Of a stretch of DNA of 64,000 nt, positions 1 to 64,000 are shown one piece after another. The stretch is from Frankineae bacterium MT45 (GTDB lineage Bacteria > Actinomycetota > Actinomycetes > Mycobacteriales > Jatrophihabitantaceae). Numbering within the stretch: the first letter of the stretch is position 1; every line of letters starts with the position of its first letter. The DNA lies in assembly GCA_900100325.1 (NCBI GenBank), contig LT629697.1, forward strand, positions 3,035,423-3,099,422, given 5' to 3'. Below the pieces are notes generated by a model. The model was given only the letters and a program-made list of their open reading frames with translations. It did not search any database and was not told where the DNA came from. Both the position numbers and the translations under genes were made by a program.

Positions 1-1068
1 CTCCAGGAAGCACTGCCCGTCGGTGATCGAGATGACGTTCGTCGGGATGTAGGCCGACACGTCGTTGCCCTTGGTCTCGATGACCGGAAGGCCCGTCATC
101 GAGCCGCCGCCGAGGTCGTCGGAGAGCTTGGCGCAGCGCTCGAGCAGCCGGGAGTGCAAGTAGAAGACGTCGCCCGGGTAGGCCTCGCGGCCCGGCGGGC
201 GGCGCAGCAGCAGCGACACGGCACGGTAGGCCTCAGCCTGCTTGGTGAGGTCATCGAAGACGATGAGGACGTGCTTGCCCTGGTACATCCAGTGCTGGCC
301 GATGGCCGAGCCGGTGTACGGGGCGAGGTACTTGAAACCGGCCGAGTCCGAGGCGGGAGCGGCGACGATCGTCGTGTACTCCAGTGCGCCGGCCTCCTCC
401 AACGTCGAGCGGACGGCAGCGACGGTCGAGCCCTTCTGGCCGATGGCGACGTAGATGCAGCGAACCTGCTTCTTCGGGTCGCCGGTCTTCCAGTTCTCGC
501 GCTGGTTGATGATGGCGTCGACGCAGACCGTGGTCTTACCGGTCTGGCGGTCACCGATGATGAGCTGACGCTGCCCACGGCCGATGGCGGTCATGGCGTC
601 GATCGCCTTGATGCCGGTGAGCAGCGGCTCCCGGACCTCCTGGCGCTGGACGACGGTGGGCGCCTGCAGTTCCAGCGCGCGACGCTCGGTGGACTCGATC
701 TCGCCCTGGCCGTCGATCGGCTGGCCGAGCGGGTTCACGACGCGGCCGAGGTAGGCGTCTCCGACCGGTACCGAGAGAATCTCGCCGGTGCGCTTTACCT
801 GCTGCCCTTCGGCGATCTGCGCGCTGTCACCGAGGATGACGACGCCGATGTCGCGGACATCGAGGTTCAGCGCAATTCCCAGCGTGCCGCCCTCGAACTC
901 GAGGAGTTCGTTGGTCATCGCGCTCGGCAGACCCTCGACGGTGGCGATACCGTCACCGGTTTCGGCCACGACGCCGACCTCTTCGCGTGAAGCTTCAGGC
1001 GAATAGGAGGCAACGTAGCTCTCGATCGCACTACGAATCTCATCCGCGGAGATCGTCAGCTCGCTCAT
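1..1068 (-). CDS. atpA: ATP synthase F1 subunit alpha (3'-truncated by window edge)
   Basis: Alpha subunit of F1, the non-catalytic nucleotide-binding subunit of the proton-translocating ATP synthase. The 356 codons present start at ATG 1068 ([16 protein letters not shown]) behind AGGAACCGAAAG. The Walker A motif GDRQTGKT is at residues 172-179, and the frame is still open at base 1 in the family block [15 protein letters not shown]. The family is about 510-550 aa, so roughly 190 residues plus gamma, beta and epsilon should lie outside the window. It follows atpH by 81 bp in the same operon. The truncation is only a window effect. Confidence 0.97.
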
Positions 1069-1149
1069 CTTTCGGTTCCTGTCTCGTGCAGTTATTCGTG
1101 CAATTAGTTTGTGTTGCGGTGCTTCGGGGCGAGGGCAGCCGGGTGGCCG

Positions 1150-1971
1150 CTAGCTCGCGAGCGCCGCGCGAGCGGCGGTGAGTCTGTGCGCGACGCTTCC
1201 GTCGATAACCTCGTCGCCGACCTTGATGATCAGCCCGCCGCGAATCGACGGGTCGATCGCCACACGCAGCGAAATCTGCTTGCCATAGATCCCACTCAGG
1301 GTCTGGGCCAACTGCGTCCGCTGCGTCTCGGCGAGCGGGACGGCCGAGGTGACCCGGGCGATGGAGCGGTCCTGACGGCGGGCGGCCGATTCGAGGAGGT
1401 CGTCGATCGCCAGCACGATGCTGCGCTTGCGGGTCGTACCAATCGCGTGCTCCAGCAATTGGAGGGTGATCGGCGAGACCTTGCCTCCAAGCACGCTGCG
1501 AAGCAGATCTGAGCGGCGGCCAACGGTGGCCGTGGCGTCGTCGAAGAGCGTGGTCAGCGCGCCTTCCGAGTCGAGAATCCGCTCGAAGCGGAAGAGTTCA
1601 TCCTCGACCTCGCCAAGGGCGCCCTGCTTCTCGGCGGCGCTCAGCAGCGCCTCGTCAGCCAGCAGTTCGACCGCGTCGGCGAGGTCCCACGGTGAGGACC
1701 AGCGCAGCGCGACCGCGGCACGGGCAACGTCGTTGGCCCGCCCGGTGACCTGCAGGCCCAGCAGGCTGGAGATCAGGTCACTGCGGGTCTCGGCGACGGT
1801 GGAGGCATCTCCCAGTGCGCGACGCAGCTGCGGCTGACCGGCGAGAAGATTGCCGATCGAGTGCAGCTCGCCGGAGAGGGCGATGAGCTCCTCGGCCGAT
1901 GCCGAGCCGGCGATCACGTCGAATTGACGACGCAGATCGCTCAGCGCGGCGCGACTGGCGGCCTGAATCAT
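1150..1971 (-). CDS. atpH: ATP synthase F1 subunit delta
   Basis: Delta (OSCP-like) stalk subunit, 273 aa, linking F1 to the b-dimer. It has the OSCP fold pattern with a helical N-terminal half and the C-terminal block ISLRVAIDPSIRGGLIIKVG at about 230-250. It is about 90 residues longer than the E. coli protein, which is usual for actinobacterial delta. Its start overlaps the atpF stop by 4 bp (ATGA), implying translational coupling. In mycobacteria b and delta are fused; here they are separate, so this genome has the unfused state. Confidence 0.95.
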   Translation of the reverse strand: MIQAASRAALSDLRRQFDVIAGSASAEELIALSGELHSIGNLLAGQPQLRRALGDASTVAETRSDLISSLLGLQVTGRANDVARAAVALRWSSPWDLADAVELLADEALLSAAEKQGALGEVEDELFRFERILDSEGALTTLFDDATATVGRRSDLLRSVLGGKVSPITLQLLEHAIGTTRKRSIVLAIDDLLESAARRQDRSIARVTSAVPLAETQRTQLAQTLSGIYGKQISLRVAIDPSIRGGLIIKVGDEVIDGSVAHRLTAARAALAS

Positions 1972-2528
1972 GCGCTCGTTCCCGTGCTTCCAGCCGCCGG
2001 CTCACTGCTCTGCAGGTCGGCCAGGAACGCATCTACAGTGGCCCGCACCTGAGCGTCGTCGGCGAGTCGCTGGTCGACGATCTTCTCCGAGAGCTCCACG
2101 GCCAGCGTGCCGATCTCGGAACGAAGCTCGCGCACGACCTGTCCGCGCTGAGCAGCCAACTGCTCCTCACCGCGGGCGACGATGCGTGCCGACTCTTCCT
2201 GAGCCTGCGTCCGCAGGTCCTCCACGATGCGCTGAGCCTCGGCCCGAGCGCCGTCACGGATCTGAGCCGCCTCGGCCCGCGCTTCAGCGAGCTGGTGCTG
2301 GTACTGCTCCAGCATTCGCTGCGCCTCGGCCTGGGCCTGCTCGGCCCGAGCGATGCCGCCCTCGATCTCGTCGCGACGGAGCGCGAAGGTCTCCTCGAAA
2401 CGCGGCACGACGTACTTCGCGATGATGAACCACAGAAGTCCGAAGATGACGAGAACGAGGATGATCTCCGACAGCGTCGGAACAAGTGGGTTGATGTCGG
2501 CCTCACCTGCGGCGAACGACAGTCTCAT
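1968..2528 (-). CDS. atpF: ATP synthase F0 subunit b
   Basis: Peripheral-stalk b subunit, 186 aa. One transmembrane helix at about 17-38 (SEIILVLVIFGLLWFIIAKY) is followed by a long charged coiled coil rich in Glu, Ala, Arg and Gln. The N-terminal segment before the helix is short. It sits between atpE and atpH, with 46 bp to atpE and a 4-bp overlap with atpH. Confidence 0.95.
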   Translation of the reverse strand: MRLSFAAGEADINPLVPTLSEIILVLVIFGLLWFIIAKYVVPRFEETFALRRDEIEGGIARAEQAQAEAQRMLEQYQHQLAEARAEAAQIRDGARAEAQRIVEDLRTQAQEESARIVARGEEQLAAQRGQVVRELRSEIGTLAVELSEKIVDQRLADDAQVRATVDAFLADLQSSEPAAGSTGTSA

Positions 2529-2574
2529 GATGGGTCCTCTCGGGTTAGCAAGCCGTAGTTACCGGTGCGTCCGA

Positions 2575-2781
2575 CTACTTGAGAACGAAGGCGAGGGCGA
2601 TACCGATGATGGCGAGAGCCTCAGCGAGAGCGAAGCCAAGAATGGCGATCGGCTGCAGGCGACTCTGCATCTCCGGCTGCCGTGCGGTGCCGTTGATGTA
2701 CGCCGCGAAGATGAGACCGATTCCGACACCCGGGCCGATTGCCGCGAGTCCGTAACCGATCATGTTGAGCGAGCCAGCCAT
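2575..2781 (-). CDS. atpE: ATP synthase F0 subunit c
   Basis: 68-aa proteolipid forming the rotor ring. Two transmembrane hairpin helices flank the polar loop RQPE at residues 34-37, and the proton-carrying carboxylate is Glu54 in [11 protein letters not shown]. The start is preceded by GAAAGGAAGCCTC. Length and residues are normal for the family; in mycobacteria this is the bedaquiline target. Confidence 0.97.
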
Positions 2782-2855
2782 GAGGCTTCCTTTCGTTGTT
2801 TGGTCGATCTGACCAGTTGTGAGTCGTGATACGAGCAGAGATGAAGCAGTAGAGC

Positions 2856-3650
2856 TTAGTGCGAGTCAGCGAGCGCGCCGCCGATGTACTGGGCGGTCAG
2901 CAGGGTGAAGACGTAGGCCTGCAGCAGGGCGACGATGAGTTCGAGGAACCCGACCGCGATGCCGAGGACGAAGGCCAGCACACCGGCCGGCTTCAGGACG
3001 ATCGAGCCGGTCGCGTGGATGAGCAGGTACTCGCCACCGGTGGCGAAGAGCAGCAGCAGCAAGTGGCCGGCGAACATGTTGGCGAAGAGTCGCAGCGCGA
3101 GGGTCACCGGGCGAACCAGGATGTTCGAGAAGAACTCGAGCGGGATCAGCAGCGGCAGGATCCAGGCCGGAACGCCGCTCGGGACGGTCTGCAGCTTGAG
3201 GTAGCCGAAGAAGCCATGGCGGCCGATGCCCACTGCGTTGTAGGTGATCCAGACCAGCGCGGCCAAGCCGTAGGCGAACCCGGCGCGGGAGAACGGCGAG
3301 AACTGCAAGAAGGGGATCAGGCCGAACAGGTTGTTGACCATGATGAAGAAGAAGAGCGAGACCAGGAATGGCACGTACTTCATGAAGTCGCGGTTGCCGA
3401 TGCTGTCCTGGGCAATGCCGTTGCGCACGAAGTTGTAGGCCTGCTCACCCATGAACTGCGCCTTCGACGGCACGACGGCCTCGCGGCGGGTGGCATACAA
3501 AAATGCAGCGACGACCAGAACGGCACCGAGCACGAGCATCAGGGATGCCTTGGTCAGAAGCACCTGATGCCCGTTGAAGATGTCGTTCAGGTCGAAGTCG
3601 GCCGGCCCCGGGGCGTTAAAGCCTTCGGCGTAGGCGCTTCCTTGCGTCAC
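2856..3650 (-). CDS. atpB: ATP synthase F0 subunit a
   Basis: 264-aa membrane subunit that forms the proton half-channels against the c-ring. There are five to six hydrophobic helices. The essential arginine is in [13 protein letters not shown], and the last helix contains [20 protein letters not shown]. The start overlaps the upstream AtpZ-like gene by 4 bp (ATGA at 3647-3650). There are 74 bp to atpE. Confidence 0.97.
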
Positions 3651-4000
3651 GCGGTGTCTCCTCGGTCATCGATATCTGGCAGCTCCGGCGAACTCTCTTC
3701 GCCGGAATTGTCTGGCCGGGTGTGGCTAGTTTCTTCGGTCTGGCTATGTTCCTTAGGCGGGGCCTGCGGGGGTCCGCTGGGCGCCTGGCGAACGAATCGG
3801 GCAACAACCAGATACAGCCCGAAGGCCGCACCAAGCACGATGCCGATGGCGGTCAGGTATTCGGCATGCAGCCATTGGCCCAACGCCCAGCCGATCAGGC
3901 CGTAGACGCCAACCCCAGCTACAAGATAGCTGAACGCCAGCCAAGGATCGTCACCGGGTCTGGCGTTGTTGCTGCTATCCGGACCTTCGTGCTTCTCCAT
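3647..4000 (-). CDS. AtpZ/AtpI-like small membrane protein
   Basis: 117 aa. Two transmembrane helices (about 21-41 and 48-67) form a Gly-rich hairpin, WLAFSYLVAGVGVYGLIGW then TAIGIVLGAAFGLYLVV, matching the AtpZ/AtpI fold. A charged, disordered C-terminal tail follows. Its place directly upstream of atpB, overlapping it by 4 bp, supports a role in F0 assembly or Mg2+ supply, which is the proposal for this family. Family assignment is by topology and context. Confidence 0.8.
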   Translation of the reverse strand: MEKHEGPDSSNNARPGDDPWLAFSYLVAGVGVYGLIGWALGQWLHAEYLTAIGIVLGAAFGLYLVVARFVRQAPSGPPQAPPKEHSQTEETSHTRPDNSGEESSPELPDIDDRGDTA

Positions 4001-4024
4001 TGCACAGGTAACCCTACAACCGGT

Positions 4025-4417
4025 TCAGCGCCGTTCTGACCAAATCCAGCCCCGTCTGAGCTGATCGACGCAGGAAAGAATCACAGCACTGACCAGTCCG
4101 GCGGCGAAGGCACCACCGTGGATGCCCGACGAATCTGAGGAACCGAGCAGGATCGCGAAGAGCACGATTAGTCCTGAGTAGCTCATCAGCGCCGCCAGCA
4201 GCGAGGTTGTCGGCGAGTATTTGCCGGCCCGGCGCACGGCCACCGTGCTCACTTTCAGCCAGAGGCCGGCGATCGCCAGCCCGGCCAGGAAACTCACGCT
4301 GCCGCTCAGGCCGCCGGTGCCGCCGAAGGCGGCCGCTCCGATGATTGCGACGAATACCCAAGCAATCGTTGGTATTCCACGGTCGCGGGTCAACGGCTCA
4401 GACATCTGCACGGTCAT
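4025..4417 (-). CDS. AtpI-like ATP synthase accessory membrane protein
   Basis: 130 aa with four predicted transmembrane segments (about 16-34, 38-56, 70-92, 100-120), the topology of actinobacterial AtpI (ATP synthase protein I, c-ring assembly). Its start overlaps the stop of the upstream WecA-like gene by 4 bp (ATGA); an in-frame ATG lies four codons on, at 4405. It is followed after 24 bp by the AtpZ-like gene, so two different I/Z-type proteins precede atpB. Assignment rests on position and topology. Confidence 0.7.
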   Translation of the reverse strand: MTVQMSEPLTRDRGIPTIAWVFVAIIGAAAFGGTGGLSGSVSFLAGLAIAGLWLKVSTVAVRRAGKYSPTTSLLAALMSYSGLIVLFAILLGSSDSSGIHGGAFAAGLVSAVILSCVDQLRRGWIWSERR

Positions 4418-5778
4418 CGGGTGTGCGCGACGTCGACGGAGCCGATGGGGCTGCTCACCGGCGCACCGACCACGGGCGGAGCAGCTTGGGCCTCACCCGC
4501 CGCAGTCACTTCGGTCCCGGCCAGCAGCGCTTCGGCCGGCTCGCCTGACTCCCCCGGCGGACCGGTCAGCAGTGACGTCGACGACACCGAATGCGGGGCC
4601 TCTTCGTCGGCGACCGGCGGATCGGTCGGCCAGCCGATGCGCGTCTCCTCTTCGGAGCGGGAGGATCGCAGCCGCGGGATTGCCGACAGCAGCACGCCGA
4701 GTACCGCGAGGACCAGGACGACGGAGACGACCGCCCAGGCACTTCGGGTGATCGAGAAGGCCACCGCGCCGAACGAGAGGAGGGCCGACCAGAAGTAGAG
4801 CAGGAGCACGGCGCGTCGGTGAGTGTGACCGATCTCAAGCATCCGATGGTGCAGATGCTCCTTGTCGGCGGCGAACGGGGACTGACGGCGACGCAGCCGG
4901 CGCAGCACGGCCAGCACCAGATCCATGAACGGGATAGCCAGCACCGCCAGCGGTACCAGCAGTGGGAGGGCCAGCGGCAGCGAACCGAGCAGATTCCCGA
5001 AGAGGGTCTGCGGGTCGCCGCTCGTCGTGGCCGTGGTTGCCGCCGCCGAGAGGAAGAGCCCGATCAGCATCGAGCCGGAGTCACCCATGAAGATGCGGGC
5101 CGGCGAGAAGTTGTGGGGCAGGAAGCCGAGACAGGCGCCAACCAGGCAGGCGGCCAGTAGCGTCGGCGCGGCCGCGATGTCGGTGTGCCCGATCACGGCC
5201 AGGTGGTAGGCGTAGAGGAAGAAGGCACCGGCCCCGATGGCCGATACGCCGGCCGCGAGCCCGTCCAATCCGTCGATGAAGTTGATCGCATTGATCGTCA
5301 GCACCACCATCAGGATGGTGACCGGGATGGCGATGTCCTGGCCGAGGACGACCGTCCCGGCGTGCCCCCAGGGCACGTAGATGGCCGACAGTTGCACACC
5401 GCCCTTGGTGACCATGAGCCCGGTGACGAGCACCTGTCCGGCGAGTTTCGTCACGGAGTCCAGGTCGTAGCGATCATCCAACACACCCAGTAAGCAGATG
5501 AACACGCCACTGATGACGATCCAGCCGATGTCGGCGCCGGGGTTGGTGAACGTGGTCTGCAGAGTCGGCAGCATGTGCGCCACCCCGAAGGCGGCGACGA
5601 GTCCTCCGAGCATCGCCAGACCGCCAAGACGTGGGGTGGCGACGGCGTGGACGTCCCGATCACGGGGCATCGCGACGGCTCTCCATGCGATCGCCACGGC
5701 GCGAGCGAGCGGGGTCAGCACGAAGCTGCCCGCGGCGGCGACGCAGCAGACCAGCGCGTACTCGAAACTAGGATGCAC
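4414..5778 (-). CDS. WecA/TagO-type undecaprenyl-phosphate sugar-1-phosphate transferase
   Basis: 454-aa polytopic membrane enzyme of the MraY/WecA family, which moves GlcNAc-1-phosphate (or similar) from UDP-sugar to a polyprenyl phosphate at the start of cell-wall polymer synthesis. Family motifs are all present: DD at 101-102 (GVLDDRYD), NFIDGLDGL at 166-174, GDSGSM at 232-237 and HLHHR at 308-312. About 11 helices are followed by a hydrophilic tail of about 70 residues. The GTG start at 5778 has GAGGAA ten bases upstream. Actinobacteria typically carry this gene (rfe/wecA) just before the atp operon, as here. Confidence 0.93.
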   Translation of the reverse strand: MHPSFEYALVCCVAAAGSFVLTPLARAVAIAWRAVAMPRDRDVHAVATPRLGGLAMLGGLVAAFGVAHMLPTLQTTFTNPGADIGWIVISGVFICLLGVLDDRYDLDSVTKLAGQVLVTGLMVTKGGVQLSAIYVPWGHAGTVVLGQDIAIPVTILMVVLTINAINFIDGLDGLAAGVSAIGAGAFFLYAYHLAVIGHTDIAAAPTLLAACLVGACLGFLPHNFSPARIFMGDSGSMLIGLFLSAAATTATTSGDPQTLFGNLLGSLPLALPLLVPLAVLAIPFMDLVLAVLRRLRRRQSPFAADKEHLHHRMLEIGHTHRRAVLLLYFWSALLSFGAVAFSITRSAWAVVSVVLVLAVLGVLLSAIPRLRSSRSEEETRIGWPTDPPVADEEAPHSVSSTSLLTGPPGESGEPAEALLAGTEVTAAGEAQAAPPVVGAPVSSPIGSVDVAHTR

Positions 5779-5901
5779 CGATCAGTCGTTCCTCATCGAC
5801 TCGACAACAGAGATAGCTGCGGGGAGAGCGCCGCAGCGGAGCGCCTTTGACGTAACGCGAACCTGAAAGTGGCCTTAGGCAGAGGCTACCGCTCGATTTC
5901 G

Positions 5902-5930
5902 AGAATCTACGCGGAAGCGCGCGAGATTCT
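5902..5930 (-). terminator. hairpin downstream of sua5
   Basis: AGAATCT (5902-5908) pairs with AGATTCT (5924-5930), with a further CGCG/CGCG pairing inside. It lies 30 bp after the sua5 stop and before the wecA start. There is no U-tract, as is common for high-GC terminators. It probably separates the prfA-sua5 unit from wecA-atp; the function is inferred. Confidence 0.4.
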
Positions 5931-5959
5931 GGCTGAAAGAAGCGGCCGCTCGCGCGGGT

Positions 5960-6601
5960 TCAGCCAATGACCTCCCCGACGACCGCACGGACGCTCTCCA
6001 GCGAGACGGCGCCGGCTCGCAGTACCCGGGGCACGTCGCCGGTGACGTCGACGATCGTCGAGGCGATGCCGGTGGTGGCGCGGCCGCCGTCGAGGTACAC
6101 GCTCACGCTGCCGGCGAGCTGATCGCGGGCCTCCTCGGCGGTGAGCGCCGCCGGTTGGCCGGAGCGGTTGGCGCTGGAGACGGCCATCGGCCCGGTACGG
6201 GCCAGCAGATCCAGGGCAACCGGGTGCAGCGGCATCCTCAGGGCGACCGTGCCGCGGGAGTCGCCGAGATCCCAGGAGAGCGACGGGGCGTGCTCGACGA
6301 CGAGGGTCAGACCGCCGGGCCAGAACGCCTCGATGAGCGACCGGGTAGCCGGGTTCACCGATGAGACCAGCCCGTCGATGGTGTTCCAGGAGCCGACCAG
6401 GACCGGCACCGGCATGTCCCGGCCCCGCCCCTTCGCCGCCAGCAGCGAGGTGACCGCGACGCTGTCGAAGGCGTCGGCGCCGATGCCGTAGACGGTGTCG
6501 GTCGGGAGCACCACGAGCTGCCCGGACTGGACCGCCCGAGCGGCATTGGCCAGGCCGTCCTCGCGAGCCTCCGGATCGGCGCAGTCGACAACTGTGCTCA
6601 C
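5960..6601 (-). CDS. L-threonylcarbamoyladenylate synthase (Sua5/YrdC)
   Basis: 213 aa, single YrdC domain. It makes threonylcarbamoyl-AMP from threonine, bicarbonate and ATP for the tRNA t6A37 modification. Visible family features are LPTDTVYGIGADAF at about 32-45, the basic AAKGRGRDMPVPVLV block and SSANRSGQPA near 143-152. The GTG start at 6601 has GAAGGAG 11 bases upstream. There are 46 bp between it and prfA; the usual intervening prmC (RF methyltransferase) is absent. The C-terminal Sua5 domain is missing, so it is the short YrdC-like form. Confidence 0.93.
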   Translation of the reverse strand: MSTVVDCADPEAREDGLANAARAVQSGQLVVLPTDTVYGIGADAFDSVAVTSLLAAKGRGRDMPVPVLVGSWNTIDGLVSSVNPATRSLIEAFWPGGLTLVVEHAPSLSWDLGDSRGTVALRMPLHPVALDLLARTGPMAVSSANRSGQPAALTAEEARDQLAGSVSVYLDGGRATTGIASTIVDVTGDVPRVLRAGAVSLESVRAVVGEVIG

Positions 6602-6647
6602 GACGAGTTTCGCTCCTTCATCGACGGACGGGAAACGCCGGACCGGA

Positions 6648-7727
6648 CTATTCGGTACCGGCGAGCATGGCTTCGGTGTCGGCCCGGACCAGCGCGTCGA
6701 TCATGTCATCGAGCGCGCCGTCGAGGACAGCGTCCAGGTTGTAGGCCTTGTACCCGACCCGATGATCGCTGATCCGGTTCTCCGGGAAATTGTAGGTGCG
6801 GATCCGCTCCGATCGGTCGACCGTGCGGACCTGCGACCGGCGGGCGTCCGAGGCCTGCTGATCGGCCTCCTCCTGGGCGGCCGACAGCAGCCGGGCCCGC
6901 AGCACCCGAAGACCCGCTTCACGGTTCTGCAGCTGGCTCTTCTCGTTCTGCATGGAGACGACGGTGCCGGTCGGGATGTGGGTGATCCGCACTGCCGAGT
7001 CAGTGGTGTTGACGCTCTGTCCGCCGGGGCCGGAGGAGCGGAACACGTCGATGCGGAGGTCGTTCATATCGATCTCGATGTCGACCTCCTCGGCCTCCGG
7101 GAGCACCAGCACGCCGGCCGCGGAGGTGTGGATGCGCCCCTGCGACTCGGTGGCCGGTACCCGCTGCACGCGGTGCACGCCACCCTCGTACTTCAGCCGG
7201 GACCAGACCGCGCTGTCGAGCCCCTTGGCCCGCACCGCCACCGTGGCCGACTTGGTGCCGCCGAGATCGGTCGGCTCGTTGTCCAGGATCTCGGTGCTCC
7301 AGCCCTGTCGCTCGGCGTAGCGCATGTACATGCGCAGCAGGTCCCCGGCGAAGAGCGCCGACTCGTCGCCACCCTCGCCGGCCTTTACCTCCAGGATGAC
7401 GTCCTTGCCGTCGTTGGGGTCCTTCGGCAGGAGCAGTTCCCGAAGGCGGGCCTCCAGTTCGGCGATGCGCAGGGTGAGCGCCTCGGCCTCCGCGGCAAAA
7501 GACGGATCCTCATCGGCCAGTTCACGAGCGGTCTGCAGGTCGTCCTGGGCGGTGTCGAGCTCGCGGGAGGCGGCGACCAGCGGCGCCAACTGGGCAAAGC
7601 GACGCCCCAGCGTCCGCGCCTTCGCCTGATCGGCATGCACCGCGGGGTCCGACAGCTGCTTCTCGACGTCGGCGTACTCGGCTAGCAGTTCGGGCAGCTT
7701 GCCTGCACCCTGCTTGTTGTCACTCAT
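6648..7727 (-). CDS. prfA: peptide chain release factor 1
   Basis: RF1 reads UAA/UAG stop codons and triggers peptide release. The codon-reading tripeptide is PAT in VPATESQGR, and the catalytic GGQ is in [10 protein letters not shown]. The ATG at 7727 gives 359 aa, the family length. An in-frame GTG at 7739 adds four residues. Only a weak AGGA (7756-7759) lies upstream, and it is better placed for an ATG at 7743, which begins a seven-codon ORF ending in UGA across the prfA start. Twelve bases at the start are duplicated with a 16-bp period. Confidence 0.96.
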
Positions 7728-7743
7728 GCTCGTTGTCACTCAT
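7720..7743 (-). promoter_or_regulatory. duplicated start region and 7-codon upstream ORF of prfA
   Basis: On the minus strand ATGAGTGACAAC occurs twice, starting at 7743 and 7727 (16 bp apart). The upstream copy starts a short frame, MSDNEHE, that ends in TGA at 7722-7720, overlapping the prfA start in another frame. AGGA sits 12 bases before the upstream ATG. This could be a chance duplication or a coupling leader. Confidence 0.4.
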
Positions 7744-7846
7744 CGTGGAGATCAGTCCTAGCTTGCGGATGCGGGTCTAGGCCGGCATCCGCGGGTGGGT
7801 CGGTTGGGCGGTTCCATCGGAGGAATCGCCGAAGTGCTGTGGCAAT

Positions 7847-7903
7847 ACGCAACGACGCCCGTCATCTCGACCGGCTGGAAGAGATAACGGGCGTCGTCTG
7901 CGT
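7847..7903 (-). terminator. long hairpin between rpmE and prfA
   Basis: ACGACGCCCGT (7852-7862) and ACGGGCGTCGT (7887-7897) form an 11-bp perfect stem. It extends inward with ATCTC/GAGAT and outward with ACGCA/TGCGT across a bulge, giving a total of about 20 pairs around a 12-nt loop. It begins immediately after the rpmE stop codon. There is no U-run. It is probably a terminator or RNA processing/stability element separating rpmE from prfA. Confidence 0.65.
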
Positions 7904-7905
7904 TG

Positions 7906-8142
7906 CTAGGAGTTGGCTGACTCCGCGCCGGGACGGACCCGCTTGCCGAAGCGCTTCTCGAACTTGTCGACGCGACCGCCGACGTCCAAGATCTTCTGCT
8001 TGCCCGTGTAGAACGGGTGGCAGGCGGAGCAGACGTCCGCGTGGAGCTGGCCGCCCTTGGCGGTGCTACGCGTGGTGAACGTATTGCCACAGGAGCAGGT
8101 CACTGTGGTGTCTACGTACTCTGGGTGAATTCCGGACTTCAC
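7906..8142 (-). CDS. rpmE: 50S ribosomal protein L31, zinc-binding type
   Basis: 78-aa L31. Four cysteines at 16, 18, 38 and 41 (TCSCGNTF and [11 protein letters not shown]) mark the C+ form that holds zinc; genomes often keep a zinc-free paralogue under Zur control elsewhere. The GTG start at 8142 has AAAGGG seven bases upstream. The KxRFGKR-rich C-terminus is typical. A strong hairpin follows the stop. Confidence 0.97.
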
Positions 8143-8267
8143 TTTGGATCCCTTTCATAGTGCAGCGCTGGGTCGCCATCAATGTTGAGCGGGCGTGAAC
8201 CAGAGCCGGGTTGTGTAGCTCAGTCTGCCAGGTGAGGCCCCAGCTGACCAAACAAGCACTCAACGCC

Positions 8268-8295
8268 GGCCGGCCGGGAGAAATTCCGGCCGGCC
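8268..8295 (-). terminator. GC hairpin after ABC permease gene
   Basis: A perfect 10-bp inverted repeat, GGCCGGCCGG / CCGGCCGGCC, with an 8-nt loop lies 45 bp downstream of the stop of the distal ABC permease gene. The 198 bp between that gene and rpmE otherwise hold only the presumed rpmE promoter, with no clear boxes seen. Function is inferred from position. Confidence 0.5.
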
Positions 8296-8340
8296 TGACG
8301 CGCTCCTGGCGATCAGTCTGGTGGGCGCGACCGCCCGCCG

Positions 8341-9303
8341 TCAGCCCTTGACGGACCCGGCGAGCATGCCGCGGACGAAGTAACGCTGGAGGGCGAAGAA
8401 GACGATCATCGGGATGACGATCGAGACGAAGCCACCGGCCGTGAGCAACTCCAGATGACTTCCCAGCGACCCGGTCAGCTGCTGCAGCTGCGCCGTCAGC
8501 GGCTGGGTCGCCGGAGTCTTGCCGGCGAAGGTCAGCGCGATGAGGAGGTCGTTCCAGACCCAAAGGAACTGGAAGATCGCGAATGACGCGATCGCGGGCA
8601 GCGACAGGGGTAGCACGATGGTGCGGAAGATCCGCAGATGGCTGGCCCCGTCAACCCGAGCCGCTTCGATCAGCGACTCCGGCAGCGCCGATATGAAGTT
8701 GTGCAGCAGGAAGATGGCCAGCGGCAGCGAGAACATCGTGTGTGAGATCCACACCTCAGCCAGCGACCCCTTGAGGTTCGGACTCGGAATGATCGTGACC
8801 GAACCGAGGTGCACGCCCTTGTTGTAGAGCTGCAGCAGTGGCACCAGCGACATCTGCAGCGGAACCACCTGCAGCGCGAAGATCAGGAAGAAGAGCACGT
8901 CACTGCCCCGGAAGCGAACCCAGGCCAGCGCGTAGGCCGCCATCGAGGCGATGATGATTGGGATCACCGTCGCCGGAATGGTGATGGCCAGCGAGTTCAC
9001 CACGTAGGGGAAGAGCCCGCCGCTGACGTTGTAGCCGCCCTTGAAGAGCACGGTGTTGTAGTTGGAGAAGGTCAGGTGCGGGTGGACGAAGAACGTCCAC
9101 CACCCAGTGGAGGCCGAATCGGCCTTGGGGCGCAGTGACGTGATGAGCAGGCCCAGGACGGGGATCGTCCAGGCCACGGTGATGATGACTACGACGATCG
9201 AGGCGAGGGGATTGCTGAAGGCCCGTCGGACCACCTTGTGGGGTGGCTCCGGGCGGGGCTCCAGGGGACCCGGGATCTCCGGGATCATAGGCGCGTTTGT
9301 CAT
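8341..9303 (-). CDS. carbohydrate ABC transporter permease, MalG type
   Basis: 320-aa inner permease of a CUT1 sugar importer with six helices. The EAA loop that contacts the ATPase is EAARVDGASHLRIFRTIVLP near residues 217-236. An N-terminal Pro-rich cytoplasmic stretch of about 25 residues precedes the first helix. Its start overlaps the MalF-type gene by 4 bp (ATGA at 9300-9303). The substrate is unknown. Confidence 0.93.
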   Translation of the reverse strand: MTNAPMIPEIPGPLEPRPEPPHKVVRRAFSNPLASIVVVIITVAWTIPVLGLLITSLRPKADSASTGWWTFFVHPHLTFSNYNTVLFKGGYNVSGGLFPYVVNSLAITIPATVIPIIIASMAAYALAWVRFRGSDVLFFLIFALQVVPLQMSLVPLLQLYNKGVHLGSVTIIPSPNLKGSLAEVWISHTMFSLPLAIFLLHNFISALPESLIEAARVDGASHLRIFRTIVLPLSLPAIASFAIFQFLWVWNDLLIALTFAGKTPATQPLTAQLQQLTGSLGSHLELLTAGGFVSIVIPMIVFFALQRYFVRGMLAGSVKG

Positions 9304-10331
9304 CGCTCAGTCCTATCCTTGCGCATCTGCAGAATGTTGTAGACGACCAGCGGCAGCACGGCCAGGAAGAGGATTACGGCCAGGGCACTTCCCCGGCCGA
9401 TATTGAACTGGGTGAAGACCTGGTTGTACATGGCGTTGGAGAGCACATCCGTATCGAACTGACCGCCCGTCATCGTGTACACGATGTCGAAGACCTTCAG
9501 CGTGGCGATCATGATCGTGGTGACGACGACGATCATCGTGGTGCGGATCATCGGCAGCTGCACGGTCCGGAAGAGCTTGAACCCGGTGGCGCCGTCCATA
9601 CGCGCCGCCTCGACGATCTCGTCCGGAATGGCCTTGAGCGCGGCCGAGAGGACCACCATCGCGAATCCGGTCTGGATCCAGATCATGATGACCATGAGCA
9701 GGAAGGTGTTCAGCAGGCCGGTGCTGGTCAGCAGCCAGTTCGGCGGATTCTTCCAGCCGAGTTTGATGACGATCTGACTTAGCAGCCCAATCTGCGACTG
9801 TTTGGGATCGGTGTAGTTGTAGACGTACTTCCAGATCACGGCGGCGCCGACGAAGGAGATCGCCGTCGGCATGAAGATCATCGCTTTCGGGAAGGCCTGG
9901 TATTTCATCCGGTCGACCAGCAGCGCGACGGTCAATCCCAGGATCGTTGCGGCCAGGGGCACGAAGATCAGCCAGAGCACCGTGCGGATCAGGGTGTCCT
10001 GGGTCGCGTTGTCGGTGATGGCCCACTTGTAGTTCTTGATGCCGACGTACGCAGCACCCGGCCCACGAGGATCCGGGCCGTGCAGGCTCAGGAGCATCGT
10101 GCGGATGGCTGGGATGACGAGGCCGATGAGGACGAGCAGGACGGCCGGCGTGAGACAGATGAAGATCGCCAGAGGTCGCTGGAACCGGCCCGGCGCGCGC
10201 TCGGCGATGAAGAAGATGGCGAGCATGACGGCACAGAAGCCGCCGACAACGAGAACAACCGTGAAGAGCTTCGAGGCACTATCGGTCAGTAGCGAAGCCT
10301 CGAGTACAGGCTGGGACGCCATGGTTGACAT
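9300..10331 (-). CDS. carbohydrate ABC transporter permease, MalF type
   Basis: 343-aa partner permease. The EAA motif EAARMDGATGFKLFRTVQLP is followed by two more helices. Seven to eight hydrophobic segments are present, including two near the N-terminus (about 22-42 and 55-78). The ATG at 10331 is preceded by TAGGGGAAT; a second ATG is three codons in. It is separated from the binding-protein gene by a 122-bp gap carrying a strong hairpin. Confidence 0.93.
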   Translation of the reverse strand: MSTMASQPVLEASLLTDSASKLFTVVLVVGGFCAVMLAIFFIAERAPGRFQRPLAIFICLTPAVLLVLIGLVIPAIRTMLLSLHGPDPRGPGAAYVGIKNYKWAITDNATQDTLIRTVLWLIFVPLAATILGLTVALLVDRMKYQAFPKAMIFMPTAISFVGAAVIWKYVYNYTDPKQSQIGLLSQIVIKLGWKNPPNWLLTSTGLLNTFLLMVIMIWIQTGFAMVVLSAALKAIPDEIVEAARMDGATGFKLFRTVQLPMIRTTMIVVVTTIMIATLKVFDIVYTMTGGQFDTDVLSNAMYNQVFTQFNIGRGSALAVILFLAVLPLVVYNILQMRKDRTER

Positions 10332-10377
10332 ATTCCCCTACCGTTTCCGTTCCAAGAGGTGCGAGGTACAGCCGAAA

Positions 10378-10427
10378 GCAACGATTTACGGCCCGCGGAC
10401 ATCCGCCCACGGGCCGCAAATCGTTGC
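10378..10427 (-). terminator. intra-operon hairpin between binding protein and permease genes
   Basis: An 18-bp inverted repeat with one mismatch (10378-10395 with 10410-10427) and a 14-nt loop sits just downstream of the binding-protein stop. Such hairpins in sugar ABC operons commonly cut readthrough or protect the upstream message, so binding protein exceeds permease. That role is inferred. Confidence 0.6.
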
Positions 10428-10452
10428 CTCTATCCGAGGTTCAACTTAGCCA

Positions 10453-11802
10453 CTAGTTGGGCCAAGCCGCATCGATCTCCTTTGCGACATCCTCGGTCGA
10501 CTTCCCGCTACCGAACCACTCGGTCATGCCCTTCCACTCCGCACCGGAGCCGACGGCGGCCGGCATCAGGTCAGAAGCGTCGAAGCGGAACGTCGCCGAC
10601 GTGTCGGTGAGGTACTTCGCCGAGATCTGGTCGATCGGGTCGGTGTAGGTGCTAGCCGGAACCTTGGTGTTGGCCGAGACCCAGCCGCTGGCGACCTTGA
10701 CTCGCGAGGTGACCCACTCCGGGCTGGAGACGTAGTTCTGAACTGCCTGGACGGCCGGGTCGCTGGAGAATGCGGCGACGAACTCGCCACCACCCTCGAC
10801 CGGCGTCTGGATCGACGGGTTGACCGCCGGCAGGTAGAACGCGAAGGCCTGTCCATCAGCCGAAACCGTGGTGCCCTTCGGCCACTGCGCCTCGTAGAAG
10901 GACGCCTGCTGCAGCATCGCGCACTTGCCCTTCAGGATCGGCAGACCGGCGTCCTGGAACGTGGTCGTGGCGATCGTCTTGACGTCACCGAAGCCACCGT
11001 TGACCCACGCCGGGTTCTGCATGTAGCTGGCGACCGTCTTCATCGCGGTCTGGATCTGCGAGTCGGAGAACTTGACCTTGTGGCTGATCCAGTCGTCGTA
11101 GACCTGGCCGCCGTAGGTGCCGAGAACGGCCTCCTCGACCCAGTCGGTGGCCGGCCAGCCAGTGGCCGTACCGGAGCCGATGCCACCACACCACGGCTTG
11201 GCCTTGCCGTCCGCGGCGATCTTGGCCGAGAGCGTCATCAGGTCGGCCCAGGTGGTCGGAACCGTGTAGCCGTTGGCCTTGAAGAACGACGGCGAGTACC
11301 AGACGAGCGACTTCATGTTCGAGCTCATCGGCGCGGCATAGAAGGTGCCGTTGACCGTGCCGTACGTCTTGTACACGGCCGGCCAGTTGTCCTCGTTCTT
11401 GACGGTCTGGTCCGGCGGCTTGACGACGCTACCGGTCTTGACCATCTGAGCCAGGAGGCCCGGCTGGGGAATGATCGCCAGGTTCGGGGCGCTACCACCC
11501 TGGACCTGAACCGGCAGCTGCGACTCGAAGTCGTTCGAGCCGGTGTAGGTGATCGTGATCCCGGTGCACTTCTCGAAATCGGCCCACGACTTCTGCAGCG
11601 AGTCCGACTCCGGGCTCAGGATCGAGCCGAACATGGTGACCTTCTTGCCCGAGTGTCCGGCGTAGGCCTGGTACTGGGCGCAATCACCCGTCAAGGTGGG
11701 CACGCTGGAGCTGGTGTTCGACTTGCTACTGCTACATGCGGCGAGCGCCAACACGGCCGTTGTACCGATCGCGGTACCCGCCATGACTTTGTTCCACTGC
11801 AT
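10453..11802 (-). CDS. ABC transporter sugar-binding lipoprotein
   Basis: 449-aa extracellular solute-binding protein, family 1 type. A lipoprotein signal ends at the lipobox LAAC with Cys23, followed by a Ser/Thr/Asn-rich tether. The body shows typical elements such as KVTMFGSILSPESDSLQKSW and a C-terminal hinge region. ATG 11802 has GAAGGGA upstream. No ATPase gene is present in this locus, so the importer must borrow a shared MsiK-type ATPase, as many actinobacterial sugar importers do. The ligand cannot be told from sequence. Confidence 0.92.
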   Translation of the reverse strand: MQWNKVMAGTAIGTTAVLALAACSSSKSNTSSSVPTLTGDCAQYQAYAGHSGKKVTMFGSILSPESDSLQKSWADFEKCTGITITYTGSNDFESQLPVQVQGGSAPNLAIIPQPGLLAQMVKTGSVVKPPDQTVKNEDNWPAVYKTYGTVNGTFYAAPMSSNMKSLVWYSPSFFKANGYTVPTTWADLMTLSAKIAADGKAKPWCGGIGSGTATGWPATDWVEEAVLGTYGGQVYDDWISHKVKFSDSQIQTAMKTVASYMQNPAWVNGGFGDVKTIATTTFQDAGLPILKGKCAMLQQASFYEAQWPKGTTVSADGQAFAFYLPAVNPSIQTPVEGGGEFVAAFSSDPAVQAVQNYVSSPEWVTSRVKVASGWVSANTKVPASTYTDPIDQISAKYLTDTSATFRFDASDLMPAAVGSGAEWKGMTEWFGSGKSTEDVAKEIDAAWPN

Positions 11803-11830
11803 CCGATGGTCCCTTCATTTTGCAGATCGG

Positions 11831-11858
11831 CTGCCAGGACCGCCTGGCAGCGCTTTCA
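11831..11858. promoter_or_regulatory. candidate LacI-family operator upstream of sugar ABC operon
   Basis: CTGCCAGG ACCG CCTGGCAG (11831-11850) is a perfect 8-bp inverted repeat. Overlapping it, at 11845-11858, the minus strand reads TGAAAGCGCTGCCA, matching the LacI/CcpA operator core (TGNAANCGNTNNCA) at nearly all positions. It lies 29-56 bp upstream of the binding-protein start. No regulator gene is in the window next to it. Confidence 0.55.
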
Positions 11859-12024
11859 GCACAATGACATGGGTCACAAGCACAATGGAACCGAATCGCC
11901 AGAGTCGATGCTCAACCGTTACATCCCTGTTTCTACGGCAGATCTGCAAGATTTTTGCAAGGGATCAGCTCGAAAGTTGTCCGAACATACAAATCCCCAA
12001 ACAGAATGTTGCCGGAACATACAA
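11859..12024. other. intergenic region between rho and the sugar ABC operon
   Basis: No gene is seen in the 326 bp between 11803 and 12128. This part is AT-richer than its neighbours and contains an 8-bp direct repeat, ATTGTGCT on the minus strand, spaced about 21 bp apart upstream of the operator. It should hold the ABC operon promoter, but no convincing -35/-10 pair was found by eye. Confidence 0.5.
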
Positions 12025-12057
12025 AAACCGCCGCCGCTCAATGAGCGGCGGCGGTTT
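12025..12057 (-). terminator. intrinsic terminator of rho
   Basis: AAACCGCCGCCGCTCA is repeated in perfect inversion across one base (16-bp arms). On the minus strand the stem is followed by TTTTTGT, making a textbook rho-independent terminator 71 bp after the rho stop codon. In the plus direction the trailing U-run is only three bases. Confidence 0.85.
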
Positions 12058-12128
12058 CGGCGGTCTCTCCGGCTGGTGGCGACCCGACAGGATCCCCACA
12101 AACCCGGACAAATTTTGCGAGTGTGGAA

Positions 12129-14114
12129 CTAGTCCTGACCGGGGGTCGTCTTCGCGATCTGCATCAGGAACTCGGCGTTGTTCTTCGTCTTCTTGAGGCG
12201 GTCCAGGAGCAGGTTAATGGCCTCCTGCTGCTCGAGAGACTGCAGCACGCGACGCAGCTTGATGATGACGGCCCGCTCCTCCGGAGAGAGCAGCAGCTCC
12301 TCCTTACGGGTCGAGGACTGGTCGACGTCGATGGCCGGGAAGATGCGCTTGTCGGCGATCTTGCGATCCAGCTTCAGCTCGGCGTTACCGGTGCCCTTGA
12401 ACTCCTCGAAGATGACCGAGTCACCGGCCGAGCCGGTCTCGACCAGCGCCGTGGCGAGAATCGTCAGCGAACCACCGTTCTCGATGTTTCGGGCGGCGCC
12501 GAGGAAGCGCTTCGGCGGGTAGAGGGCCGTCGAGTCGACACCACCGGAGAGGATGCGGCCACTGGCCGGTGCGGCCAGGTTGTACGCGCGTCCCAGGCGG
12601 GTGATCGAGTCGAGGAGAACGACGACGTCGTGGCCCATCTCCACCAGCCGCTTGGCCCGCTCGATCGCGAGCTCAGCGACCATGGTGTGGTCCTGCGGGC
12701 GGCGGTCGAAGGTCGAGGCGATGACCTCACCCTTCACCGAGCGCTGCATGTCGGTGACCTCTTCAGGCCGCTCGTCGACGAGGACGACCATGAGGTGAAC
12801 CTCAGGGTTGTTGGTGGCGATTGCGTTCGCGATCGCCTGCAGGACCATCGTCTTACCGGCCTTCGGGGGCGAGGCGATGAGTGCCCGCTGCCCCTTTCCG
12901 ATCGGCATGACCAGGTCGATGACCCGGGTCGTGAGGATATGCGGCTCGGTCTCCAGGTGCAGTCGCTGCTGCGGGTAGAGCGGCGTGAGCTTGGTGAACT
13001 CGACGCGCCCCTTCGACTGCTCGGGGTCCCGACCGTTGATCGTGTCCAGGCGGACCAGCGGGGTGTACTTCTCCCGCCGCTCGCCACTCCCCTGCTGCTT
13101 GATGGCACCGGTGATGGCGTCACCCCGACGCAGGCCGTAGCGGCGGACGAAGGTGTTCGAGACGTAGACGTCGTCAGAGCTGGCGAAGTAGCCGCCGGTA
13201 CGGACGAACCAGGAGTTCTTGTCCTCGATCGCGTCGACGATGCCGGCTACCGGCACCAGGACGTCGTCCTCACTGACCGTCGGCTCGACGTCGCTGTTGC
13301 CTCCGACGCCACCGGCGCCGCGGTCGCGATTGCGGCCGCGGCGGTCACGGTAGCGGCGTCCGCGGCGACGTCCACCCTCGAAGTCGTCGTCGTCGGACGG
13401 GCCGTTGTTCTGGTTGCCGCCGGAGTTCTGGTTGCGGTTCTGGCCGGACTGGTTCTGCTGCCGGTTCTGGCCGCCGGCGTTTCCGCCGCCGCCAGCGTTA
13501 CCGCCGCCGCCAGCGTTTCCGCCGCCGCCGGCATTGCCGCCGCCGGCGTTCGCGGCGCGCGCGCCACCGGTGTTACCGCCGGCATTTCCACCAGCATTGC
13601 CGGCGTTGCCCGAGCCACCTCCGGCGCGGTTCTGCCGGTCGCGGTTGGCCCGCGGCGGGCGCTGCGAGCGCTCGCCCTCATCGGAGTGGGACGCGTCATT
13701 TGACTGAGCGCCGGCGCCGTTGGGCCCATCGGCGGTGCCGCGGGTCGCCGTCGACTCCGCCTCCCGGGGAGCCGGGTTGGACGAGTCGGAGGCGGCCGCC
13801 GTTGGCGCCTCCGCCCGTGGCGCACGGGACTCGGCGCGTGAAGCAGATGAGGACGAGCCGGAACCCGGCTGACCGGTGCGTCCGGCCTGGATCGCGGCGA
13901 TCAAGTCGCTCTTGCGAAGCTTCGCGCTCGAGATCCCCATGCTGCCGGCGAGCTGCTGCAGCTCCGGCAGGAGCATCGAGGAGAGCGATCCGCCTCGGCG
14001 TTTGGCTGATTCCTTGCCGGCCGAAGCAGCCGGCGCGTTGTCTGTCTCCCCAGCGCCTGAGCGCGGGGCTTCACTGGTCGAGGCGAGCACCAGCTGTTCG
14101 TTCGTGTCTGTCAC
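12129..14114 (-). CDS. rho: transcription termination factor Rho with long Gly/Asn-rich insertion
   Basis: RNA-dependent hexameric helicase ending transcription. The GTG start at 14114 ([12 protein letters not shown]) gives 661 aa. An N-terminal Rho_N/SAP-like helical domain ([16 protein letters not shown]) lies at about 50-85. A disordered region of about 190 residues follows, first acidic and Ser/Pro/Ala-rich, then GGGNAG-type repeats and Q/N-rich runs (about 200-250). Next are the RNA-binding CSD ([20 protein letters not shown]) and the RecA core with Walker A APPKAGKT and [15 protein letters not shown] Shine-Dalgarno-like GGAAGGA is 13 bases upstream. The frame stays open upstream to 14408 but without family similarity. 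Confidence 0.96.
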
Positions 14115-14221
14115 GGTTATGAATGGGTCCTTCCGGAGTGATCGGGGAGCGTGAGTCGCTGGGCCGACCGTGTGTGGTTCTGCCAGCCTCGGAGCTATTT
14201 GAGCAGGCCGACTTCTAGCCA

Positions 14222-14240
14222 TTGATGCAGAGTGCATCAA
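14222..14240. promoter_or_regulatory. 19-bp perfect palindrome in the rho leader
   Basis: TTGATGCAGAGTGCATCAA has 8-bp arms around GAG. It lies within the leader between the predicted rho promoter and start codon, about 108 bp before the start. It could be a protein operator or an RNA hairpin; no family match was recognised. Confidence 0.5.
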
Positions 14241-14297
14241 CAAAGCTGTCAGAAATACTGGTTCTGGCCATTCGAAGGCGTCCAGTCGTTTCGAGTC

Positions 14298-14323
14298 GGC
14301 GCGACGCGATGATTTCTCGCGCC
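14298..14323 (-). promoter_or_regulatory. second hairpin in the rho leader
   Basis: GGCGCGA (14298-14304) pairs with TCGCGCC (14317-14323) around a 12-nt loop. With the 14222-14240 palindrome it makes the predicted 5' leader of rho structured. The rest of the 369-bp gap between rho and thrB shows no gene with family similarity. Confidence 0.35.
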
Positions 14324-14387
14324 GTGCAAGCTCGGGAGGAGGGCTGGGTTCGTCGGTAGACAAGCCGACATCAGAACCAACATCACG

Positions 14388-14416
14388 AGCGTAGACGCTG
14401 CTATGCACATCAGCAA
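14388..14416 (-). promoter_or_regulatory. candidate sigma-A-type promoter of rho
   Basis: On the minus strand TTGCTG (14416-14411), a 17-bp spacer and TACGCT (14393-14388) match the primary sigma consensus spacing. The start point would be near 14381, giving a leader of about 267 nt before the rho GTG. Long leaders are known for autoregulated rho genes. Confidence 0.55.
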
Positions 14417-14483
14417 CACCGACCCGCGTCGGCGTGTCCGAGCTGTTATCGCCGGCTGCCGACCTTGACGCGCTCTAGGCGAG

Positions 14484-15413
14484 TCAGCGTCCGGCGGATG
14501 GGCGCTGCAGCCCGGCCGGTTCGCTGTGCACCGGTAGCTGCTCACAGCGCCAGTTCACCGGGCTCGCTGATGTAACGAGCTCCGCCTCGACCGTATTCCG
14601 GACAAGTGCCAAGACTGTCGGTCCAGCGCCGGAGATCACGGTGGGGACCCCTCGCTCACGCAGCGTCGCCACCAGCTCGGCCGACTCGGTCATCGCCTCG
14701 GCCCGATAGGGCTGGTGCAGCCGATCGGCGGTGGCCTCCAGCAGCGCCTGCGTCGCGCCCGAGAGCGCCGCCACCAGCAAGGCACTGCGCGCGGAATTGA
14801 AGACCGCGTCGGCGAAGGGCACCTGCGGCGGGAGCAGCCGCCGGACCTCGGCGGTGGAGGATTCATACGGTGGAATCAGGACAATCGGCGAAATCTCGTC
14901 GGCCACGGCGAGCTTCAGCGCGTGCACGCTCTGGTCACCCTCCGTCCACGCGACCGTCATGCCGCCGAGCAGGCAGGGCGCCACGTTGTCGGGGTGACCC
15001 TCGATCTCGCTGGCCAACTGCAGGGCGTCGGATTGGGTCAGCGTCGTCTCCCCACCGAGGACGAGACCGCGGGCCAGCAGTACCCCGGCGACAATCGCCG
15101 CCGAGGACGAACCCAGTCCACGCCCATGTGGAATCCGGTTGGCACAGACCAGTTCTAAGCCCGGAGGCTGCCCGCCGAGGCGGTCGAAAGTACTGCGCAT
15201 CGCCCGAACCACCAGGTGAGACTCGTCGAGGGCAACCGACTGCTCCCCCTCCCCCGCCACGTCGATCGCCAGGCCGGAGTCAGCGACCCGGGCCATCACG
15301 TCGTCGAAGAGTCCGAGGGCCAGACCGAGTGTGTCGAAACCCGGTCCGAGGTTGGCGCTGGTGGCCGGCACCCGAACCTGAGCGACCCCGCCCCGGAAGG
15401 CCGGTCTGGGCAC
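14484..15413 (-). CDS. thrB: homoserine kinase
   Basis: GHMP kinase phosphorylating homoserine, the penultimate step to threonine. The chosen GTG at 15413 lies one base after the thrC stop and gives 309 aa. The conserved N-terminus RVPATSANLGPGFDTLGLAL and the ATP loop IPHGRGLGSSSAAIVAG are present; the C-terminal GHMP motif is SGAGPTVLAL. It is the last gene of the run lysA-hom-thrC-thrB on this strand. Confidence 0.95.
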   Translation of the reverse strand: MPRPAFRGGVAQVRVPATSANLGPGFDTLGLALGLFDDVMARVADSGLAIDVAGEGEQSVALDESHLVVRAMRSTFDRLGGQPPGLELVCANRIPHGRGLGSSSAAIVAGVLLARGLVLGGETTLTQSDALQLASEIEGHPDNVAPCLLGGMTVAWTEGDQSVHALKLAVADEISPIVLIPPYESSTAEVRRLLPPQVPFADAVFNSARSALLVAALSGATQALLEATADRLHQPYRAEAMTESAELVATLRERGVPTVISGAGPTVLALVRNTVEAELVTSASPVNWRCEQLPVHSEPAGLQRPSAGR

Positions 15414-15414
15414 C

Positions 15415-16485
15415 TCAGGCCAGACCGAGGTGCGACGCTGCGACGTGGCTGTCCACCGGCACGGTGATCGGCGTAGGGGCACCGGAGATGGCCCACTCCG
15501 GGTCCTTCAGCCCGTTGCCGGTGACCGTGCAGACGACCGTCGACCCAGCTGGAATGCGTCCGGCCGCGGCCGTCATGAGCAGGCCGGCGACGCTGGCCGC
15601 GGAGGCCGGTTCGACGAAGACCGCTTCGGTGCGCGCCAGGAGCCGGTATGCGGAGAGAATCTGACGATCGGTGACCGCCTCAATGAGGCCGCCCGACTTG
15701 TCGCGGGCCGCTTCGGCCGAGGTCCAGGACGCCGGATTGCCGATGCGGATCGCGGTGGCGATGGTGCTCGGTTTGAGGACCGGCGCACCGTTGACGATCG
15801 GTGCCGCTCCGGCGGCCTGGAAGCCGAACATCTGCGGAGCGGAGTCGACGATGCCGTCGGCGAAATACTCGCTGTAACCCTTCCAGTAGGCCGTGATGTT
15901 GCCGGCGTTGCCGACCGGGATGCAGTGCACATCAGGAGCACGGCCGAGCTCGTCGCAGATCTCGAAGGCGGCCGTCTTCTGCCCTTCGATCCGGAACGGG
16001 TTCACTGAGTTGACCAGGGCGACCGGGTAGTCGACCGACAGCTTCTGGGCCAGCTCCAGGCAGTCGTCGAAGTTGCCGTCGACCTGCAGCAGACGGGCGC
16101 CATGCACGAGCGCCTGCGCCATCTTGCCAAGGGCGATCTTCCCCTGCGGCACGAGCACCGCGCAGGTCATTCCAGCCCGAACGGCATAGGCAGCGGCGCT
16201 GGCCGAGGTGTTGCCGGTGGAGGCGCAGATGACCGCCTTCGCCCCCTCTTCGGCCGCCTTCGAGATCGCCATCGTCATGCCGCGATCCTTGAAGGAACCA
16301 GTCGGATTTGCCCCTTCGACCTTGAGGTAGACCTCCGCACCGATCTGTTCGGAGAGGCCGCGGGCCGGGACGAGCGGGGTCGCGCCCTCGAAGAGCGTGA
16401 CGACCGGAGTGGCCGCCGTTACCGGGAGCCGGGAACGGTAAGCCTCAATGAGCCCTGGCCAAGGAGTGAATCCCTCTTTGGTCAC
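15415..16485 (-). CDS. thrC: threonine synthase
   Basis: PLP enzyme converting O-phosphohomoserine to threonine. The GTG start at 16485 ([16 protein letters not shown]) has a strong GAAGGAG seven bases upstream and gives 356 aa. The PLP lysine is Lys66 in [10 protein letters not shown], with the phosphate loop [11 protein letters not shown] near 205-215. It follows hom by 76 bp and precedes thrB by one base. The frame runs further upstream without similarity, so longer starts are rejected. Confidence 0.96.
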
Positions 16486-16561
16486 CGAAATCTCCTTCAA
16501 TTCATTGCCGAAAGTGTGATGGTTGGTGCAGCGTGACGTACTGGTGCGGCCGTGATCGGAG

Positions 16562-17848
16562 TCAGTCGCTCGGCATTCCCTCCACGCGCAGCACGTTTGC
16601 CGGGCGGCGCAGGAATCCCATTCCACCCAGTCCGTCGACCGTCTTGGCCAGTGCCGCATCGGTCGCCGAGTGGGTGACCAGCACCAGGGTCGCCGCGTCC
16701 CCGCGCCCCTCCTGCCGGACCGTCTGGATACTGACGCCCTGCTCGGCAAAGGCTCCGGCCACAGTGGCGAGCACGCCGGGACGGTCGGCCACATCGAGGG
16801 CGACGTGATAGCGCGTCTGGACCTCGGCCATCGGGACCACCCGCAGGTCGGCGTAGGTGCTGGCGCCGGAGCCCCGGCCACCGTTGCGGCGATTGCGGGC
16901 CACCGCCACCAGATCGCCGAGGATCGCGCTCGCGGTCGGCGCGCCTCCGGCTCCTCTGCCGTAAAACATGAGGGATCCGGCCGCATCCGCCTCGACGAAG
17001 ACGGCGTTGTAGGCGTCGGAGACGCCGGCCAGCGGGTGCGTCCGCGGAATCATCGCCGGATGGACGCGCACCGAGACGCTCTCCTCGGTGCGCTCGCAGA
17101 TGGCCAGCAACTTCACCGTGCAGCCCATCGCCTTGGCGCTGGCGATGTCGGCCGAGGTGACGTCCGAGATTCCCTCCCGGTACACATCCGACGTGGTCAC
17201 CCGGGTATGGAAGGCCAGGCCGGCTAGGATCGCCGCCTTGGCCGCCGCGTCGAAACCGTCGATGTCCGCACTGGGATCGGCCTCGGCGTAACCGAGCTCG
17301 GTCGCCTCGGCCAGCGCCTCGTCGAAGCCCGCACCGGTGGCGTCCATCCGGGAGAGGATGAAGTTGGTCGTTCCGTTGACGATTCCCATCACGCGCGTGA
17401 TGCGGTCCCCGGCCAGCGACTCACGCAGTGGGCGGAGCAGCGGGATGGCCCCAGCCACCGCCGCCTCGTAGTAGAGGTCCACCCCGGCCCCGGCCGCCGC
17501 CTCGTAGAGGGTCGCGCCGTCCTCGGCCAGCAGTGCCTTGTTCGCACTCACCACGCTCTTGCCAGACTTCAAGGCCTCGAGCAGCAGCGAGCGCACCGGC
17601 TCGATCCCGCCGATCACCTCGATGACGAGATCGATGTCGGGCCGGGTGACGAGCGCCTGCGCATCGGTGGTGATTAGCGCCGGATCGATGTCCGGGTGAC
17701 GGTTCGGCCGGCGGACAGCCACGCCAGCCAACTCCAGCGGCGCACCGATGCGAGCGGCCAGGTCGTCGCCCTGCTCGTGCAGCAACCGGGCCACCTCCGA
17801 CCCGACGACGCCACAGCCCAGCAGGGCAACCTTCAATGAATCACTCAT
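16562..17848 (-). CDS. hom: homoserine dehydrogenase
   Basis: NAD(P)H-dependent reduction of aspartate semialdehyde to homoserine. ATG 17848 overlaps the lysA stop (ATGA) with AGGGTGG five bases upstream, giving 428 aa; an in-frame GTG at 17857 is less well placed. It has a Rossmann [10 protein letters not shown] at 11-20, the catalytic region [19 protein letters not shown] and a C-terminal ACT domain (about 345-428, [20 protein letters not shown]), the usual site of threonine feedback control. Confidence 0.96.
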
Positions 17849-19251
17849 TTGGTCCACCCTGGGTCCAGACGAAGCAGGTCGTCTTCGGTCTCGCGCCGAA
17901 GCAGCACGGAGGTCTCACCCACGCGCACGCCGATCACCGGCGGCCGCGGAACTTGGTTGTAATTACTGGCCATACTCCGGCAGTAGGCGCCGGTAGCCGC
18001 CACCGCCAGCAGATCACCGGGCGACACGTCAGCCGGCAGCCAAGCATCCCGCACGACGATGTCCCCGCTTTCACAGTGCTTTCCGACCACCCGGCTGCGG
18101 ACAAGCTCAGCCGACGAGACCCGATTGGCCAGGGTCACCGTGTACGCCGCATCGTAGAGAGCGGTCCGGATGTTGTCACTCATCCCGCCGTCAACCGAGA
18201 CATAGTTTCGCGTCAGCTGGTCGTTGATCACCACCGGCTTGATCGTGCCGACCCGGTAGACCGTGATCGCACCGGGGCCGACGATCGCCCGCCCCGGCTC
18301 CACAGCCAGGCGCGGTGGGGTGAGGTCGGCCGCGGCCGACTCGCGATCAACGATCTCGCGCAGCCGATCCGCGATCTCTTTGGCCGGCTGCGGCTCATCG
18401 CCACTGACGTAGGCGATACCGAGGCCGCCGCCGAGGTTGAGCACCTCGACCTCCACACCGGTGAGGTCGCGAAGCTCGCGGGCCAGTGCCACGACCCGGT
18501 GCGCCGCCACCTCGAAGCCCGCGGTGTCGAAGATCTGCGAGCCGATGTGCGAGTGCAGGCCGACGAGTTCGAGCGCGCCGGTCTCGATGATCTCCTGGGC
18601 CGCCCGCAGCGCATCGCCATCCTTCAGTGAGAATCCGAATTTCTGATCCTCGTGCGCGGTGGCGATGAACTCATGCGTATGAGCCTCGACGCCGACGGTG
18701 ACCCTGATCAGGACGCGCTGACGCACGCCGGCCGCCTGGGCGATCGAGGTGAGTCGCTCGATCTCGTCGAAGGAGTCGACGACGATGCTCCCGACGCCGA
18801 CCTCGACGGCTCGGGTGAGCTCCGAGACGCTCTTGTTGTTGCCGTGTAGGGCGAGACGCTCCGGCGGGAACCCGGCGGCCAGAGCGATCGCCAGCTCGCC
18901 ACCGGTGCAGACGTCCAGGTTCAGCCCCTCGGCCTCGATCCAGCGGGCCAGTTGAGTGCAGAGGAACGCCTTGCCGGCGTAGTAGACGTCGGCGCCGTCG
19001 AAGGCCGCGGCGTAGGCCCGGGCCCGGCCGCGAACGTCGGCCTCGTCCATGAAGAACGCCGGTGTGCCGTACTCGCCGACCAGGTCGCTGACCGAGACGC
19101 CGGCCAGGTGGAGTTCGCCGTCTATGCGCTCGATGGAGGCGGGCCAGATCGCCGGGTCAAGGTCATGGACGTCGGATGGCAGGCCAAATCCCGAGGATTC
19201 GGGTAGCACGTCGGCGTGCCGCGGACCGGCCGGGTGCGCTGATCGGCTCAT
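17845..19251 (-). CDS. lysA: diaminopimelate decarboxylase
   Basis: PLP fold-III enzyme making lysine from meso-diaminopimelate. 468 aa; Lys94 in YYAGKAF binds PLP, with the HSHIGSQ and [10 protein letters not shown] motifs and the active-site Cys in CESGD. The N-terminal 25 residues are less conserved. Its ATG overlaps the stop of a short repeat-encoded ORF by 4 bp, and its Shine-Dalgarno GAGGA lies inside an 80-bp tandem repeat. Confidence 0.96.
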
Positions 19252-19331
19252 GAGTCATTCCTCTTCGCGCGAGCGCTCATCGGGGCAATCGCTCCGCTCC
19301 TCGCTCGTACCTCGCTGCGATGCTCACTCAT
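19248..19331 (-). CDS. 27-codon repeat-encoded mini-ORF next to lysA
   Basis: It begins [13 protein letters not shown] and ends ...RAKRNDS, basic and Ser/Arg-rich. ATG 19331 overlaps the preceding mini-ORF's stop by 4 bp, and its own TGA overlaps the lysA ATG by 4 bp. GAGGA lies seven bases before the start. It may be only a coupling leader; whether the peptide matters is unknown. Confidence 0.35.
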
Positions 19332-19434
19332 GCGTCATTCCTCTTCGCGCGAGCGCTCATCGGGGCAATCGCTCCGCTCCTCGCTCGTACCTCGCTGCGA
19401 TGCTCACTCATGCGTCATTCCTCTTCGCGCGAGC
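19254..19434. repeat. 80-bp tandem repeat (2.3 copies) between argS and lysA
   Basis: Units 19254-19333 and 19334-19413 are identical over 80 bp; a third copy starts at 19414 and matches for 21 bp before diverging. On the minus strand each unit carries GAGGA and an ATG whose reading frame ends in a TGA overlapping the next unit's ATG. Similar GCGAGGAGCGGAGCGA-type repeats are scattered near gene starts in other actinobacteria, from general knowledge; no search was possible here. Confidence 0.95.
19328..19411 (-). CDS. 27-codon repeat-encoded mini-ORF (second copy)
   Basis: Same peptide as its downstream neighbour except for the last residue (Ala instead of Ser). It starts at ATG 19411 with a 4-bp overlap with the upstream mini-ORF, has the same GAGGA signal, and ends in TGA overlapping the next ATG. 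It is likely a duplication product. Confidence 0.35.
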   Translation of the reverse strand: MSEHRSEVRARSGAIAPMSARAKRNDA

Positions 19435-19461
19435 TCTCACGGCGGCAGAAGCTGCGCTCAT
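19408..19461 (-). CDS. 17-codon mini-ORF overlapping the argS stop
   Basis: Starts [17 protein letters not shown]. Its ATG shares one base with the argS TGA (TGATG), and its TGA overlaps the first full repeat ORF by 4 bp. Its second half is repeat sequence; the first half is unique. It links argS translation to the mini-ORF chain leading to lysA. Confidence 0.3.
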   Translation of the reverse strand: MSAASAAVRARAKRNDA

Positions 19462-21119
19462 CACATGCGGTCCGGCGCGCTCACGCCCAGCAGGCCCAGG
19501 CCGTTGGCCAGCACGACCCGGGTCGCCTCGCAGAGCCAGAGACGCGCATCGGTCAACGCCGTCGCCTCCTCGTCACCCTGGGGCAGCACCCGGCAGGCCT
19601 CGTAAAAACGGTGGTAGCCCCCGGCCAGCGACTCCAGGTAGTGGGCAATCCGGTGTGGTGAGCGCAGATCGGCGGCCGAGGCGACCACGCGGGGAAATTC
19701 GCCGAGCGCCCCGAGCAGGTCACTCTCCCGGTCGTGGACGAGTAGTCCGAGGTCGGGCTCAGCCGAACGGACGATGCCGAGGTCGGCCGCATTCCGCTGC
19801 AGCCGGGCCAGCCGGGCATGCGCGTACTGGACGTAGTAGACCGGATTGTCATTCGACTTCTTCGACAGCAGGTCGAGGTCGATGTCCAGCACCATGTCGA
19901 TCGAGGACCGCGACAGCGAGTAGCGCGCCGCGTCAACGCCCACGGCGTCGACGAGGTCCTCCATAGTGATCACCGTTCCGGCCCGCTTGCTCATCCGGAC
20001 TGGCTGGCCGTCACGCACCAGGTTCACCAGCTGGCCGATGAGCACCTCGACCACCGCCGGATCATCACCGAAGGCGGCGGCCGCCGCCTTCAGCCGGGCG
20101 ATGTACCCGTGGTGGTCAGCACCGAGCATGTAGATGCAGAGATCGAAACCACGACTGCGCTTGTCCCGCAGGTAGGCGAGGTCACCGGCGATGTAGGCCG
20201 CGTGGCCGTCGCTCTTGATCACCACCCGATCCTTGTCGTCGCCATAGTCGGTGGTGCGCAGCCACCAGGCGTTCTCGGAGTAGTAGAGGGCGCCGGACTC
20301 CTTCAGGTACGAGACCGCCTGATCAACCGCGCCCGACTCGTGGACCGAATTCTCGTGGAAATAGACGTCGAAGTCGACCCCGAACTCATGCATCGAGGCC
20401 TTGATCTCGCCGAACATCAACTCGACGCCCTGGCTGCGGAAAATCTCCTGCGCGACGTCGGGGGCAGCGGTGAGCACCTCGGGCGACCGGGCCACGACGG
20501 CAGCGGCGATCTCGTCGATGTACGTGCCGGCGTAACCGTCCTCGGGTACGTCCTGACCGTGGGCCCGGGCCAGCAGTGACCGCGCGAACCGGTCGATCTG
20601 CGCTCCGTGGTCGTTGAAGTAGTACTCCCGGGTGACGCTGGCACCGGTGGCCTGCAGGATCCGGGCCAGCGAGTCACCGACCGCGGCCCACCGCGTGCCA
20701 CCGAGGTGTATCGGACCGGTCGGGTTCGCCGAGACGAACTCGAGGTTGATGTTGCGCCCGGCATAGGCGCTCGAGTGGCCGAATGAGGGTCCCGCCTCGA
20801 CGACCGTGCGGGCCAACTGGGCCAGCACATCGGCGGCCAGGGTGATATTCAGGAACCCGGCGCCGGCCACCTGCACCGATGCGATTCCAGTAACCTCGCG
20901 CAGCCGGACCGCGATGGCCTCGGCGATCTCGCGTGGCGGCTTCCCCGCGCTCTTGGCCAACCGCAGGGCGATGTTCGTGGCGTAGTCACCATGATCGCGA
21001 TTCTTCGGGCGTTCGACGTGCGCCTCTTCAGGCAGCATTCCGGCGAAATCACCCGATTTCTGACAATCGGCGACGGCCGCGAGCACGGCGGCGGAGAGTT
21101 CAGCAGGGTTCACTCGCAT
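19461..21119 (-). CDS. argS: arginyl-tRNA synthetase
   Basis: Class I synthetase charging tRNA-Arg; a tRNA-Arg(CCG) gene lies 4.7 kb away. ATG 21119 ([13 protein letters not shown]) with AGGA four bases upstream gives 552 aa. The HIGH-type signature is [20 protein letters not shown], the KMSKS-type is VRMSKRAGT, and the C-terminal DALR anticodon domain (about 430-552) ends in [13 protein letters not shown]. It is probably the first gene of the argS-lysA-hom-thrC-thrB unit. Confidence 0.97.
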
Positions 21120-21338
21120 AATCCTAGTGGCGGGGGCGACTCTATTCGTCCCGGACCGGCCGCTCACCGAAGACTGACGGGCGACTTACCAGGCTGACCC
21201 AGCCTGGCTCGGGGTATGGTCAGCGCTGTCTTCACGGGCTGCTCTCAGGCGCGACTTCTACACTCAGAGGCGTCGCCTTATCACTTCTGCGTGCCGGACG
21301 ACACACGTACACCAGTAATCAGCAAGCAAAGGCAGGCC

Positions 21339-22127
21339 ATGGCACAGCGCAACCAACCCGTCCGTCCGGCGACCAAGACGAAGTCCCCCGCCGACGCTCC
21401 GAGTACCCCCAAGCCTGCCGCCAAGCCGCCGGTACGTAAGCCGGGCAAGTCGATCGTCAACCAGCGCCAGACCCCGTGGGGCCTGATCACCGTAGCCGTC
21501 CTGCTGGTCATCTTCGCCGCGTCCGTCGTCGGGTACGCCGTGCACGCGAGCAACAGCAAGAGCACGCCGAGCGCCGCCGGTGAGACCTCCTCCGGTCCCA
21601 AGAAGGACGTCGCCGCGTCGACCGTCTCCAAGGAGCAGATCCTGAAGGACCTGCCTGGCATCACGGTGAAGACGTTCGACCGCAACCACGTCGAGGGCGT
21701 CATCGACTACGGTGCCGATTCGCCGCCGTTCGGTGGCAACCACAACCAGAACTGGGCCGAGTGCACCGGCATCGTCTACTCGAAGCAGATCGCCAACGAG
21801 AACGCCGTCCACACGCTGGAGCACGGCGCGATCTGGGTCACCTATAACCCCGACCTGCCGGCGGCCGACGTGGCCAAGCTGGCGGCCAAGGTCAGCGGCA
21901 ACAACTACATGCTGATGACCCCGTACGCCGGCCTGAAGACCCCCGTCTCACTCCAGGCGTGGGGCTACCAGATGTTCTTCCAGTCGGTCGACGACCCGAA
22001 GATCGACGTCTTCATCAAGGACCTGCGACTGAACAAGAACACCACCCCCGAGTACGGCGCGAGCTGCGACAACCCGCAGTTCATCCCGTCCCAGAGCTAC
22101 CCGGGCCACCCGGCGTCGCTTGCCTGA
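21339..22127 (+). CDS. DUF3105 membrane-anchored extracytoplasmic protein
   Basis: 262 aa. A Lys/Pro-rich cytoplasmic tail of about 45 residues is followed by one transmembrane helix (about 48-70, GLITVAVLLVIFAASVVGYAV) and an extracytoplasmic DUF3105 domain. The domain has conserved His/Cys positions: NHNQNWAECTGIVY, NAVHTLEHGAIWVTY and a late YGASCDNPQ, which could pair two cysteines. ATG 21339 is preceded by GGCAGG. The function of the family is unknown. It is 67 bp from a DUF305 gene, a pairing seen in other actinobacteria. Confidence 0.85.
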   Translation: MAQRNQPVRPATKTKSPADAPSTPKPAAKPPVRKPGKSIVNQRQTPWGLITVAVLLVIFAASVVGYAVHASNSKSTPSAAGETSSGPKKDVAASTVSKEQILKDLPGITVKTFDRNHVEGVIDYGADSPPFGGNHNQNWAECTGIVYSKQIANENAVHTLEHGAIWVTYNPDLPAADVAKLAAKVSGNNYMLMTPYAGLKTPVSLQAWGYQMFFQSVDDPKIDVFIKDLRLNKNTTPEYGASCDNPQFIPSQSYPGHPASLA

Positions 22128-22194
22128 CCGCTGGATCGGCGCGCTGCGCGTCTGGCCCAAGCAGCGGTAGGCCGGAACCAGAGAGGAGTCCTCG

Positions 22195-22893
22195 ATGACA
22201 ACAATCGATGCTGAAGTCGCGTCAGGCGAGCTCACCGCGGGCGAGCAGGCACCGCCGCGTCGAGCCGGCGTCATCGCCCTGGTTGCCGTCTGTCTCGTCT
22301 CGGTGCTGGTCGTCGCCGGCGCCGTCGGATACCTCCTGCATTCGCAGAGCTCGTCGACGGCCGTGGCAACGCCGGCTGCCGACTCGGTGGACGCCGGCTT
22401 CTCCCGCGACATGGCCACTCATCACACCCAGGCCGTGTCGATGGCCGGCTACACCCGCGACAACAGCTCGGATCCGGCCGTGAAGTTGCTCGCCTTCGAC
22501 ATCGAGACGTCCCAGCAGTTCCAGCTCGGGCAGATGGACGGGTGGCTCACCTCGTGGGGGCTCGGCCGCACCTCCGACCTCCCGGAGATGTCCTGGATGG
22601 GCAGCTCGATGCAGATGCAGTCCAACGGGCTGATGCCCGGGCTGGCGACTCAGGCCGAGGTCGCCAAATTGAAGACCCTCAAGGGCAAGGCCCTGGACAT
22701 CTACTTCCTGCAGCTGATGCTGCGCCATCACCAGGGCGGTGTTCAGATGGCGCAGTACGCGGCCGAGCACGCAGAGACCGACTACGTGCGTACGACGGCG
22801 CAGGCGATGGTGGCGGCCCAGCAGAACGAGATCATCGAGATGGAGCAGATGCTTCGGGAGCGCGGGGCGGCGCCACTTCCGGCCACCAGCTGA
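22195..22893 (+). CDS. DUF305 membrane-anchored protein, Met/His-rich
   Basis: 232 aa with an N-terminal helix (about 26-47) anchoring an external four-helix, ferritin-like DUF305 domain. The duplicated His motifs DMATHHTQAVSMA (72-84) and LMLRHHQGGVQMAQ (about 178-191) are typical. A Met-rich insert, MSWMGSSMQMQSNGLMPGL, lies between them. Some DUF305 proteins (cyanobacterial CopM) bind copper, so Cu(I) binding is a fair inference. The start has GAGAGGAG eight bases upstream. Confidence 0.85.
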   Translation: MTTIDAEVASGELTAGEQAPPRRAGVIALVAVCLVSVLVVAGAVGYLLHSQSSSTAVATPAADSVDAGFSRDMATHHTQAVSMAGYTRDNSSDPAVKLLAFDIETSQQFQLGQMDGWLTSWGLGRTSDLPEMSWMGSSMQMQSNGLMPGLATQAEVAKLKTLKGKALDIYFLQLMLRHHQGGVQMAQYAAEHAETDYVRTTAQAMVAAQQNEIIEMEQMLRERGAAPLPATS

Positions 22894-23021
22894 CGGCCGC
22901 GCCTGACCGCTGCGAAGCCCGAACAATCCCCTTACATTCATATGCCGGCAAGCTGACCTACAGGCCGCACTGTAGAGCGTGACAGTCAAGTTCAATTCGA
23001 TGTCACGAGGAGAAGCACCTC

Positions 23022-23486
23022 ATGTGGAAGCAGATTGCCATCGCCGGCGGCGCCGGCGCAGCGGTACTAGGCATAGGCACGGCCGCGCTGGCCGTCAGCG
23101 GTTCGCCCACCCCGTCACCGGCGAGCGGGACGTCGCACGCCACCAAGCACAAGACGGCGCGGGAGAACTTCGGCGGCGTCCTCACCCGGCTGCGCAATGT
23201 GCAGCACGCCCAGTGGGTCACCGAGGATGCCAAGACGAAGGCCACCGTCACCCATGACGCCATCCGGGGCAGCGTCACCGCCGTCAGCGCCACCTCTATC
23301 TCGGTCAAGTCACTCGACGGCGTCAGCCAGACGTACAGCGTCGGTTCGGCGACCAAGGTGCACACGAAGGGCCAGGCGAAGGGAACAACCGGCTCGATCT
23401 CAGCAGTAAAGACGGGCGATTCGGTGGTCGTGATCGGCACCGGTACCTCGTCCTTGGCCGCCGTGCGGGTGGTCGGGGTCAGCTAG
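23022..23486 (+). CDS. small secreted protein with DUF5666-like beta domain
   Basis: 154 aa. The signal peptide IAIAGGAGAAVLGIGTAALA (about 4-24) is followed by a Ser/Pro/Thr/Lys-rich stretch and a C-terminal beta-rich module (80-154) in which IRGSVTAVSATSISVKSL and KTGDSVVVIGT resemble DUF5666/OB-like folds. GAGGAG sits eight bases before ATG. Function is not known; it ends 24 bp from the convergent histidine kinase gene, whose regulation may be linked. Confidence 0.7.
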   Translation: MWKQIAIAGGAGAAVLGIGTAALAVSGSPTPSPASGTSHATKHKTARENFGGVLTRLRNVQHAQWVTEDAKTKATVTHDAIRGSVTAVSATSISVKSLDGVSQTYSVGSATKVHTKGQAKGTTGSISAVKTGDSVVVIGTGTSSLAAVRVVGVS

Positions 23487-23504
23487 CAGAGCGTTACTGA
23501 AACT

Positions 23505-23564
23505 GCGGTTCACGGTGTGGGCGTGCCGGTCACGGGGGTGATCGGCAACCACACCGTGAACCGC
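23505..23564. repeat. 16-bp perfect inverted repeat at convergent gene ends
   Basis: GCGGTTCACGGTGTGG (23505-23520) and its exact inverse (23549-23564) flank 28 bp. The right arm codes for the last-but-ten residues of the histidine kinase; the left arm spans its stop codon. It may act as a two-way terminator (no U-tract) or be the trace of a local inverted duplication. Confidence 0.8.
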
Positions 23565-24907
23565 GCCCCGCCCTCGGGGGCGTGTCCGGCGGCGATCTGG
23601 CCGCCGAGCCGGGTGGTCAGGCCCTTGACGATGGCCAGGCCCAGTCCGGTGCCGACCTGACGGACACCGCGGTAGCGCTCATAGAGAACCGAGCGCTCGA
23701 AGGCCACGGGCAGATCCTCATCGCGCAGCCCCGGCCCGCCGTCGCGTACCTCAATCACGGCATTCGACGATCCGCCGGTCCACCCGAGGGCCAGCACGAT
23801 CGGCGCCCCCACCGGCGTGACACGCAGCGCGTTCTCCAACAGGCCGTCGATCACCTGGCGCAGCCGCGCCGGGTCGGTGCGAGCCCAGAGCGGAGTCGGC
23901 GGAACCTGCAGCAGGAACTCCACTCCGTTGGCCGCACAACGCGAGCGCCAGACCGCACCGGCCGCCTCGGCCCAACTGGTGAGATCCACATCGATGAAGT
24001 CGACCCGGAACTCGGCCGAGTCGAGACGGGCCAGGTCGAGCAGATCCGCGATCATCCGCTCCAGGCGACGGGCCTCCTCCAGCATCACGCCGGCTACTCG
24101 GGGTACCTGGTCATCGGTGACCACCTCGTCCACCAGCGACTCGGCATAGCCGGAGATCGCCGTCAGCGGTGTGCGCAGATCATGCGATACGGCAAGGAGA
24201 AACTCACGTTGCCGGGACTCCGACGTGGCCAGGTTCGCGGAGAGGACGTTGAGGGCAACCGCGACATCCACCATCTCCGCCGGCCCCTCCGGCTCGACCA
24301 GGATGTCCCGCCGACCCACCGCCAGCAGGTGCGCCGCCTGAGCGGTTCGCTTCAGCGGCCGGGAGAGGCGCCAGGTGACGAGCAGGCTCAACCCGATCGA
24401 GAGCCCAACGGCACCGGCCAGCGCGAAGAGGATCAACCGGACGGCCCGATCGCTCACCGCAACCGCGTCGGCCCGGCGCTGAGCGAGAACCAAACCCCCA
24501 GCATTTGTCGGACGACCCTCGACGAGCACGAGCTGACCGTCGATTCGTCTGGTCATCGAAACCGACTCGCCGGCGAGCAATCGGGAGATGACCGCTGGGG
24601 TGGTGGCCTCGACAGCGAGGTTCCCACGCCCAGCCACCACGCCACGAGAATTGACCGTGGCCACCTGGACGTTGATGGCCAGCAGTTCCTGGCGGGCCCG
24701 CAGCTGGCTGGTCTGGGCGCTGGCTCCCTCATTGGCCGCGGCCTGGGCCGCGTCGGCCAGTCTGGCCAATGTTTTCTGGGCACTCTGCTGGCTGGTGTGG
24801 CGAATCAGCCCGATCGAGATGACGCCGCCGACCAGCGCCGTGAGGACCGAAACCGTGGCCGCGAGCAGCGCGATCCGGTAGGCGAGCGGACGGGGAGCGG
24901 CGCTCAA
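23510..24907 (-). CDS. sensor histidine kinase
   Basis: 465-aa class I kinase. Transmembrane helices at about 10-33 and 157-179 bracket an extracytoplasmic sensor of about 120 residues. HAMP (180-232), HisKA with His242 in LLAVSHDLRTPLTAISGYAE, and HATPase (N box near 340-350, GTGLGLAIVKGL) follow. The TTG start at 24907 overlaps the response regulator stop by 4 bp (TTGA), so the pair is translationally coupled. The likely signal is extracytoplasmic, possibly related to the neighbouring DUF3105/DUF305 genes (inference). Confidence 0.93.
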   Translation of the reverse strand: MSAAPRPLAYRIALLAATVSVLTALVGGVISIGLIRHTSQQSAQKTLARLADAAQAAANEGASAQTSQLRARQELLAINVQVATVNSRGVVAGRGNLAVEATTPAVISRLLAGESVSMTRRIDGQLVLVEGRPTNAGGLVLAQRRADAVAVSDRAVRLILFALAGAVGLSIGLSLLVTWRLSRPLKRTAQAAHLLAVGRRDILVEPEGPAEMVDVAVALNVLSANLATSESRQREFLLAVSHDLRTPLTAISGYAESLVDEVVTDDQVPRVAGVMLEEARRLERMIADLLDLARLDSAEFRVDFIDVDLTSWAEAAGAVWRSRCAANGVEFLLQVPPTPLWARTDPARLRQVIDGLLENALRVTPVGAPIVLALGWTGGSSNAVIEVRDGGPGLRDEDLPVAFERSVLYERYRGVRQVGTGLGLAIVKGLTTRLGGQIAAGHAPEGGARFTVWLPITPVTGTPTP

Positions 24908-25605
24908 TTCGCTGCTTCCGCCGAGTAGCCGACGCCGCGCACAGTACGCACGGGGCTCAATGTGCCTAGTTTTGAACGCAGTTGCGCGATGTGCACGTCG
25001 ACGGTTCGGGTTCCGGCACCGGCGGCATACCCCCAGACGTGGCTGAGCAGTTGATCGCGATCGAAGACCTGCCCAGGGCTCCGCATCAGGAAGGCCAGCA
25101 GGTCGAACTCGGTGGCGGTGAGCGAGACTTCGGACTCGCCGGCATAGACGCGCCGGGATCCGGGCTCCAGCCGCACCGCACCGAGGGTGAGGGTGGCACT
25201 GGTGGTGACCACCCCGGCCGCGCGCCGCAGCGCGCTCTTCACCCGCGCCACCACTTCGCGCGGGGAGAAGGGCTTGACGATGTAGTCGTCGGCGCCCAAT
25301 TCCAGGCCGAGGACGCGATCGATCTCCTCGTCCCGCGCGGTGACGAAGAGGATGACGGTCCAGTTCTGCTCGGCCCGAAGCTGGCGGCAGATCTCGATTC
25401 CGTCCATCGATGGCAGCCCGACATCGAGGACCACCGCGGCCGGCTTCAGCGAGCGGACGCTCGCCAGGGCGGCGGCGCCATCGCGCTCGACGTGCACCCC
25501 GTACCCGGCCTTGGTGAGGTAGAGGCGCAGGATGTCGGCGATCGAGACATCGTCCTCGGCCACGAGCACCAGGCCGCGCTGCGCCTGCTCCGGGGTCAGC
25601 GTCAC
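24904..25605 (-). CDS. OmpR/PhoB-family response regulator
   Basis: 233 aa. Receiver domain (11-125) with acidic pair Asp18-Asp19, phosphoacceptor Asp61 in AVVLDVGLPSMDG and Lys in DYIVKPFSPRE; winged-helix DNA-binding domain (about 140-232) with RTVDVHIAQLRSKLG. The GTG at 25605 is chosen because TACAGT ends six bases upstream, which fits a leaderless promoter; an ATG at 25680 in frame has no support from family alignment. Confidence 0.93.
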   Translation of the reverse strand: MTLTPEQAQRGLVLVAEDDVSIADILRLYLTKAGYGVHVERDGAAALASVRSLKPAAVVLDVGLPSMDGIEICRQLRAEQNWTVILFVTARDEEIDRVLGLELGADDYIVKPFSPREVVARVKSALRRAAGVVTTSATLTLGAVRLEPGSRRVYAGESEVSLTATEFDLLAFLMRSPGQVFDRDQLLSHVWGYAAGAGTRTVDVHIAQLRSKLGTLSPVRTVRGVGYSAEAAN

Positions 25606-25611
25606 GTCTGC

Positions 25612-25617
25612 ACTGTA
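25612..25617 (-). promoter_or_regulatory. -10 box of leaderless response-regulator promoter
   Basis: TACAGT on the minus strand, then six bases (GCAGAC), then the GTG start. This matches the TANNNT-N6 pattern of leaderless mRNAs in actinobacteria. Confidence 0.5.
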
Positions 25618-25798
25618 GTCAGCGGAGCTGGGACGACGGGCACCGCTCAATTCTCCGCGTCGAATGTTCGGGGTGTGCAAACGGGATGTCAGAGACCGGG
25701 CAGGCCGCGACTGCGATTCGCCGTCGAGTCAGGCGGCATGAATGACCCTTCGACGCTGCTAAGCTCTACTGGTTTGTGGTCGTGCCGCTTGGGCGCTG

Positions 25799-25870
25799 GC
25801 CCCCGTAGCTCAGGGGATAGAGCACCGCCCTCCGGAGGCGGGAGCGCAGGTTCGAATCCTGCCGGGGGCA
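25799..25870 (+). tRNA. tRNA-Arg (anticodon CCG)
   Basis: 72 nt. Acceptor arms GCCCCCG / CGGGGGC, D arm GCTC...GAGC, anticodon stem CCGCC/GGCGG with loop CTCCGGA, T arm GCAGG TTCGAAT CCTGC, discriminator A. CCA is not encoded. It reads CGG arginine codons. A strong terminator follows 21 bp downstream, so it is a single-gene unit. Confidence 0.97.
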
Positions 25871-25891
25871 CGCTGTGTTGAGACAGTCCTG

Positions 25892-25921
25892 GGCCCCGAA
25901 TTCGTTCGGGGCCTTTGTCTT
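25892..25921 (+). terminator. terminator of tRNA-Arg with TTCG loop
   Basis: GGCCCCGAA / TTCGGGGCC (9 bp, perfect) closes a TTCG tetraloop and is followed by TTTGTCTT. It is a classical intrinsic terminator. Confidence 0.88.
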
Positions 25922-26088
25922 GCCCGTCTGTGGTGGGCGAGTCGCTCCGGCGCACCCAACCCGACACACCGAGCCGAACGACCGGTGCCTCACTATCGCG
26001 CCGACGAGGGGCGGGCATGATGGCGGGGTGAGAGGCTCCGGACGTCAGCTGCATGATGGACAACGTGCGCAGCATGGGGAGTCCTGAC

Positions 26089-26472
26089 GTGACCGGCCTT
26101 CCAGTGACGATCTCCTTGCCGCAGACCTCCGACGCGCCGGCTGTCGCCCGCGCCTTCGTGGCAACCCATGTCGCCCGCCTGGCCCCGTCCCTGGTCGATG
26201 ACGCCGAGCTTCTCGTCTCCGAACTGGTGACGAACGCGCTCGTCCATGGTCGGCCGGCGATCACCGTGCAGATCGCCGCCTCGGAGACGGGCCTGACCCT
26301 CTCGGTCAGCGACGCGGGCGACCCGATCCCGCAGAGCCGCGCCGCGGCTCACCCGGGCCTGCCGAACGGGCGTGGGCTGCTCATCGTGGATTCGGTCGCC
26401 GCCGACTGGGGCGTGATTCCGGCCGTGCCACTACCGGGAAAAACCGTCTGGTTCGAGCTGCCGCTCGCCTGA
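26089..26472 (+). CDS. RsbW-like ATP-binding protein (HATPase_c_2)
   Basis: 127 aa from GTG 26089, chosen for GGGGAG seven bases upstream; ATG 26053 or 26074 are alternatives in frame. It has the GHKL N box ELLVSELVTNALVHGRP, G1 box VSDAGDPIPQ and G2-like GLPNGRGLLIVDSVAADWG, as in anti-sigma serine kinases. No sigma factor or anti-anti-sigma lies next to it, so the partner is unknown. Many actinobacteria carry dozens of such orphan regulators. Confidence 0.8.
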   Translation: MTGLPVTISLPQTSDAPAVARAFVATHVARLAPSLVDDAELLVSELVTNALVHGRPAITVQIAASETGLTLSVSDAGDPIPQSRAAAHPGLPNGRGLLIVDSVAADWGVIPAVPLPGKTVWFELPLA

Positions 26473-26558
26473 GGCGGCTACCCATAGGGGGCTGTTAACG
26501 GAGTGACGAGCCTGGGGAGGCTGCGGGCAAGCGTGACCGATCCACAGGAGACACCCAA

Positions 26559-27638
26559 ATGAGCCTGCCTTCGAACCGAGGGAGACCGACGCGATTCACC
26601 ACGGTCGACAACATCGACACCGAGGCCGTGCCCGACTGGACGACGACGATGGTGAAGCGAGCCGATCTGGCCGGTGAGTCGATTCCGTCGGCCATCGCCA
26701 TCGCCGCCGACTACGGGGCGCAGCTACCGATTCCCGGCTACGGCTACACATCGACCCGCTGGAAAATACTGGCCCTCGCCGCGCAGGCCAATCTCACCGT
26801 GGCGCGAGTCCTGGAGACGCACTGCGACGCGCTCGCCATCCTTGATGAGGCCGGAGTCGCCGATTCGGTGCCGGCCGACGGCGCCCAGGGTTGGGGTGTC
26901 TGCGTCGGTGACACTCCGGGCAGCGATCTGACGGCGACCGAAGGACCCGACGGTTTGCGGGTCACCGGGACCAAAGCCTGGTGCCCGCTGGCCGGCGAAC
27001 TCGGTCAAGCCCTCATCACCGCGCAGGTCGACGACGGCAGCGATACGACCGGCAGGCGACTCTTCGCCGTCCCGCTGCGCGTTGAGGGGGTGCGGGCCGA
27101 ACCGGCGGCGATCTGGGTCTCCCGCGGGCTGCGCACGGTTACCACCGGGCCGGTCCACTTCCTGCAGACGCCGGCCCAACCGATCGGGGCGGCCGGCTGG
27201 TTCGCCCGACGGCAGGGCTACGCCTGGGGCGGCATGGGCTCGGCGGCCTGCTGGTTCGGCGGTGCCCTGGCGTTGGCCGACACGCTGCGCCGAAGCGCCG
27301 TCAAACGCGACGACGAACTCACCAGGCTCAGCGTCGGAACGGTGGACGTGGCCCTGCACGCGGCGGCGGCTGCCCTGGCCCGAGCCGCCCGGCTGGTGGA
27401 CAGCGGACTGGCCGACGGCCGGAACGGCGAGGTACTCGCGCTGCAGGTGCGGGGGGCCGTCGCCGACGCCGTCGAAAACACCCTCACCCAGTGTGCTCAC
27501 ACCCTCGGCCCGGCCCCACTGGCCTTCGCCGAGCAGCACTCACGCCGCGTCAGCGATCTCTCGACGTACCTGCGTCAGCACCGGGCCGAGCAGGATCTGG
27601 CCCGGCTGGGCGGGTTGCTGCTTGCCGACTCGGCATAA
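26559..27638 (+). CDS. acyl-CoA dehydrogenase-like flavoprotein (divergent)
   Basis: 359 aa with the three-part layout of the acyl-CoA dehydrogenase family: helical N-terminus (1-105), beta middle domain (about 110-205, GLRVTGTKAWCPLAGELGQ) and a C-terminal four-helix bundle (GYAWGGMGSAACWFGGALAL onward). It is shorter than typical enzymes (about 380-400), and the usual C-terminal GGxG(T)-R-type FAD/substrate motifs are not visible. AGGAGA precedes ATG by eight bases. The substrate is unknown; it may not be a classical fatty-acid oxidation enzyme. Confidence 0.7.
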   Translation: MSLPSNRGRPTRFTTVDNIDTEAVPDWTTTMVKRADLAGESIPSAIAIAADYGAQLPIPGYGYTSTRWKILALAAQANLTVARVLETHCDALAILDEAGVADSVPADGAQGWGVCVGDTPGSDLTATEGPDGLRVTGTKAWCPLAGELGQALITAQVDDGSDTTGRRLFAVPLRVEGVRAEPAAIWVSRGLRTVTTGPVHFLQTPAQPIGAAGWFARRQGYAWGGMGSAACWFGGALALADTLRRSAVKRDDELTRLSVGTVDVALHAAAAALARAARLVDSGLADGRNGEVLALQVRGAVADAVENTLTQCAHTLGPAPLAFAEQHSRRVSDLSTYLRQHRAEQDLARLGGLLLADSA

Positions 27639-27748
27639 CCCCGACTCACCTCAGCTGGCTCTGATCTACTTACCCGGCAGCCGGTGGTGGCCCCGGCGGG
27701 TGAGGAGACTCGAGTGAACGGACCCGCCGATATGACCCCTTCCCGGCC

Positions 27749-27777
27749 TTCCAGCGATAGCTACTGACCAGTAATGT
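27749..27777 (+). promoter_or_regulatory. candidate promoter of the membrane glycosyltransferase gene
   Basis: TTCCAG, a 17-bp spacer and TAATGT (27772-27777). The predicted start near 27784 gives a leader of about 28 nt containing the GAGGGAG signal before GTG 27812. The -35 is weak. Confidence 0.35.
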
Positions 27778-27811
27778 GGCGTCAGACCTGACATCGATCG
27801 AGGGAGCGACC

Positions 27812-29065
27812 GTGGGGACAGGCACTCTGAGCAAGAAGGCAGCAGGTAGTAAGAAAGCGGCGGTCAAGGCACCCAGCAGCAAGCGCACGACCCCACAGAA
27901 CGAGGCGACCGGCCCAGGCTGGGTCTCAAAGTACTGGGGCACGGCCGAGCAGCCGACCGAGTTCCGCGCCTTCGTCGGGCCGATCATCGCGCTCGTCCTC
28001 GGCCTGAAGCTCTTCGTCTACATGATCGGTGTCACCGCCAACGAGCTCTTCAGCAACACCGGGTTCACCTCGATCAGCGCCCGCTTCGACATCTGGAACC
28101 GGTGGGACGCCCCCCACTACCTTTCGGTCGCGCAGTACGGCTATCAGACCAGCGGCGACCCCGCAAACTTCGTGGTCTTCTTCCCCGGCTACCCGTGGAT
28201 GGTGCGTCTCTTCGCCATTCCGCTGGGCGGCAACTACCTGCTGGCCGCCTTCGCGGTCTCCACGATCGCCTCGATCGCGGCGGCCCTGCTGCTCGGCTAC
28301 CTGGTCCGCGGCGACAGTGGCGACAGCGAACTCGCGCTCCGAGCCGTCTGGTTCTTCCTCATCTTCCCGACCAGCTACTTCCTACACCTGCCGTACACCG
28401 AGAGCCTCTTCATGGCCTGCATTCTCGGCACATTCCTGGCCGCCCGCCTCGACCGCTGGCTGCTGGCCGGAGTGGTCGGCGCACTGGCCACCCTGACCCG
28501 GATCAACGGCCTGGTGCTGCTGCCCGCGCTGGCGGTCGAGGCCTACAGCCAGTACCGGGTCAGCGGGCGCATCCGGCTGCAGTGGCTCTGGATCACGCTG
28601 GCCGGCCTGGGAATCGCCGTGTACCTCTTCATGAACTACCACGTCTACGGCCGTCCATTCGCCTTCATGACCGTGCAGCGCGAGCACTGGTACAAGACCC
28701 TGCAGTGGCCGTGGACCGGCATCCACTCCAAGATCGAAGCAGGCCACGGCGCCAAGCCCAGCGACAAGGCGATCCTGGTCAACCAGGAGCTGCTCTACAT
28801 CGTCATCGGCGCGGTGGCCACGATCGCGACGTGGATCTGGCTGCGCCCGTCGTATGCCATCTGGATGACCGGTAACTGGCTGCTGTTCACCAGCACCAGC
28901 TACATCCTCTCCACCCCGCGCTACACCCTCACTCTCTTCCCGATCTTCATCCTGCTGGCGAAGGTCGGTAAGAACCGCATCGTCGCGATGCTGGTGAGCT
29001 TCTGGTCGATCCTCTTCCTCGGCCTCTTCACGTCCCTCTTCGCCATCGGCAGTTGGGCGTACTAG
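27812..29065 (+). CDS. PIG-V-like GT-C membrane mannosyltransferase
   Basis: 417 aa from GTG 27812 with GAGGGAG five bases upstream. A Lys/Ala/Ser-rich cytoplasmic tail of about 45 residues is followed by about ten hydrophobic helices. The first external loop has NRWDAPHYLSVAQYGY, like the acidic loop motif of PIG-V/GT76 enzymes, then FFPGYPWMVR and LHLPYTESLF. These enzymes use polyprenyl-phosphate mannose outside the membrane. Acceptor and donor are unknown. It is convergent with the next large membrane protein gene. Confidence 0.78.
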   Translation: MGTGTLSKKAAGSKKAAVKAPSSKRTTPQNEATGPGWVSKYWGTAEQPTEFRAFVGPIIALVLGLKLFVYMIGVTANELFSNTGFTSISARFDIWNRWDAPHYLSVAQYGYQTSGDPANFVVFFPGYPWMVRLFAIPLGGNYLLAAFAVSTIASIAAALLLGYLVRGDSGDSELALRAVWFFLIFPTSYFLHLPYTESLFMACILGTFLAARLDRWLLAGVVGALATLTRINGLVLLPALAVEAYSQYRVSGRIRLQWLWITLAGLGIAVYLFMNYHVYGRPFAFMTVQREHWYKTLQWPWTGIHSKIEAGHGAKPSDKAILVNQELLYIVIGAVATIATWIWLRPSYAIWMTGNWLLFTSTSYILSTPRYTLTLFPIFILLAKVGKNRIVAMLVSFWSILFLGLFTSLFAIGSWAY

Positions 29066-29110
29066 CTGCGAGTCGGGCCTAGCCGTCCCCGACGCCGACC
29101 GTAGGCGAGC

Positions 29111-31282
29111 TCAGCAGGACTTGCGGACGTCGTAGACGCTGTACCCCTCGGGGCCGCCGGCGTTCTTGGCCAGCACGAACTGGTCGAAGAGTGCCGCATT
29201 CAGCTTGAAATTGTGGGTCGAACGCTCCTCCGGGCCGACGACGACGTAGTCGATCCCGTTGCTGGTGAGCAGCGAGCAGGCGGTGCTGCGGTCCGTCGCC
29301 TCGTAGACGGCCTTGATCAACGCCTCGCGGGGCGCGATGTCATAACCTGCGCTCGAGGCCCATGAGGAGTAACCGAGCACGATGCCCCGTCCGGCCATAG
29401 TCGGCGCCGTGTACAGCTGGTCGTAGTCGACCAGAAATATCGACTTGCCTGGTGTGTTTGCGTCGATCCAGTGGATGATTTCGTGCTCGTTGTCGTCACC
29501 GAAGACGCTGACCTTGAAGTCGTTCTTGGCCGCCATGAAATCGGGGAGGCCGGAGACGGTCAGGAAGATGAGCATGAAGACGACGCCCACTCTGGCGACC
29601 ACGGAAACCAGGCGCCGTTTGGCCCGTTCTTCCTTGGCGATCCGGGCCGCGATCGTCCACAGTTCCACCAGAACGAAGCCGACGAAGAGTCCGCTGAGGT
29701 TCTCCCAGAGGTTGATGACCTTGTGGTTCTGGCCGCCCAGATCACGTCCAAGCTGGAAGAGGCTCCCCCAGATGAAGATCGCCGTGATCGCCGTGATGAC
29801 CTTCTTGTCCCGGCGGTTTCCGAGCACGAACGCCAGGATCAGCAGCGGGATCAGTAAGCCTTCGTTGAGCCACCAGTACTGGACGAAGGAGCTCCAGTCG
29901 GTGAGCGAGAGCAGGTTCATCTCCCCGCGGGCATGGCAGGGTGCGGTCGTCGACGAACAGACCAGGTAGCCGATGTGCAGCGTCAGTGAACCGCCGTCGG
30001 CGCTGCCGCCGTTGAGCCAGATCGCCTGCGGCACGCCGATCAGCAGTGCCGGAATCAGGAAACAGGCGCCGACCTTGATCCAGCGCAGCCCCTCCCGCCG
30101 AGCCGCCAACCACTCGCCACCGGACGTGGCGCGGGACGCGGCGCCGGACGCGGCGCCGGACTTCGCGCCGGCCGCCGCATTCTGCCGCTCCCGCCAACAG
30201 GCACAGAGCGCGTAGATGGCCAGCAGCGATCCGAAGAAGACGGCAGCCGCAATCCACAGCACGCCGTTGAGCCAGAAGGACATTCCGAAGGTGACGCCGA
30301 GGAAGAGCAGCAGTCGCCGGTCCATCGCTACGCCGTTTCGCAGCTGATCCAGCAACGCGTAGGCGATGAAGAGGACGAAGCCCATCGCCACGATCAGGTG
30401 CGTCTGCGTCATGTAGACGTTGATCGAGTTGAACATGGAGATGCGATCGTTGGTGTACGGGCCTCCGGAGAGGTATCCGGTGTGCTTCCAGAGCAGGCTC
30501 GGATGCAGCGCCGCCCAGATGCTTCCGTGCGCGTCATTGGAGATGAATCGCAACCACTCCAGGGACTGGTTCGTCATGGCCAGCAGCGCGGCGATCAGGC
30601 CGGCGCCAATGCCCTTGTCCCGCCACCAGCGCACCGGAGCGTCCGTCTTCGGCCCGAAGAGGAGCCGGGCCGTGGCGAAGAGCATCAACAGGATCGTCGT
30701 AAAGCCCAGCGTCGCGGGCAGGTTGAAGGAGTTGAGAACCGACATGCCACCGCTCTGCAGGGCACCGGCGAAGAAGTCGTAGCCGAAGTGATAGCGGATC
30801 GGTTCACCGGCGAAGAACGGGTACTCGGTCGGGGCATAGTTGGAGCCCAGCGAGAAGGAGCGGGAGAGCGCGATGTGCAGCCCGAAGTCGCCCCAGGTGT
30901 TCGCCGAGACCAGCAGATAGTGCTTGCCGGTCGGGTCGTAGCTGAGGCGATTGCCGATCATCCAGTACGAGAAGACGAACGAGACGACGGCGAAGATCGC
31001 CTCGAACCAGCCGACGCGCAGGTGCCGCGGGCGGAGGTTGCGTCCGAAGATCCCGATCACGATCAGGCTGAAGACCAGCGAGGTGACGACTCCATAGAGC
31101 AACGCTCGACCGGTGTGCGGGGCCAAGAGGTAGGCGACGCCGAACGTGGTCCAGGCGGTGACGACGATGCCCACCAGCAGGCCGGCCGGCAGCCGCACGA
31201 TGGTCGGTGCCGCCGGAAGCAGCCGGTTCATGACGGAGAAGCCGGCCACGGTCGCGGCGATGAGGTAGAGAGTCGCTAACAC
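29111..31282 (-). CDS. large GT-C-like integral membrane protein, function unknown
   Basis: 723 aa, about 14 transmembrane helices. An external loop after helix 4 contains NTWGDFGLHIALSRSFSLG and YPFFAGEPIRYHFGYDFFAG, an acidic/aromatic arrangement reminiscent of GT-C glycosyltransferases. The C-terminal 130 residues are soluble with TPGKSIFLVDYDQLYTAP and the ending DVRKSC. A low-complexity loop of about 20 residues (Ser/Gly/Ala repeats) lies at about 370-390. The GTG at 31282 has TAGGCT six bases upstream (leaderless). Family not recognised with certainty. Confidence 0.7.
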   Translation of the reverse strand: MLATLYLIAATVAGFSVMNRLLPAAPTIVRLPAGLLVGIVVTAWTTFGVAYLLAPHTGRALLYGVVTSLVFSLIVIGIFGRNLRPRHLRVGWFEAIFAVVSFVFSYWMIGNRLSYDPTGKHYLLVSANTWGDFGLHIALSRSFSLGSNYAPTEYPFFAGEPIRYHFGYDFFAGALQSGGMSVLNSFNLPATLGFTTILLMLFATARLLFGPKTDAPVRWWRDKGIGAGLIAALLAMTNQSLEWLRFISNDAHGSIWAALHPSLLWKHTGYLSGGPYTNDRISMFNSINVYMTQTHLIVAMGFVLFIAYALLDQLRNGVAMDRRLLLFLGVTFGMSFWLNGVLWIAAAVFFGSLLAIYALCACWRERQNAAAGAKSGAASGAASRATSGGEWLAARREGLRWIKVGACFLIPALLIGVPQAIWLNGGSADGGSLTLHIGYLVCSSTTAPCHARGEMNLLSLTDWSSFVQYWWLNEGLLIPLLILAFVLGNRRDKKVITAITAIFIWGSLFQLGRDLGGQNHKVINLWENLSGLFVGFVLVELWTIAARIAKEERAKRRLVSVVARVGVVFMLIFLTVSGLPDFMAAKNDFKVSVFGDDNEHEIIHWIDANTPGKSIFLVDYDQLYTAPTMAGRGIVLGYSSWASSAGYDIAPREALIKAVYEATDRSTACSLLTSNGIDYVVVGPEERSTHNFKLNAALFDQFVLAKNAGGPEGYSVYDVRKSC

Positions 31283-31457
31283 CGGCACAGCCTAGAGGGT
31301 GCAGAACGCCGCGGCACGTCTGAGTTCACCCGGCCAGTGGCAGCCCGGCCGCCCCCGCAACAGCCGCCGCCAGACAGGCAATAAAAGTAGGGATGAGCGT
31401 GAACCGCCCCGCCTCAGACTGTTCCGCCGGAACAGCAGCCGTGGTTGGATGGCGTTC

Positions 31458-32630
31458 ATGACCGACACAGCCGGTGCGTCGCCTCAGCCCCTTCACTCCG
31501 GCGCAGCGCCGGCCGACGGCCGCATCGTCGTCGAGAACCTCACCAAGACCTTCGGGTCGACGCGAGCCGTGGACGCACTCAGCTTCACTGTCGAACCCGG
31601 CTCGGTCACCGGCTTCCTCGGCCCCAACGGAGCCGGCAAGACGACCACGCTGCGCATGCTGCTCGGGCTGGTCCGCCCCACCGGCGGCACGGCGACCATC
31701 GGCGGCCAGCGCTACCACGACATCCACAACCCGCTCCAGGTTGTCGGTGCGGCGCTGGAGGCGGCGAGCTTCCACCCGGCCCGCACCGGTCGCAACCACC
31801 TCCGTGTCTACTGCGCGGCGGCTGGCATACCGGACAACCGGGCCGACGAGGTACTTGAACTGGTGGGCCTCGGGCCGGTCGGGCGCAAGAAGGTGCGGGG
31901 CTACTCGATGGGGATGCGTCAGCGCCTCGGCCTAGCCGCGACCCTCCTCGGCAATCCGAGGGTGCTGATCCTCGACGAGCCGGCCAACGGCCTCGACCCT
32001 GAGGGAATTCGCTGGCTTCGCGGCTTCTTCCGTCATCTCGCCGCGGAGGGTCGCACCATCCTCGTCTCCAGCCACCAGCTCGCCGAGGTCCAAGCCGTCG
32101 CTGATCGGGTAGTGATCCTCAATCAGGGTCGCTTGGTGCGGCAGGGCTCCATCGCCGAACTGGCCGAGAACGGAGACACCGTGGTGGTTCGCTCCCCGTC
32201 GGCGCCGCAACTGGCCGAGGCCCTGCGTCGGGAGGGTATCGCCGTCGAACTGCACGATCCGACGCTCGTCCGCGTTCCGGGTGGAAATCAGGCCCGGATC
32301 GGTCACACCGCCTTTGTGAACAACATCGAGTTGCACGAACTCAGCCTGGAACGTTTCGACCTGGAGAAGCTCTTCTTCTCACTCACCCAGGGCGCCTTCG
32401 CGGCCAATGATCTGACGCCCGGCGCGCAGCAGCCACCCACGGGCTACCCACCGCCGCCGGGATACCAGCCACAACCGGGTTACCAGCCACCACCGGGCAA
32501 TCAACCGCCACCCGGTTTTCAGCCACCACCCGGTCATCAACCGGGCTACCCACCACCCGGCTACCAACCCCCACCACCCGGGAATCAGCCCCCAAGCGGC
32601 CCGGCCGGAGGTGACCCATGGGCCGTCTGA
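31458..32630 (+). CDS. ABC transporter ATP-binding protein with Pro-rich C-terminal repeats
   Basis: 390 aa from ATG 31458 (31449 is an in-frame alternative). Walker A GPNGAGKTTT, signature GYSMGMRQRLGLAATLL, Walker B RVLILDEPANGLDPEG and switch VSSHQLAEV place it with DrrA/BcrA-type exporters. After about residue 315 a tail of about 70 residues consists of repeats of the type GYQPPPG, GNQPPPG and GFQPPPG, rich in Pro, Gly, Gln and Tyr. Such tails are unusual on a cytoplasmic ATPase. It overlaps the permease gene by 13 bp. Confidence 0.92.
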   Translation: MTDTAGASPQPLHSGAAPADGRIVVENLTKTFGSTRAVDALSFTVEPGSVTGFLGPNGAGKTTTLRMLLGLVRPTGGTATIGGQRYHDIHNPLQVVGAALEAASFHPARTGRNHLRVYCAAAGIPDNRADEVLELVGLGPVGRKKVRGYSMGMRQRLGLAATLLGNPRVLILDEPANGLDPEGIRWLRGFFRHLAAEGRTILVSSHQLAEVQAVADRVVILNQGRLVRQGSIAELAENGDTVVVRSPSAPQLAEALRREGIAVELHDPTLVRVPGGNQARIGHTAFVNNIELHELSLERFDLEKLFFSLTQGAFAANDLTPGAQQPPTGYPPPPGYQPQPGYQPPPGNQPPPGFQPPPGHQPGYPPPGYQPPPPGNQPPSGPAGGDPWAV

Positions 32631-33385
32631 TCAGATCCGAGGGGCGCAAGCTGCGCAGTACCCAACTCTGGTTCTGGATGTTGGTGGCCGTCATCGCGCT
32701 CACTGCGCTGTCGGTCATCGGCCGGATGATCAGTGACACCCACGACGGCACCTTCGCGCCCAGCGACATCCGAGACATATTCCTGTCGGGGCAGTCGGCC
32801 TTCATCGGCTCGCTGGTGCTCGGGGTGCTGGCGGTGACCGCGGAGTTCCGCTACCAGACGATCACCCCGACTCTGCTGGCCACGCCGTCACGGGTGAGGG
32901 TCGTCAGTGCCAAGCTCGCGGCCTACGCCCTGGTTGGAGCCGCGTACAGCATCATCGCCATCGTGGTCTCCTGCGCCATCGCGCTGCCGTGGCTCAGCGC
33001 CAAGAACGTCAGCGTCTCGCTAACCGACGACCACCTGATCAGCGCCTTCGCCGGGGTCCTCTTCTCGGTGACGCTCTGGGGGCTGGTCGGTCTCGGGTTC
33101 GGTGCGCTGGTCCGTAACCAGATCGTGGCGATGGTGGTCGCCATCATCTACGTCATCATCGTCGAGCCGATCCTGTCGATCATCCCGTACGTGCGCAACG
33201 TGTATCCGTACCTGCCGGGCGGCGCCTCGGCGGCGATCCTCGATACGACGTCGCGGGCCGGGACGACCGGCGACAACCACTACACGCTTCTCTCCCCGGC
33301 CCTCGGCTGCCTGGTACTGCTGGCCTGGGCGCTTGGCCTGTCGATCATCGGTGCGACGCTGTCGATGAACCGCGACATCACCTGA
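32618..33385 (+). CDS. ABC-2 type transporter permease
   Basis: 255 aa with six hydrophobic segments (about 17-37, 60-80, 105-128, 146-163, 171-190, 227-247). It begins MGRLIRSEGRKLRSTQLWFW, the amphipathic coupling start common in ABC-2 permeases. The gene starts inside the end of the ATPase gene, so the two are translated together. Substrate unknown; drug or lipid export are options. Confidence 0.9.
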   Translation: MGRLIRSEGRKLRSTQLWFWMLVAVIALTALSVIGRMISDTHDGTFAPSDIRDIFLSGQSAFIGSLVLGVLAVTAEFRYQTITPTLLATPSRVRVVSAKLAAYALVGAAYSIIAIVVSCAIALPWLSAKNVSVSLTDDHLISAFAGVLFSVTLWGLVGLGFGALVRNQIVAMVVAIIYVIIVEPILSIIPYVRNVYPYLPGGASAAILDTTSRAGTTGDNHYTLLSPALGCLVLLAWALGLSIIGATLSMNRDIT

Positions 33386-33592
33386 GCGCTGCCGTCGCCG
33401 ACACCTGAGTGCAAGCACGGCCGCAGGGGACGTCGCCGAGACAAAATTCGAGGAAGGTCACGTCCTCTAGTGGCGAAGTCAACCTGAGGATGAGCCGTCT
33501 CCGGCGTAAGCTTTTGGATGGTTCAGCCGCGGATACGCGGCCTCCAACTCAATCTATCCACCGGAAACATCACCCAAGGCGGCCGGACGAAC

Positions 33593-36500
33593 GTGGCGAC
33601 CAATGAGTCCACTAACAACGAAAGCACAGCAGTAGTCAGCAATGACTTCGGCGCAAACGAGTGGCTCGTCGAGGAGATGTACGACCGATACCGGGAGAAT
33701 CCGGCCAGTGTCGACCCGGCCTGGCATGAGTTCTTCGCCGACTTCCGCCCGTCCGGTGTGATCGGAGCACCGGCCAACGGAGCGTCGGCACCGGCCGCGG
33801 CCGCCGCCCCTAGCGCGCCGAACACCCCCGTTGGCCAGCCCCCGCAGCCGGTCGCCACCCGGCCGGCACCGCAGGCCGTACCGGCACCGTCCGAGGGTGA
33901 ACCAGCCACCGAGATGCGGACCCCGAGCCGTTCCGACGCCGCTACACCGGCCCCTGTGACCAACTCCACACCGGCGCCCAAGGCTCCGGCCGTGGCGTCC
34001 GACGGGCCCCACGAGACGGTCCTCCGCGGCGCGGCGGCCCGTGTGGTCACCAATATGGAGGGGTCGCTCGCCGTCCCGACCGCGACGAGCGTCCGAGCCG
34101 TCCCGGCGAAGCTGATCGCCGACAACCGCGTCGTCATCAACAACCACCTGCGCCGCGGGCGTGGCGGCAAGGTCAGCTTCACGCACATCATCGGATACGC
34201 CGTCGTGAAGGCGCTGGCCAGCACGCCGCAGATGAACAACTTCTACGCCGAGATCAACGGCAAGCCGAACGTCGTCACGCCGGAGCACGTCAATCTCGGC
34301 ATCGCGATCGACCTCGTCAACAAGGACGGTTCGCGCGCCCTCGTCGTGGCCAGCATCAAGGCGGCCGAGACGCTCGACTTCGCCGGATTCTGGTCGGCCT
34401 ACGAGGACATCATCCGCCGCGCCCGCGCCGGCAAGCTCACCGCCGACGACTTCGCCGGTACCACAATCAGCCTCACCAACCCGGGCACGATCGGCACCAA
34501 CCACTCGGTGCCCCGCCTGATGGCCGGTCAGGGCACCATCGTCGGCGTCGGCGCCATGGAGTACCCGGCCGAGTTCAGCGGTATGAGCCCCGAAGGTCTC
34601 ACCGAGCGCGCGATCAGCAAGATCATGACGCTCACCTCCACCTACGATCACCGCATCATTCAGGGCGCACAGTCGGGCGAGTTCCTCCGCCAGATCCACC
34701 AGGCCCTGCTCGCCGACGACTTCTACGACGAGATCTTCGCGGCGCTGCGGATTCCGTACCAGCCGATTCGCTGGATGGTCGACCGCGACGTCAGCCACGA
34801 AGGCCAGATCGACAAGAGCGCGCGGGTCATCGAACTGATCAACGCCTACCGGGCCAATGGTCACCTGATGGCCGACACCGACCCGCTCGAGTTCACCGTG
34901 CGCACCCACCCCGACCTCGACATCACCCGCCACGGCCTCACCCTCTGGGACCTCGACCGTGAGTTCCCGGTCGGCGGATTCGCCGGCGAGAAGCTGATGA
35001 AGCTGCGCGACGTCCTCGGTGTCCTGCGCGACGCCTACTGCCGCCGCGTCGGCGTCGAGTACATGCACATCATCGACCCGGAGCAGCGGCGCTGGCTGCA
35101 GTCGCGCATCGAGGTGTCGAGCCCGCCGCCGAACCGCGAGGAGCAGCTGCACATCCTGGGCCGCCTCAACGTCGCCGAAGCGCTCGAGACATTCCTGCAG
35201 ACCAAGTACGTCGGTCAGAAGCGCTTCAGTCTGGAGGGCGCCGAGACGGTAATCGCGCTCTGCGACGCCATCCTCTCCCAAGCCGCCGAGCAGGGGCTGG
35301 AGGAGGTGGTCATCGGCATGCCGCACCGGGGCCGGCTCAACGTCCTGGCCAACATCGTCGGCAAGCCGTACGCCAAGATCTTCAATGAATTCGAGGGGAA
35401 CATCGATCCGGGCACCGCTCAGGGCTCCGGCGACGTGAAGTACCACCTCGGCGCGGAGGGTGTCTTCACCACGCCCAACGGCAAGACGATCGACGTCTCG
35501 CTCACCGCCAACCCGTCCCATCTCGAGGCGGTGGACTCGGTGCTGGAGGGCATCGTCCGGGCCAAGCAGGACGTGCTGAACAAGGGCGAGGACGGCTTCA
35601 CCGTGCTCCCGCTGATGATGCACGGCGATGCCGCCTTCGCCGGCCAAGGCGTGGTTGCGGAGACGCTGAACCTCTCGCAGCTGCGGGGTTACCGCACCGG
35701 CGGCACCGTGCACGTCGTCGTGAACAACCAGGTCGGCTTCACCACCTCGCCGACGTCCTCGCGTTCGAGCCTCTACTGCACCGACGTCGCCCGGATGATC
35801 GCCGCGCCGATCTTCCACGTCAACGGTGACGACCCGGAGGCCTGCGTGCGGGTGGCCAAGCTTGCGGTGGAGTTCCGCCGCGAGTTCAAGAAGGACGTCG
35901 TCATCGACATGGTCTGCTACCGCCGCCGTGGTCACAACGAGGCCGACAACCCGTCCTTCACCCAGCCGCTGATGTACGACATCATCGACGCCAAGCGCAG
36001 CGTCCGGAAGATCTACACCGAGGCGCTCGTCGGCCGCGGTGACATCACGCTCGGCGATGCCGAGGCCGCCCTGAAGGACTTCCAGTCGCAGTTGGAGAAG
36101 GTCTTCCTGGAGACCCGCAACGCCACTGGCAAGTCCACCCCGGAGCCGGAGCTCGATCACCTCAACCCGGCGCAGAGCGTCACCACCGCCACCAGCATGG
36201 AGACGATCAAGCGGATCGCCGATGCCTACGCGAACCCGCCGGAGGGCTTCACGATTCACCCGCGGCTGAAGCCGCAGATCGATCGCCGGGTCGCGATGGC
36301 CAGTAACGGAGCGGTCGACTGGGCCACCGCCGAGCTCTTCGCCTTCGGCGCCCTGGTCCTCGAGGGACGCGCGGTGCGGCTCGCCGGGCAGGACTCGCGC
36401 CGCGGCACCTTCACCCAGCGCCACGCGGTCCTCATCGACCGAAGCGACGGCGAGGAGTACACCCCGCTGCGCTACCTGGCCGAGGACCAGGCACCGTTCT

Positions 36501-37324
36501 GGGTCTACGACTCACTGCTGAGTGAGTTCGCCGCGATGGGCTTCGAGTACGGCTACTCGGTCGTGCGGGATGACGCCCTCGTCTGCTGGGAGGCCCAGTT
36601 CGGTGACTTCGCCGACGGCGCCCAGACGATCATCGACGAGTTCATCGCCTCCGGCGAGGCCAAGTGGGGTCAGCGTTCGGCCGTCTCGCTACTGCTGCCG
36701 CACGGCTACGAGGGGCAGGGGCCGGACCACTCGTCAGGACGTCCGGAGCGTTTCTTGCAGCTCTCGGCTGAGAACAACATGACGGTGGCGATGTGCTCGA
36801 CGCCGGCCAACTACTTCCACCTGCTCCGCCGCCAGGGACTCTCCCCGGTGCGTCGGCCGCTGGTCGCCTTCACGCCCAAGTCGCTGCTGCGGTTGAAGGC
36901 GGCGGTGAGCCAGCTCGACGACTTCACCAACGGCTCGTTCCAGCCGGTGATCGGTGATCGCACGATCGACCCGTCCGGGGTCAACCGCGTCGTCCTCTGC
37001 TCCGGGAAGGTCTACTACGACCTGCTCGCCGCCCGCGAAGCCCGCACCGACGTGGCGATCGTGCGGGTCGAGCAGCTCTACCCGCTGCCGGCCGAGGAGA
37101 TCCGCGCCGAGCTGGCACGCTACGGCGACGTGGAGCTGGTCTGGGCCCAGGAGGAGCCGGCGAACCAGGGCGCGTGGCCATTCATCGCGCTCAACCTCCC
37201 CGAGCACCTCGACGGCCGTCCGCTGCGTCGCGCTTCACGGAAGGCCTCCGCATCTCCGGCGGTCGGCTCGTCGCGGGTGCACGAGGTGCAGCAGCACGAC
37301 GTGGTGGCCAGCGCCCTCGGCTAA
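33593..37324 (+). CDS. kgd: multifunctional 2-oxoglutarate decarboxylase / dehydrogenase E1-E2 (Kgd)
   Basis: 1243 aa. N-terminal OdhA/Kgd helper segment ([20 protein letters not shown], 17-36), a Pro/Ala linker of about 90 residues, an E2-type acyltransferase domain (about 140-375, with [12 protein letters not shown]), then the ThDP-dependent E1 (about 400-1243; [16 protein letters not shown] and [12 protein letters not shown]). It feeds the TCA cycle at 2-oxoglutarate. The actinobacterial fused form is controlled by FHA protein GarA/OdhI. The start is uncertain: GTG 33593 is weakly supported by AAGGCGG; ATG 33518, with TAAGCT five bases upstream, would add 25 residues. Confidence 0.97.
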
Positions 37325-37333
37325 CCTGTCCGG

Positions 37334-38335
37334 ATGAGGCCAATAGCAGCAGATGCACCTATCCGTTGGGGCATTCTCGGAGCTGGCGGCATCGCAGCGA
37401 CCGTGAGCGCCGATCTATTGGCGCTGCCTGGCAACGAGATCGTCGCGGTCGCGGCGCGCGATGCCGCGCGCGCCGCCGACTTCGCCGCTCAGTTCGGCGT
37501 CGCCCGCTCCTACGGCTCGTACGCCGAACTGGTGGCCGACGACGAGGTGGATGTCGTCTACGTAGCCACGACCCACGGGCAGCACTACGAGCACGCGCTG
37601 CTCTGCATCCACGCCGGCAAGTCGCTGCTCGTCGAGAAGGCGTTCACCCTCAATGCCCGGCAGGCCCGTGAGGTCGTCGAGGCGGCCCGCCGCGCGGACG
37701 TCTTCTGCATGGAGGCCATGTGGCTGCGCTTCAATCCGCTGCTACGTATCGCCGCCCACGCGCTGCACAACGGCGCTATCGGCGACGTGCACAGCGTGCG
37801 GGCCGAACTCTGCCGGCACTTTCCCTTCGACCCGACGCACCGTCTCTTCGACCTCGAGGTCGGTGGGGGCGCCCTCCTCGACCTCGGTGTCTACCCAATC
37901 AACTTCGTGTGGATGATGCTCGGCCGGCCGCAGGCCGTCTTTGCCAGCGGTGCGCTCTCACCGACCGGCTCGGACGCCACCGCGGCCATGCAGTTCAGCT
38001 ACCCGGATGGCGTCTACGCGCAGCTCTCCTGCAGCACCCAGGCCCGCAGCGATGCCGTCTCGCTCATCGTGGGGACGGACGGGTGGATCGAGGCTCACGG
38101 CTCAGTGCACCGTCCGACCCGGATCGTCATCCACAACAGCGCCGGCGAGGTGACGCATGAGGCCCAGACGCAGGGCAACGGCTATCAGCCCGAACTGGTC
38201 GAGGTCGGGCGCTGCCTGCGTGAGGGAGCCATCCAGAGCGAGATCATGCCGTTGAGCGACACCGTGGACATCTTGGAGGTCATCGACGGCGTGCGCCACG
38301 AGCTCGGTGCCCGGTACGCCGCGGACGACGAGTAG
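37334..38335 (+). CDS. Gfo/Idh/MocA-family oxidoreductase
   Basis: 333 aa. N-terminal Rossmann domain with GILGAGGIAATV (13-24), the catalytic-lysine motif as EKA (SLLVEKAFTLN, in place of EKP), and a C-terminal alpha/beta domain with GGGALLDLGVYPINFVW. NAD(P)-dependent sugar or dihydrodiol oxidation is typical; the substrate is unknown. TAACCT lies six bases before ATG 37334, nine bases after the kgd stop, suggesting a leaderless internal promoter. Confidence 0.88.
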   Translation: MRPIAADAPIRWGILGAGGIAATVSADLLALPGNEIVAVAARDAARAADFAAQFGVARSYGSYAELVADDEVDVVYVATTHGQHYEHALLCIHAGKSLLVEKAFTLNARQAREVVEAARRADVFCMEAMWLRFNPLLRIAAHALHNGAIGDVHSVRAELCRHFPFDPTHRLFDLEVGGGALLDLGVYPINFVWMMLGRPQAVFASGALSPTGSDATAAMQFSYPDGVYAQLSCSTQARSDAVSLIVGTDGWIEAHGSVHRPTRIVIHNSAGEVTHEAQTQGNGYQPELVEVGRCLREGAIQSEIMPLSDTVDILEVIDGVRHELGARYAADDE

Positions 38336-38346
38336 GAGATCGAATC

Positions 38347-38526
38347 ATGTACTTCACCGATCGGGGCATCGAGGAACTGAGCAGCCGCCGGGGCGAGGAG
38401 GAGGTCAGCCTGGCCTGGCTCGCCGACCGGCTGCAGACGTTCGTCGACGAACACCCCGACTTCGAGATCGCCGTCGACCGGTTCGCCACCTGGCTGGCTC
38501 GGGCCGACGACGAGCTCGACGAGTAG
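38347..38526 (+). CDS. DUF6104-type small acidic protein
   Basis: 59 aa starting MYFTDRGIEELSSRRGEEEV and ending ARADDELDE; no membrane segment. GGAGAT is six bases before ATG. It resembles a conserved actinobacterial small protein family (recalled as DUF6104) of unknown function. It lies 11 bp after the oxidoreductase gene, probably in the same transcript. Confidence 0.8.
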   Translation: MYFTDRGIEELSSRRGEEEVSLAWLADRLQTFVDEHPDFEIAVDRFATWLARADDELDE

Positions 38527-38528
38527 AG

Positions 38529-38633
38529 CTACTCGTCCCGCTTGTTGTTGCGTCCCTGGCGCAGTGCAATCAGCAGCAGCGCACCCGCCGCGATGACGAT
38601 GAGCACGACCCCGATCGTTCCTGTTCCTGCCAT
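38529..38633 (-). CDS. 34-aa single-helix membrane miniprotein
   Basis: MAGTGTIGVVLIVIAAGALL, then LIALRQGRNNKRDE: one transmembrane helix with a basic tail, positive-inside. The stop codon lies two bases from the stop of the convergent small acidic protein. AGAAGGG is 13 bases upstream. Codon use fits the local GC3 pattern. It is small, so confidence is moderate. Confidence 0.5.
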   Translation of the reverse strand: MAGTGTIGVVLIVIAAGALLLIALRQGRNNKRDE

Positions 38634-38679
38634 GTCCGCGTACCGACCCTTCTGTTGGTTCGGTAAAAGTATCCGGTAA

Positions 38680-39426
38680 TCAGAGTTTCGTAAACATTTG
38701 GCGGAGACGGGGCCGCCCGTCCGAGGCGATCGGGGTGGCAGCCGGTGCGTCTGCCTCGACTGGCAGGTCGGCCGGCGGATCGACCGGCGGGTCAGCCGGT
38801 GCGGGGATCGGCGGGGCGAAGATGCTGAGGAAGAACTGACTCAAGGGGCCGATGCAGAGCGCGAAGGCCACCGTGCCCAGCCCGACGGTGCCACCGAGAA
38901 GCCAGCCGATGAGCAGCACGGTGACTTCGATGCAGGTCCGCGCCAGACGGATCGAGCAGCCGAGCCGGCGGCTGATCCCAGTCATCAGTCCATCCCGCGG
39001 GCCAGCTCCGAAGTGGGCGCCGATATACAGGCCGGTGGCCACCCCGCAGAGAAGAATGCCGGCGGCCAGGTAGCCGAGTCGCAGCGCCAGCGGATGAGGG
39101 TCGGGGAGCAGCCGCACGGCGAGGTTCAGGGCGGTGCCGACGATCAGGACGTTACTGACGGTGCCGAGGCCCGGGCGCTGCCCCAGCGGTATCCAGAGCA
39201 GCAGCACCAGCGCGCCGACACCGATCACCACAACGCCGATCGAGACATGCGTGCGGCGGGAGATCCCCTGGTGGAATACGTCCCAAGGATCGAGACCGAG
39301 CTTGGAGCGGACCAGCAATCCACTGGAGAGGCCATAGAGCGCCAAGCCGAGGTACAACTGCCCGAGCCGGTACGGCAGCCCCGGAGAGGTTCGGCGGTGC
39401 GGCGGCGAGGCAGGTCGGGACTTCAC
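38680..39426 (-). CDS. YczE/YitT-type membrane protein
   Basis: 248 aa, five helices, with the family motif SKLGLDPWDVFHQGIS near 43-57 and a second related repeat, GAHFGAGPRDGLMTGIS, in the second half. A hydrophilic Pro/Ala/Asp tail of about 45 residues ends the protein. The GTG start at 39426 has no clear Shine-Dalgarno. Family function is poorly defined. Confidence 0.8.
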   Translation of the reverse strand: MKSRPASPPHRRTSPGLPYRLGQLYLGLALYGLSSGLLVRSKLGLDPWDVFHQGISRRTHVSIGVVVIGVGALVLLLWIPLGQRPGLGTVSNVLIVGTALNLAVRLLPDPHPLALRLGYLAAGILLCGVATGLYIGAHFGAGPRDGLMTGISRRLGCSIRLARTCIEVTVLLIGWLLGGTVGLGTVAFALCIGPLSQFFLSIFAPPIPAPADPPVDPPADLPVEADAPAATPIASDGRPRLRQMFTKL

Positions 39427-39483
39427 TCGATCAATGTTTCACGGAACGGAAATCAATTCTCGCCGTGGAGCCCAGCGGGCCAG

Positions 39484-39543
39484 TAGCGCTCAGCGCAGCA
39501 CGACCAGCGCTCAGCCGTCTACAACCAGCGCTCAGCGCGTTGC
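39484..39543. repeat. 21-bp tandem repeat at the 3' end of the malic enzyme gene
   Basis: About 2.8 copies with the core AGCGCTCAGC at 39485, 39506 and 39527. On the minus strand each copy contains TGA in the frame of the malic enzyme, so stop codons recur at 39532, 39511 and 39490. The surrounding 105 bp to the next gene shows nothing else. Confidence 0.8.
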
Positions 39544-40695
39544 GATGCCGTCGTGTCGGGCCTGCTCGGCGACTGCGGCCGCCACGGCCGGGGCCACCCG
39601 AGGGTCGAACGGCGTCGGCACGATGCGGTCAGGTGCGAGCTCGTGCTGAACCACGTCGGCCACCGCACCGGCCGCGGCCAGCTTCATGTTCTCGGTGATC
39701 GCGCCGGCACCGGCGTCGAACGCCCCGGCGAAGATGCCCGGGAAGGCCAGCACATTGTTGATCTGGTTCGGGTAGTCGCTGCGTCCGGTCGCGTAGATGG
39801 CGGCATACTTCAGCGCGATCTCCGGGGCGACCTCGGGCTCTGGGTTGGCCAGCGCGAAGATGAACGCGCCAGGGGCCATCTTGCTGACGGCCTCCTCCGA
39901 CACCCGTCCGGCACTCACGCCGAGGAAGACGTCGGCCCCGGCCAGCGCCTCCTCCAGGCTGCCGGTGAGGCCGCTGAAGTTGGTGATCTCAGCCAGTTCC
40001 TGCTTGGTCGGGTTGAGGCCGTCACGCCCCTTGTAGAGGATGCCCTTGGAGTCGGCGACGGCGATGTCACCGATACCGGCGGCCAGCAGGATCTTCGTGC
40101 AGGCCACTCCGGCAGCACCGGCTCCGGAGACGACGACCCGCAACTGGGAGAGCGCGCGCCCGGTGACCCGGGCCGCGTTGCGCATCGCGGCGAGGGTGAC
40201 GATCGCGGTGCCGTGCTGATCATCGTGAAAGACCGGAATCGGCAGCAGGTCGCGCAGCCGCTCCTCGATCTCGAAACAGCGCGGTGCGGAGATGTCCTCC
40301 AGATTGATCCCGCCGAAAGACGGGGCGATGTTCACGATGGTCTGGACGATCTCATCGACGTCGGTGGTGGCCAGCACGATCGGGACCGAATTCAATCCGG
40401 CGAACTCACGGAAGAGCGCGGATTTTCCCTCCATCACCGGCAGCGCCGCGGCCGGGCCGAGCTTCCCCAGGCCGAGCACGGCCGTGCCGTCACTGACGAC
40501 GGCGACCAACCGTGAACGCCAGGTGTAGTCACGGGCGACCGATTCGTCCTCGGCTATCGCGCTGCAGATCTCCGCTACCCCAGGCGTGTACGCCAGCGAG
40601 AGGGCCTCCCGATCGGTGAGCGCGATCGTGGAGTTCACGACGAGCTTCCCGCCCTCGTGGGCACGAAAGACTGGGCTGGACGGATCGAACGGCAC
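39532..40695 (-). CDS. malic enzyme (malate dehydrogenase, oxaloacetate-decarboxylating)
   Basis: 387 aa, short bacterial type. Converts malate to pyruvate and CO2 with NAD(P)+. The malic domain has SLAYTPGVAEICSAIA with the catalytic Tyr, the Lys in VMEGKSALFREFAG, and the metal site EDISAPRCFEIEE. A Rossmann VVVSGAGAAGVACTKILLAAG follows, then ALANPEPEVAPE. The GTG start at 40695 is only weakly supported. Cofactor preference cannot be called safely. Confidence 0.94.
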   Translation of the reverse strand: MPFDPSSPVFRAHEGGKLVVNSTIALTDREALSLAYTPGVAEICSAIAEDESVARDYTWRSRLVAVVSDGTAVLGLGKLGPAAALPVMEGKSALFREFAGLNSVPIVLATTDVDEIVQTIVNIAPSFGGINLEDISAPRCFEIEERLRDLLPIPVFHDDQHGTAIVTLAAMRNAARVTGRALSQLRVVVSGAGAAGVACTKILLAAGIGDIAVADSKGILYKGRDGLNPTKQELAEITNFSGLTGSLEEALAGADVFLGVSAGRVSEEAVSKMAPGAFIFALANPEPEVAPEIALKYAAIYATGRSDYPNQINNVLAFPGIFAGAFDAGAGAITENMKLAAAGAVADVVQHELAPDRIVPTPFDPRVAPAVAAAVAEQARHDGIATR

Positions 40696-40787
40696 TGCGG
40701 TCGCCCCACTTCAATGGCGAGGTGCGACTCGTGATCTAGATCGCGTCTAGCTCGTCGTCGAGCCTCGATAGGCCGGATAGGTATGCA

Positions 40788-40802
40788 CCGGGTCCGACCC
40801 GG
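40788..40802. promoter_or_regulatory. 15-bp palindrome between malic enzyme and rmlC
   Basis: CCGGGTC C GACCCGG in the 265-bp divergent gap (40696-40960). It could be an operator for either gene. No matching regulator was recognised, and the rest of the gap shows no gene. Confidence 0.35.
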
Positions 40803-40960
40803 GCATTTGAGTTTGTCACGGACGGGGCGAAGACCGATAGAAAATTCGGCGTGACACCAGCCACCCCATCCACTCAGGATGCGCCGGGCTTGGAAGAATT
40901 GCGACCCAATATCCGCGCTCCCCGGCAATCGATCGCCGCCGAGTTTGCTAGCTTCGTCGG

Positions 40961-41560
40961 GTGCAGACTCGCCCCTTGAAAGTCGACGGCGCGTGGGAGT
41001 TCACGCCCAGATCCTTCACCGATGACCGTGGCTTCTTCCTGGAGTGGTTCAAGGCCGACGTATTTGTCGAGACCGTCGGGCATCCACTGACGTTCGCGCA
41101 GGCCAACCATTCGTCGTCGGCGGCCGGTGTGCTGCGTGGTGTGCACTCCGCGAAGGTGCCGCCCGGCCAGGGAAAGTACGTCTACTGCCCGAAGGGCAGC
41201 GTCCTCGATGTTGTCGTCGACATCCGGGTCGGCTCCCCCACATTCGGCACGTGGGACAGCGTGGTGTTGGACAGCCGCGATCGCCGGGCGGTCTACATCA
41301 GCGAGGGCCTCGGGCATGCGTTCCTCGGACTGGAGGACGACAGCAACATCACCTACCTGTGTTCGACGCGCTACACGCCGGAGGCGGAGTTTGGCATCCA
41401 TCCGCTCGACCCGGAACTCCAGCTCCCCTGGCCGGCCGATCTCACCCCAATCCTGTCGAAGAAGGACGCGGAGGCGCCGTCGTTGAGCGAGGCGGCCGAG
41501 CTCGGCCTGCTCCCCACCTACGCCGAGTGCCAGCAGTTCTACGCCGAACTCGGGCGTTAG
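40961..41560 (+). CDS. dTDP-4-dehydrorhamnose 3,5-epimerase family protein
   Basis: 199 aa cupin. Active-site His62 in VLRGVHSAKVPPGQGKYVYC, then VLDVVVDIRVGSPTFGTWDS and the Tyr-containing NITYLCSTRY. It makes dTDP-4-dehydrorhamnose in the rhamnose pathway, or a related sugar; no rmlA, rmlB or rmlD is adjacent. RGVHSAKVPPGQ differs from the common RGLHYQ. GTG 40961 has TAGCTT six bases upstream, so it is probably leaderless. Confidence 0.9.
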   Translation: MQTRPLKVDGAWEFTPRSFTDDRGFFLEWFKADVFVETVGHPLTFAQANHSSSAAGVLRGVHSAKVPPGQGKYVYCPKGSVLDVVVDIRVGSPTFGTWDSVVLDSRDRRAVYISEGLGHAFLGLEDDSNITYLCSTRYTPEAEFGIHPLDPELQLPWPADLTPILSKKDAEAPSLSEAAELGLLPTYAECQQFYAELGR

Positions 41561-41565
41561 GGCGT

Positions 41566-41925
41566 CTACTCCGGCGGACGGTTGGGCAACCGCCGCGGCC
41601 ACCAGCGTCGGGGCCAGCCACCAGCGGCCGGCAGGTAGCAGACTCCCCGACCCAACACCTCGGCCACACCGTGCACTGCGCTGTCACCGCCCGCGTAGGG
41701 GTTGTCGCTGACCAGCCACCAGCCGTCGGCTTCCCGACGCTGCGCGCGCTTGATGACCAGGCGCTCGGGCATCGATCGGAAGCGGGCCAGGGCCACATCG
41801 CCGGGCCGCACGCTCTCCCGGTACCGGATCAGGACAAGGTCACCGGAGTGCAGCGTCGGGATCATCGACGGGCCACTAACCCGCACTCTTCCCCAGCCGC
41901 GCCACGACGATCCCATCTGCCACAT
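41566..41925 (-). CDS. sodX: nickel superoxide dismutase maturation protease (S26 type)
   Basis: 119 aa signal-peptidase-like enzyme without a clear membrane anchor. The Ser/Lys dyad is Ser20 in VSGPSMIPTL and Lys59 in RLVIKRAQR; the GDLVLIRY and SDNPYAGGDS blocks are typical of the S26 fold. It lies divergently 90 bp from the NiSOD gene and should remove the NiSOD leader to free the nickel-binding His. Confidence 0.88.
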   Translation of the reverse strand: MWQMGSSWRGWGRVRVSGPSMIPTLHSGDLVLIRYRESVRPGDVALARFRSMPERLVIKRAQRREADGWWLVSDNPYAGGDSAVHGVAEVLGRGVCYLPAAGGWPRRWWPRRLPNRPPE

Positions 41926-42015
41926 GCTGCCTCACATGCTCCCGTCGAGCCGCTGAAGGCTCAGAGTAGGGTCGGACGGGAGAAGGAATCACCAGTATCA
42001 ATAGGAGGCACGCTG

Positions 42016-42426
42016 ATGCGCTTGTTCCAGTCTTTCCGTACTTCCACCGCCGTCGCGTACGCGCACTGCGATCTTCCCTGCGGCGTCTACGACCCGGCCC
42101 AGGCACGGATCGAAGCCGAGTCGGTCAAGGCGATCATGGAGAAGTACGCCGGAAACGACGACCCGGTGTTCCGCACCCGGGCGCTCATCATCAAGGAGCA
42201 GAGGGCGGAACTGGTGAAGCACCACCTCTGGGTGCTGTGGACCGACTACTTCAAGCCGCCGCACTTCGAGAAGTATCCGCAGCTGCACGAGCTCTTCAAC
42301 AAGGCGACCAAGCAGGCCGGTGCCGCCGCCGGCAAGGGATCAGTCGACCCGGCCGAGGGGCAGAAGTTGCTCGACCTGATCGCCGAGATCGACACGATCT
42401 TCTGGGAGACGAAGAAGGCGGCTTGA
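42016..42426 (+). CDS. sodN: nickel-containing superoxide dismutase
   Basis: 136 aa. After a 16-residue leader, the nickel hook HCDLPCGVYDP begins at His17, giving mature ligands His1, Cys2 and Cys6. The rest is the expected four-helix bundle (ARIEAESVKAIMEKYA, LVKHHLWVLWTDYFKPPHFE). GGAGG lies nine bases before ATG. In Streptomyces nickel activates sodN through Nur, but no clear Nur box was found in the 90-bp gap. Confidence 0.96.
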   Translation: MRLFQSFRTSTAVAYAHCDLPCGVYDPAQARIEAESVKAIMEKYAGNDDPVFRTRALIIKEQRAELVKHHLWVLWTDYFKPPHFEKYPQLHELFNKATKQAGAAAGKGSVDPAEGQKLLDLIAEIDTIFWETKKAA

Positions 42427-42448
42427 GCCGATCCCGGCACTGGCCCCA

Positions 42449-43105
42449 ATGGCGATCACCCGAGATCACGCGCCCATGTCGGAGTCGACGGCGGAGCACA
42501 TCGAGCGCTCAGCACTCACCGACGACAGCCAGGTCTGGCTGATCCGGCACGGTGAAACCGAGTGGAGCCGATCCGGGCAGCACACCGGACGCACCGACCT
42601 GCCGCTCACCGAACTCGGTGAGCGGCAGGCGCTGGCCGTGCGTGATCTCGTCGGCCAGCTCAAGCCGAGCCTCGTGCTGTGCAGTCCGCGTCAGCGGGCG
42701 ATCCGTACGGCTGAGCTGGCCGGACTCCGGATCGATGGCATCGACGACGACCTCGCCGAATGGGACTACGGCGACTACGAGGGATTGACGAGCCAGCAGA
42801 TCCAGGAGCGGGTGCCGGGTTGGAGCATCTGGACGCACGAATGCCCTGGGGGCGAAACGGGGGCGCAGGTTTCACAGCGCGCCGATCGGGTACTTTCAGT
42901 CGCGTCCCGTCACGTAGCCGATGGCCCGGTCGTCCTCGTCGCGCACGGGCACATGAGCCGGGTGCTGGGCATTCGCTGGATCGGGCTCCCGATCACGTCG
43001 GGCGCGAGCTTCGCACTCGACACCGCGGCGCCCTCGATGCTCGGCGCTCAGCACGCGGTACCGGTCATCACCCATTGGAATATCCCGAACCCAGTCCGCG
43101 AGTAG
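42449..43105 (+). CDS. histidine phosphatase family protein
   Basis: 218 aa phosphoglycerate-mutase-like phosphatase. Catalytic LIRHGETEWSRSGQHTGRTD at about 31-50, and the second His in VVLVAHGHMSRVLGIRW. It is acid-phosphatase- or SixA-like in length; the true substrate is unknown. ATG 42449 is used; ATG 42476 is an in-frame alternative, and neither has a good ribosome site. The sodN stop is 22 bp upstream. Confidence 0.88.
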   Translation: MAITRDHAPMSESTAEHIERSALTDDSQVWLIRHGETEWSRSGQHTGRTDLPLTELGERQALAVRDLVGQLKPSLVLCSPRQRAIRTAELAGLRIDGIDDDLAEWDYGDYEGLTSQQIQERVPGWSIWTHECPGGETGAQVSQRADRVLSVASRHVADGPVVLVAHGHMSRVLGIRWIGLPITSGASFALDTAAPSMLGAQHAVPVITHWNIPNPVRE

Positions 43106-43124
43106 GACGAGTAGGAGCAGAGCA

Positions 43125-43520
43125 ATGACCGAGTCGTCAACCACCTCCGATGAGGTGGAGCTGACCCTCCCCGCAAAACCGGAGTACGTGTCGGTACTCC
43201 GGTCGCTTGCGGCCACCCTCGCCGCCCGATGCGATCTGACCGTCGACGAGATCGACGATCTGCGAATCGCCGTCGACGAGGCGGTGGGTCTACTGCTGCC
43301 GCACTCCACCGCCGACACCCCGCTCAAGTCATGGTTCCGGATGACCCCGGGGGGCATCGAGATCACCACCACGGTCTGCGCCGAGTCCGGCGCCGAGCCG
43401 GACCGGGTGGGCTTCGCCTGGACGGTCCTCGAAGCGGTCTCCGACGAACTCGGGGTTGAGCACCACGGCGAGGAACTGACGATCCGGGTCACCAAACGTC
43501 GCCAGATCCTGACCCCGTGA
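43125..43520 (+). CDS. anti-sigma factor (RsbW/UsfX-like)
   Basis: 131 aa GHKL-type ATP-binding anti-sigma factor. It has the N box TVDEIDDLRIAVDEAVGLLL near 39-58; the G1 region is less clear. AGGAG lies nine bases before ATG. It overlaps the SigF-type gene by 4 bp, so it should be the kinase that holds that sigma factor. No anti-anti-sigma gene is adjacent. Confidence 0.9.
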   Translation: MTESSTTSDEVELTLPAKPEYVSVLRSLAATLAARCDLTVDEIDDLRIAVDEAVGLLLPHSTADTPLKSWFRMTPGGIEITTTVCAESGAEPDRVGFAWTVLEAVSDELGVEHHGEELTIRVTKRRQILTP

Positions 43521-44323
43521 GCGAACCGGACACCCGCAGTCGGTCGGCGATCACGAAGGAACGCTCGAACCAACTGCTGCAGGAACTGCACGCATCCACC
43601 GACGAGACCGAGCGCCGGCGGCTGCGCGATGAACTGGTGCAGCTGCACCTGCCGCTGGTGGAGTACCTCGCCCGCCGGTTCAAAGACCGCGGCGAGCCGC
43701 TGCACGATCTGGTGCAGGTGGGCACGATCGGCCTCATCAAGTCCATCGACCGCTTCGAGCCCGAGCGCGGCCTCGAGTTCTCGACGTACGCCACGCCGAC
43801 CATCCTCGGCGAGATCAAGCGGTATTTCCGCGACTCCGGCTGGTTGATCAAGGTCCCCCGCCGCGCTCAGGAGCTACAGACAACCCTGAACAGTGCCCGC
43901 TCGGAACTGAGCCAGAAGCTTGGGCGGGCACCGACGGTCACCGAACTCGCTCAGCACATCGAGGCGAGCGAGGAGGAGGTGCTCGAGGCACTGGACGCCG
44001 CGCGCGCCTATTCGGCAGCGCCGTTGGAGGTGCTCACCGAATCGGGCGGGGGGCGCTCGGACCACCCGCTGCTGGCCACGATCGACGACGGGCTGGATCG
44101 GGTCGAACAGCGAGCGGTGCTGCGACCGGCGCTGGATCGGCTGGACCCCCAGGAGCGAGAAGTTCTCATGCTGCGTTTCGTCGCCGGACGCACCCAGACC
44201 GAGATCGCCGCGCTCGTCGGTGTGTCGCAGATGCAGGTGTCCCGCTTGGTGAGCCGGAGCCTGGCCAAGCTGCGCGGCGAACTGGAAGTTGCGGCCGAGG
44301 AGCAGTCGGAGGGGTCAGCCTAG
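43517..44323 (+). CDS. SigF/SigB-family RNA polymerase sigma factor
   Basis: 268 aa, sigma-70 group 3. Region 2 has LARRFKDRGEPLHDLVQVGTIG then STYATPTILGEIKRYFRDSG, region 3 QELQTTLNSARSELSQKLGR, and region 4 with the HTH QTEIAALVGVSQMQVSRLVS. The GTG start overlaps the rsbW-like stop by 4 bp. It is expected to drive general stress or stationary-phase genes. Confidence 0.94.
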   Translation: MSEPDTRSRSAITKERSNQLLQELHASTDETERRRLRDELVQLHLPLVEYLARRFKDRGEPLHDLVQVGTIGLIKSIDRFEPERGLEFSTYATPTILGEIKRYFRDSGWLIKVPRRAQELQTTLNSARSELSQKLGRAPTVTELAQHIEASEEEVLEALDAARAYSAAPLEVLTESGGGRSDHPLLATIDDGLDRVEQRAVLRPALDRLDPQEREVLMLRFVAGRTQTEIAALVGVSQMQVSRLVSRSLAKLRGELEVAAEEQSEGSA

Positions 44324-44332
44324 CCGACTGGT

Positions 44333-44385
44333 CGGACTGGTCGTCCTCAGCCGACGGGCCGGACTGGTCGGCCTCAGCCGACGGG
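44333..44385. repeat. 27-bp tandem repeat at a convergent junction
   Basis: Two copies (44333-44359 and 44360-44385) of CGGACTGGTCGTCCTCAGCC plus GACGGG, differing at one base in the core. It fills the 66-bp gap between the sigma factor and the small membrane protein gene. No hairpin or gene is seen. Confidence 0.8.
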
Positions 44386-44389
44386 TGCG

Positions 44390-44839
44390 CTAGAGCTCGC
44401 GGTCCAGGGCGGCACGGGCCGGCGGCGTGAAGAGCAGGTAGAGAACGGCCAGCGCGCTCAACAGGATCGGTGCGCCGTAGCCGATGCGCCCACTCTGGAA
44501 CGCCAGGCTGTAGGAGACCGGAAGGGCCAGCAGCTCAAACACCACGATCGGCGTCCGCGACGCCGGCCGGAGCCTGGTCAGGCCATGTGCACAGGCGAGC
44601 AGCACCAGGGCGGCCAGTACCGCCATCGCCGCCCCGAAGAGCGAGCGCCCGGCACTGTCGGGGTGGCCGACGACGGTCTTCACCACCAGCACGCCGGCCG
44701 CAGCGACCAGACCGAGCGACTGCAGCACCAGCAGCGCCGCGGCCCAGCGCAGCGCGCTCGGGACCCCGTCAACGCCGCCCCGGAGGGCGCCGGGGACGTC
44801 GACGGCCGGTTCAGGTTCGGTCGATGCGGACTCGGTCAT
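44390..44839 (-). CDS. four-helix membrane protein, unknown function
   Basis: 149 aa from ATG 44839. A cytoplasmic acidic N-terminus of about 28 residues is followed by four helices (about 30-53, 68-90, 97-113, 120-138). TAGGCT lies eight bases upstream on this strand, pointing to a leaderless or nearly leaderless message. No family was recognised. It is divergent from the lipid kinase gene, with only 37 bp between starts. Confidence 0.7.
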   Translation of the reverse strand: MTESASTEPEPAVDVPGALRGGVDGVPSALRWAAALLVLQSLGLVAAAGVLVVKTVVGHPDSAGRSLFGAAMAVLAALVLLACAHGLTRLRPASRTPIVVFELLALPVSYSLAFQSGRIGYGAPILLSALAVLYLLFTPPARAALDREL

Positions 44840-44847
44840 GATGGTCG

Positions 44848-44869
44848 AGCCTACCCAGCCAGGTACGCT
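44848..44869. promoter_or_regulatory. divergent leaderless promoter pair
   Basis: Minus-strand TAGGCT (44853-44848) precedes the membrane protein ATG by eight bases; plus-strand TACGCT (44864-44869) precedes the lipid kinase GTG by seven. The two -10 boxes are ten bases apart, so RNA polymerase binding should be mutually exclusive. Confidence 0.5.
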
Positions 44870-44876
44870 GCCCAAC

Positions 44877-45797
44877 GTGCGCGTGCTGGTGATTGTGAAC
44901 CCACGGGCCACCGGTACCTCCAACCTCGTGCGGGACGTGTTGGCCCATGCGATCGGCAACAGCGCCGAGGTCGAGATCGAGCAGACGGCGAACCGCGGAC
45001 ACGCGGCGGCGCTGGCCTGCCGGGCCATGCGGGATCGGGTCGACGCAGTGGTCGGCCTCGGTGGCGACGGAACGATCAACGAGATCGTCAACGGCCTGCT
45101 GACTGACGGCGTGCACGATGACGTGCCCGCGCTGGGTATTGTCCCCGCCGGCTCGACCAATGTATTCGCCCGCGCCCTTGGCATCCCCAACGATCCGGTC
45201 GAGGCGACCGGCGCCCTGCTGGAGGCGATGCGGACGCAGTCCCACCGCCGGATCAGCCTCGGGCGTATCGATAGTCGTTGGTTCATCTTCGCGGCCGGCG
45301 TCGGCTTTGACGCGGCCATCGTGGAGGGAGTGGAGCGCAATCGACGGCGCGGCAAGCGCTCGACCCACTCCCTCTACGCCCGGGTCGCGCTTCGGGAGTT
45401 CTTCGGTTCCGACCGGCGTCACCCCAAGCTGAGCATCGAACTGGCCGACGGATCGACGTTGGAGGGACTGCACAACGCGATCATCACCAACGCCGACCCC
45501 TGGACCTTCGCCGGGAACCGCCCCCTGCGCCCGACGCCGAAGACAACTTTCGACACCGGTCTCGGCCTATACGCCCGAACCAGCATGAATTCCCTCAGCG
45601 TGCTCCATGGCGTAGCGCAGATGGCGCGCTCGAAGCCCAAGCAGGTGCGCTGGGGTGCGGTAACCCGCCACGACGTGAGCGCGCTGGTGCTGCGGGCCAG
45701 CGAGCCGATGCCGGTGCAGGTGGACGGCGACCTGCTTGAACCCCGTGAACTGATCCGGGTCTGGTCAGTTCCCCGAGCTGTCTCGGTGCTCATCTGA
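44877..45797 (+). CDS. diacylglycerol kinase family lipid kinase
   Basis: 306 aa from GTG 44877 (VRVLVIVNPRATG). DAGK catalytic motifs VVGLGGDGTINEIVNGLL and LGIVPAGSTNVFARALGIP; the C-terminal beta-sandwich ends with MPVQVDGDLLEPRELIRVW. It phosphorylates a diacylglycerol or other lipid. An ATG at 44838 in frame overlaps the divergent gene's start and is less likely, given TACGCT seven bases before the GTG. Confidence 0.92.
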   Translation: MRVLVIVNPRATGTSNLVRDVLAHAIGNSAEVEIEQTANRGHAAALACRAMRDRVDAVVGLGGDGTINEIVNGLLTDGVHDDVPALGIVPAGSTNVFARALGIPNDPVEATGALLEAMRTQSHRRISLGRIDSRWFIFAAGVGFDAAIVEGVERNRRRGKRSTHSLYARVALREFFGSDRRHPKLSIELADGSTLEGLHNAIITNADPWTFAGNRPLRPTPKTTFDTGLGLYARTSMNSLSVLHGVAQMARSKPKQVRWGAVTRHDVSALVLRASEPMPVQVDGDLLEPRELIRVWSVPRAVSVLI

Positions 45798-45877
45798 GTC
45801 GACGCCGCTCGTCCGATCTGAGGCGACGCGCTGGCGGACTTAGGCGGTTCCTCTTAGGCAGCGATCGAACTCACAGC

Positions 45878-45906
45878 CAAAGGGTAAATGGTTTATGTAC
45901 CCTTTG
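45878..45906. promoter_or_regulatory. 29-bp inverted repeat upstream of whiB1
   Basis: CAAAGGGTA (45878-45886) and TACCCTTTG (45898-45906) flank 11 bases. It is in the 349-bp gap before whiB1 (45798-46146), an AT-richer stretch that holds no gene. It has the size of a dimeric operator. It does not match the CRP site of the mycobacterial whiB1 promoter. Confidence 0.55.
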
Positions 45907-46146
45907 TTCCTGAGAGGTACGGTGGGACCCACCGAGATTCTGGCGAATGCCCTTGCCGATTGTCCAAATTTCGGTAAGGCTTAGTGAATGTCGTGAAGCG
46001 CTTACGGTCTGTATCCATCGCGTTGACGTGACATCGCCCGCAGCGAACGGCGAAACGCTTGCCGCTAGCGGGAGCTCGTGAAAGAATTCACAAGCACGGC
46101 AGAGGAAACAAATCCTCCTCGCCGGCTACCTGAGGAGCGTAATTTC

Positions 46147-46398
46147 ATGGACTGGCGTCACCGCGCGATCTGCCGTGACGAAGACCCCGAGCTGTTCTTC
46201 CCGATTGGGAATACTGGGCCGGCGTTACTTCAAATCGAGCAGGCCAAGACCGTCTGCCGCCGCTGCCCGGTAACCCAGGACTGCCTTGCCTGGGCATTGG
46301 AGAGCGGACAGGACGCAGGAATTTGGGGCGCCCTCTCGGAGGACGAACGTCGCGCCTTGAAACGGCGCAATGCCCGAGCTCGCGCTCGGATGGCCTGA
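46147..46398 (+). CDS. whiB1: WhiB1-type iron-sulfur transcription factor
   Basis: 83 aa starting MDWRHRAICRDEDPELFFP, almost matching mycobacterial WhiB1. Cluster ligands Cys9, Cys37, Cys40 and Cys46; then GIWGALSEDERRALKRR, the WhiB turn and basic tail. GAGGAG is nine bases before ATG 46147; a longer frame from 46078 is not conserved. WhiB1 binds SigA and responds to nitric oxide. It is convergent with pdtaS, as in mycobacteria. Confidence 0.96.
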   Translation: MDWRHRAICRDEDPELFFPIGNTGPALLQIEQAKTVCRRCPVTQDCLAWALESGQDAGIWGALSEDERRALKRRNARARARMA

Positions 46399-46431
46399 AC
46401 ACGCAGCAGTAGCAGTACAGAACCTCTCGGT

Positions 46432-46458
46432 CGGACCGGCGGAATCACCGCCGGTCCG
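46432..46458. terminator. two-way hairpin between whiB1 and pdtaS
   Basis: CGGACCGGCGG / CCGCCGGTCCG is a perfect 11-bp stem with a 5-nt loop (46432-46458). It overlaps the pdtaS stop codon (46445-46447) and ends 60 bp after whiB1. There is no U-run, so it is a high-GC style terminator. Confidence 0.6.
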
Positions 46459-47947
46459 GCTGTAGGTTCGCGGTAATCCTCACCTCGGTCCCGCGCAGTC
46501 CGTCTGGACGCGGGTGAATATCGAAGGCGCCACCCAGCTCGGCTGACACCAGAGTCTGGACGATCTGAAGTCCCAGACGATCACTGCCGTCGGCTGTGAA
46601 GCCGGCCGGCAGCCCCACCCCGTCGTCAATAACCTTCACCACGAGCATCCCGCCGCGCCGGGTCGCCTGCACCTCGATCGCCCCCGGCTCGCTGTCGGTG
46701 AAGGCGTGCTCGGTCGCATTCTGGACGAGCTCGGTGAGGACCAGGACCAGCGACGTCGCTATCTCGGCGGCGATCGCGCCGAAGGAGCCCTCCCGCGAGA
46801 GGCGGATCCGCTCCCCGGCCCCGGTCACGTCACTGAGCATCACCAGCAGCCGGTCCACGATGTCGTCGAAGGGCACGGACTCGTCGAGCGAGACGGAGAG
46901 CGTCTCGTGTACCAGGGCGATCGAGGCGATCCGGCGCATCGACTCCTGCAGGGCCAGCCGGGCCTCCGGCGCGACCACCCGGCGGGCCTGCAGTCGCAGC
47001 AGCGCGGCCACCGTCTGAAGGTTGTTCTTTACCCGGTGGTGAATCTCGCGGATCGTCGCGTCCTTGCTCAGCAGCGCCAGGTCTCGGCGCCGCAGTTCGG
47101 TGTTGTCCTGCAGCAGCACCAGCGCGCCCAGTGACTCACCGGCCGGCCGTAGCGGCAGCGCCCGGAAGAGCACCGTCGCGCCACCGCCATCCAGCTCGAC
47201 GTGGGTCGGGCTACCACCGGCCAGGGCAGCGTCGACCGCGGCGGCCAGGTCCCCGGCGTCGAAGGGGTCATTGGCGATGGAGCTGGCCAGCGCACCGATC
47301 GGCTCACCCAGCACGTTTCCGCCGATGCCGAGGCGGCGTAGGGCGGAGATCGCGTTGGGACTGGCGTAGATGATCGTCGAGTCGCGCTCGACCCGGATCA
47401 GACCGTCTCCGGCGCGAGGGCCGCTGGCCTGTTCGGGGCCGCTGTCGTCGCCGGGGAACGTCCCGTCGGCGACCATGATGGCGAGATCGGCCGCGCTCTG
47501 CAGGTAGACCAGTTCGAGTTGGCTGGGGCTCCGCACGCTGGCCAGGTTGCTGTCGCGACCGAGCACGGCCACGACGTCCTCGCCCACGCGAATCGGGATC
47601 GCCTCGCGGCGGATCGGCAGGTCGCCGTCCCAGTCCGGGTCACCCTCGCGGAAGATGCGCCCCTCGGCGAATGCCACCTGCAGCGGCAGCGCCCGGGTGC
47701 CACCGATGGTCGAGCCGACCTCGTCATGCAGATAGGCGGTCTGCCCGGTCGTGGGGCGGCATTGGGCCACGCAGAGGAAGGACGCGGGACGACCATCGTC
47801 GTCGAGCTCGATGGGCAGCCAGAGGAGCAGATCGGCGAAGGAGAGATCGGCCAGCAGCTGCCACTGGCCGACGAGTCGCTGCACATGCAGCGTCTGTTCG
47901 GGCGAGAGCGAACTGCGTTGGGCAAGCAGATCCCCGAGAGCTGCCAT
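46445..47947 (-). CDS. pdtaS: PdtaS-type sensor histidine kinase (HisKA_2)
   Basis: 500 aa soluble kinase. A GAF-like domain (about 15-160), a PAS-like domain (about 180-285), then HisKA_2 with REIHHRVKNNLQTVAALLRL, His303/304, and HATPase_c (about 385-495, ELVQNATEHAF, DDGVGLPAGF, LGLQIVQTLV). It phosphorylates the ANTAR RNA-binding regulator PdtaR, which is not in this window. It follows rshA by 16 bp and ends against whiB1; this is the mycobacterial gene order. Confidence 0.93.
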   Translation of the reverse strand: MAALGDLLAQRSSLSPEQTLHVQRLVGQWQLLADLSFADLLLWLPIELDDDGRPASFLCVAQCRPTTGQTAYLHDEVGSTIGGTRALPLQVAFAEGRIFREGDPDWDGDLPIRREAIPIRVGEDVVAVLGRDSNLASVRSPSQLELVYLQSAADLAIMVADGTFPGDDSGPEQASGPRAGDGLIRVERDSTIIYASPNAISALRRLGIGGNVLGEPIGALASSIANDPFDAGDLAAAVDAALAGGSPTHVELDGGGATVLFRALPLRPAGESLGALVLLQDNTELRRRDLALLSKDATIREIHHRVKNNLQTVAALLRLQARRVVAPEARLALQESMRRIASIALVHETLSVSLDESVPFDDIVDRLLVMLSDVTGAGERIRLSREGSFGAIAAEIATSLVLVLTELVQNATEHAFTDSEPGAIEVQATRRGGMLVVKVIDDGVGLPAGFTADGSDRLGLQIVQTLVSAELGGAFDIHPRPDGLRGTEVRITANLQPDRR

Positions 47948-47963
47948 CGGTCAGCTCGCGCCG

Positions 47964-48257
47964 CTACTCGGGCAGGTATTCGCTGTGCGCGATCTCCACC
48001 GAGATCTCGGTGATCCGAACTCGAATCCGGTTACGCAGGCCTGAGGGCGCAACGTCGGCGCCGCAGCAGCGGGCGATCAGCGACTTCACGTCCTGCTCGA
48101 TGCCGAACTGCCGCAGACAGGGACCGCAGTCATCGAGGTGATCGCGAATCCGGTTGCGCATCGCGGCGTCCGACTCGTCGTCGAGGTACAGGAAGACGTC
48201 CTTGATCACATCGTCGCAGTTGATCCCACCGGGGCCGAACCCCATCGGCGCGCTCAC
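47964..48257 (-). CDS. rshA: RshA/RsrA-type zinc-binding anti-sigma factor
   Basis: 97 aa ZAS protein with Cys14, then His40-x3-Cys44-x2-Cys47 in [14 protein letters not shown]; a later Cys pair is CC at 64-65. It holds SigR/SigH in reducing conditions and releases it when a disulfide forms. The GTG start overlaps the sigma factor stop by 4 bp. With mycothiol genes elsewhere, this is the thiol-stress switch. Confidence 0.94.
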
Positions 48258-48841
48258 GATCGTTCTCCGGCCGCGATGAGCCCGCGGTCACGGGCGTAGT
48301 CGGCGAGCAGAACCTGAAGCTGTCGGCGTCCACGATGCAGACGCGACATCACCGTGCCGATCGGCGTGTCCATGATCTCGGCGATCTCCTTGTACGCAAA
48401 ACCCTCGACGTCGGCTAAAAATACCGCCAGCCGGAAGTCTTCGGGAAGAGCCTGGAGCGCTTCCTTCACGTCACTGTCCGGGAGGTGGTCGAGCGCCTCC
48501 ATCTCAGCCGAGCGCAGGCCCGTCGACATGTGCGACTCGGCCCGGGCCAACTGCCAGTCCTCGACTGTGTCGCTGTTGGACTGCTGGGGTTGACGCTGCT
48601 TCTTGCGGTACGTGTTGATGAAGGTGTTGGTGAGGATGCGGTACAGCCACGCCTTGAGGTTGGTCCCCTCGGTGAACTGGTGGAACGCCGAGAAGGCCCG
48701 GACGTAAGTCTCCTGGACGAGATCCTCGGCGTCGGTCGGGTTGCGGGTCATTCGCATCGCAGCCGCGTAGAGCTGATCGAGGAACGGCAGCGCGTCACGC
48801 TCAAATCGCGCCCTACGCTCTTCTACCGTCTCCTCGCGCAC
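48254..48841 (-). CDS. sigR: SigR/SigH-type ECF sigma factor
   Basis: 195 aa from GTG 48841 ([20 protein letters not shown]), with GGAGGAGAGG upstream. Region 2: [20 protein letters not shown] and [20 protein letters not shown]; region 4: [20 protein letters not shown] and [20 protein letters not shown]. The frame is open to 49318 and includes ATG 49093 ([15 protein letters not shown]), which would add 84 residues. A promoter resembling its own consensus lies above that ATG, so two isoforms are possible. Confidence 0.94.
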
Positions 48842-49139
48842 TATCGACCTCTCCTCCGGCCGGTCGAGAATGACCTGCCCTAGCGAGGATACGTGCGCCG
48901 CCTCGACTCTCCTATCGGCACCCACCGACGGTCGCCGGCTGGACGACGGGCTCAGTGCTGAAACGGTGGGAACACCTCCGGACGCGGTGAGCGTCCGCGC
49001 TGCCGCATCGGCTGCAGCCCGAGACGTGGAGCCCGCGTCCAGTCGAACGAACTCCGACGCCGAAGTCCGCCTGCTCGTCACCACCATGGCCATTGCCTCT
49101 TTCGTCGATCTCGGTCGCTCTGCCCGTCCCAATGGGTGG

Positions 49140-49166
49140 AACGTCACGCCCCTACCGGCTGATTCC
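49140..49166 (-). promoter_or_regulatory. candidate SigR-dependent promoter of sigR
   Basis: On the minus strand GGAAT (49166-49162, in GGGGAATC), 19 bases, then GTT (49142-49140). The SigR/SigH consensus is GGGAAT or GGGAAC, about 18 bases, GTT. The start would be near 49132, about 40 nt above ATG 49093. The remaining gap (48842-49290) has no other gene. Confidence 0.6.
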
Positions 49167-49290
49167 CCAAGCCGCCGTCCGATTCCGCAGCCCGCTTCCG
49201 CAGACCCCTTTCCGCAGTCAGCTTCGGGCGGCGAAGATCGATACCGGCGGCGGAGGTGGATGCCGTGGCGGCCTGCGTAGCATCTGCGAC

Positions 49291-49767
49291 GTGGCCACCG
49301 GAACTCCCGCGACAGCACTGCTGACCAAGCTCAAGATCACGCACACGCTGCATCCCTACACGCACGATCCGCGGGCGGAGGCCTTCGGCGAGGAGGCCGC
49401 TGACGCCCTCGGCATCCCACCGACCCAGATCTTCAAGACGCTCATCGCCAATGTGGATCAGCGACTCGTCTGCGGCGTGGTCCCGGTGGCCGGGCGTCTG
49501 GACCTCAAGCAACTGGCGGCCGCGGTCGGCGGGAAGCGGGCCCAGATGGCTGAACCGGCGGCCGCGGCCCGGGCCACCGGCTACGTGGTGGGCGGGATAT
49601 CACCGATCGGGCAGAAGGGCCGCATCGACGTCGTCATCGACTCCTCGGCCCAGGAACTGACCACCATCTACGTCTCGGCCGGGAAGCGGGGATTGCAGGT
49701 CGAGCTGACACCAGCCGACTTGATCGCCGTGACCAAGGCCCAGGTCGCGCCGATCTCAGCACCCTGA
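49291..49767 (+). CDS. ybaK: YbaK/EbsC-type Cys-tRNA(Pro) deacylase
   Basis: 158 aa from GTG 49291. INS-like editing domain: [40 protein letters not shown], the conserved Lys-rich helix [13 protein letters not shown] and [14 protein letters not shown]. It removes mis-charged Cys from tRNA-Pro. TAGCAT sits seven bases before the GTG; probably leaderless. A longer frame from 49093 overlaps the sigR promoter and is rejected. Confidence 0.93.
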
Positions 49768-49782
49768 GGCCAGCAACTCCGC

Positions 49783-50418
49783 CTAGTGAGCCAGCTCGAG
49801 CGAGCGGAGGAACTCGGCGGCCACGTCACCGACGGCCCGAGTGTCCCGCTTCAACGAGTGATCAGCCCCGTGGATCACCACCACCGAACGATCCGCCCCG
49901 CCGGAGCTCCGGCCGGGCGGCAGGCCGAAGGCGTCCCGATCGCCCTGCACGACCAGGGTGGGGACCTCAACCCCGTCCAACTCCTCCAACCGGCTCTTCT
50001 CCGGCCGCCCCGGCGGATGCAGCGGAAACGCCAGCGCGACCACTGCCGCCACCGCGTCGGGCAGTTCCAGCGAGGTCCGGCAGGCGACCCGCGCCCCGCT
50101 CGAACGTCCGCAGAAGACCAGTGGGAGGGCGCTGAACCCGCGCCGGCGGCGGACCGCCGCGACAACCTCGAGCCACGCACTGTCCAGACGTGGCGCCGGC
50201 ACCGGTGCCCGCTTGCCGGCCACCCGATAGGGCTGGGTGACCCGGGCGACGGCGACTCCGTTCGAGGTGAGCGCCGCGGTGACCGCCTTCAGGTCAGGGG
50301 CGTCGACGCCGCCGCCGGCCCCGTGGCCGAGGAAGAGCAGCGACCGCAGTTCGCCGGCCGGACGCTCCAGATCCACCCAGGCATCGCCCTGGGCCGTCGT
50401 CACCACTGCGCGCGCCAT
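49783..50418 (-). CDS. alpha/beta hydrolase (KANL3/Tex30-like)
   Basis: 211 aa. GHGAGGGVDAPD near 31-42, nucleophile region CGRSSGARVACR, acid loop VVQGDRDAFGLPPG and catalytic His in VIHGADHSL. TAGCCT is six bases before ATG 50418, and the divergent SRAP gene has its own box 42 bases away. The substrate is unknown. It ends 15 bp from ybaK. Confidence 0.85.
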   Translation of the reverse strand: MARAVVTTAQGDAWVDLERPAGELRSLLFLGHGAGGGVDAPDLKAVTAALTSNGVAVARVTQPYRVAGKRAPVPAPRLDSAWLEVVAAVRRRRGFSALPLVFCGRSSGARVACRTSLELPDAVAAVVALAFPLHPPGRPEKSRLEELDGVEVPTLVVQGDRDAFGLPPGRSSGGADRSVVVIHGADHSLKRDTRAVGDVAAEFLRSLELAH

Positions 50419-50483
50419 GGCTACAGGCTAGAAGATCTCGCCACCACCGACCGCGGGAGCCGGAGCGTCCGTAATCTGAAGGC

Positions 50484-51233
50484 ATGTGTGGTCGCTACGT
50501 GAGCGTCGCCGCCGACGCGGACCTGATGCTCGAGTTCGAGGTCGAGGAGGCGCCTGAGGACGAACTGGCGCCGTCCTGGAACGTCGCCCCGACCGACCCG
50601 GTGCGCATCGTCGTCGAACGCCCTCCGCGTCAGGCAGAGACGGCGACGCAGCCGTCGGCGGTTCGCCGGTTGCAGACGGCGCACTGGGGCCTGGTGCCGA
50701 GTTGGTCTCGCGATCGCAAAGGCGGGGCCCGGATGATCAACGCGCGCATCGAGACGGTGGCTGAGAAGCCGGCCTTCAAGACCGCGGCGGCGAAGCGCCG
50801 CTGCCTCGTCCCGGCGCTCGGATACTACGAGTGGCAGCAGGACGGCCCCCAGAAGATCCCGCATTTTCTGCATGATCCGGACGGGAACCTGCTGGCCATG
50901 GCCGGGCTCTACGAATTCTGGCGAGACAAGTCACTCCCCGACGACGACCCGGATCGCTGGCTGGTGACCTGCACGATCATCACCCAGGAGGCGACGGACC
51001 TGCTCGGAGAGATCCACGACCGCAATCCGGTCATCGTCCCGCCGCAGCGCCGGGCGGAGTGGCTGGACTGCTCCAGCGAGGATCTGGCCGTCGCCGAGCG
51101 ACTGCTCGCTGACCTTCCGGCGGCCCGACTCGAGCCCTACGTCGTCTCCTCCGCCGTCGGGAACGTGCGCAACAACGGCCCGGAACTCATCGAACCGGTC
51201 GAGATCGCGACCCAGCCGACACTCGAGCTCTGA
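50484..51233 (+). CDS. SRAP-domain DNA-protein crosslink protein (YedK/HMCES)
   Basis: 249 aa. Catalytic Cys2 after Met removal (MCGRYVS), NARIETVAEKPAFK, GYYEWQQDG and the His in GEIHDRNPVIVPP. It covalently caps abasic sites in single-stranded DNA. TAATCT lies six bases before ATG 50484: leaderless. Confidence 0.94.
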   Translation: MCGRYVSVAADADLMLEFEVEEAPEDELAPSWNVAPTDPVRIVVERPPRQAETATQPSAVRRLQTAHWGLVPSWSRDRKGGARMINARIETVAEKPAFKTAAAKRRCLVPALGYYEWQQDGPQKIPHFLHDPDGNLLAMAGLYEFWRDKSLPDDDPDRWLVTCTIITQEATDLLGEIHDRNPVIVPPQRRAEWLDCSSEDLAVAERLLADLPAARLEPYVVSSAVGNVRNNGPELIEPVEIATQPTLEL

Positions 51234-51275
51234 ATTGGCGCCGACAGCGTTGCCGCAACTGGCAGACTGGCACGC

Positions 51276-52568
51276 GTGAGTACCGAGAACGCGCACCACA
51301 CGCACCCCACTTGGAAGGCACCACTCGCCACCGGGCCGGTCGATGCAAAGATCGCGCTGCCGGGATCGAAGTCCCAGACCAATCGGGCCCTGGTGATCGC
51401 CGCGCTCAGTGCTGCACCGTCAACGATCAGAGGCGGCCTGATGGCCCGCGACACCGAGTTGATGATCGACGCGCTGCGCGGGCTCGGCGTCCGCATCGAT
51501 CTGCACTCCGACCGCTGGCAGGTCAACCCCGGGCCCTTCGGCAGCGCGAACATCAATACGGGCCTGGCCGGCACGGTGATGCGTTTCCTGCCGCCGCTGG
51601 CCGGTCTGGCCCACGGAGTCGTCCACTTCGACGGCGACCTGTACGCGCGGGAACGGCCGATGAGCACGCTGCTGGACGGGATGCGGCTGGCCGGCATCAC
51701 CGTCGATGACGAGAGCCGCGGCCGGCTCCCCTTTGCCGTCTACGGCATCGGCCACGTCGCCGGCGGGCGGGTGCTCATCGACTCCTCGGCCTCATCGCAG
51801 TTCGTCTCCGGGCTACTGCTGAGCGGCGCCCGCTACGACGCCGGCATCGAGGTCGTCCACATCGGCCACGATCCGGTTCCGTCGGCCCCGCATATCGAGA
51901 TGACGCTGCAGGCGCTGCGCGCGGCCGGGGTCGACGCCCAGGCCACCTCCCCCAACTCCTGGCGGGTGGCGCCGGGACGGATCATCGCCCCCGACGTGCA
52001 GATCGAGCCCGACCTCTCCAATGCCGCCCCGTTCCTGGCCGCAGCCCTGGTGACCGGTGGCCGGGTGAGCGTCCCGGACTGGCCGGCGACGACCACTCAG
52101 GGCGGCGACGACCTGCGGGCGCTTCTGGAACGCTTCGGTGCTGAGGTAACCCTCACTGACGGCACCCTCACCGTGGAGAGCACCGGAAAAATAAGGGGAA
52201 TCGACGTCGACCTCAGCGATGTATCGGAGTTGGGGACGATCATCGCGGCACTGGCGGCGCTGGCCGACTCACCCTCCCACCTCACCGGACTGGCGCACAC
52301 CCGGGGGCATGAGACCGACCGGCTGGCGGCGCTGCACGCCGATCTGGCTGCGCTGGGCTGCGGCGTTCACGAACACCACGACGGCCTGACCATTGCGCCG
52401 AAGCCGCTGCACGGCGGGCTCTGGAAGGCGCACGCCGATCACCGCATGGCCACCGCCGGCGCCCTGCTCGGCCTGCGGGTGCCGGGCGTCGAGATCGACG
52501 ACATCGCCTGCACCTCAAAGACGCTTCCCGACTTCGTCGCACTCTGGTCGCAGTTACTGACGTCATGA
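51276..52568 (+). CDS. aroA: 3-phosphoshikimate 1-carboxyvinyltransferase (EPSP synthase)
   Basis: 430 aa. Shikimate-pathway enzyme with LPGSKSQTNRALVIAAL (28-44), NTGLAGTVMRFLPPLAG in place of the common GNAGTAMRPL, and KAHADHRMATAGALLGLRV. The actinobacterial aroA-rsgA-hisN neighbourhood is present. The GTG start has only a weak CAGACT seven bases upstream and no Shine-Dalgarno. It is followed by rsgA after 13 bp. Confidence 0.95.
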   Translation: MSTENAHHTHPTWKAPLATGPVDAKIALPGSKSQTNRALVIAALSAAPSTIRGGLMARDTELMIDALRGLGVRIDLHSDRWQVNPGPFGSANINTGLAGTVMRFLPPLAGLAHGVVHFDGDLYARERPMSTLLDGMRLAGITVDDESRGRLPFAVYGIGHVAGGRVLIDSSASSQFVSGLLLSGARYDAGIEVVHIGHDPVPSAPHIEMTLQALRAAGVDAQATSPNSWRVAPGRIIAPDVQIEPDLSNAAPFLAAALVTGGRVSVPDWPATTTQGGDDLRALLERFGAEVTLTDGTLTVESTGKIRGIDVDLSDVSELGTIIAALAALADSPSHLTGLAHTRGHETDRLAALHADLAALGCGVHEHHDGLTIAPKPLHGGLWKAHADHRMATAGALLGLRVPGVEIDDIACTSKTLPDFVALWSQLLTS

Positions 52569-52581
52569 GGATCGCCGTCTG

Positions 52582-53613
52582 ATGCCGCCGACCCGCCGAC
52601 GCCCGGACGTCCGCGATCTGGACGAGGATGACGTCCGGGTCCGTCCCAACCGAGGCACCCGGCCGCGCTCCAAGCAGCGACCGGCCCATGATTCGGCGCA
52701 GCAGGCGATGGTGCTGACGGTCGATCGCGGACGTTACGGGGTACTGCTGGAGAACTCTGACCAGCAGGAGCCGGTCGTCGCCATGCGGGCCCGCGAACTC
52801 GGCCGCAAGGGCATCGCGGTCGGGGACGAGGTGAGCGTGGTCGGCGACCTCTCCGGCGAGGCCGATGCCCTGGCCCGGATCGTGCGGATCGCCGAGCGCA
52901 GCACGGTACTGCGCCGGACCGCCGATGACACCGACCCCTTCGAACGGGTCGTGGTCGCCAACGCCGACCAGATGATCATCGTCAGCGCGCTGGCCGAACC
53001 CGGGCCGCGTTACGGTCTCATCGACCGCTGCGTGGTGGCCGCGCTCTCGGCCGGCATGGAGCCGATCCTCTGCCTCACCAAGGCCGACCTCGCCTCACCC
53101 GAAGAGGTGCTTACCCGGTATCAGCCCCTTGACGTGCCAGCGGTGATCACCCAGCGCGGGGGCGATCTGGGTGAGCTGCTGGAGCGGCTGGTCGGGCATC
53201 GTTCCGTCTTTGTCGGGCACTCCGGAGTCGGGAAATCGACCCTCATCAACGCGCTGGTGCCAGACGCGATGCGCAGCACCGGTGCCGTCAGCGCCATCGG
53301 TAAGGGGCGGCACACCTCCAGTTCCGCAATCGCGCTGCCGCTGCCGGAGGGGGCCGGATGGGTGATCGACACGCCGGGCGTGCGCTCCTTCGGCCTGGCC
53401 CACGTCGGCGTCGAGGACCTGCTGTGGGCCTTCCCCGACTTGGAGGACGGCGTCAACCAGTGCCCACCCGGCTGCGAGCACCTCTCGGCGGCCGACGGCT
53501 GCTACCTGGATGCCTGGGTGGCCTCCGGAGAGTCGACGCCCGAGCGCCTGGCCGCGTTCCGCCGGCTCGTCGCGACCCGGTCGGCCGCACCGGAGATGTC
53601 GCGCAGCGACTAG
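52582..53613 (+). CDS. rsgA: ribosome small-subunit-dependent GTPase A
   Basis: 343 aa circularly permuted GTPase for 30S maturation. OB domain (about 45-105), then G4 LTKADL, G1 VGHSGVGKSTLIN, switch GKGRHTSSS and G3 DTPGVRSFGL; the zinc site is CPPGCEHLSAADGC. A basic N-terminal extension of about 40 residues is typical of actinobacteria. GAGGAT precedes ATG by 11 bases. Confidence 0.95.
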   Translation: MPPTRRRPDVRDLDEDDVRVRPNRGTRPRSKQRPAHDSAQQAMVLTVDRGRYGVLLENSDQQEPVVAMRARELGRKGIAVGDEVSVVGDLSGEADALARIVRIAERSTVLRRTADDTDPFERVVVANADQMIIVSALAEPGPRYGLIDRCVVAALSAGMEPILCLTKADLASPEEVLTRYQPLDVPAVITQRGGDLGELLERLVGHRSVFVGHSGVGKSTLINALVPDAMRSTGAVSAIGKGRHTSSSAIALPLPEGAGWVIDTPGVRSFGLAHVGVEDLLWAFPDLEDGVNQCPPGCEHLSAADGCYLDAWVASGESTPERLAAFRRLVATRSAAPEMSRSD

Positions 53614-53678
53614 CCAGCTCTCGCCTGGCGGCCAGCTCTCGCGCAGCGGCTAGCCCCCGGATTCGCTAGCCTTGTCAG

Positions 53679-54572
53679 GTGCCGATCGAGCTCAGCCAGA
53701 TCTTCCGTTACCCCGTGAAGTCGACCCGCCGGGAGGAGCTGACCTCCGCCGACGTGGAGCCCTGGGGGTTGGCCGGGGATCGTCGCTGGATGCTCGTCGA
53801 CGAGGCCGGGAAGGTCGTCACCGCTCGCGAGACGCCACGGATGCTGCTGATCACGGCCCGGGCCACCGAGCTCGGCCTTCGCTTCACCGCAGCCGACACG
53901 GACGACCTCGAGGTGACGCTCCCCAGCCGCGAGACGATCCCGGTGACCATCTGGCGCAGCGAGGTGGCCGCCACGCCGGCCGCCGACTCCGCCCACGAAT
54001 GGCTCAGTTCGTTTCTCGGGCGCCGGGTGCGCCTCGTCTACCTCGACGACCCCAGCCGGCGCCCGACCAACCCGCTCTTCAGCGAGAGCAGCGACCGGGT
54101 CTCCTTCGCCGACGGCTACCCCCTGCTGCTGGCCAGCGAGGAGTCGCTGGCCCAGTTGAACGAGTGGATCGCCCTGGGACCACGCAGTGACGAGGGACCG
54201 CTGCCGATCACCCGGTTCCGCCCGAACGTGGTGGTCCGGGGCGCCGAGGCGTTCGTCGAAGACCAGTGGCGGCATATCCGGATCGGCGCGATGACCTTCC
54301 GGGCGGTCAAGGCGTGCGACCGGTGCGTGCTCACCACCATCAATCCCGAGACCGCGCAGAAGGGCAAAGAGCCGATCACCACGATGGCCAGTCGACGGCG
54401 CTGGGACGGCGCCACCTGGTTCGGGGTCAACCTGATTCCCGACCTGTCGGCAGCGCAGTTCGCGCAGCGCCCGGAACCGGGAGCGTTTCAGATCTACGTC
54501 GGTGACGAGGTCGAGGTGCTGCGGATGAGCGACGTCGCCGAACCGCTGCGCGAGCCGGAACCGGTCAGCTGA
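53679..54572 (+). CDS. MOSC-domain protein
   Basis: 297 aa. MOSC_N beta-barrel (1-115, FRYPVKSTRREEL, GLAGDRRWMLVDE) and MOSC (about 135-290) with FRPNVVVRGAEAF and Cys pair ACDRCVLTTINPET. It resembles mARC-type molybdenum cofactor proteins; the partner is unknown. TAGCCT six bases before GTG 53679 suggests a leaderless message. Its 3' end overlaps the convergent aminotransferase by 8 bp. Confidence 0.88.
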   Translation: MPIELSQIFRYPVKSTRREELTSADVEPWGLAGDRRWMLVDEAGKVVTARETPRMLLITARATELGLRFTAADTDDLEVTLPSRETIPVTIWRSEVAATPAADSAHEWLSSFLGRRVRLVYLDDPSRRPTNPLFSESSDRVSFADGYPLLLASEESLAQLNEWIALGPRSDEGPLPITRFRPNVVVRGAEAFVEDQWRHIRIGAMTFRAVKACDRCVLTTINPETAQKGKEPITTMASRRRWDGATWFGVNLIPDLSAAQFAQRPEPGAFQIYVGDEVEVLRMSDVAEPLREPEPVS

Positions 54573-55782
54573 GCCGGGGCTGCCGCTCCAGCCACTCCTG
54601 CAGCAGCGAGGTGGCCGTGACGATCTCGTCGCCGTCGCCGGCGAAGCACATCCGGATGAAGCGCCCACCCTCGACCGGGTCGAAGTCGATGCCCGACGCC
54701 ACCGCTACTCCGGTATCCGCGAGCAGCCGCGCCCCGAGGGAGAGCGAGTCGTGGCTCCAGGCCGAGACATCGGCATAGATGTAGAAAGCGCCGTCGGCCG
54801 GGGCCAGCCGATCCAGTCCACACTCCGGTAGACGGGCCAGCATGAAGTCGCGATTGGCCTGATAACGCGCCACATTCTCATCGAGTTCGGCGTAGGCGTC
54901 GAAGGCGCCGAGGGCGGCGTGCTGGGAGAGTGTCGGTGGGCAGAGCGCGAAGTTTCCGGCCAGGCGGTCAACCGAATCGACCAGCTCCTCGGGTAGCAGC
55001 AGCCAACCCAGCCGCCACCCCGTCATCGAGAAGTACTTCGAGAAGGAGCCGACGCAGATGGCCGAACCGCCGCTCGACGCTGTGCCGAGATGCCAAGCGG
55101 TCGTTGCCGCCTCCGCGTAGGTGATGCCGTGATAGATCTCGTCGCTGATGAGCCGAACACCGCTGCGTTCACACCACTCGGCGATCTCACGTAGCTGATC
55201 GGCGCCGATCATCGTGCCGGTCGGGTTGGCCGGGCTGGCCAGCACCAGACCGTCCGGAACCGGATCGAGGGCGGCGAGCTGGGCGATCGTCGGCTGGAAG
55301 CCGGCCTCGGCCGGGCACGGCAGCTCGACGACCTGACACCCCAATGAATACAGGAGATTCCGGTAGGCCGGGTACCCCGGTCGGGCCACCGCCACGGTGT
55401 CACCCGCGTCGAAGGCGGCCAGGAATGCCAGCAGGAAGCCACCCGAGGAGCCGGTGGTGATCGCCACCTGGCCGGGAGCGACCTCGACACCGTAACGGCG
55501 CCGGTAGTGCGCGGCGACGGCCTCGCGCAGCGCCGGCAACCCGAGTGCCGGCGTGTAGCCGATGCGGTCGGCGTGCAGCGCCCGGTGCGCCGCGGCCAGC
55601 ACCGGAGCGGGCGCAGGCGTGAGCGGCTGCCCCACCGACAGGTCATAGACCGGCAGTCCGGTGGCCCGACGGGCGGCGGCGAGTTCCACGGTCCGCATGA
55701 CGTGGAAGGGTTCGACCGTGCCGCGGCGGGAGATGCGGCCGGCCGATCTTCGGGCGTCGGTGCCTGGTCGGTCGGCGTTCAC
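54565..55782 (-). CDS. class I/II aminotransferase
   Basis: 405 aa PLP enzyme, fold type I. Substrate-binding GQPLTPAP, the Asn in ASPANPTGTMIG, Asp/Tyr in SDEIYHGITY, the Lys in VGSFSKYFSMTGWRLGW, and the Arg near FIRMCFAG. It is aspartate- or alanine-transaminase-like; the substrate is unknown. TACCGT lies seven bases before GTG 55782. Confidence 0.88.
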   Translation of the reverse strand: MNADRPGTDARRSAGRISRRGTVEPFHVMRTVELAAARRATGLPVYDLSVGQPLTPAPAPVLAAAHRALHADRIGYTPALGLPALREAVAAHYRRRYGVEVAPGQVAITTGSSGGFLLAFLAAFDAGDTVAVARPGYPAYRNLLYSLGCQVVELPCPAEAGFQPTIAQLAALDPVPDGLVLASPANPTGTMIGADQLREIAEWCERSGVRLISDEIYHGITYAEAATTAWHLGTASSGGSAICVGSFSKYFSMTGWRLGWLLLPEELVDSVDRLAGNFALCPPTLSQHAALGAFDAYAELDENVARYQANRDFMLARLPECGLDRLAPADGAFYIYADVSAWSHDSLSLGARLLADTGVAVASGIDFDPVEGGRFIRMCFAGDGDEIVTATSLLQEWLERQPRLS

Positions 55783-55789
55783 GTCAACG

Positions 55790-55799
55790 ACGGTAGCCT
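55790..55799. promoter_or_regulatory. overlapping divergent leaderless promoters
   Basis: Minus TACCGT (55795-55790) and plus TAGCCT (55794-55799) share two bases. The starts of the aminotransferase (55782) and hisN (55806) are only 23 bp apart, each with 6-7 bases after its -10 box. Only one polymerase can open this site at a time. Confidence 0.55.
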
Positions 55800-55805
55800 G
55801 CGAAG

Positions 55806-56597
55806 ATGCCGCAACAACACTCTGCCGCTGAGGATCTCGCGCTGGCGCTACGCCTGGCCGACGCCGCCGACACCCACTCGATGCTGCGCTTCGGCGCCCT
55901 CGATCTGAACGTCGAGACCAAGCCGGACCTGACCCCGGTGAGTGACGCGGACCGGGCCGTCGAGACCCAGCTGCGCAGCCTCATCGAGGTGAATCGTCCG
56001 GGGGACGCCGTGTCGGGCGAGGAGTTCGGATCGACCGGCGACTCGACCCGGCGCTGGGTCATCGACCCCATCGACGGCACCAAGAACTACGTCCGCGGCG
56101 TCCCGGTGTGGGCCACCCTGATCGCGCTGATGGACGGCGACGAGGCGGTCGTCGGCGTCGTGTCGTCCCCGGCCCTCGGACGGCGCTGGTGGGGCGCTCG
56201 CGGCAGCGGTGCCTGGATGACCGCCCTCGGTTCCCAGCCCCGTCGCCTCGCGGTCTCGAAGGTGGCCGACCTCGCTGACGCCAGCCTCTCCTACGCCTCC
56301 CTCGGCGGTTGGGCCGAGCTGGGGCGTCGGGAGGCGTTCGTCGAGCTCACCGATGCCGTGTGGCGCACCCGCGGCTACGGGGACTTCTGGTCGTACATGC
56401 TGGTCGCCGAAGGAGCGGTCGACTTGGCCGCGGAGCCCGAGCTCTCGCTCTGGGACATGGCGGCGCTGGCCCCGATCGTCACCGAAGCGGGCGGGCGCTT
56501 CACCGGATTGAACGGACGAGACGGCGTGCTGCAGGGCAACGCCGCGGCCAGTAACGGCCGGCTTCACGAGGCGCTGCTGGCCCGTCTGGGCGACTGA
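55806..56597 (+). CDS. hisN: histidinol-phosphatase, inositol monophosphatase type
   Basis: 263 aa Mg2+-dependent phosphatase. Metal motifs [25 protein letters not shown] and [16 protein letters not shown]. The position near aroA and rsgA fits actinobacterial hisN; inositol monophosphatase activity is a possible alternative. The message is probably leaderless (TAGCCT six bases upstream). Confidence 0.88.
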
Positions 56598-56638
56598 GGA
56601 ACCGAGACCGATCGCGCTTTTTCGGTAGGCTTCCTCAG

Positions 56639-57169
56639 ATGAACGTGGAGATCAGCAGCCGGGTGCTCCCCGGTATCGGGGTGTGCCAGGAGATCGAGCT
56701 GCGGGACGAGCACCGCATCGGAATCGTCACCCGCCGCACCGGGCTGCGTGATCTGGTCGTCTACGACGAGGACGGCGACGGCTCGGCGATCAGCATCGCC
56801 CTCACCGACGACGAAGCGAACGCGGTGGCCGAGATACTCGGCGCTCCGCAGCTGACGTCCCGGCTCTCGGCCCTGCAGCTGCAGGCCGAGGGGCTGGTCG
56901 TCGAGCAGCTGCCGATGCCCAGCGACTCCCCCTACGCCCGCCGGCCGCTGGGTGAGACCCAGGTCCGCACCCTCACCGGCGCCTCCATCGTGGCGGTGCT
57001 GCGCCGCAGCGCCGCGATACCCTCGCCCACCCCGGACTTCGTGCTTATGCCAGGCGACCTGGTCGTGACCGTCGGAACCCAGGACGCCGTGGATCAGGTT
57101 GCCCACATCCTGGCCGGGACGTCACACCCGGCCCTGCATCCGGACACCGACCACCGATCGAGCGGCTGA
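56639..57169 (+). CDS. TrkA-C-type regulatory subunit of K+/H+ antiporter
   Basis: 176 aa. An N-terminal domain (1-75) is followed by an RCK C-terminal (TrkA-C) domain (about 95-165, GASIVAVLRRS and LMPGDLVVTVGTQDAVDQV). It is like KhtT/AmhM, which binds nucleotides and controls a CPA2 antiporter. The antiporter gene follows after two bases. TAGGCT lies seven bases before ATG: leaderless. Confidence 0.9.
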   Translation: MNVEISSRVLPGIGVCQEIELRDEHRIGIVTRRTGLRDLVVYDEDGDGSAISIALTDDEANAVAEILGAPQLTSRLSALQLQAEGLVVEQLPMPSDSPYARRPLGETQVRTLTGASIVAVLRRSAAIPSPTPDFVLMPGDLVVTVGTQDAVDQVAHILAGTSHPALHPDTDHRSSG

Positions 57170-57171
57170 GC

Positions 57172-58407
57172 ATGCTCTCGGCGGCCGAGCACGCACCTGC
57201 CTCACACACTGCGGTGCTGCTCATCGAGCTCGGCGCCGTGCTCTTCTGCCTAGGCGTCCTCGGACGCATCGCCCGGCGTCTGAAGATCCCGGTGATCCCG
57301 CTGTACCTCCTCGGGGGACTCTTCTTCGGCCAGGGCGGCTTCATCTCGCTCACCGCCAGCCACGACTTCTTCCAGACCGCGGCCGAGATCGGAGTCATCC
57401 TGCTGCTGGTGATGCTCGGCCTGGAGTACTCGGCCGACGAACTGCGCAGCAGCCTGAAGACCCAGTACCCGATCGGGGCGCTGGACGCGGCGCTGAACGC
57501 CCTCCCCGGAGCCGGGCTGGCCCTCATCGCCGGCTGGGGTCCGATCGCCGCCGTCACGCTGGCCGGGGTCACCTGGGTCTCCTCCTCGGGCGTGGTGGCG
57601 AAGATGCTGGGTGACTCCGGTCGCCTTGGAAACCGGGAGACCCCGGCGATTCTCGGGGTTCTGGTGATGGAGGACCTCGCCATGGCCCTCTTCCTGCCGC
57701 TGCTCACCGCGCTGCTAGCCGGCGGCGGCGCCAGCAAGATCGTCGTCGCCGTCTGCGTCGCCACGGTTGCGGTGACCGTCGTCCTGATCCTGGCCACCCG
57801 CTACGGCACCCAGATCACCAAGCTCGTCTCGGCCGAGGACAAGGAGTCACTGCTGCTGGGTGTGCTGGGACTGACGCTCCTGGTTGCGGGCCTCGCCGAT
57901 GCACTGAAGGTCTCGGCCGCGGTCGGTGCCTTCCTGGTCGGTATCGCGGTCTCCGGCACGGTGGCCCACACCGCGATCGAGGTCCTCGGCCCGCTGCGTG
58001 ACGTCTTCGCCGCCACCTTCTTCGTCTTCTTCGGCCTCTCCACGGCACCCGGCACCCTCCTGCCGGTACTCCCCCTCGCCGTGGCACTCCTCGCCGTCAC
58101 CTCGGCCACCAAGCTCGCGACCGGCTACGTCGCCGCCCGGCGGGCCCGCATCAAGCGGCGCGGACGGTGGCGGGCGGCGGTCACACTCATCCCCCGCGGC
58201 GAGTTCTCGGTCGTCATCGCCACCCTGGCCGTCGGCGCCGGAGTCGAGTCGAAGATCGCGCCGCTGACGGCCTGCTACGTGCTGCTGACGATCGTCCTCG
58301 GAGCCAGCGTGAACAAGCTGCCCGACCGCCTGAAGCCGGAGCGACCACCGCGCCGGCCGCCGCCGGAGTTGCTGGTCGGCGCCCAAGCCCCCGCCGGAAG
58401 GAGCTGA
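57172..58407 (+). CDS. CPA2 family cation:proton antiporter (KhtU-like)
   Basis: 411 aa, about 12-13 helices. CPA2 signature regions LLVMLGLEYSADELRSSL, SSGVVAKMLGDSG and GAFLVGIAVSGTVAHTA; RGEFSVVIATLAVGAG near 340. The RCK domain is not attached but supplied by the upstream gene. It likely exports K+ in exchange for protons. The tail is Pro/Arg-rich. Confidence 0.92.
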   Translation: MLSAAEHAPASHTAVLLIELGAVLFCLGVLGRIARRLKIPVIPLYLLGGLFFGQGGFISLTASHDFFQTAAEIGVILLLVMLGLEYSADELRSSLKTQYPIGALDAALNALPGAGLALIAGWGPIAAVTLAGVTWVSSSGVVAKMLGDSGRLGNRETPAILGVLVMEDLAMALFLPLLTALLAGGGASKIVVAVCVATVAVTVVLILATRYGTQITKLVSAEDKESLLLGVLGLTLLVAGLADALKVSAAVGAFLVGIAVSGTVAHTAIEVLGPLRDVFAATFFVFFGLSTAPGTLLPVLPLAVALLAVTSATKLATGYVAARRARIKRRGRWRAAVTLIPRGEFSVVIATLAVGAGVESKIAPLTACYVLLTIVLGASVNKLPDRLKPERPPRRPPPELLVGAQAPAGRS

Positions 58408-58409
58408 GA

Positions 58410-58832
58410 ATGACCGACACCGACGCCACAGTCGCCGAGATTCTCGCAACATTCGCCACCATCACGGTGGTCGGGGCCAGTGCCGACCCGGCCAAGCCCG
58501 CGCACTACGTCCCGGCGCATATGCAGCGTCACGGCTGGCAGATCATCCCGGTAAACCCCAGACGCCCCGAAATTCTCGGCACAATCGCCAGCGCCACCCT
58601 GGCCGAGGTGGAGCAGCCGGTCGAGTTCGTCAACGTCTTCCGGCCGTCGGCCCAGACCCCGGATGTCGTACGACAGGCCGTCGCCGTCGGGGCCCGGGCG
58701 ATGTGGCTGCAACTCGACATCTACTCCGCTGAGGCGGAGGAGATCGCGCGCGCCGCTGGACTGCTCTACGTGCAGAATCGCTGCCTGCTCGTCGAGCAGC
58801 GGCGCCTCGGGCTTAAGGCACCGGCAGGCTGA
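58410..58832 (+). CDS. CoA-binding protein
   Basis: 140 aa Rossmann domain of the YccU type: VVGASADPAKPAHYVPAHMQ, IPVNPRRPEILG, VNVFRPSAQTPDVVRQAV and AMWLQLDIYSAEAEEIA, then a late Cys in VQNRCLLVEQ. GGAAGGAG lies six bases before ATG. It ends four bases from the stop of the convergent reductase gene. Confidence 0.88.
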   Translation: MTDTDATVAEILATFATITVVGASADPAKPAHYVPAHMQRHGWQIIPVNPRRPEILGTIASATLAEVEQPVEFVNVFRPSAQTPDVVRQAVAVGARAMWLQLDIYSAEAEEIARAAGLLYVQNRCLLVEQRRLGLKAPAG

Positions 58833-58836
58833 CCCG

Positions 58837-59499
58837 CTACTGGGTGGCCGAGCGCCACCGGGCGAAGTCCATCACCTGGGTGGCGACGATCTGCAGTGCC
58901 GCGGCGACGTGCTCCAGGGGTTGCCCGGAGTCGTCGAAGATCGGCTCGATGGAGTTCAACGTGGCGGCGAAGGGCGTCGGCCAACCGCGCAGCGCATGCA
59001 CCGTCGAGCGCAGCGACACCAGAGTCGTCCCCCCGGCCTGCCAGCCGGCCGCGGTGACGATCAGGCCGACGGCGCGGCCGTCCAGGTAAGGCGCGTCGCC
59101 ACCGCGCAGCCCCTCCAGATGGTCCAGGGCATTCTTCAGCAGACCCGACATGCCGCCGTGGTAGCCCGGCGTCGCCACGATGACTCCGGCCGCCTGGGCC
59201 ACGGTGTCGGTGAAGTCGCTCTCCTGAGGTAGTTCAGCCGTGCCGTAGATGGGCAGCGCGCCGAGGGCGGCGCCGGTGAAGAGGCTGATCCGGGCGCCCT
59301 GACGCTGCGCCTCCTCCAGCGCGAAATGCAGCAGCCGATCGGTGCTGGACCCGGGCCGGTTCGATCCGCCGATTCCCACAATGAGCGGCCGTGGATCGGC
59401 ACGGTGGTCGGTGTCGCCGGGGCCGTCGCTGGGGTTCGTCATGGGGTGTGAGTCACGTCCGTTGCTGGTCGGGTGCGGTCGACCGCGGTACTGCGCCAC
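58837..59499 (-). CDS. NADPH-dependent FMN reductase family protein
   Basis: 220 aa from GTG 59499; ATG 59442 (MTNPSDGPG) would give 201 aa and is equally possible. Flavodoxin-like fold: GIGGSNRPGSSTDRLLHF, PIYGTAELP and TPGYHGGMSGLLKNALDHLE, all typical of NADPH:FMN/quinone/chromate reductases. The C-terminal FDDSGQPLEHVAA block is also usual. Start poorly defined. Confidence 0.88.
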   Translation of the reverse strand: MAQYRGRPHPTSNGRDSHPMTNPSDGPGDTDHRADPRPLIVGIGGSNRPGSSTDRLLHFALEEAQRQGARISLFTGAALGALPIYGTAELPQESDFTDTVAQAAGVIVATPGYHGGMSGLLKNALDHLEGLRGGDAPYLDGRAVGLIVTAAGWQAGGTTLVSLRSTVHALRGWPTPFAATLNSIEPIFDDSGQPLEHVAAALQIVATQVMDFARWRSATQ

Positions 59500-59548
59500 G
59501 GTGCCTAGAGTTTATGTTTAAGACCGTAACCGCCATCAAGGAGAGTCG

Positions 59549-60088
59549 ATGAGTCTCGAGCGCGCCGTCCCGCCCAATCCTTACGATTACCTTCCCGCCG
59601 TACCCGCCTTTCAGCTGACCAGCACCGACATCAGCGAGAGCGAGCCGATCGGCGCCAAGTTCCTGTATGCAGGCACCGCCGACGGTGCCCAGAACCGCTC
59701 CCCGCAGCTGAGCTGGTCCGGCTTCCCGGAGGCGACGCGCAGTTTCGCCGTCACCTGCTTCGATCCAGACGCTCCGACGCCGTCGGGGTTCTGGCACTGG
59801 GCGGTGGCCAACCTGCCGGTGGGCGTGACCAGCCTCGACACCGGCGCCGGATCGCACCTCCCTGACCTCGGAGCCGCGCTCTCACTGCGCACCGATTGGG
59901 GGACGAAGGAGTACGGCGGACCGCAGCCGCCCGAGGGGGACCGCGCCCACCGCTACTACTTCGTTGTGCATGCCGTCGACGTCGACGCGCTGGAGATCGA
60001 CTCCGACGTCTCGCCGGCGGTGCTCTCCTTCAACCTCGCCTACCACACGCTCGCCCGAGCTCAGCTGCTGGCGACGTACAGACGGTAA
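59549..60088 (+). CDS. YbhB/YbcL-type Raf kinase inhibitor-like protein (PEBP)
   Basis: 179 aa. PEBP core: NRSPQLSWSGFPEATRSFAV, DPDAPTPSGFWHWAVANLP and HRYYFVVHAVDVDALE. No signal peptide. AAGGAGAG lies four bases before ATG. The function of bacterial members is unclear. Confidence 0.92.
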   Translation: MSLERAVPPNPYDYLPAVPAFQLTSTDISESEPIGAKFLYAGTADGAQNRSPQLSWSGFPEATRSFAVTCFDPDAPTPSGFWHWAVANLPVGVTSLDTGAGSHLPDLGAALSLRTDWGTKEYGGPQPPEGDRAHRYYFVVHAVDVDALEIDSDVSPAVLSFNLAYHTLARAQLLATYRR

Positions 60089-60136
60089 GAGCCGGGCGGT
60101 CGAGCTGTCCGGCCGGGGCTGCGGCGACCCGCCTAG

Positions 60137-61474
60137 TTACCAGGCGCCGAACGGGAGCGCAGTGTCGACGAGGCGCCCGGAGGTGACCAGCGAGTGCAGC
60201 TCCTCGGCCCGGGCTGCCTTGCGCAACAGGTGCCCTTGGGCTCGCCAGCAACCGGCCTTGAGCAGTGCGCGGGCGACGGCCGGGGTCTCGACCCCTTCGG
60301 CGACGACCTCAAGGCCGAGTTCGCGACCGAGCAGCACGATCGCGTCGACGATGGCATGGTCAAACGGGTGGGAGTCGAGTTCGGTGATGAAACTCCGGTC
60401 GATCTTGAGGATGTCGAGCGGGGTGTCTTTGATGCGGCTCAAGGAATTGTGTCCGGTGCCGACGTCGTCCAGAGCGAGCTTCACGCCGAGCGCTCGGATG
60501 CGCCGCAGGACGTCACGATCCGCCGCTCCGTCTCCGTCTGTCGTAACCGCCGCTCTTGGCTCGGCCAGCGCCACATGCTCGGTGAGCTCGATGCAGAGCA
60601 GTTCGGCCCGGATGTCGCCCTGTCGTAGACGCTTCTCGATTCGGTCGACGAACTGGTCGTTCAGTTGCAGCGCCGATACATTCACGCGCACCGGCCAGGC
60701 GAACGTGGGCAGTTCGGCGACCCAGCGGGCCAGCTGATCGCAGGCCGCGTCGAAGATCCAATCGCCGAGGACCGGCATCAGCCCGCTCTCCTCGGCCAGC
60801 GCGATCACCTCGTCCCGACCCTGGTTGCGCACGCCCGGTGCGTCCCAGCGCAGCAGGGCCTCAAGGCCTAGTAGCTCCCCCGTGGCCAGGCTCAGTTCGG
60901 GCTGAAACTCCAGGTGCATCTGCTCGTCGACCACCGCGTCGGCGATGGCCTGGCGAAGCTCGTCGACGCTCAGAGCCTCTGCTTCGCCGTTGGCGCTAAG
61001 CGCACCGTTCGCACCGTTCGCTCGCTGCGGCCAGGACGACGCGCCATCAGCCGTCGAGAGGCGCCGGCTGCTGGGCGGACTCAGCGTCAGCTCGGTATCG
61101 GAGTGAATGACCAGCTCCACGAGGGCAACTTCGCGAGGTGTCCAAGGGCCGTCGCCGCGGCTCAGAACAACTGCACCGCGCGCACAGCTGGCGGCGAGTA
61201 CGTGCAGTACCGCGCCAGCGACGGTGACCCGTTCCGTGCGGGTGCCGGATGGCGAGCGCTCGGCGGCGAGGAGTCGAGCCTGCACGCTGGTGTACACCGA
61301 AGTAACATCAAGGTCCGGTCCGTCGGCAAATATTTCACCGTACCCGCGCATTTTCAACATGCCAGCGGAGGCGCCCGAGGCGATGACCAGCGAATCGATG
61401 AAATCAGCCGCCGCGCGTGCGACCGCCGGCGTCAGCTCCTTCGGAGCCTTCGTCACGCTGCAACTCGCAGGCAC
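60137..61474 (-). CDS. EAL-domain cyclic-di-GMP phosphodiesterase
   Basis: 445 aa from GTG 61474, chosen because GAAAGG lies nine bases upstream; a TTG at 61570 would lengthen it. N-terminal region (1-160) with GAF-like elements; C-terminal EAL domain (about 185-440) with GLEALLRWDAP, NVSALQLND, CIELTEHV, LDDVGTGHNSLSRIK, DILKIDRSFI and VVAEGVETP. Catalytic positions appear intact, so it may be active. No GGDEF is fused. Confidence 0.88.
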   Translation of the reverse strand: MPASCSVTKAPKELTPAVARAAADFIDSLVIASGASAGMLKMRGYGEIFADGPDLDVTSVYTSVQARLLAAERSPSGTRTERVTVAGAVLHVLAASCARGAVVLSRGDGPWTPREVALVELVIHSDTELTLSPPSSRRLSTADGASSWPQRANGANGALSANGEAEALSVDELRQAIADAVVDEQMHLEFQPELSLATGELLGLEALLRWDAPGVRNQGRDEVIALAEESGLMPVLGDWIFDAACDQLARWVAELPTFAWPVRVNVSALQLNDQFVDRIEKRLRQGDIRAELLCIELTEHVALAEPRAAVTTDGDGAADRDVLRRIRALGVKLALDDVGTGHNSLSRIKDTPLDILKIDRSFITELDSHPFDHAIVDAIVLLGRELGLEVVAEGVETPAVARALLKAGCWRAQGHLLRKAARAEELHSLVTSGRLVDTALPFGAW

Positions 61475-61668
61475 CGGGGGCAACCTTTCGACGGGGCAGT
61501 CAGGTGGCAATTCAGCAATTCGGTGGGACGGTCGAACGAGAGTTGCGAATTCAACTAAAACTCGCCGCAAGGCAGCAATTACCCTCGGTCGAATTATGCA
61601 CTACATGAATTGCGAAAGCGCCTAGCTCGGAAGCAATTGAGAACTACTTTTAGCATCCGTGCTACTAC

Positions 61669-63138
61669 CTAGAGCGACAGCTGCTCGCTGGGGGACGCCT
61701 GGCGCGGAATCCGGGTGGCGACCAGGGCGGCCCCAATCGCGGCCCCGGCCAGCAGGAGCAGCACCAGCTGCTGGGCCTGCAAGTACTCCGACGCGCCCCG
61801 CGGTGATCGGCCCAGGCGTCCGAAGTAGAGCATCGCCGCGACCGCAAATCCGATGGAGCACCCGACCTGCTGCATCGTCGGGAGCGCACCGGAGGCTGAC
61901 CCGAGGTCACTCGGGGCGACGTCACGAATCACGGTCACCGGCAGCGGGGCGATGAAGACACCGACGCCCGCCCCGGCCAGCAGCAACGCCGGCCAGAGCA
62001 GCAGCAATGACCTCCAGCCACCGGCGCCCGGGATCAGCATCGCTGTTGCCAGCAGGGCCACTCCGAGTGCCAGGGCACCGGCCACGAGCAGCCATGAGTC
62101 GAAGCGCCGGAACAGACGAGGGGAGAGCGCCGCGAACCCCATCGCCCCCAGCGCCAGTGGCAGCGACATGACTGCACCCTGCGTCGGGGTGAGTCCGATC
62201 CCGAGCTGCAGAGTTAGCGACAGCGTGAAGACCAGCCCGGTGAAGACCCCATAGACGAGCAGCGCGAGAAGTGATCCCCAGCCGAAGCTCGGTCGCCGCA
62301 GCAGAGCTACCCGCAGCAGCGGGTCGCCACCCCGGCCGTCAAGACGAGCCTCGTGGCTCACGAAGCATGCGAGTACGAGCGGCGCGATGAGCAACGCAGC
62401 CAGCGAGTAAGTCCCCCAGCCGAGGCTGGTGCCGATGCTCAGGGCACCGACGAGGAGGAAGAGCCCGCAACCACAGAGGGCGGCTCCGGCCACGTCCGGC
62501 CGCGGCCGCGGCCGGACTCGCGACTCGGGGAGGCAACTCCGGCCGAGAACGAGAGCGACCAGCGCGAACGGGACGTTGATGAAGAAGATGAGCCGCCAGC
62601 CCCAGCCAGCGAGATTGAGACTGAGCAGCGCGGCGCCGACGTTCGGCCCGATGATGCTGGCGATGCCGGCGGTCGCACCATAGATGGCAAAAGCGGCCGT
62701 CCGGGTGGCCGGGGCGAATGTGGTCGCGATGAGCGCGACCGTCTGGGCCGCCATCAGCGCACCGGAGGCACCCTGCAGGAACCGGAGCGCGACGAGCTCT
62801 GACAGGTGATTGACGCAGCCGCAGGCGGCCGAGGTCGCGGCGAAGGCGGTGAGGCCGATGAGGAAGACCCGCCTGCGACCGTGACGGTCTCCGATCCGCG
62901 CCGCTGTGAGCAGAGAGCAGGCGAAGGTCAGGGTGTAGGCGATCGGGATGAGCTGAAGCGATCGAGCCGGGGCATGCAGGCCGGAACCTATGGCGGGGAG
63001 CGCGATGTTGACGCCAGTGACGTCGAGCATCTGCATGAAGACCGCGATCAGGCAGACACTCAGGGCGAGCCGACTGCGATACCCGTCGACCGGCGCCGCC
63101 GGGGGCGTGGCGACCTGGAGCACCGGTGACGACGACAC
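61669..63138 (-). CDS. MFS transporter, DHA2 (EmrB/QacA) family
   Basis: 489 aa, 14 helices. Motif A as GDRHGRRRVFLIG, motif C region GPNVGAALL, and motif D1 LDVTGVNIALPAIG. The GTG start is at 63138. It lies nine bases downstream of a PapA-like acyltransferase gene, so it may export that enzyme's product (inference). There are 194 bp between it and the EAL gene start, AT-rich and without a gene. Confidence 0.92.
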   Translation of the reverse strand: MSSSPVLQVATPPAAPVDGYRSRLALSVCLIAVFMQMLDVTGVNIALPAIGSGLHAPARSLQLIPIAYTLTFACSLLTAARIGDRHGRRRVFLIGLTAFAATSAACGCVNHLSELVALRFLQGASGALMAAQTVALIATTFAPATRTAAFAIYGATAGIASIIGPNVGAALLSLNLAGWGWRLIFFINVPFALVALVLGRSCLPESRVRPRPRPDVAGAALCGCGLFLLVGALSIGTSLGWGTYSLAALLIAPLVLACFVSHEARLDGRGGDPLLRVALLRRPSFGWGSLLALLVYGVFTGLVFTLSLTLQLGIGLTPTQGAVMSLPLALGAMGFAALSPRLFRRFDSWLLVAGALALGVALLATAMLIPGAGGWRSLLLLWPALLLAGAGVGVFIAPLPVTVIRDVAPSDLGSASGALPTMQQVGCSIGFAVAAMLYFGRLGRSPRGASEYLQAQQLVLLLLAGAAIGAALVATRIPRQASPSEQLSL

Positions 63139-63147
63139 GAGCCCGAG

Positions 63148-64000
63148 CTAGCCGACCCGGGAGGTCTCAAGGCGCCCAAGCGCCAGGTCGCCCGAGCTCA
63201 TCGCGGTGATGCAATCCGGTGCCGGCGGATGGTAGTCCCCCTCGTCAACGACGCTCTGGAAGATCTCGTTGAGCTTGGCGAAGTAGAGGTCGATCGACCG
63301 CCCCGCCTGCTCGGTGTCCGGGTACAGAAAGATCGCGCTGGTGTGATCGGTGAATCGGTTGATCCACATGAAGACATCCTCGGAACTGCCCCGGCTGCCG
63401 AAGAGACCCACCTTCGCCGCCGCCAACTCCTCCTCGCCCGGCAACTTCCGCACGTCGACGTAGGAGATCATCGGGGCCGTCCAACCCGGCTTGGTGGTGA
63501 TGCCGTGCTCCGGAGTCACCAACTCCAGCACCCGGTGGTAGGACGTGTCTCCCAACGCCTTCCCATCGACGAAGGCCTGCTGGGCCAGCGCGGCGAGCTG
63601 CAGGAACGAGGTCGCCCCAGCCACACTGAAATGGATCGGAATGAGGCTGGCGAACCAACCGATCGCCCCCCACTCGCCCGGCGTCGCGCGGGTGCTCTTC
63701 GGTGTGAGTCCGAGATACACCGACCGGCCGGTCAACTCGTACTGGGCCAGCGCAGCGGCCGCGAAGATCCCGCCGCTGAACTTGGCTCCGACGCCTTCGC
63801 AGGCCTCGTCGAAACGCGCGGCCCGGGCTGGGTCAAGCAGCGGATACGCCGTGTCGGCCGTGCGCGTGTAGCCATCCTCGCCAACACCAAGATCCAATGG
63901 GAAAGTAGGCAGATCCCCGCCGTTGGACTGGACGATATCGATCCAGCTCCGCACCGTCGGCGACTCCAGATCGAGCTCCGCACTGGCCGCACGCTCCCGC
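63148..64000 (-). CDS. PapA-like condensation-domain acyltransferase (5'-truncated by window edge)
   Basis: At least 284 residues, open at the window end. The C-terminal part shows WGAIGWFASLIPIHFSVAG, GDTSYHRVLELVTPEHG, PMISYVDVRKLPG and VFMWINRFTDHTSAIFLYP, resembling mycobacterial PapA trehalose-ester acyltransferases and related NRPS condensation domains. The HHxxxD motif would lie outside the window. The neighbouring exporter suggests lipid or secondary-metabolite transport. Confidence 0.82.
   Translation of the reverse strand, partial: RERAASAELDLESPTVRSWIDIVQSNGGDLPTFPLDLGVGEDGYTRTADTAYPLLDPARAARFDEACEGVGAKFSGGIFAAAALAQYELTGRSVYLGLTPKSTRATPGEWGAIGWFASLIPIHFSVAGATSFLQLAALAQQAFVDGKALGDTSYHRVLELVTPEHGITTKPGWTAPMISYVDVRKLPGEEELAAAKVGLFGSRGSSEDVFMWINRFTDHTSAIFLYPDTEQAGRSIDLYFAKLNEIFQSVVDEGDYHPPAPDCITAMSSGDLALGRLETSRVG

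Follow-up and report, generated by a model that had tools for sequence, protein, structure and literature searches.

What is the 80-bp tandem repeat that lies between argS and lysA in Frankineae bacterium MT45, and how could translation pass through it from one gene to the other? The window considered here is the whole stretch of DNA that was analysed, 64,000 nucleotides in length. We believe, with a probability of about 0.72, that the array is a tandem pair of MIRU-type dispersed junction elements, which would let ribosomes step from argS to lysA. The MIRU-type family is seen across one actinobacterial order, the window array is one pair of its copies, and through the mini reading frame of the element, ribosomes can probably proceed to the gene that follows.

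On the minus strand, argS is followed by a 17-codon ORF, two 27-codon ORFs and lysA in an unbroken series of TGATG and ATGA overlaps (Table 1). This stop-start chain had been described in a sequence-only reading of the locus, and it is confirmed by the letters and the ORFs. The argS gene terminates in TGATG, which opens ORF1 (read from the letters), and ORF2, ORF3 and lysA each overlap the stop codon of the predecessor by ATGA. Both 27-codon ORFs of the units begin at ATGAGTGAGC and end in the ATGA of the following start, and ATGAGC alone is common to the starts of ORF1 and lysA (by eye). According to Tandem Repeats Finder, the array has a period of 80, 2.5 copies, 96% matches and a score of 372. 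The two units had been called identical, which is incorrect in one base near the 3′ end; of the partial third unit that had also been claimed, a match is present, restricted to the 3′ part of the unit (model positions 28-80). The name lysA is our assumption from the protein family and the context. No promoter-like sites were found around the array. Two terminator-like matches lie on the plus strand at 19319-19336 and 19399-19416, one per unit boundary, where shuffles expect none. Downstream, a minus-strand ORF of 431 aa at 16562-17857, presumably a homoserine dehydrogenase, shares 13 bases with the end of lysA when its first listed GTG is taken as the start, and the coupled chain may therefore continue past lysA.

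Table 1. Features of the argS-lysA array and the adjoining genes, in positions of the window
Feature	Position	Strand	Remarks
argS, arginyl-tRNA synthetase, upstream gene	19461..21167	-	Pfam DALR_1, Arg_tRNA_synt_N; TIGR00456 above cut-off; TGA within TGATG
ORF1, 17 codons; 3′ part matches tail of unit	19408..19461	-	
Element unit 1, 80 bp	19332..19411	-	
Element unit 2, 80 bp, one base unlike unit 1	19252..19331	-	
ORF2, 27 codons	19328..19411	-	
ORF3, 27 codons; TGA overlaps lysA ATG	19248..19331	-	
Proposed hairpin core, unit 1 (unit positions 9-36)	19376..19403	-	Covariation, 112 aligned units; missed by standard folding
Proposed hairpin core, unit 2 (unit positions 9-36)	19296..19323	-	Covariation, as unit 1
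lysA (start 19251), Orn/DAP/Arg decarboxylase family, downstream gene	17845..19251	-	

The unit is dispersed in the host genome. When the 4.23-Mb single-contig genome was searched at the DNA level, the window and four further places were found, and a model built from the sequences of six units recovered the same five full-length loci with E below 1e-19. The model also matches the partial copy in the window and a tail-only copy at G000:C1:445908-445950 (L046), both with E 2.1e-4, and all remaining host matches are weak (E 0.05 and above). The four other full-length loci lie at purQ/purL, pntA/pntB, purN/purH and acyl-CoA dehydrogenase/carboxyl transferase, gene names that we assume from Pfam families and general knowledge. 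All five full-length loci are located between co-directional genes and have a mini-ORF, which in the purN-purH copy terminates in TAG, two bases ahead of the next ATG. The tail-only copy has CCGGATGAG on both sides and occupies what we take, from the translations, to be the dnaN-recF junction; judging from this copy, the element looks modular.

Copies are also present in relatives. At E <= 0.01, the model matches 42 of 61 genomes including the host, with up to 51 matches in one genome. At E <= 1e-6, an order-wide survey found matches in 96 of 397 genomes, and in 19 of the 24 genomes of the host family, host included; approximately 11 candidates were scored per genome in this survey, and its per-genome copy numbers are lower bounds. 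Four genomes (G004, G008, G013 and G014) have no match in the order-wide survey, yet weak ones in the 61-genome search. With four further host loci and 19 of 24 family genomes, the repeat unit is more than a product of chance. A stricter exact pattern was matched by ten stretches among named genomes, each of which belongs to a metagenome bin labelled Frankiales bacterium RYN_135, Pseudonocardiales bacterium BP_200 or Pseudonocardiales bacterium BP_205. In genus g18, which is Mycobacterium-like, nine sampled genomes have 1-5 matches each (lower bounds) and a related core is present; in one of these genomes, the element adjoins an mshA-like gene, and a phosphoglycerate mutase close to 1rii lies downstream, where the name mshA and the source of 1rii are our assumptions. 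A comparison of the array with phage and plasmid collections yielded no match. For the analyses of position and frame, 60 relative loci were taken from about 150 best matches by genome and score, not by context; numerous matches of that list, some of them in G016, G018, G020, G021 and G022, are outside the sample. The 60 loci, the four host loci and the window form 65 sequences with 66 arrays and 94 units. Further degenerate unit tails lie directly upstream of the counted arrays in L098, L126 and L099, and arrays can therefore exceed the length that the model reports.

Sites without the element are found at the same gene junctions. In the sister species G001, argS and lysA are separated by a linker of 46 bases versus 209 in the host, where it is longer by two units and 3 bases. 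The G001 linker, which is without the element, has a 16-codon ORF that is connected to the two genes through TGATG and ATGA. The window array is thus a pair of copies that is present in the host and not in the sister species. Because G001 has a linker ORF at this place, ORF1 may partly descend from an older linker; the two ORFs are listed as unrelated sequences. Among the 30 argS-lysA loci that were read, from 39 matching genomes, the element occurs in the host only, and one of the 30 (G033) is without lysA downstream. With the host as the single carrier at this junction, the tuning of lysA by unit number that the sequence-only reading had suggested is a speculation. At purQ-purL, the element is restricted to the host (G000) and G001 of 24 genomes, and G008, G012 and G013 have a plain 4-base ATGA overlap. 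At pdhA-pdhB, for which 22 loci were read, G015 has a plain TGATG, G017 two units and G022 a differently arranged copy.

A minority of the arrays have direct repeats at start codons. After 16 of the 66 arrays were dropped, at least 4 bases were common just before the first and the downstream starts in nine of the 50 usable arrays, among which the window array is not included; permuted partners gave a mean of 0.8 and a maximum of 5, and none of 2000 permutations was as high as 9. The longest clear direct repeats are those of L104 (12), L118 (9) and L103 (8). In L098 (14), part of the match comes from another copy of the repeat, and L006 and L096 are orthologues of each other; therefore, the independent cases number about seven. 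The remaining 41 arrays have fewer than 4 repeated bases, including the host pntA-pntB, purN-purH and acyl-CoA loci. In the copies from Mycobacterium-like genomes, the gene has its first bases doubled, namely, ATGACTTC in L233, GCATGAGTGTCACCG in L227 and GCCATGAAGA in L235 (by eye). The sequence-only reading had considered the unit a dispersed and possibly mobile actinobacterial repeat, and the host copies, the copies in relatives and the direct repeats support this view; the search for the unit in this genome and in relatives found it elsewhere, whereas its absence there would have spoken against the view. We infer that the element moves, or has moved, as a unit.

The element lies in one orientation, pointing with the genes, and mostly at stop-start junctions. 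In 63 of the 66 arrays, a long ORF (90 codons or more) on the same strand ends between 150 bases before and 60 bases after the element start, and in 33 of those 63, the stop of this ORF overlaps the element start by exactly 4 bases. At the other end, the mini-ORF stop and the start of a long downstream ORF (90 codons or more) overlap in 41 of the 66 arrays (4 bases in 40 and 1 base in one); for the two remaining frames, the arrays with such a stop-start overlap number 13 and 8. An SD-like run of at least 4 stands before 27 of the 41 coupled starts, compared with 25% at random positions. Of the 25 arrays without a 4- or 1-base overlap, eight lie within 20 bases, eight lie further away, three are without a long ORF and six were not evaluable; some are in-frame N-terminal extensions. 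In L108, L110, L128, L131, L143 and L144, the frame from the element start continues into the downstream gene, and because its own start opens this frame, the element may have become a new N-terminus at these six loci.

Moreover, indels in the element mostly keep the frame. Core lengths fall into one class modulo 3 in 40 of 53 distinct cores, and of 25 tandem periods, 12 equal 2 modulo 3 (overlap), 11 equal 0 (in-frame fusion) and two equal 1; the binomial tests give P 4e-10 for the core lengths and 0.0035 for the tandem periods, values that are optimistic because the sequences are related. The element is thus located in operons at a stop/start overlap (ATGA or TGATG) in one orientation, and some copies have a short direct repeat around the start; a mini-ORF through the element is opened by the upstream start codon, and its stop overlaps the downstream start codon. 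According to the mechanism that we propose, because the mini-ORF stops overlap the next starts, ribosomes ending argS could re-initiate stepwise through ORF1, ORF2 and ORF3 into lysA. Tandem copies would arise by later local duplication and be kept mostly where a chain or an in-frame fusion is readable. Coupling of lysA to argS by the chain, which the sequence-only reading had suggested, is a candidate role that fits the anatomy of the locus, that is, the overlaps, the frame-keeping indels and the SD-like runs, and such coupling is presumably what lets insertions survive.

The alignment of 112 units also points to a fold. Of the 104 units with letters at both positions 10 and 35, 74 have C at position 10 and G at position 35, whereas 28 have G and C there, and both forms occur inside single genomes (G000, G001, G015 and G017). 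The middle of some copies is a perfect hairpin, for example, GGGCC-GAA-GGCCC or GGCGC-GCA-GCGCC. The proposed stem consists of seven Watson-Crick positions, interrupted by G·A, A·A and U·G mismatches, and 98.2% of cells pair; when the stem is slid by 1-3 columns, 12-60% of fewer cells pair. Doubly changed cells number 42 versus 10 in shuffles (0 of 500) and the stem pairs with a double change number four, which is reached by 24 of 500 shuffles, although the structure was drawn after the covariation was seen and relatedness inflates the shuffle tests. Standard folding found nothing notable in four of five units (the purN-purH unit has z -2.27), RNAalifold gave no base pair for the alignment of 112 units, and no Rfam family reaches its gathering score (sR19 has 20.1 bits against a threshold of 45). 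The hairpin, to which covariation alone points, is proposed as a candidate fold of RNA or of single-stranded DNA. The C-G/G-C exchange and the hairpin-forming replacements of the middle could also mean that the array is a structured RNA in the mRNA, riboswitch- or thermometer-like, with the mini-ORFs as a by-product. We consider this unlikely: the downstream genes are without a common pathway, the Rfam and folding results are those just given, and the overlap and frame rules would be left unexplained.

The peptides deserve separate attention. Each 27-residue peptide has six Arg codons and one Lys, and the array lies beside argS and lysA, a setting in which an Arg- or Lys-sensing leader peptide might regulate lysA by ribosome stalling. 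We regard this as very unlikely, given that nearly the same mini-ORF precedes purL, pntB, purH and the carboxyl transferase gene, that none of the other 29 argS-lysA loci read showed the element, and that variability is about the same at the three codon positions (0.33, 0.40 and 0.40 bits). The frame is kept, and because the codon positions vary about equally, there is no sign of a selected peptide. No more credible is a functional micropeptide that has spread for its own sake; such a peptide would account for the single length class of most distinct cores, but the third codon positions are without excess change, unrelated hairpins replace the middle, and many copies in other families match only the first half of the element. 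The least credible reading, a purely local tandem duplication (VNTR) without a dispersed family, would suit the near-identity of the tandem units and is contradicted by the dispersed copies in the host genome and in relatives.

Under the preferred reading, a junction element that would carry ribosomes from gene to gene, the closest known system is the MIRU. As described in excerpts of PMC12548453, which reports Supply et al. (1997), MIRUs are short units, often in tandem, that are located inside operons and apparently inserted at start codons. Excerpts of PMC4213456 and PMC2453075 give MIRU units of 77 and 53 bp; the 80 bp of the present unit equal 2 modulo 3, as do these lengths. In the excerpt of PMC4213456, the senX3-regX3 MIRUs are limited to M. 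leprae and the M. tuberculosis complex, whereas the review PMC12548453 states that MIRUs are present in many mycobacteria. In these excerpts, MIRUs appear as mycobacterial features that are used mostly for strain typing. The likenesses are the short units, both tandem and dispersed (94 units in 66 arrays); an internal ORF with a 4-base overlap to the next gene in 40 of 66 arrays, through which coupling may act; and start-codon insertion, with element-free sites and direct repeats in nine of 50 arrays. By its architecture, as MIRUs are described in the excerpts of PMC12548453, the element would work like a MIRU, with the M. tuberculosis MIRUs compared by description. A pattern derived from the MIRU40 primer, not from the repeat sequence, had no match in 396 genomes of genus g18. 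The differences are that the host belongs to family f1, not to f7, in which the Mycobacterium-like genus g18 is placed, and that up to 51 model matches per genome, a covarying hairpin and a modular tail are found here. Because the host is not a mycobacterium and MIRUs were compared by description only, we call the element MIRU-type and do not assign it to the MIRUs. Additions to the MIRU architecture, seen here in a non-mycobacterial family, are the covarying hairpin with G·A mismatches, the mostly frame-keeping indels and a peptide that bears no mark of selection.

Other short elements resemble the present one in part. REP sequences are dispersed, short, hairpin-bearing and non-autonomous, and they occur with RAYT (Y1) transposases; the element described here is also dispersed, short, hairpin-bearing and non-autonomous. 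To our knowledge, REPs have not been described as carrying coupled ORFs. A search for the Y1 transposase family (PF01797) had no match in the 24 family genomes and was positive in five of 14 control genomes, a difference from REP with RAYT. MITEs are likewise short and non-autonomous, and direct repeats occur at some sites of the present element; however, these repeats vary in length and sit at the start codon. Our literature searches met no description of such elements outside mycobacteria, which does not prove their absence, and the element core as letters was present in only four papers, with titles on the gut microbiota of mice or on RNA of humans or animals.

A bolder view can be held only tentatively, and we find it rather doubtful. 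According to this view, the family is an order-wide, start-codon-seeking mobile one, in which the recognised form would be a folded single strand (a tandem G·A hairpin with a switchable C-G/G-C pair) moved by an enzyme; its survival in operons would stem from a duplication of the start codon on insertion, by which the stop-start coupling is rebuilt, and the M. tuberculosis MIRUs would be a relict branch. With tens of matches per genome and element-free sites in relatives, the origin, target choice and mobilisation of the family become testable outside mycobacteria, in organisms that are harmless. The family suggests a general rule, namely, that a tightly coupled operon can tolerate an insertion as long as the frame remains readable and the inserted DNA is followed by a regenerated start codon.

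Several junctions carry other sequences. The pdhA-pdhB loci of G004, G006 and G008 (L264, L268 and L266) have other small inserts, unlike the element, at the same stop-start junction; two of the three are rich in inverted repeats, and in G004, a GGAGGTGTCGGCATGAGCG-like stretch around the start codon is found on both sides of the insert. At argS-lysA, L163 (G034) has an independent tandem repeat that spans the argS stop, and L172 (G015) has short independent GATGTGATGAGCCAC-like repeats, both with a stop-start overlap.
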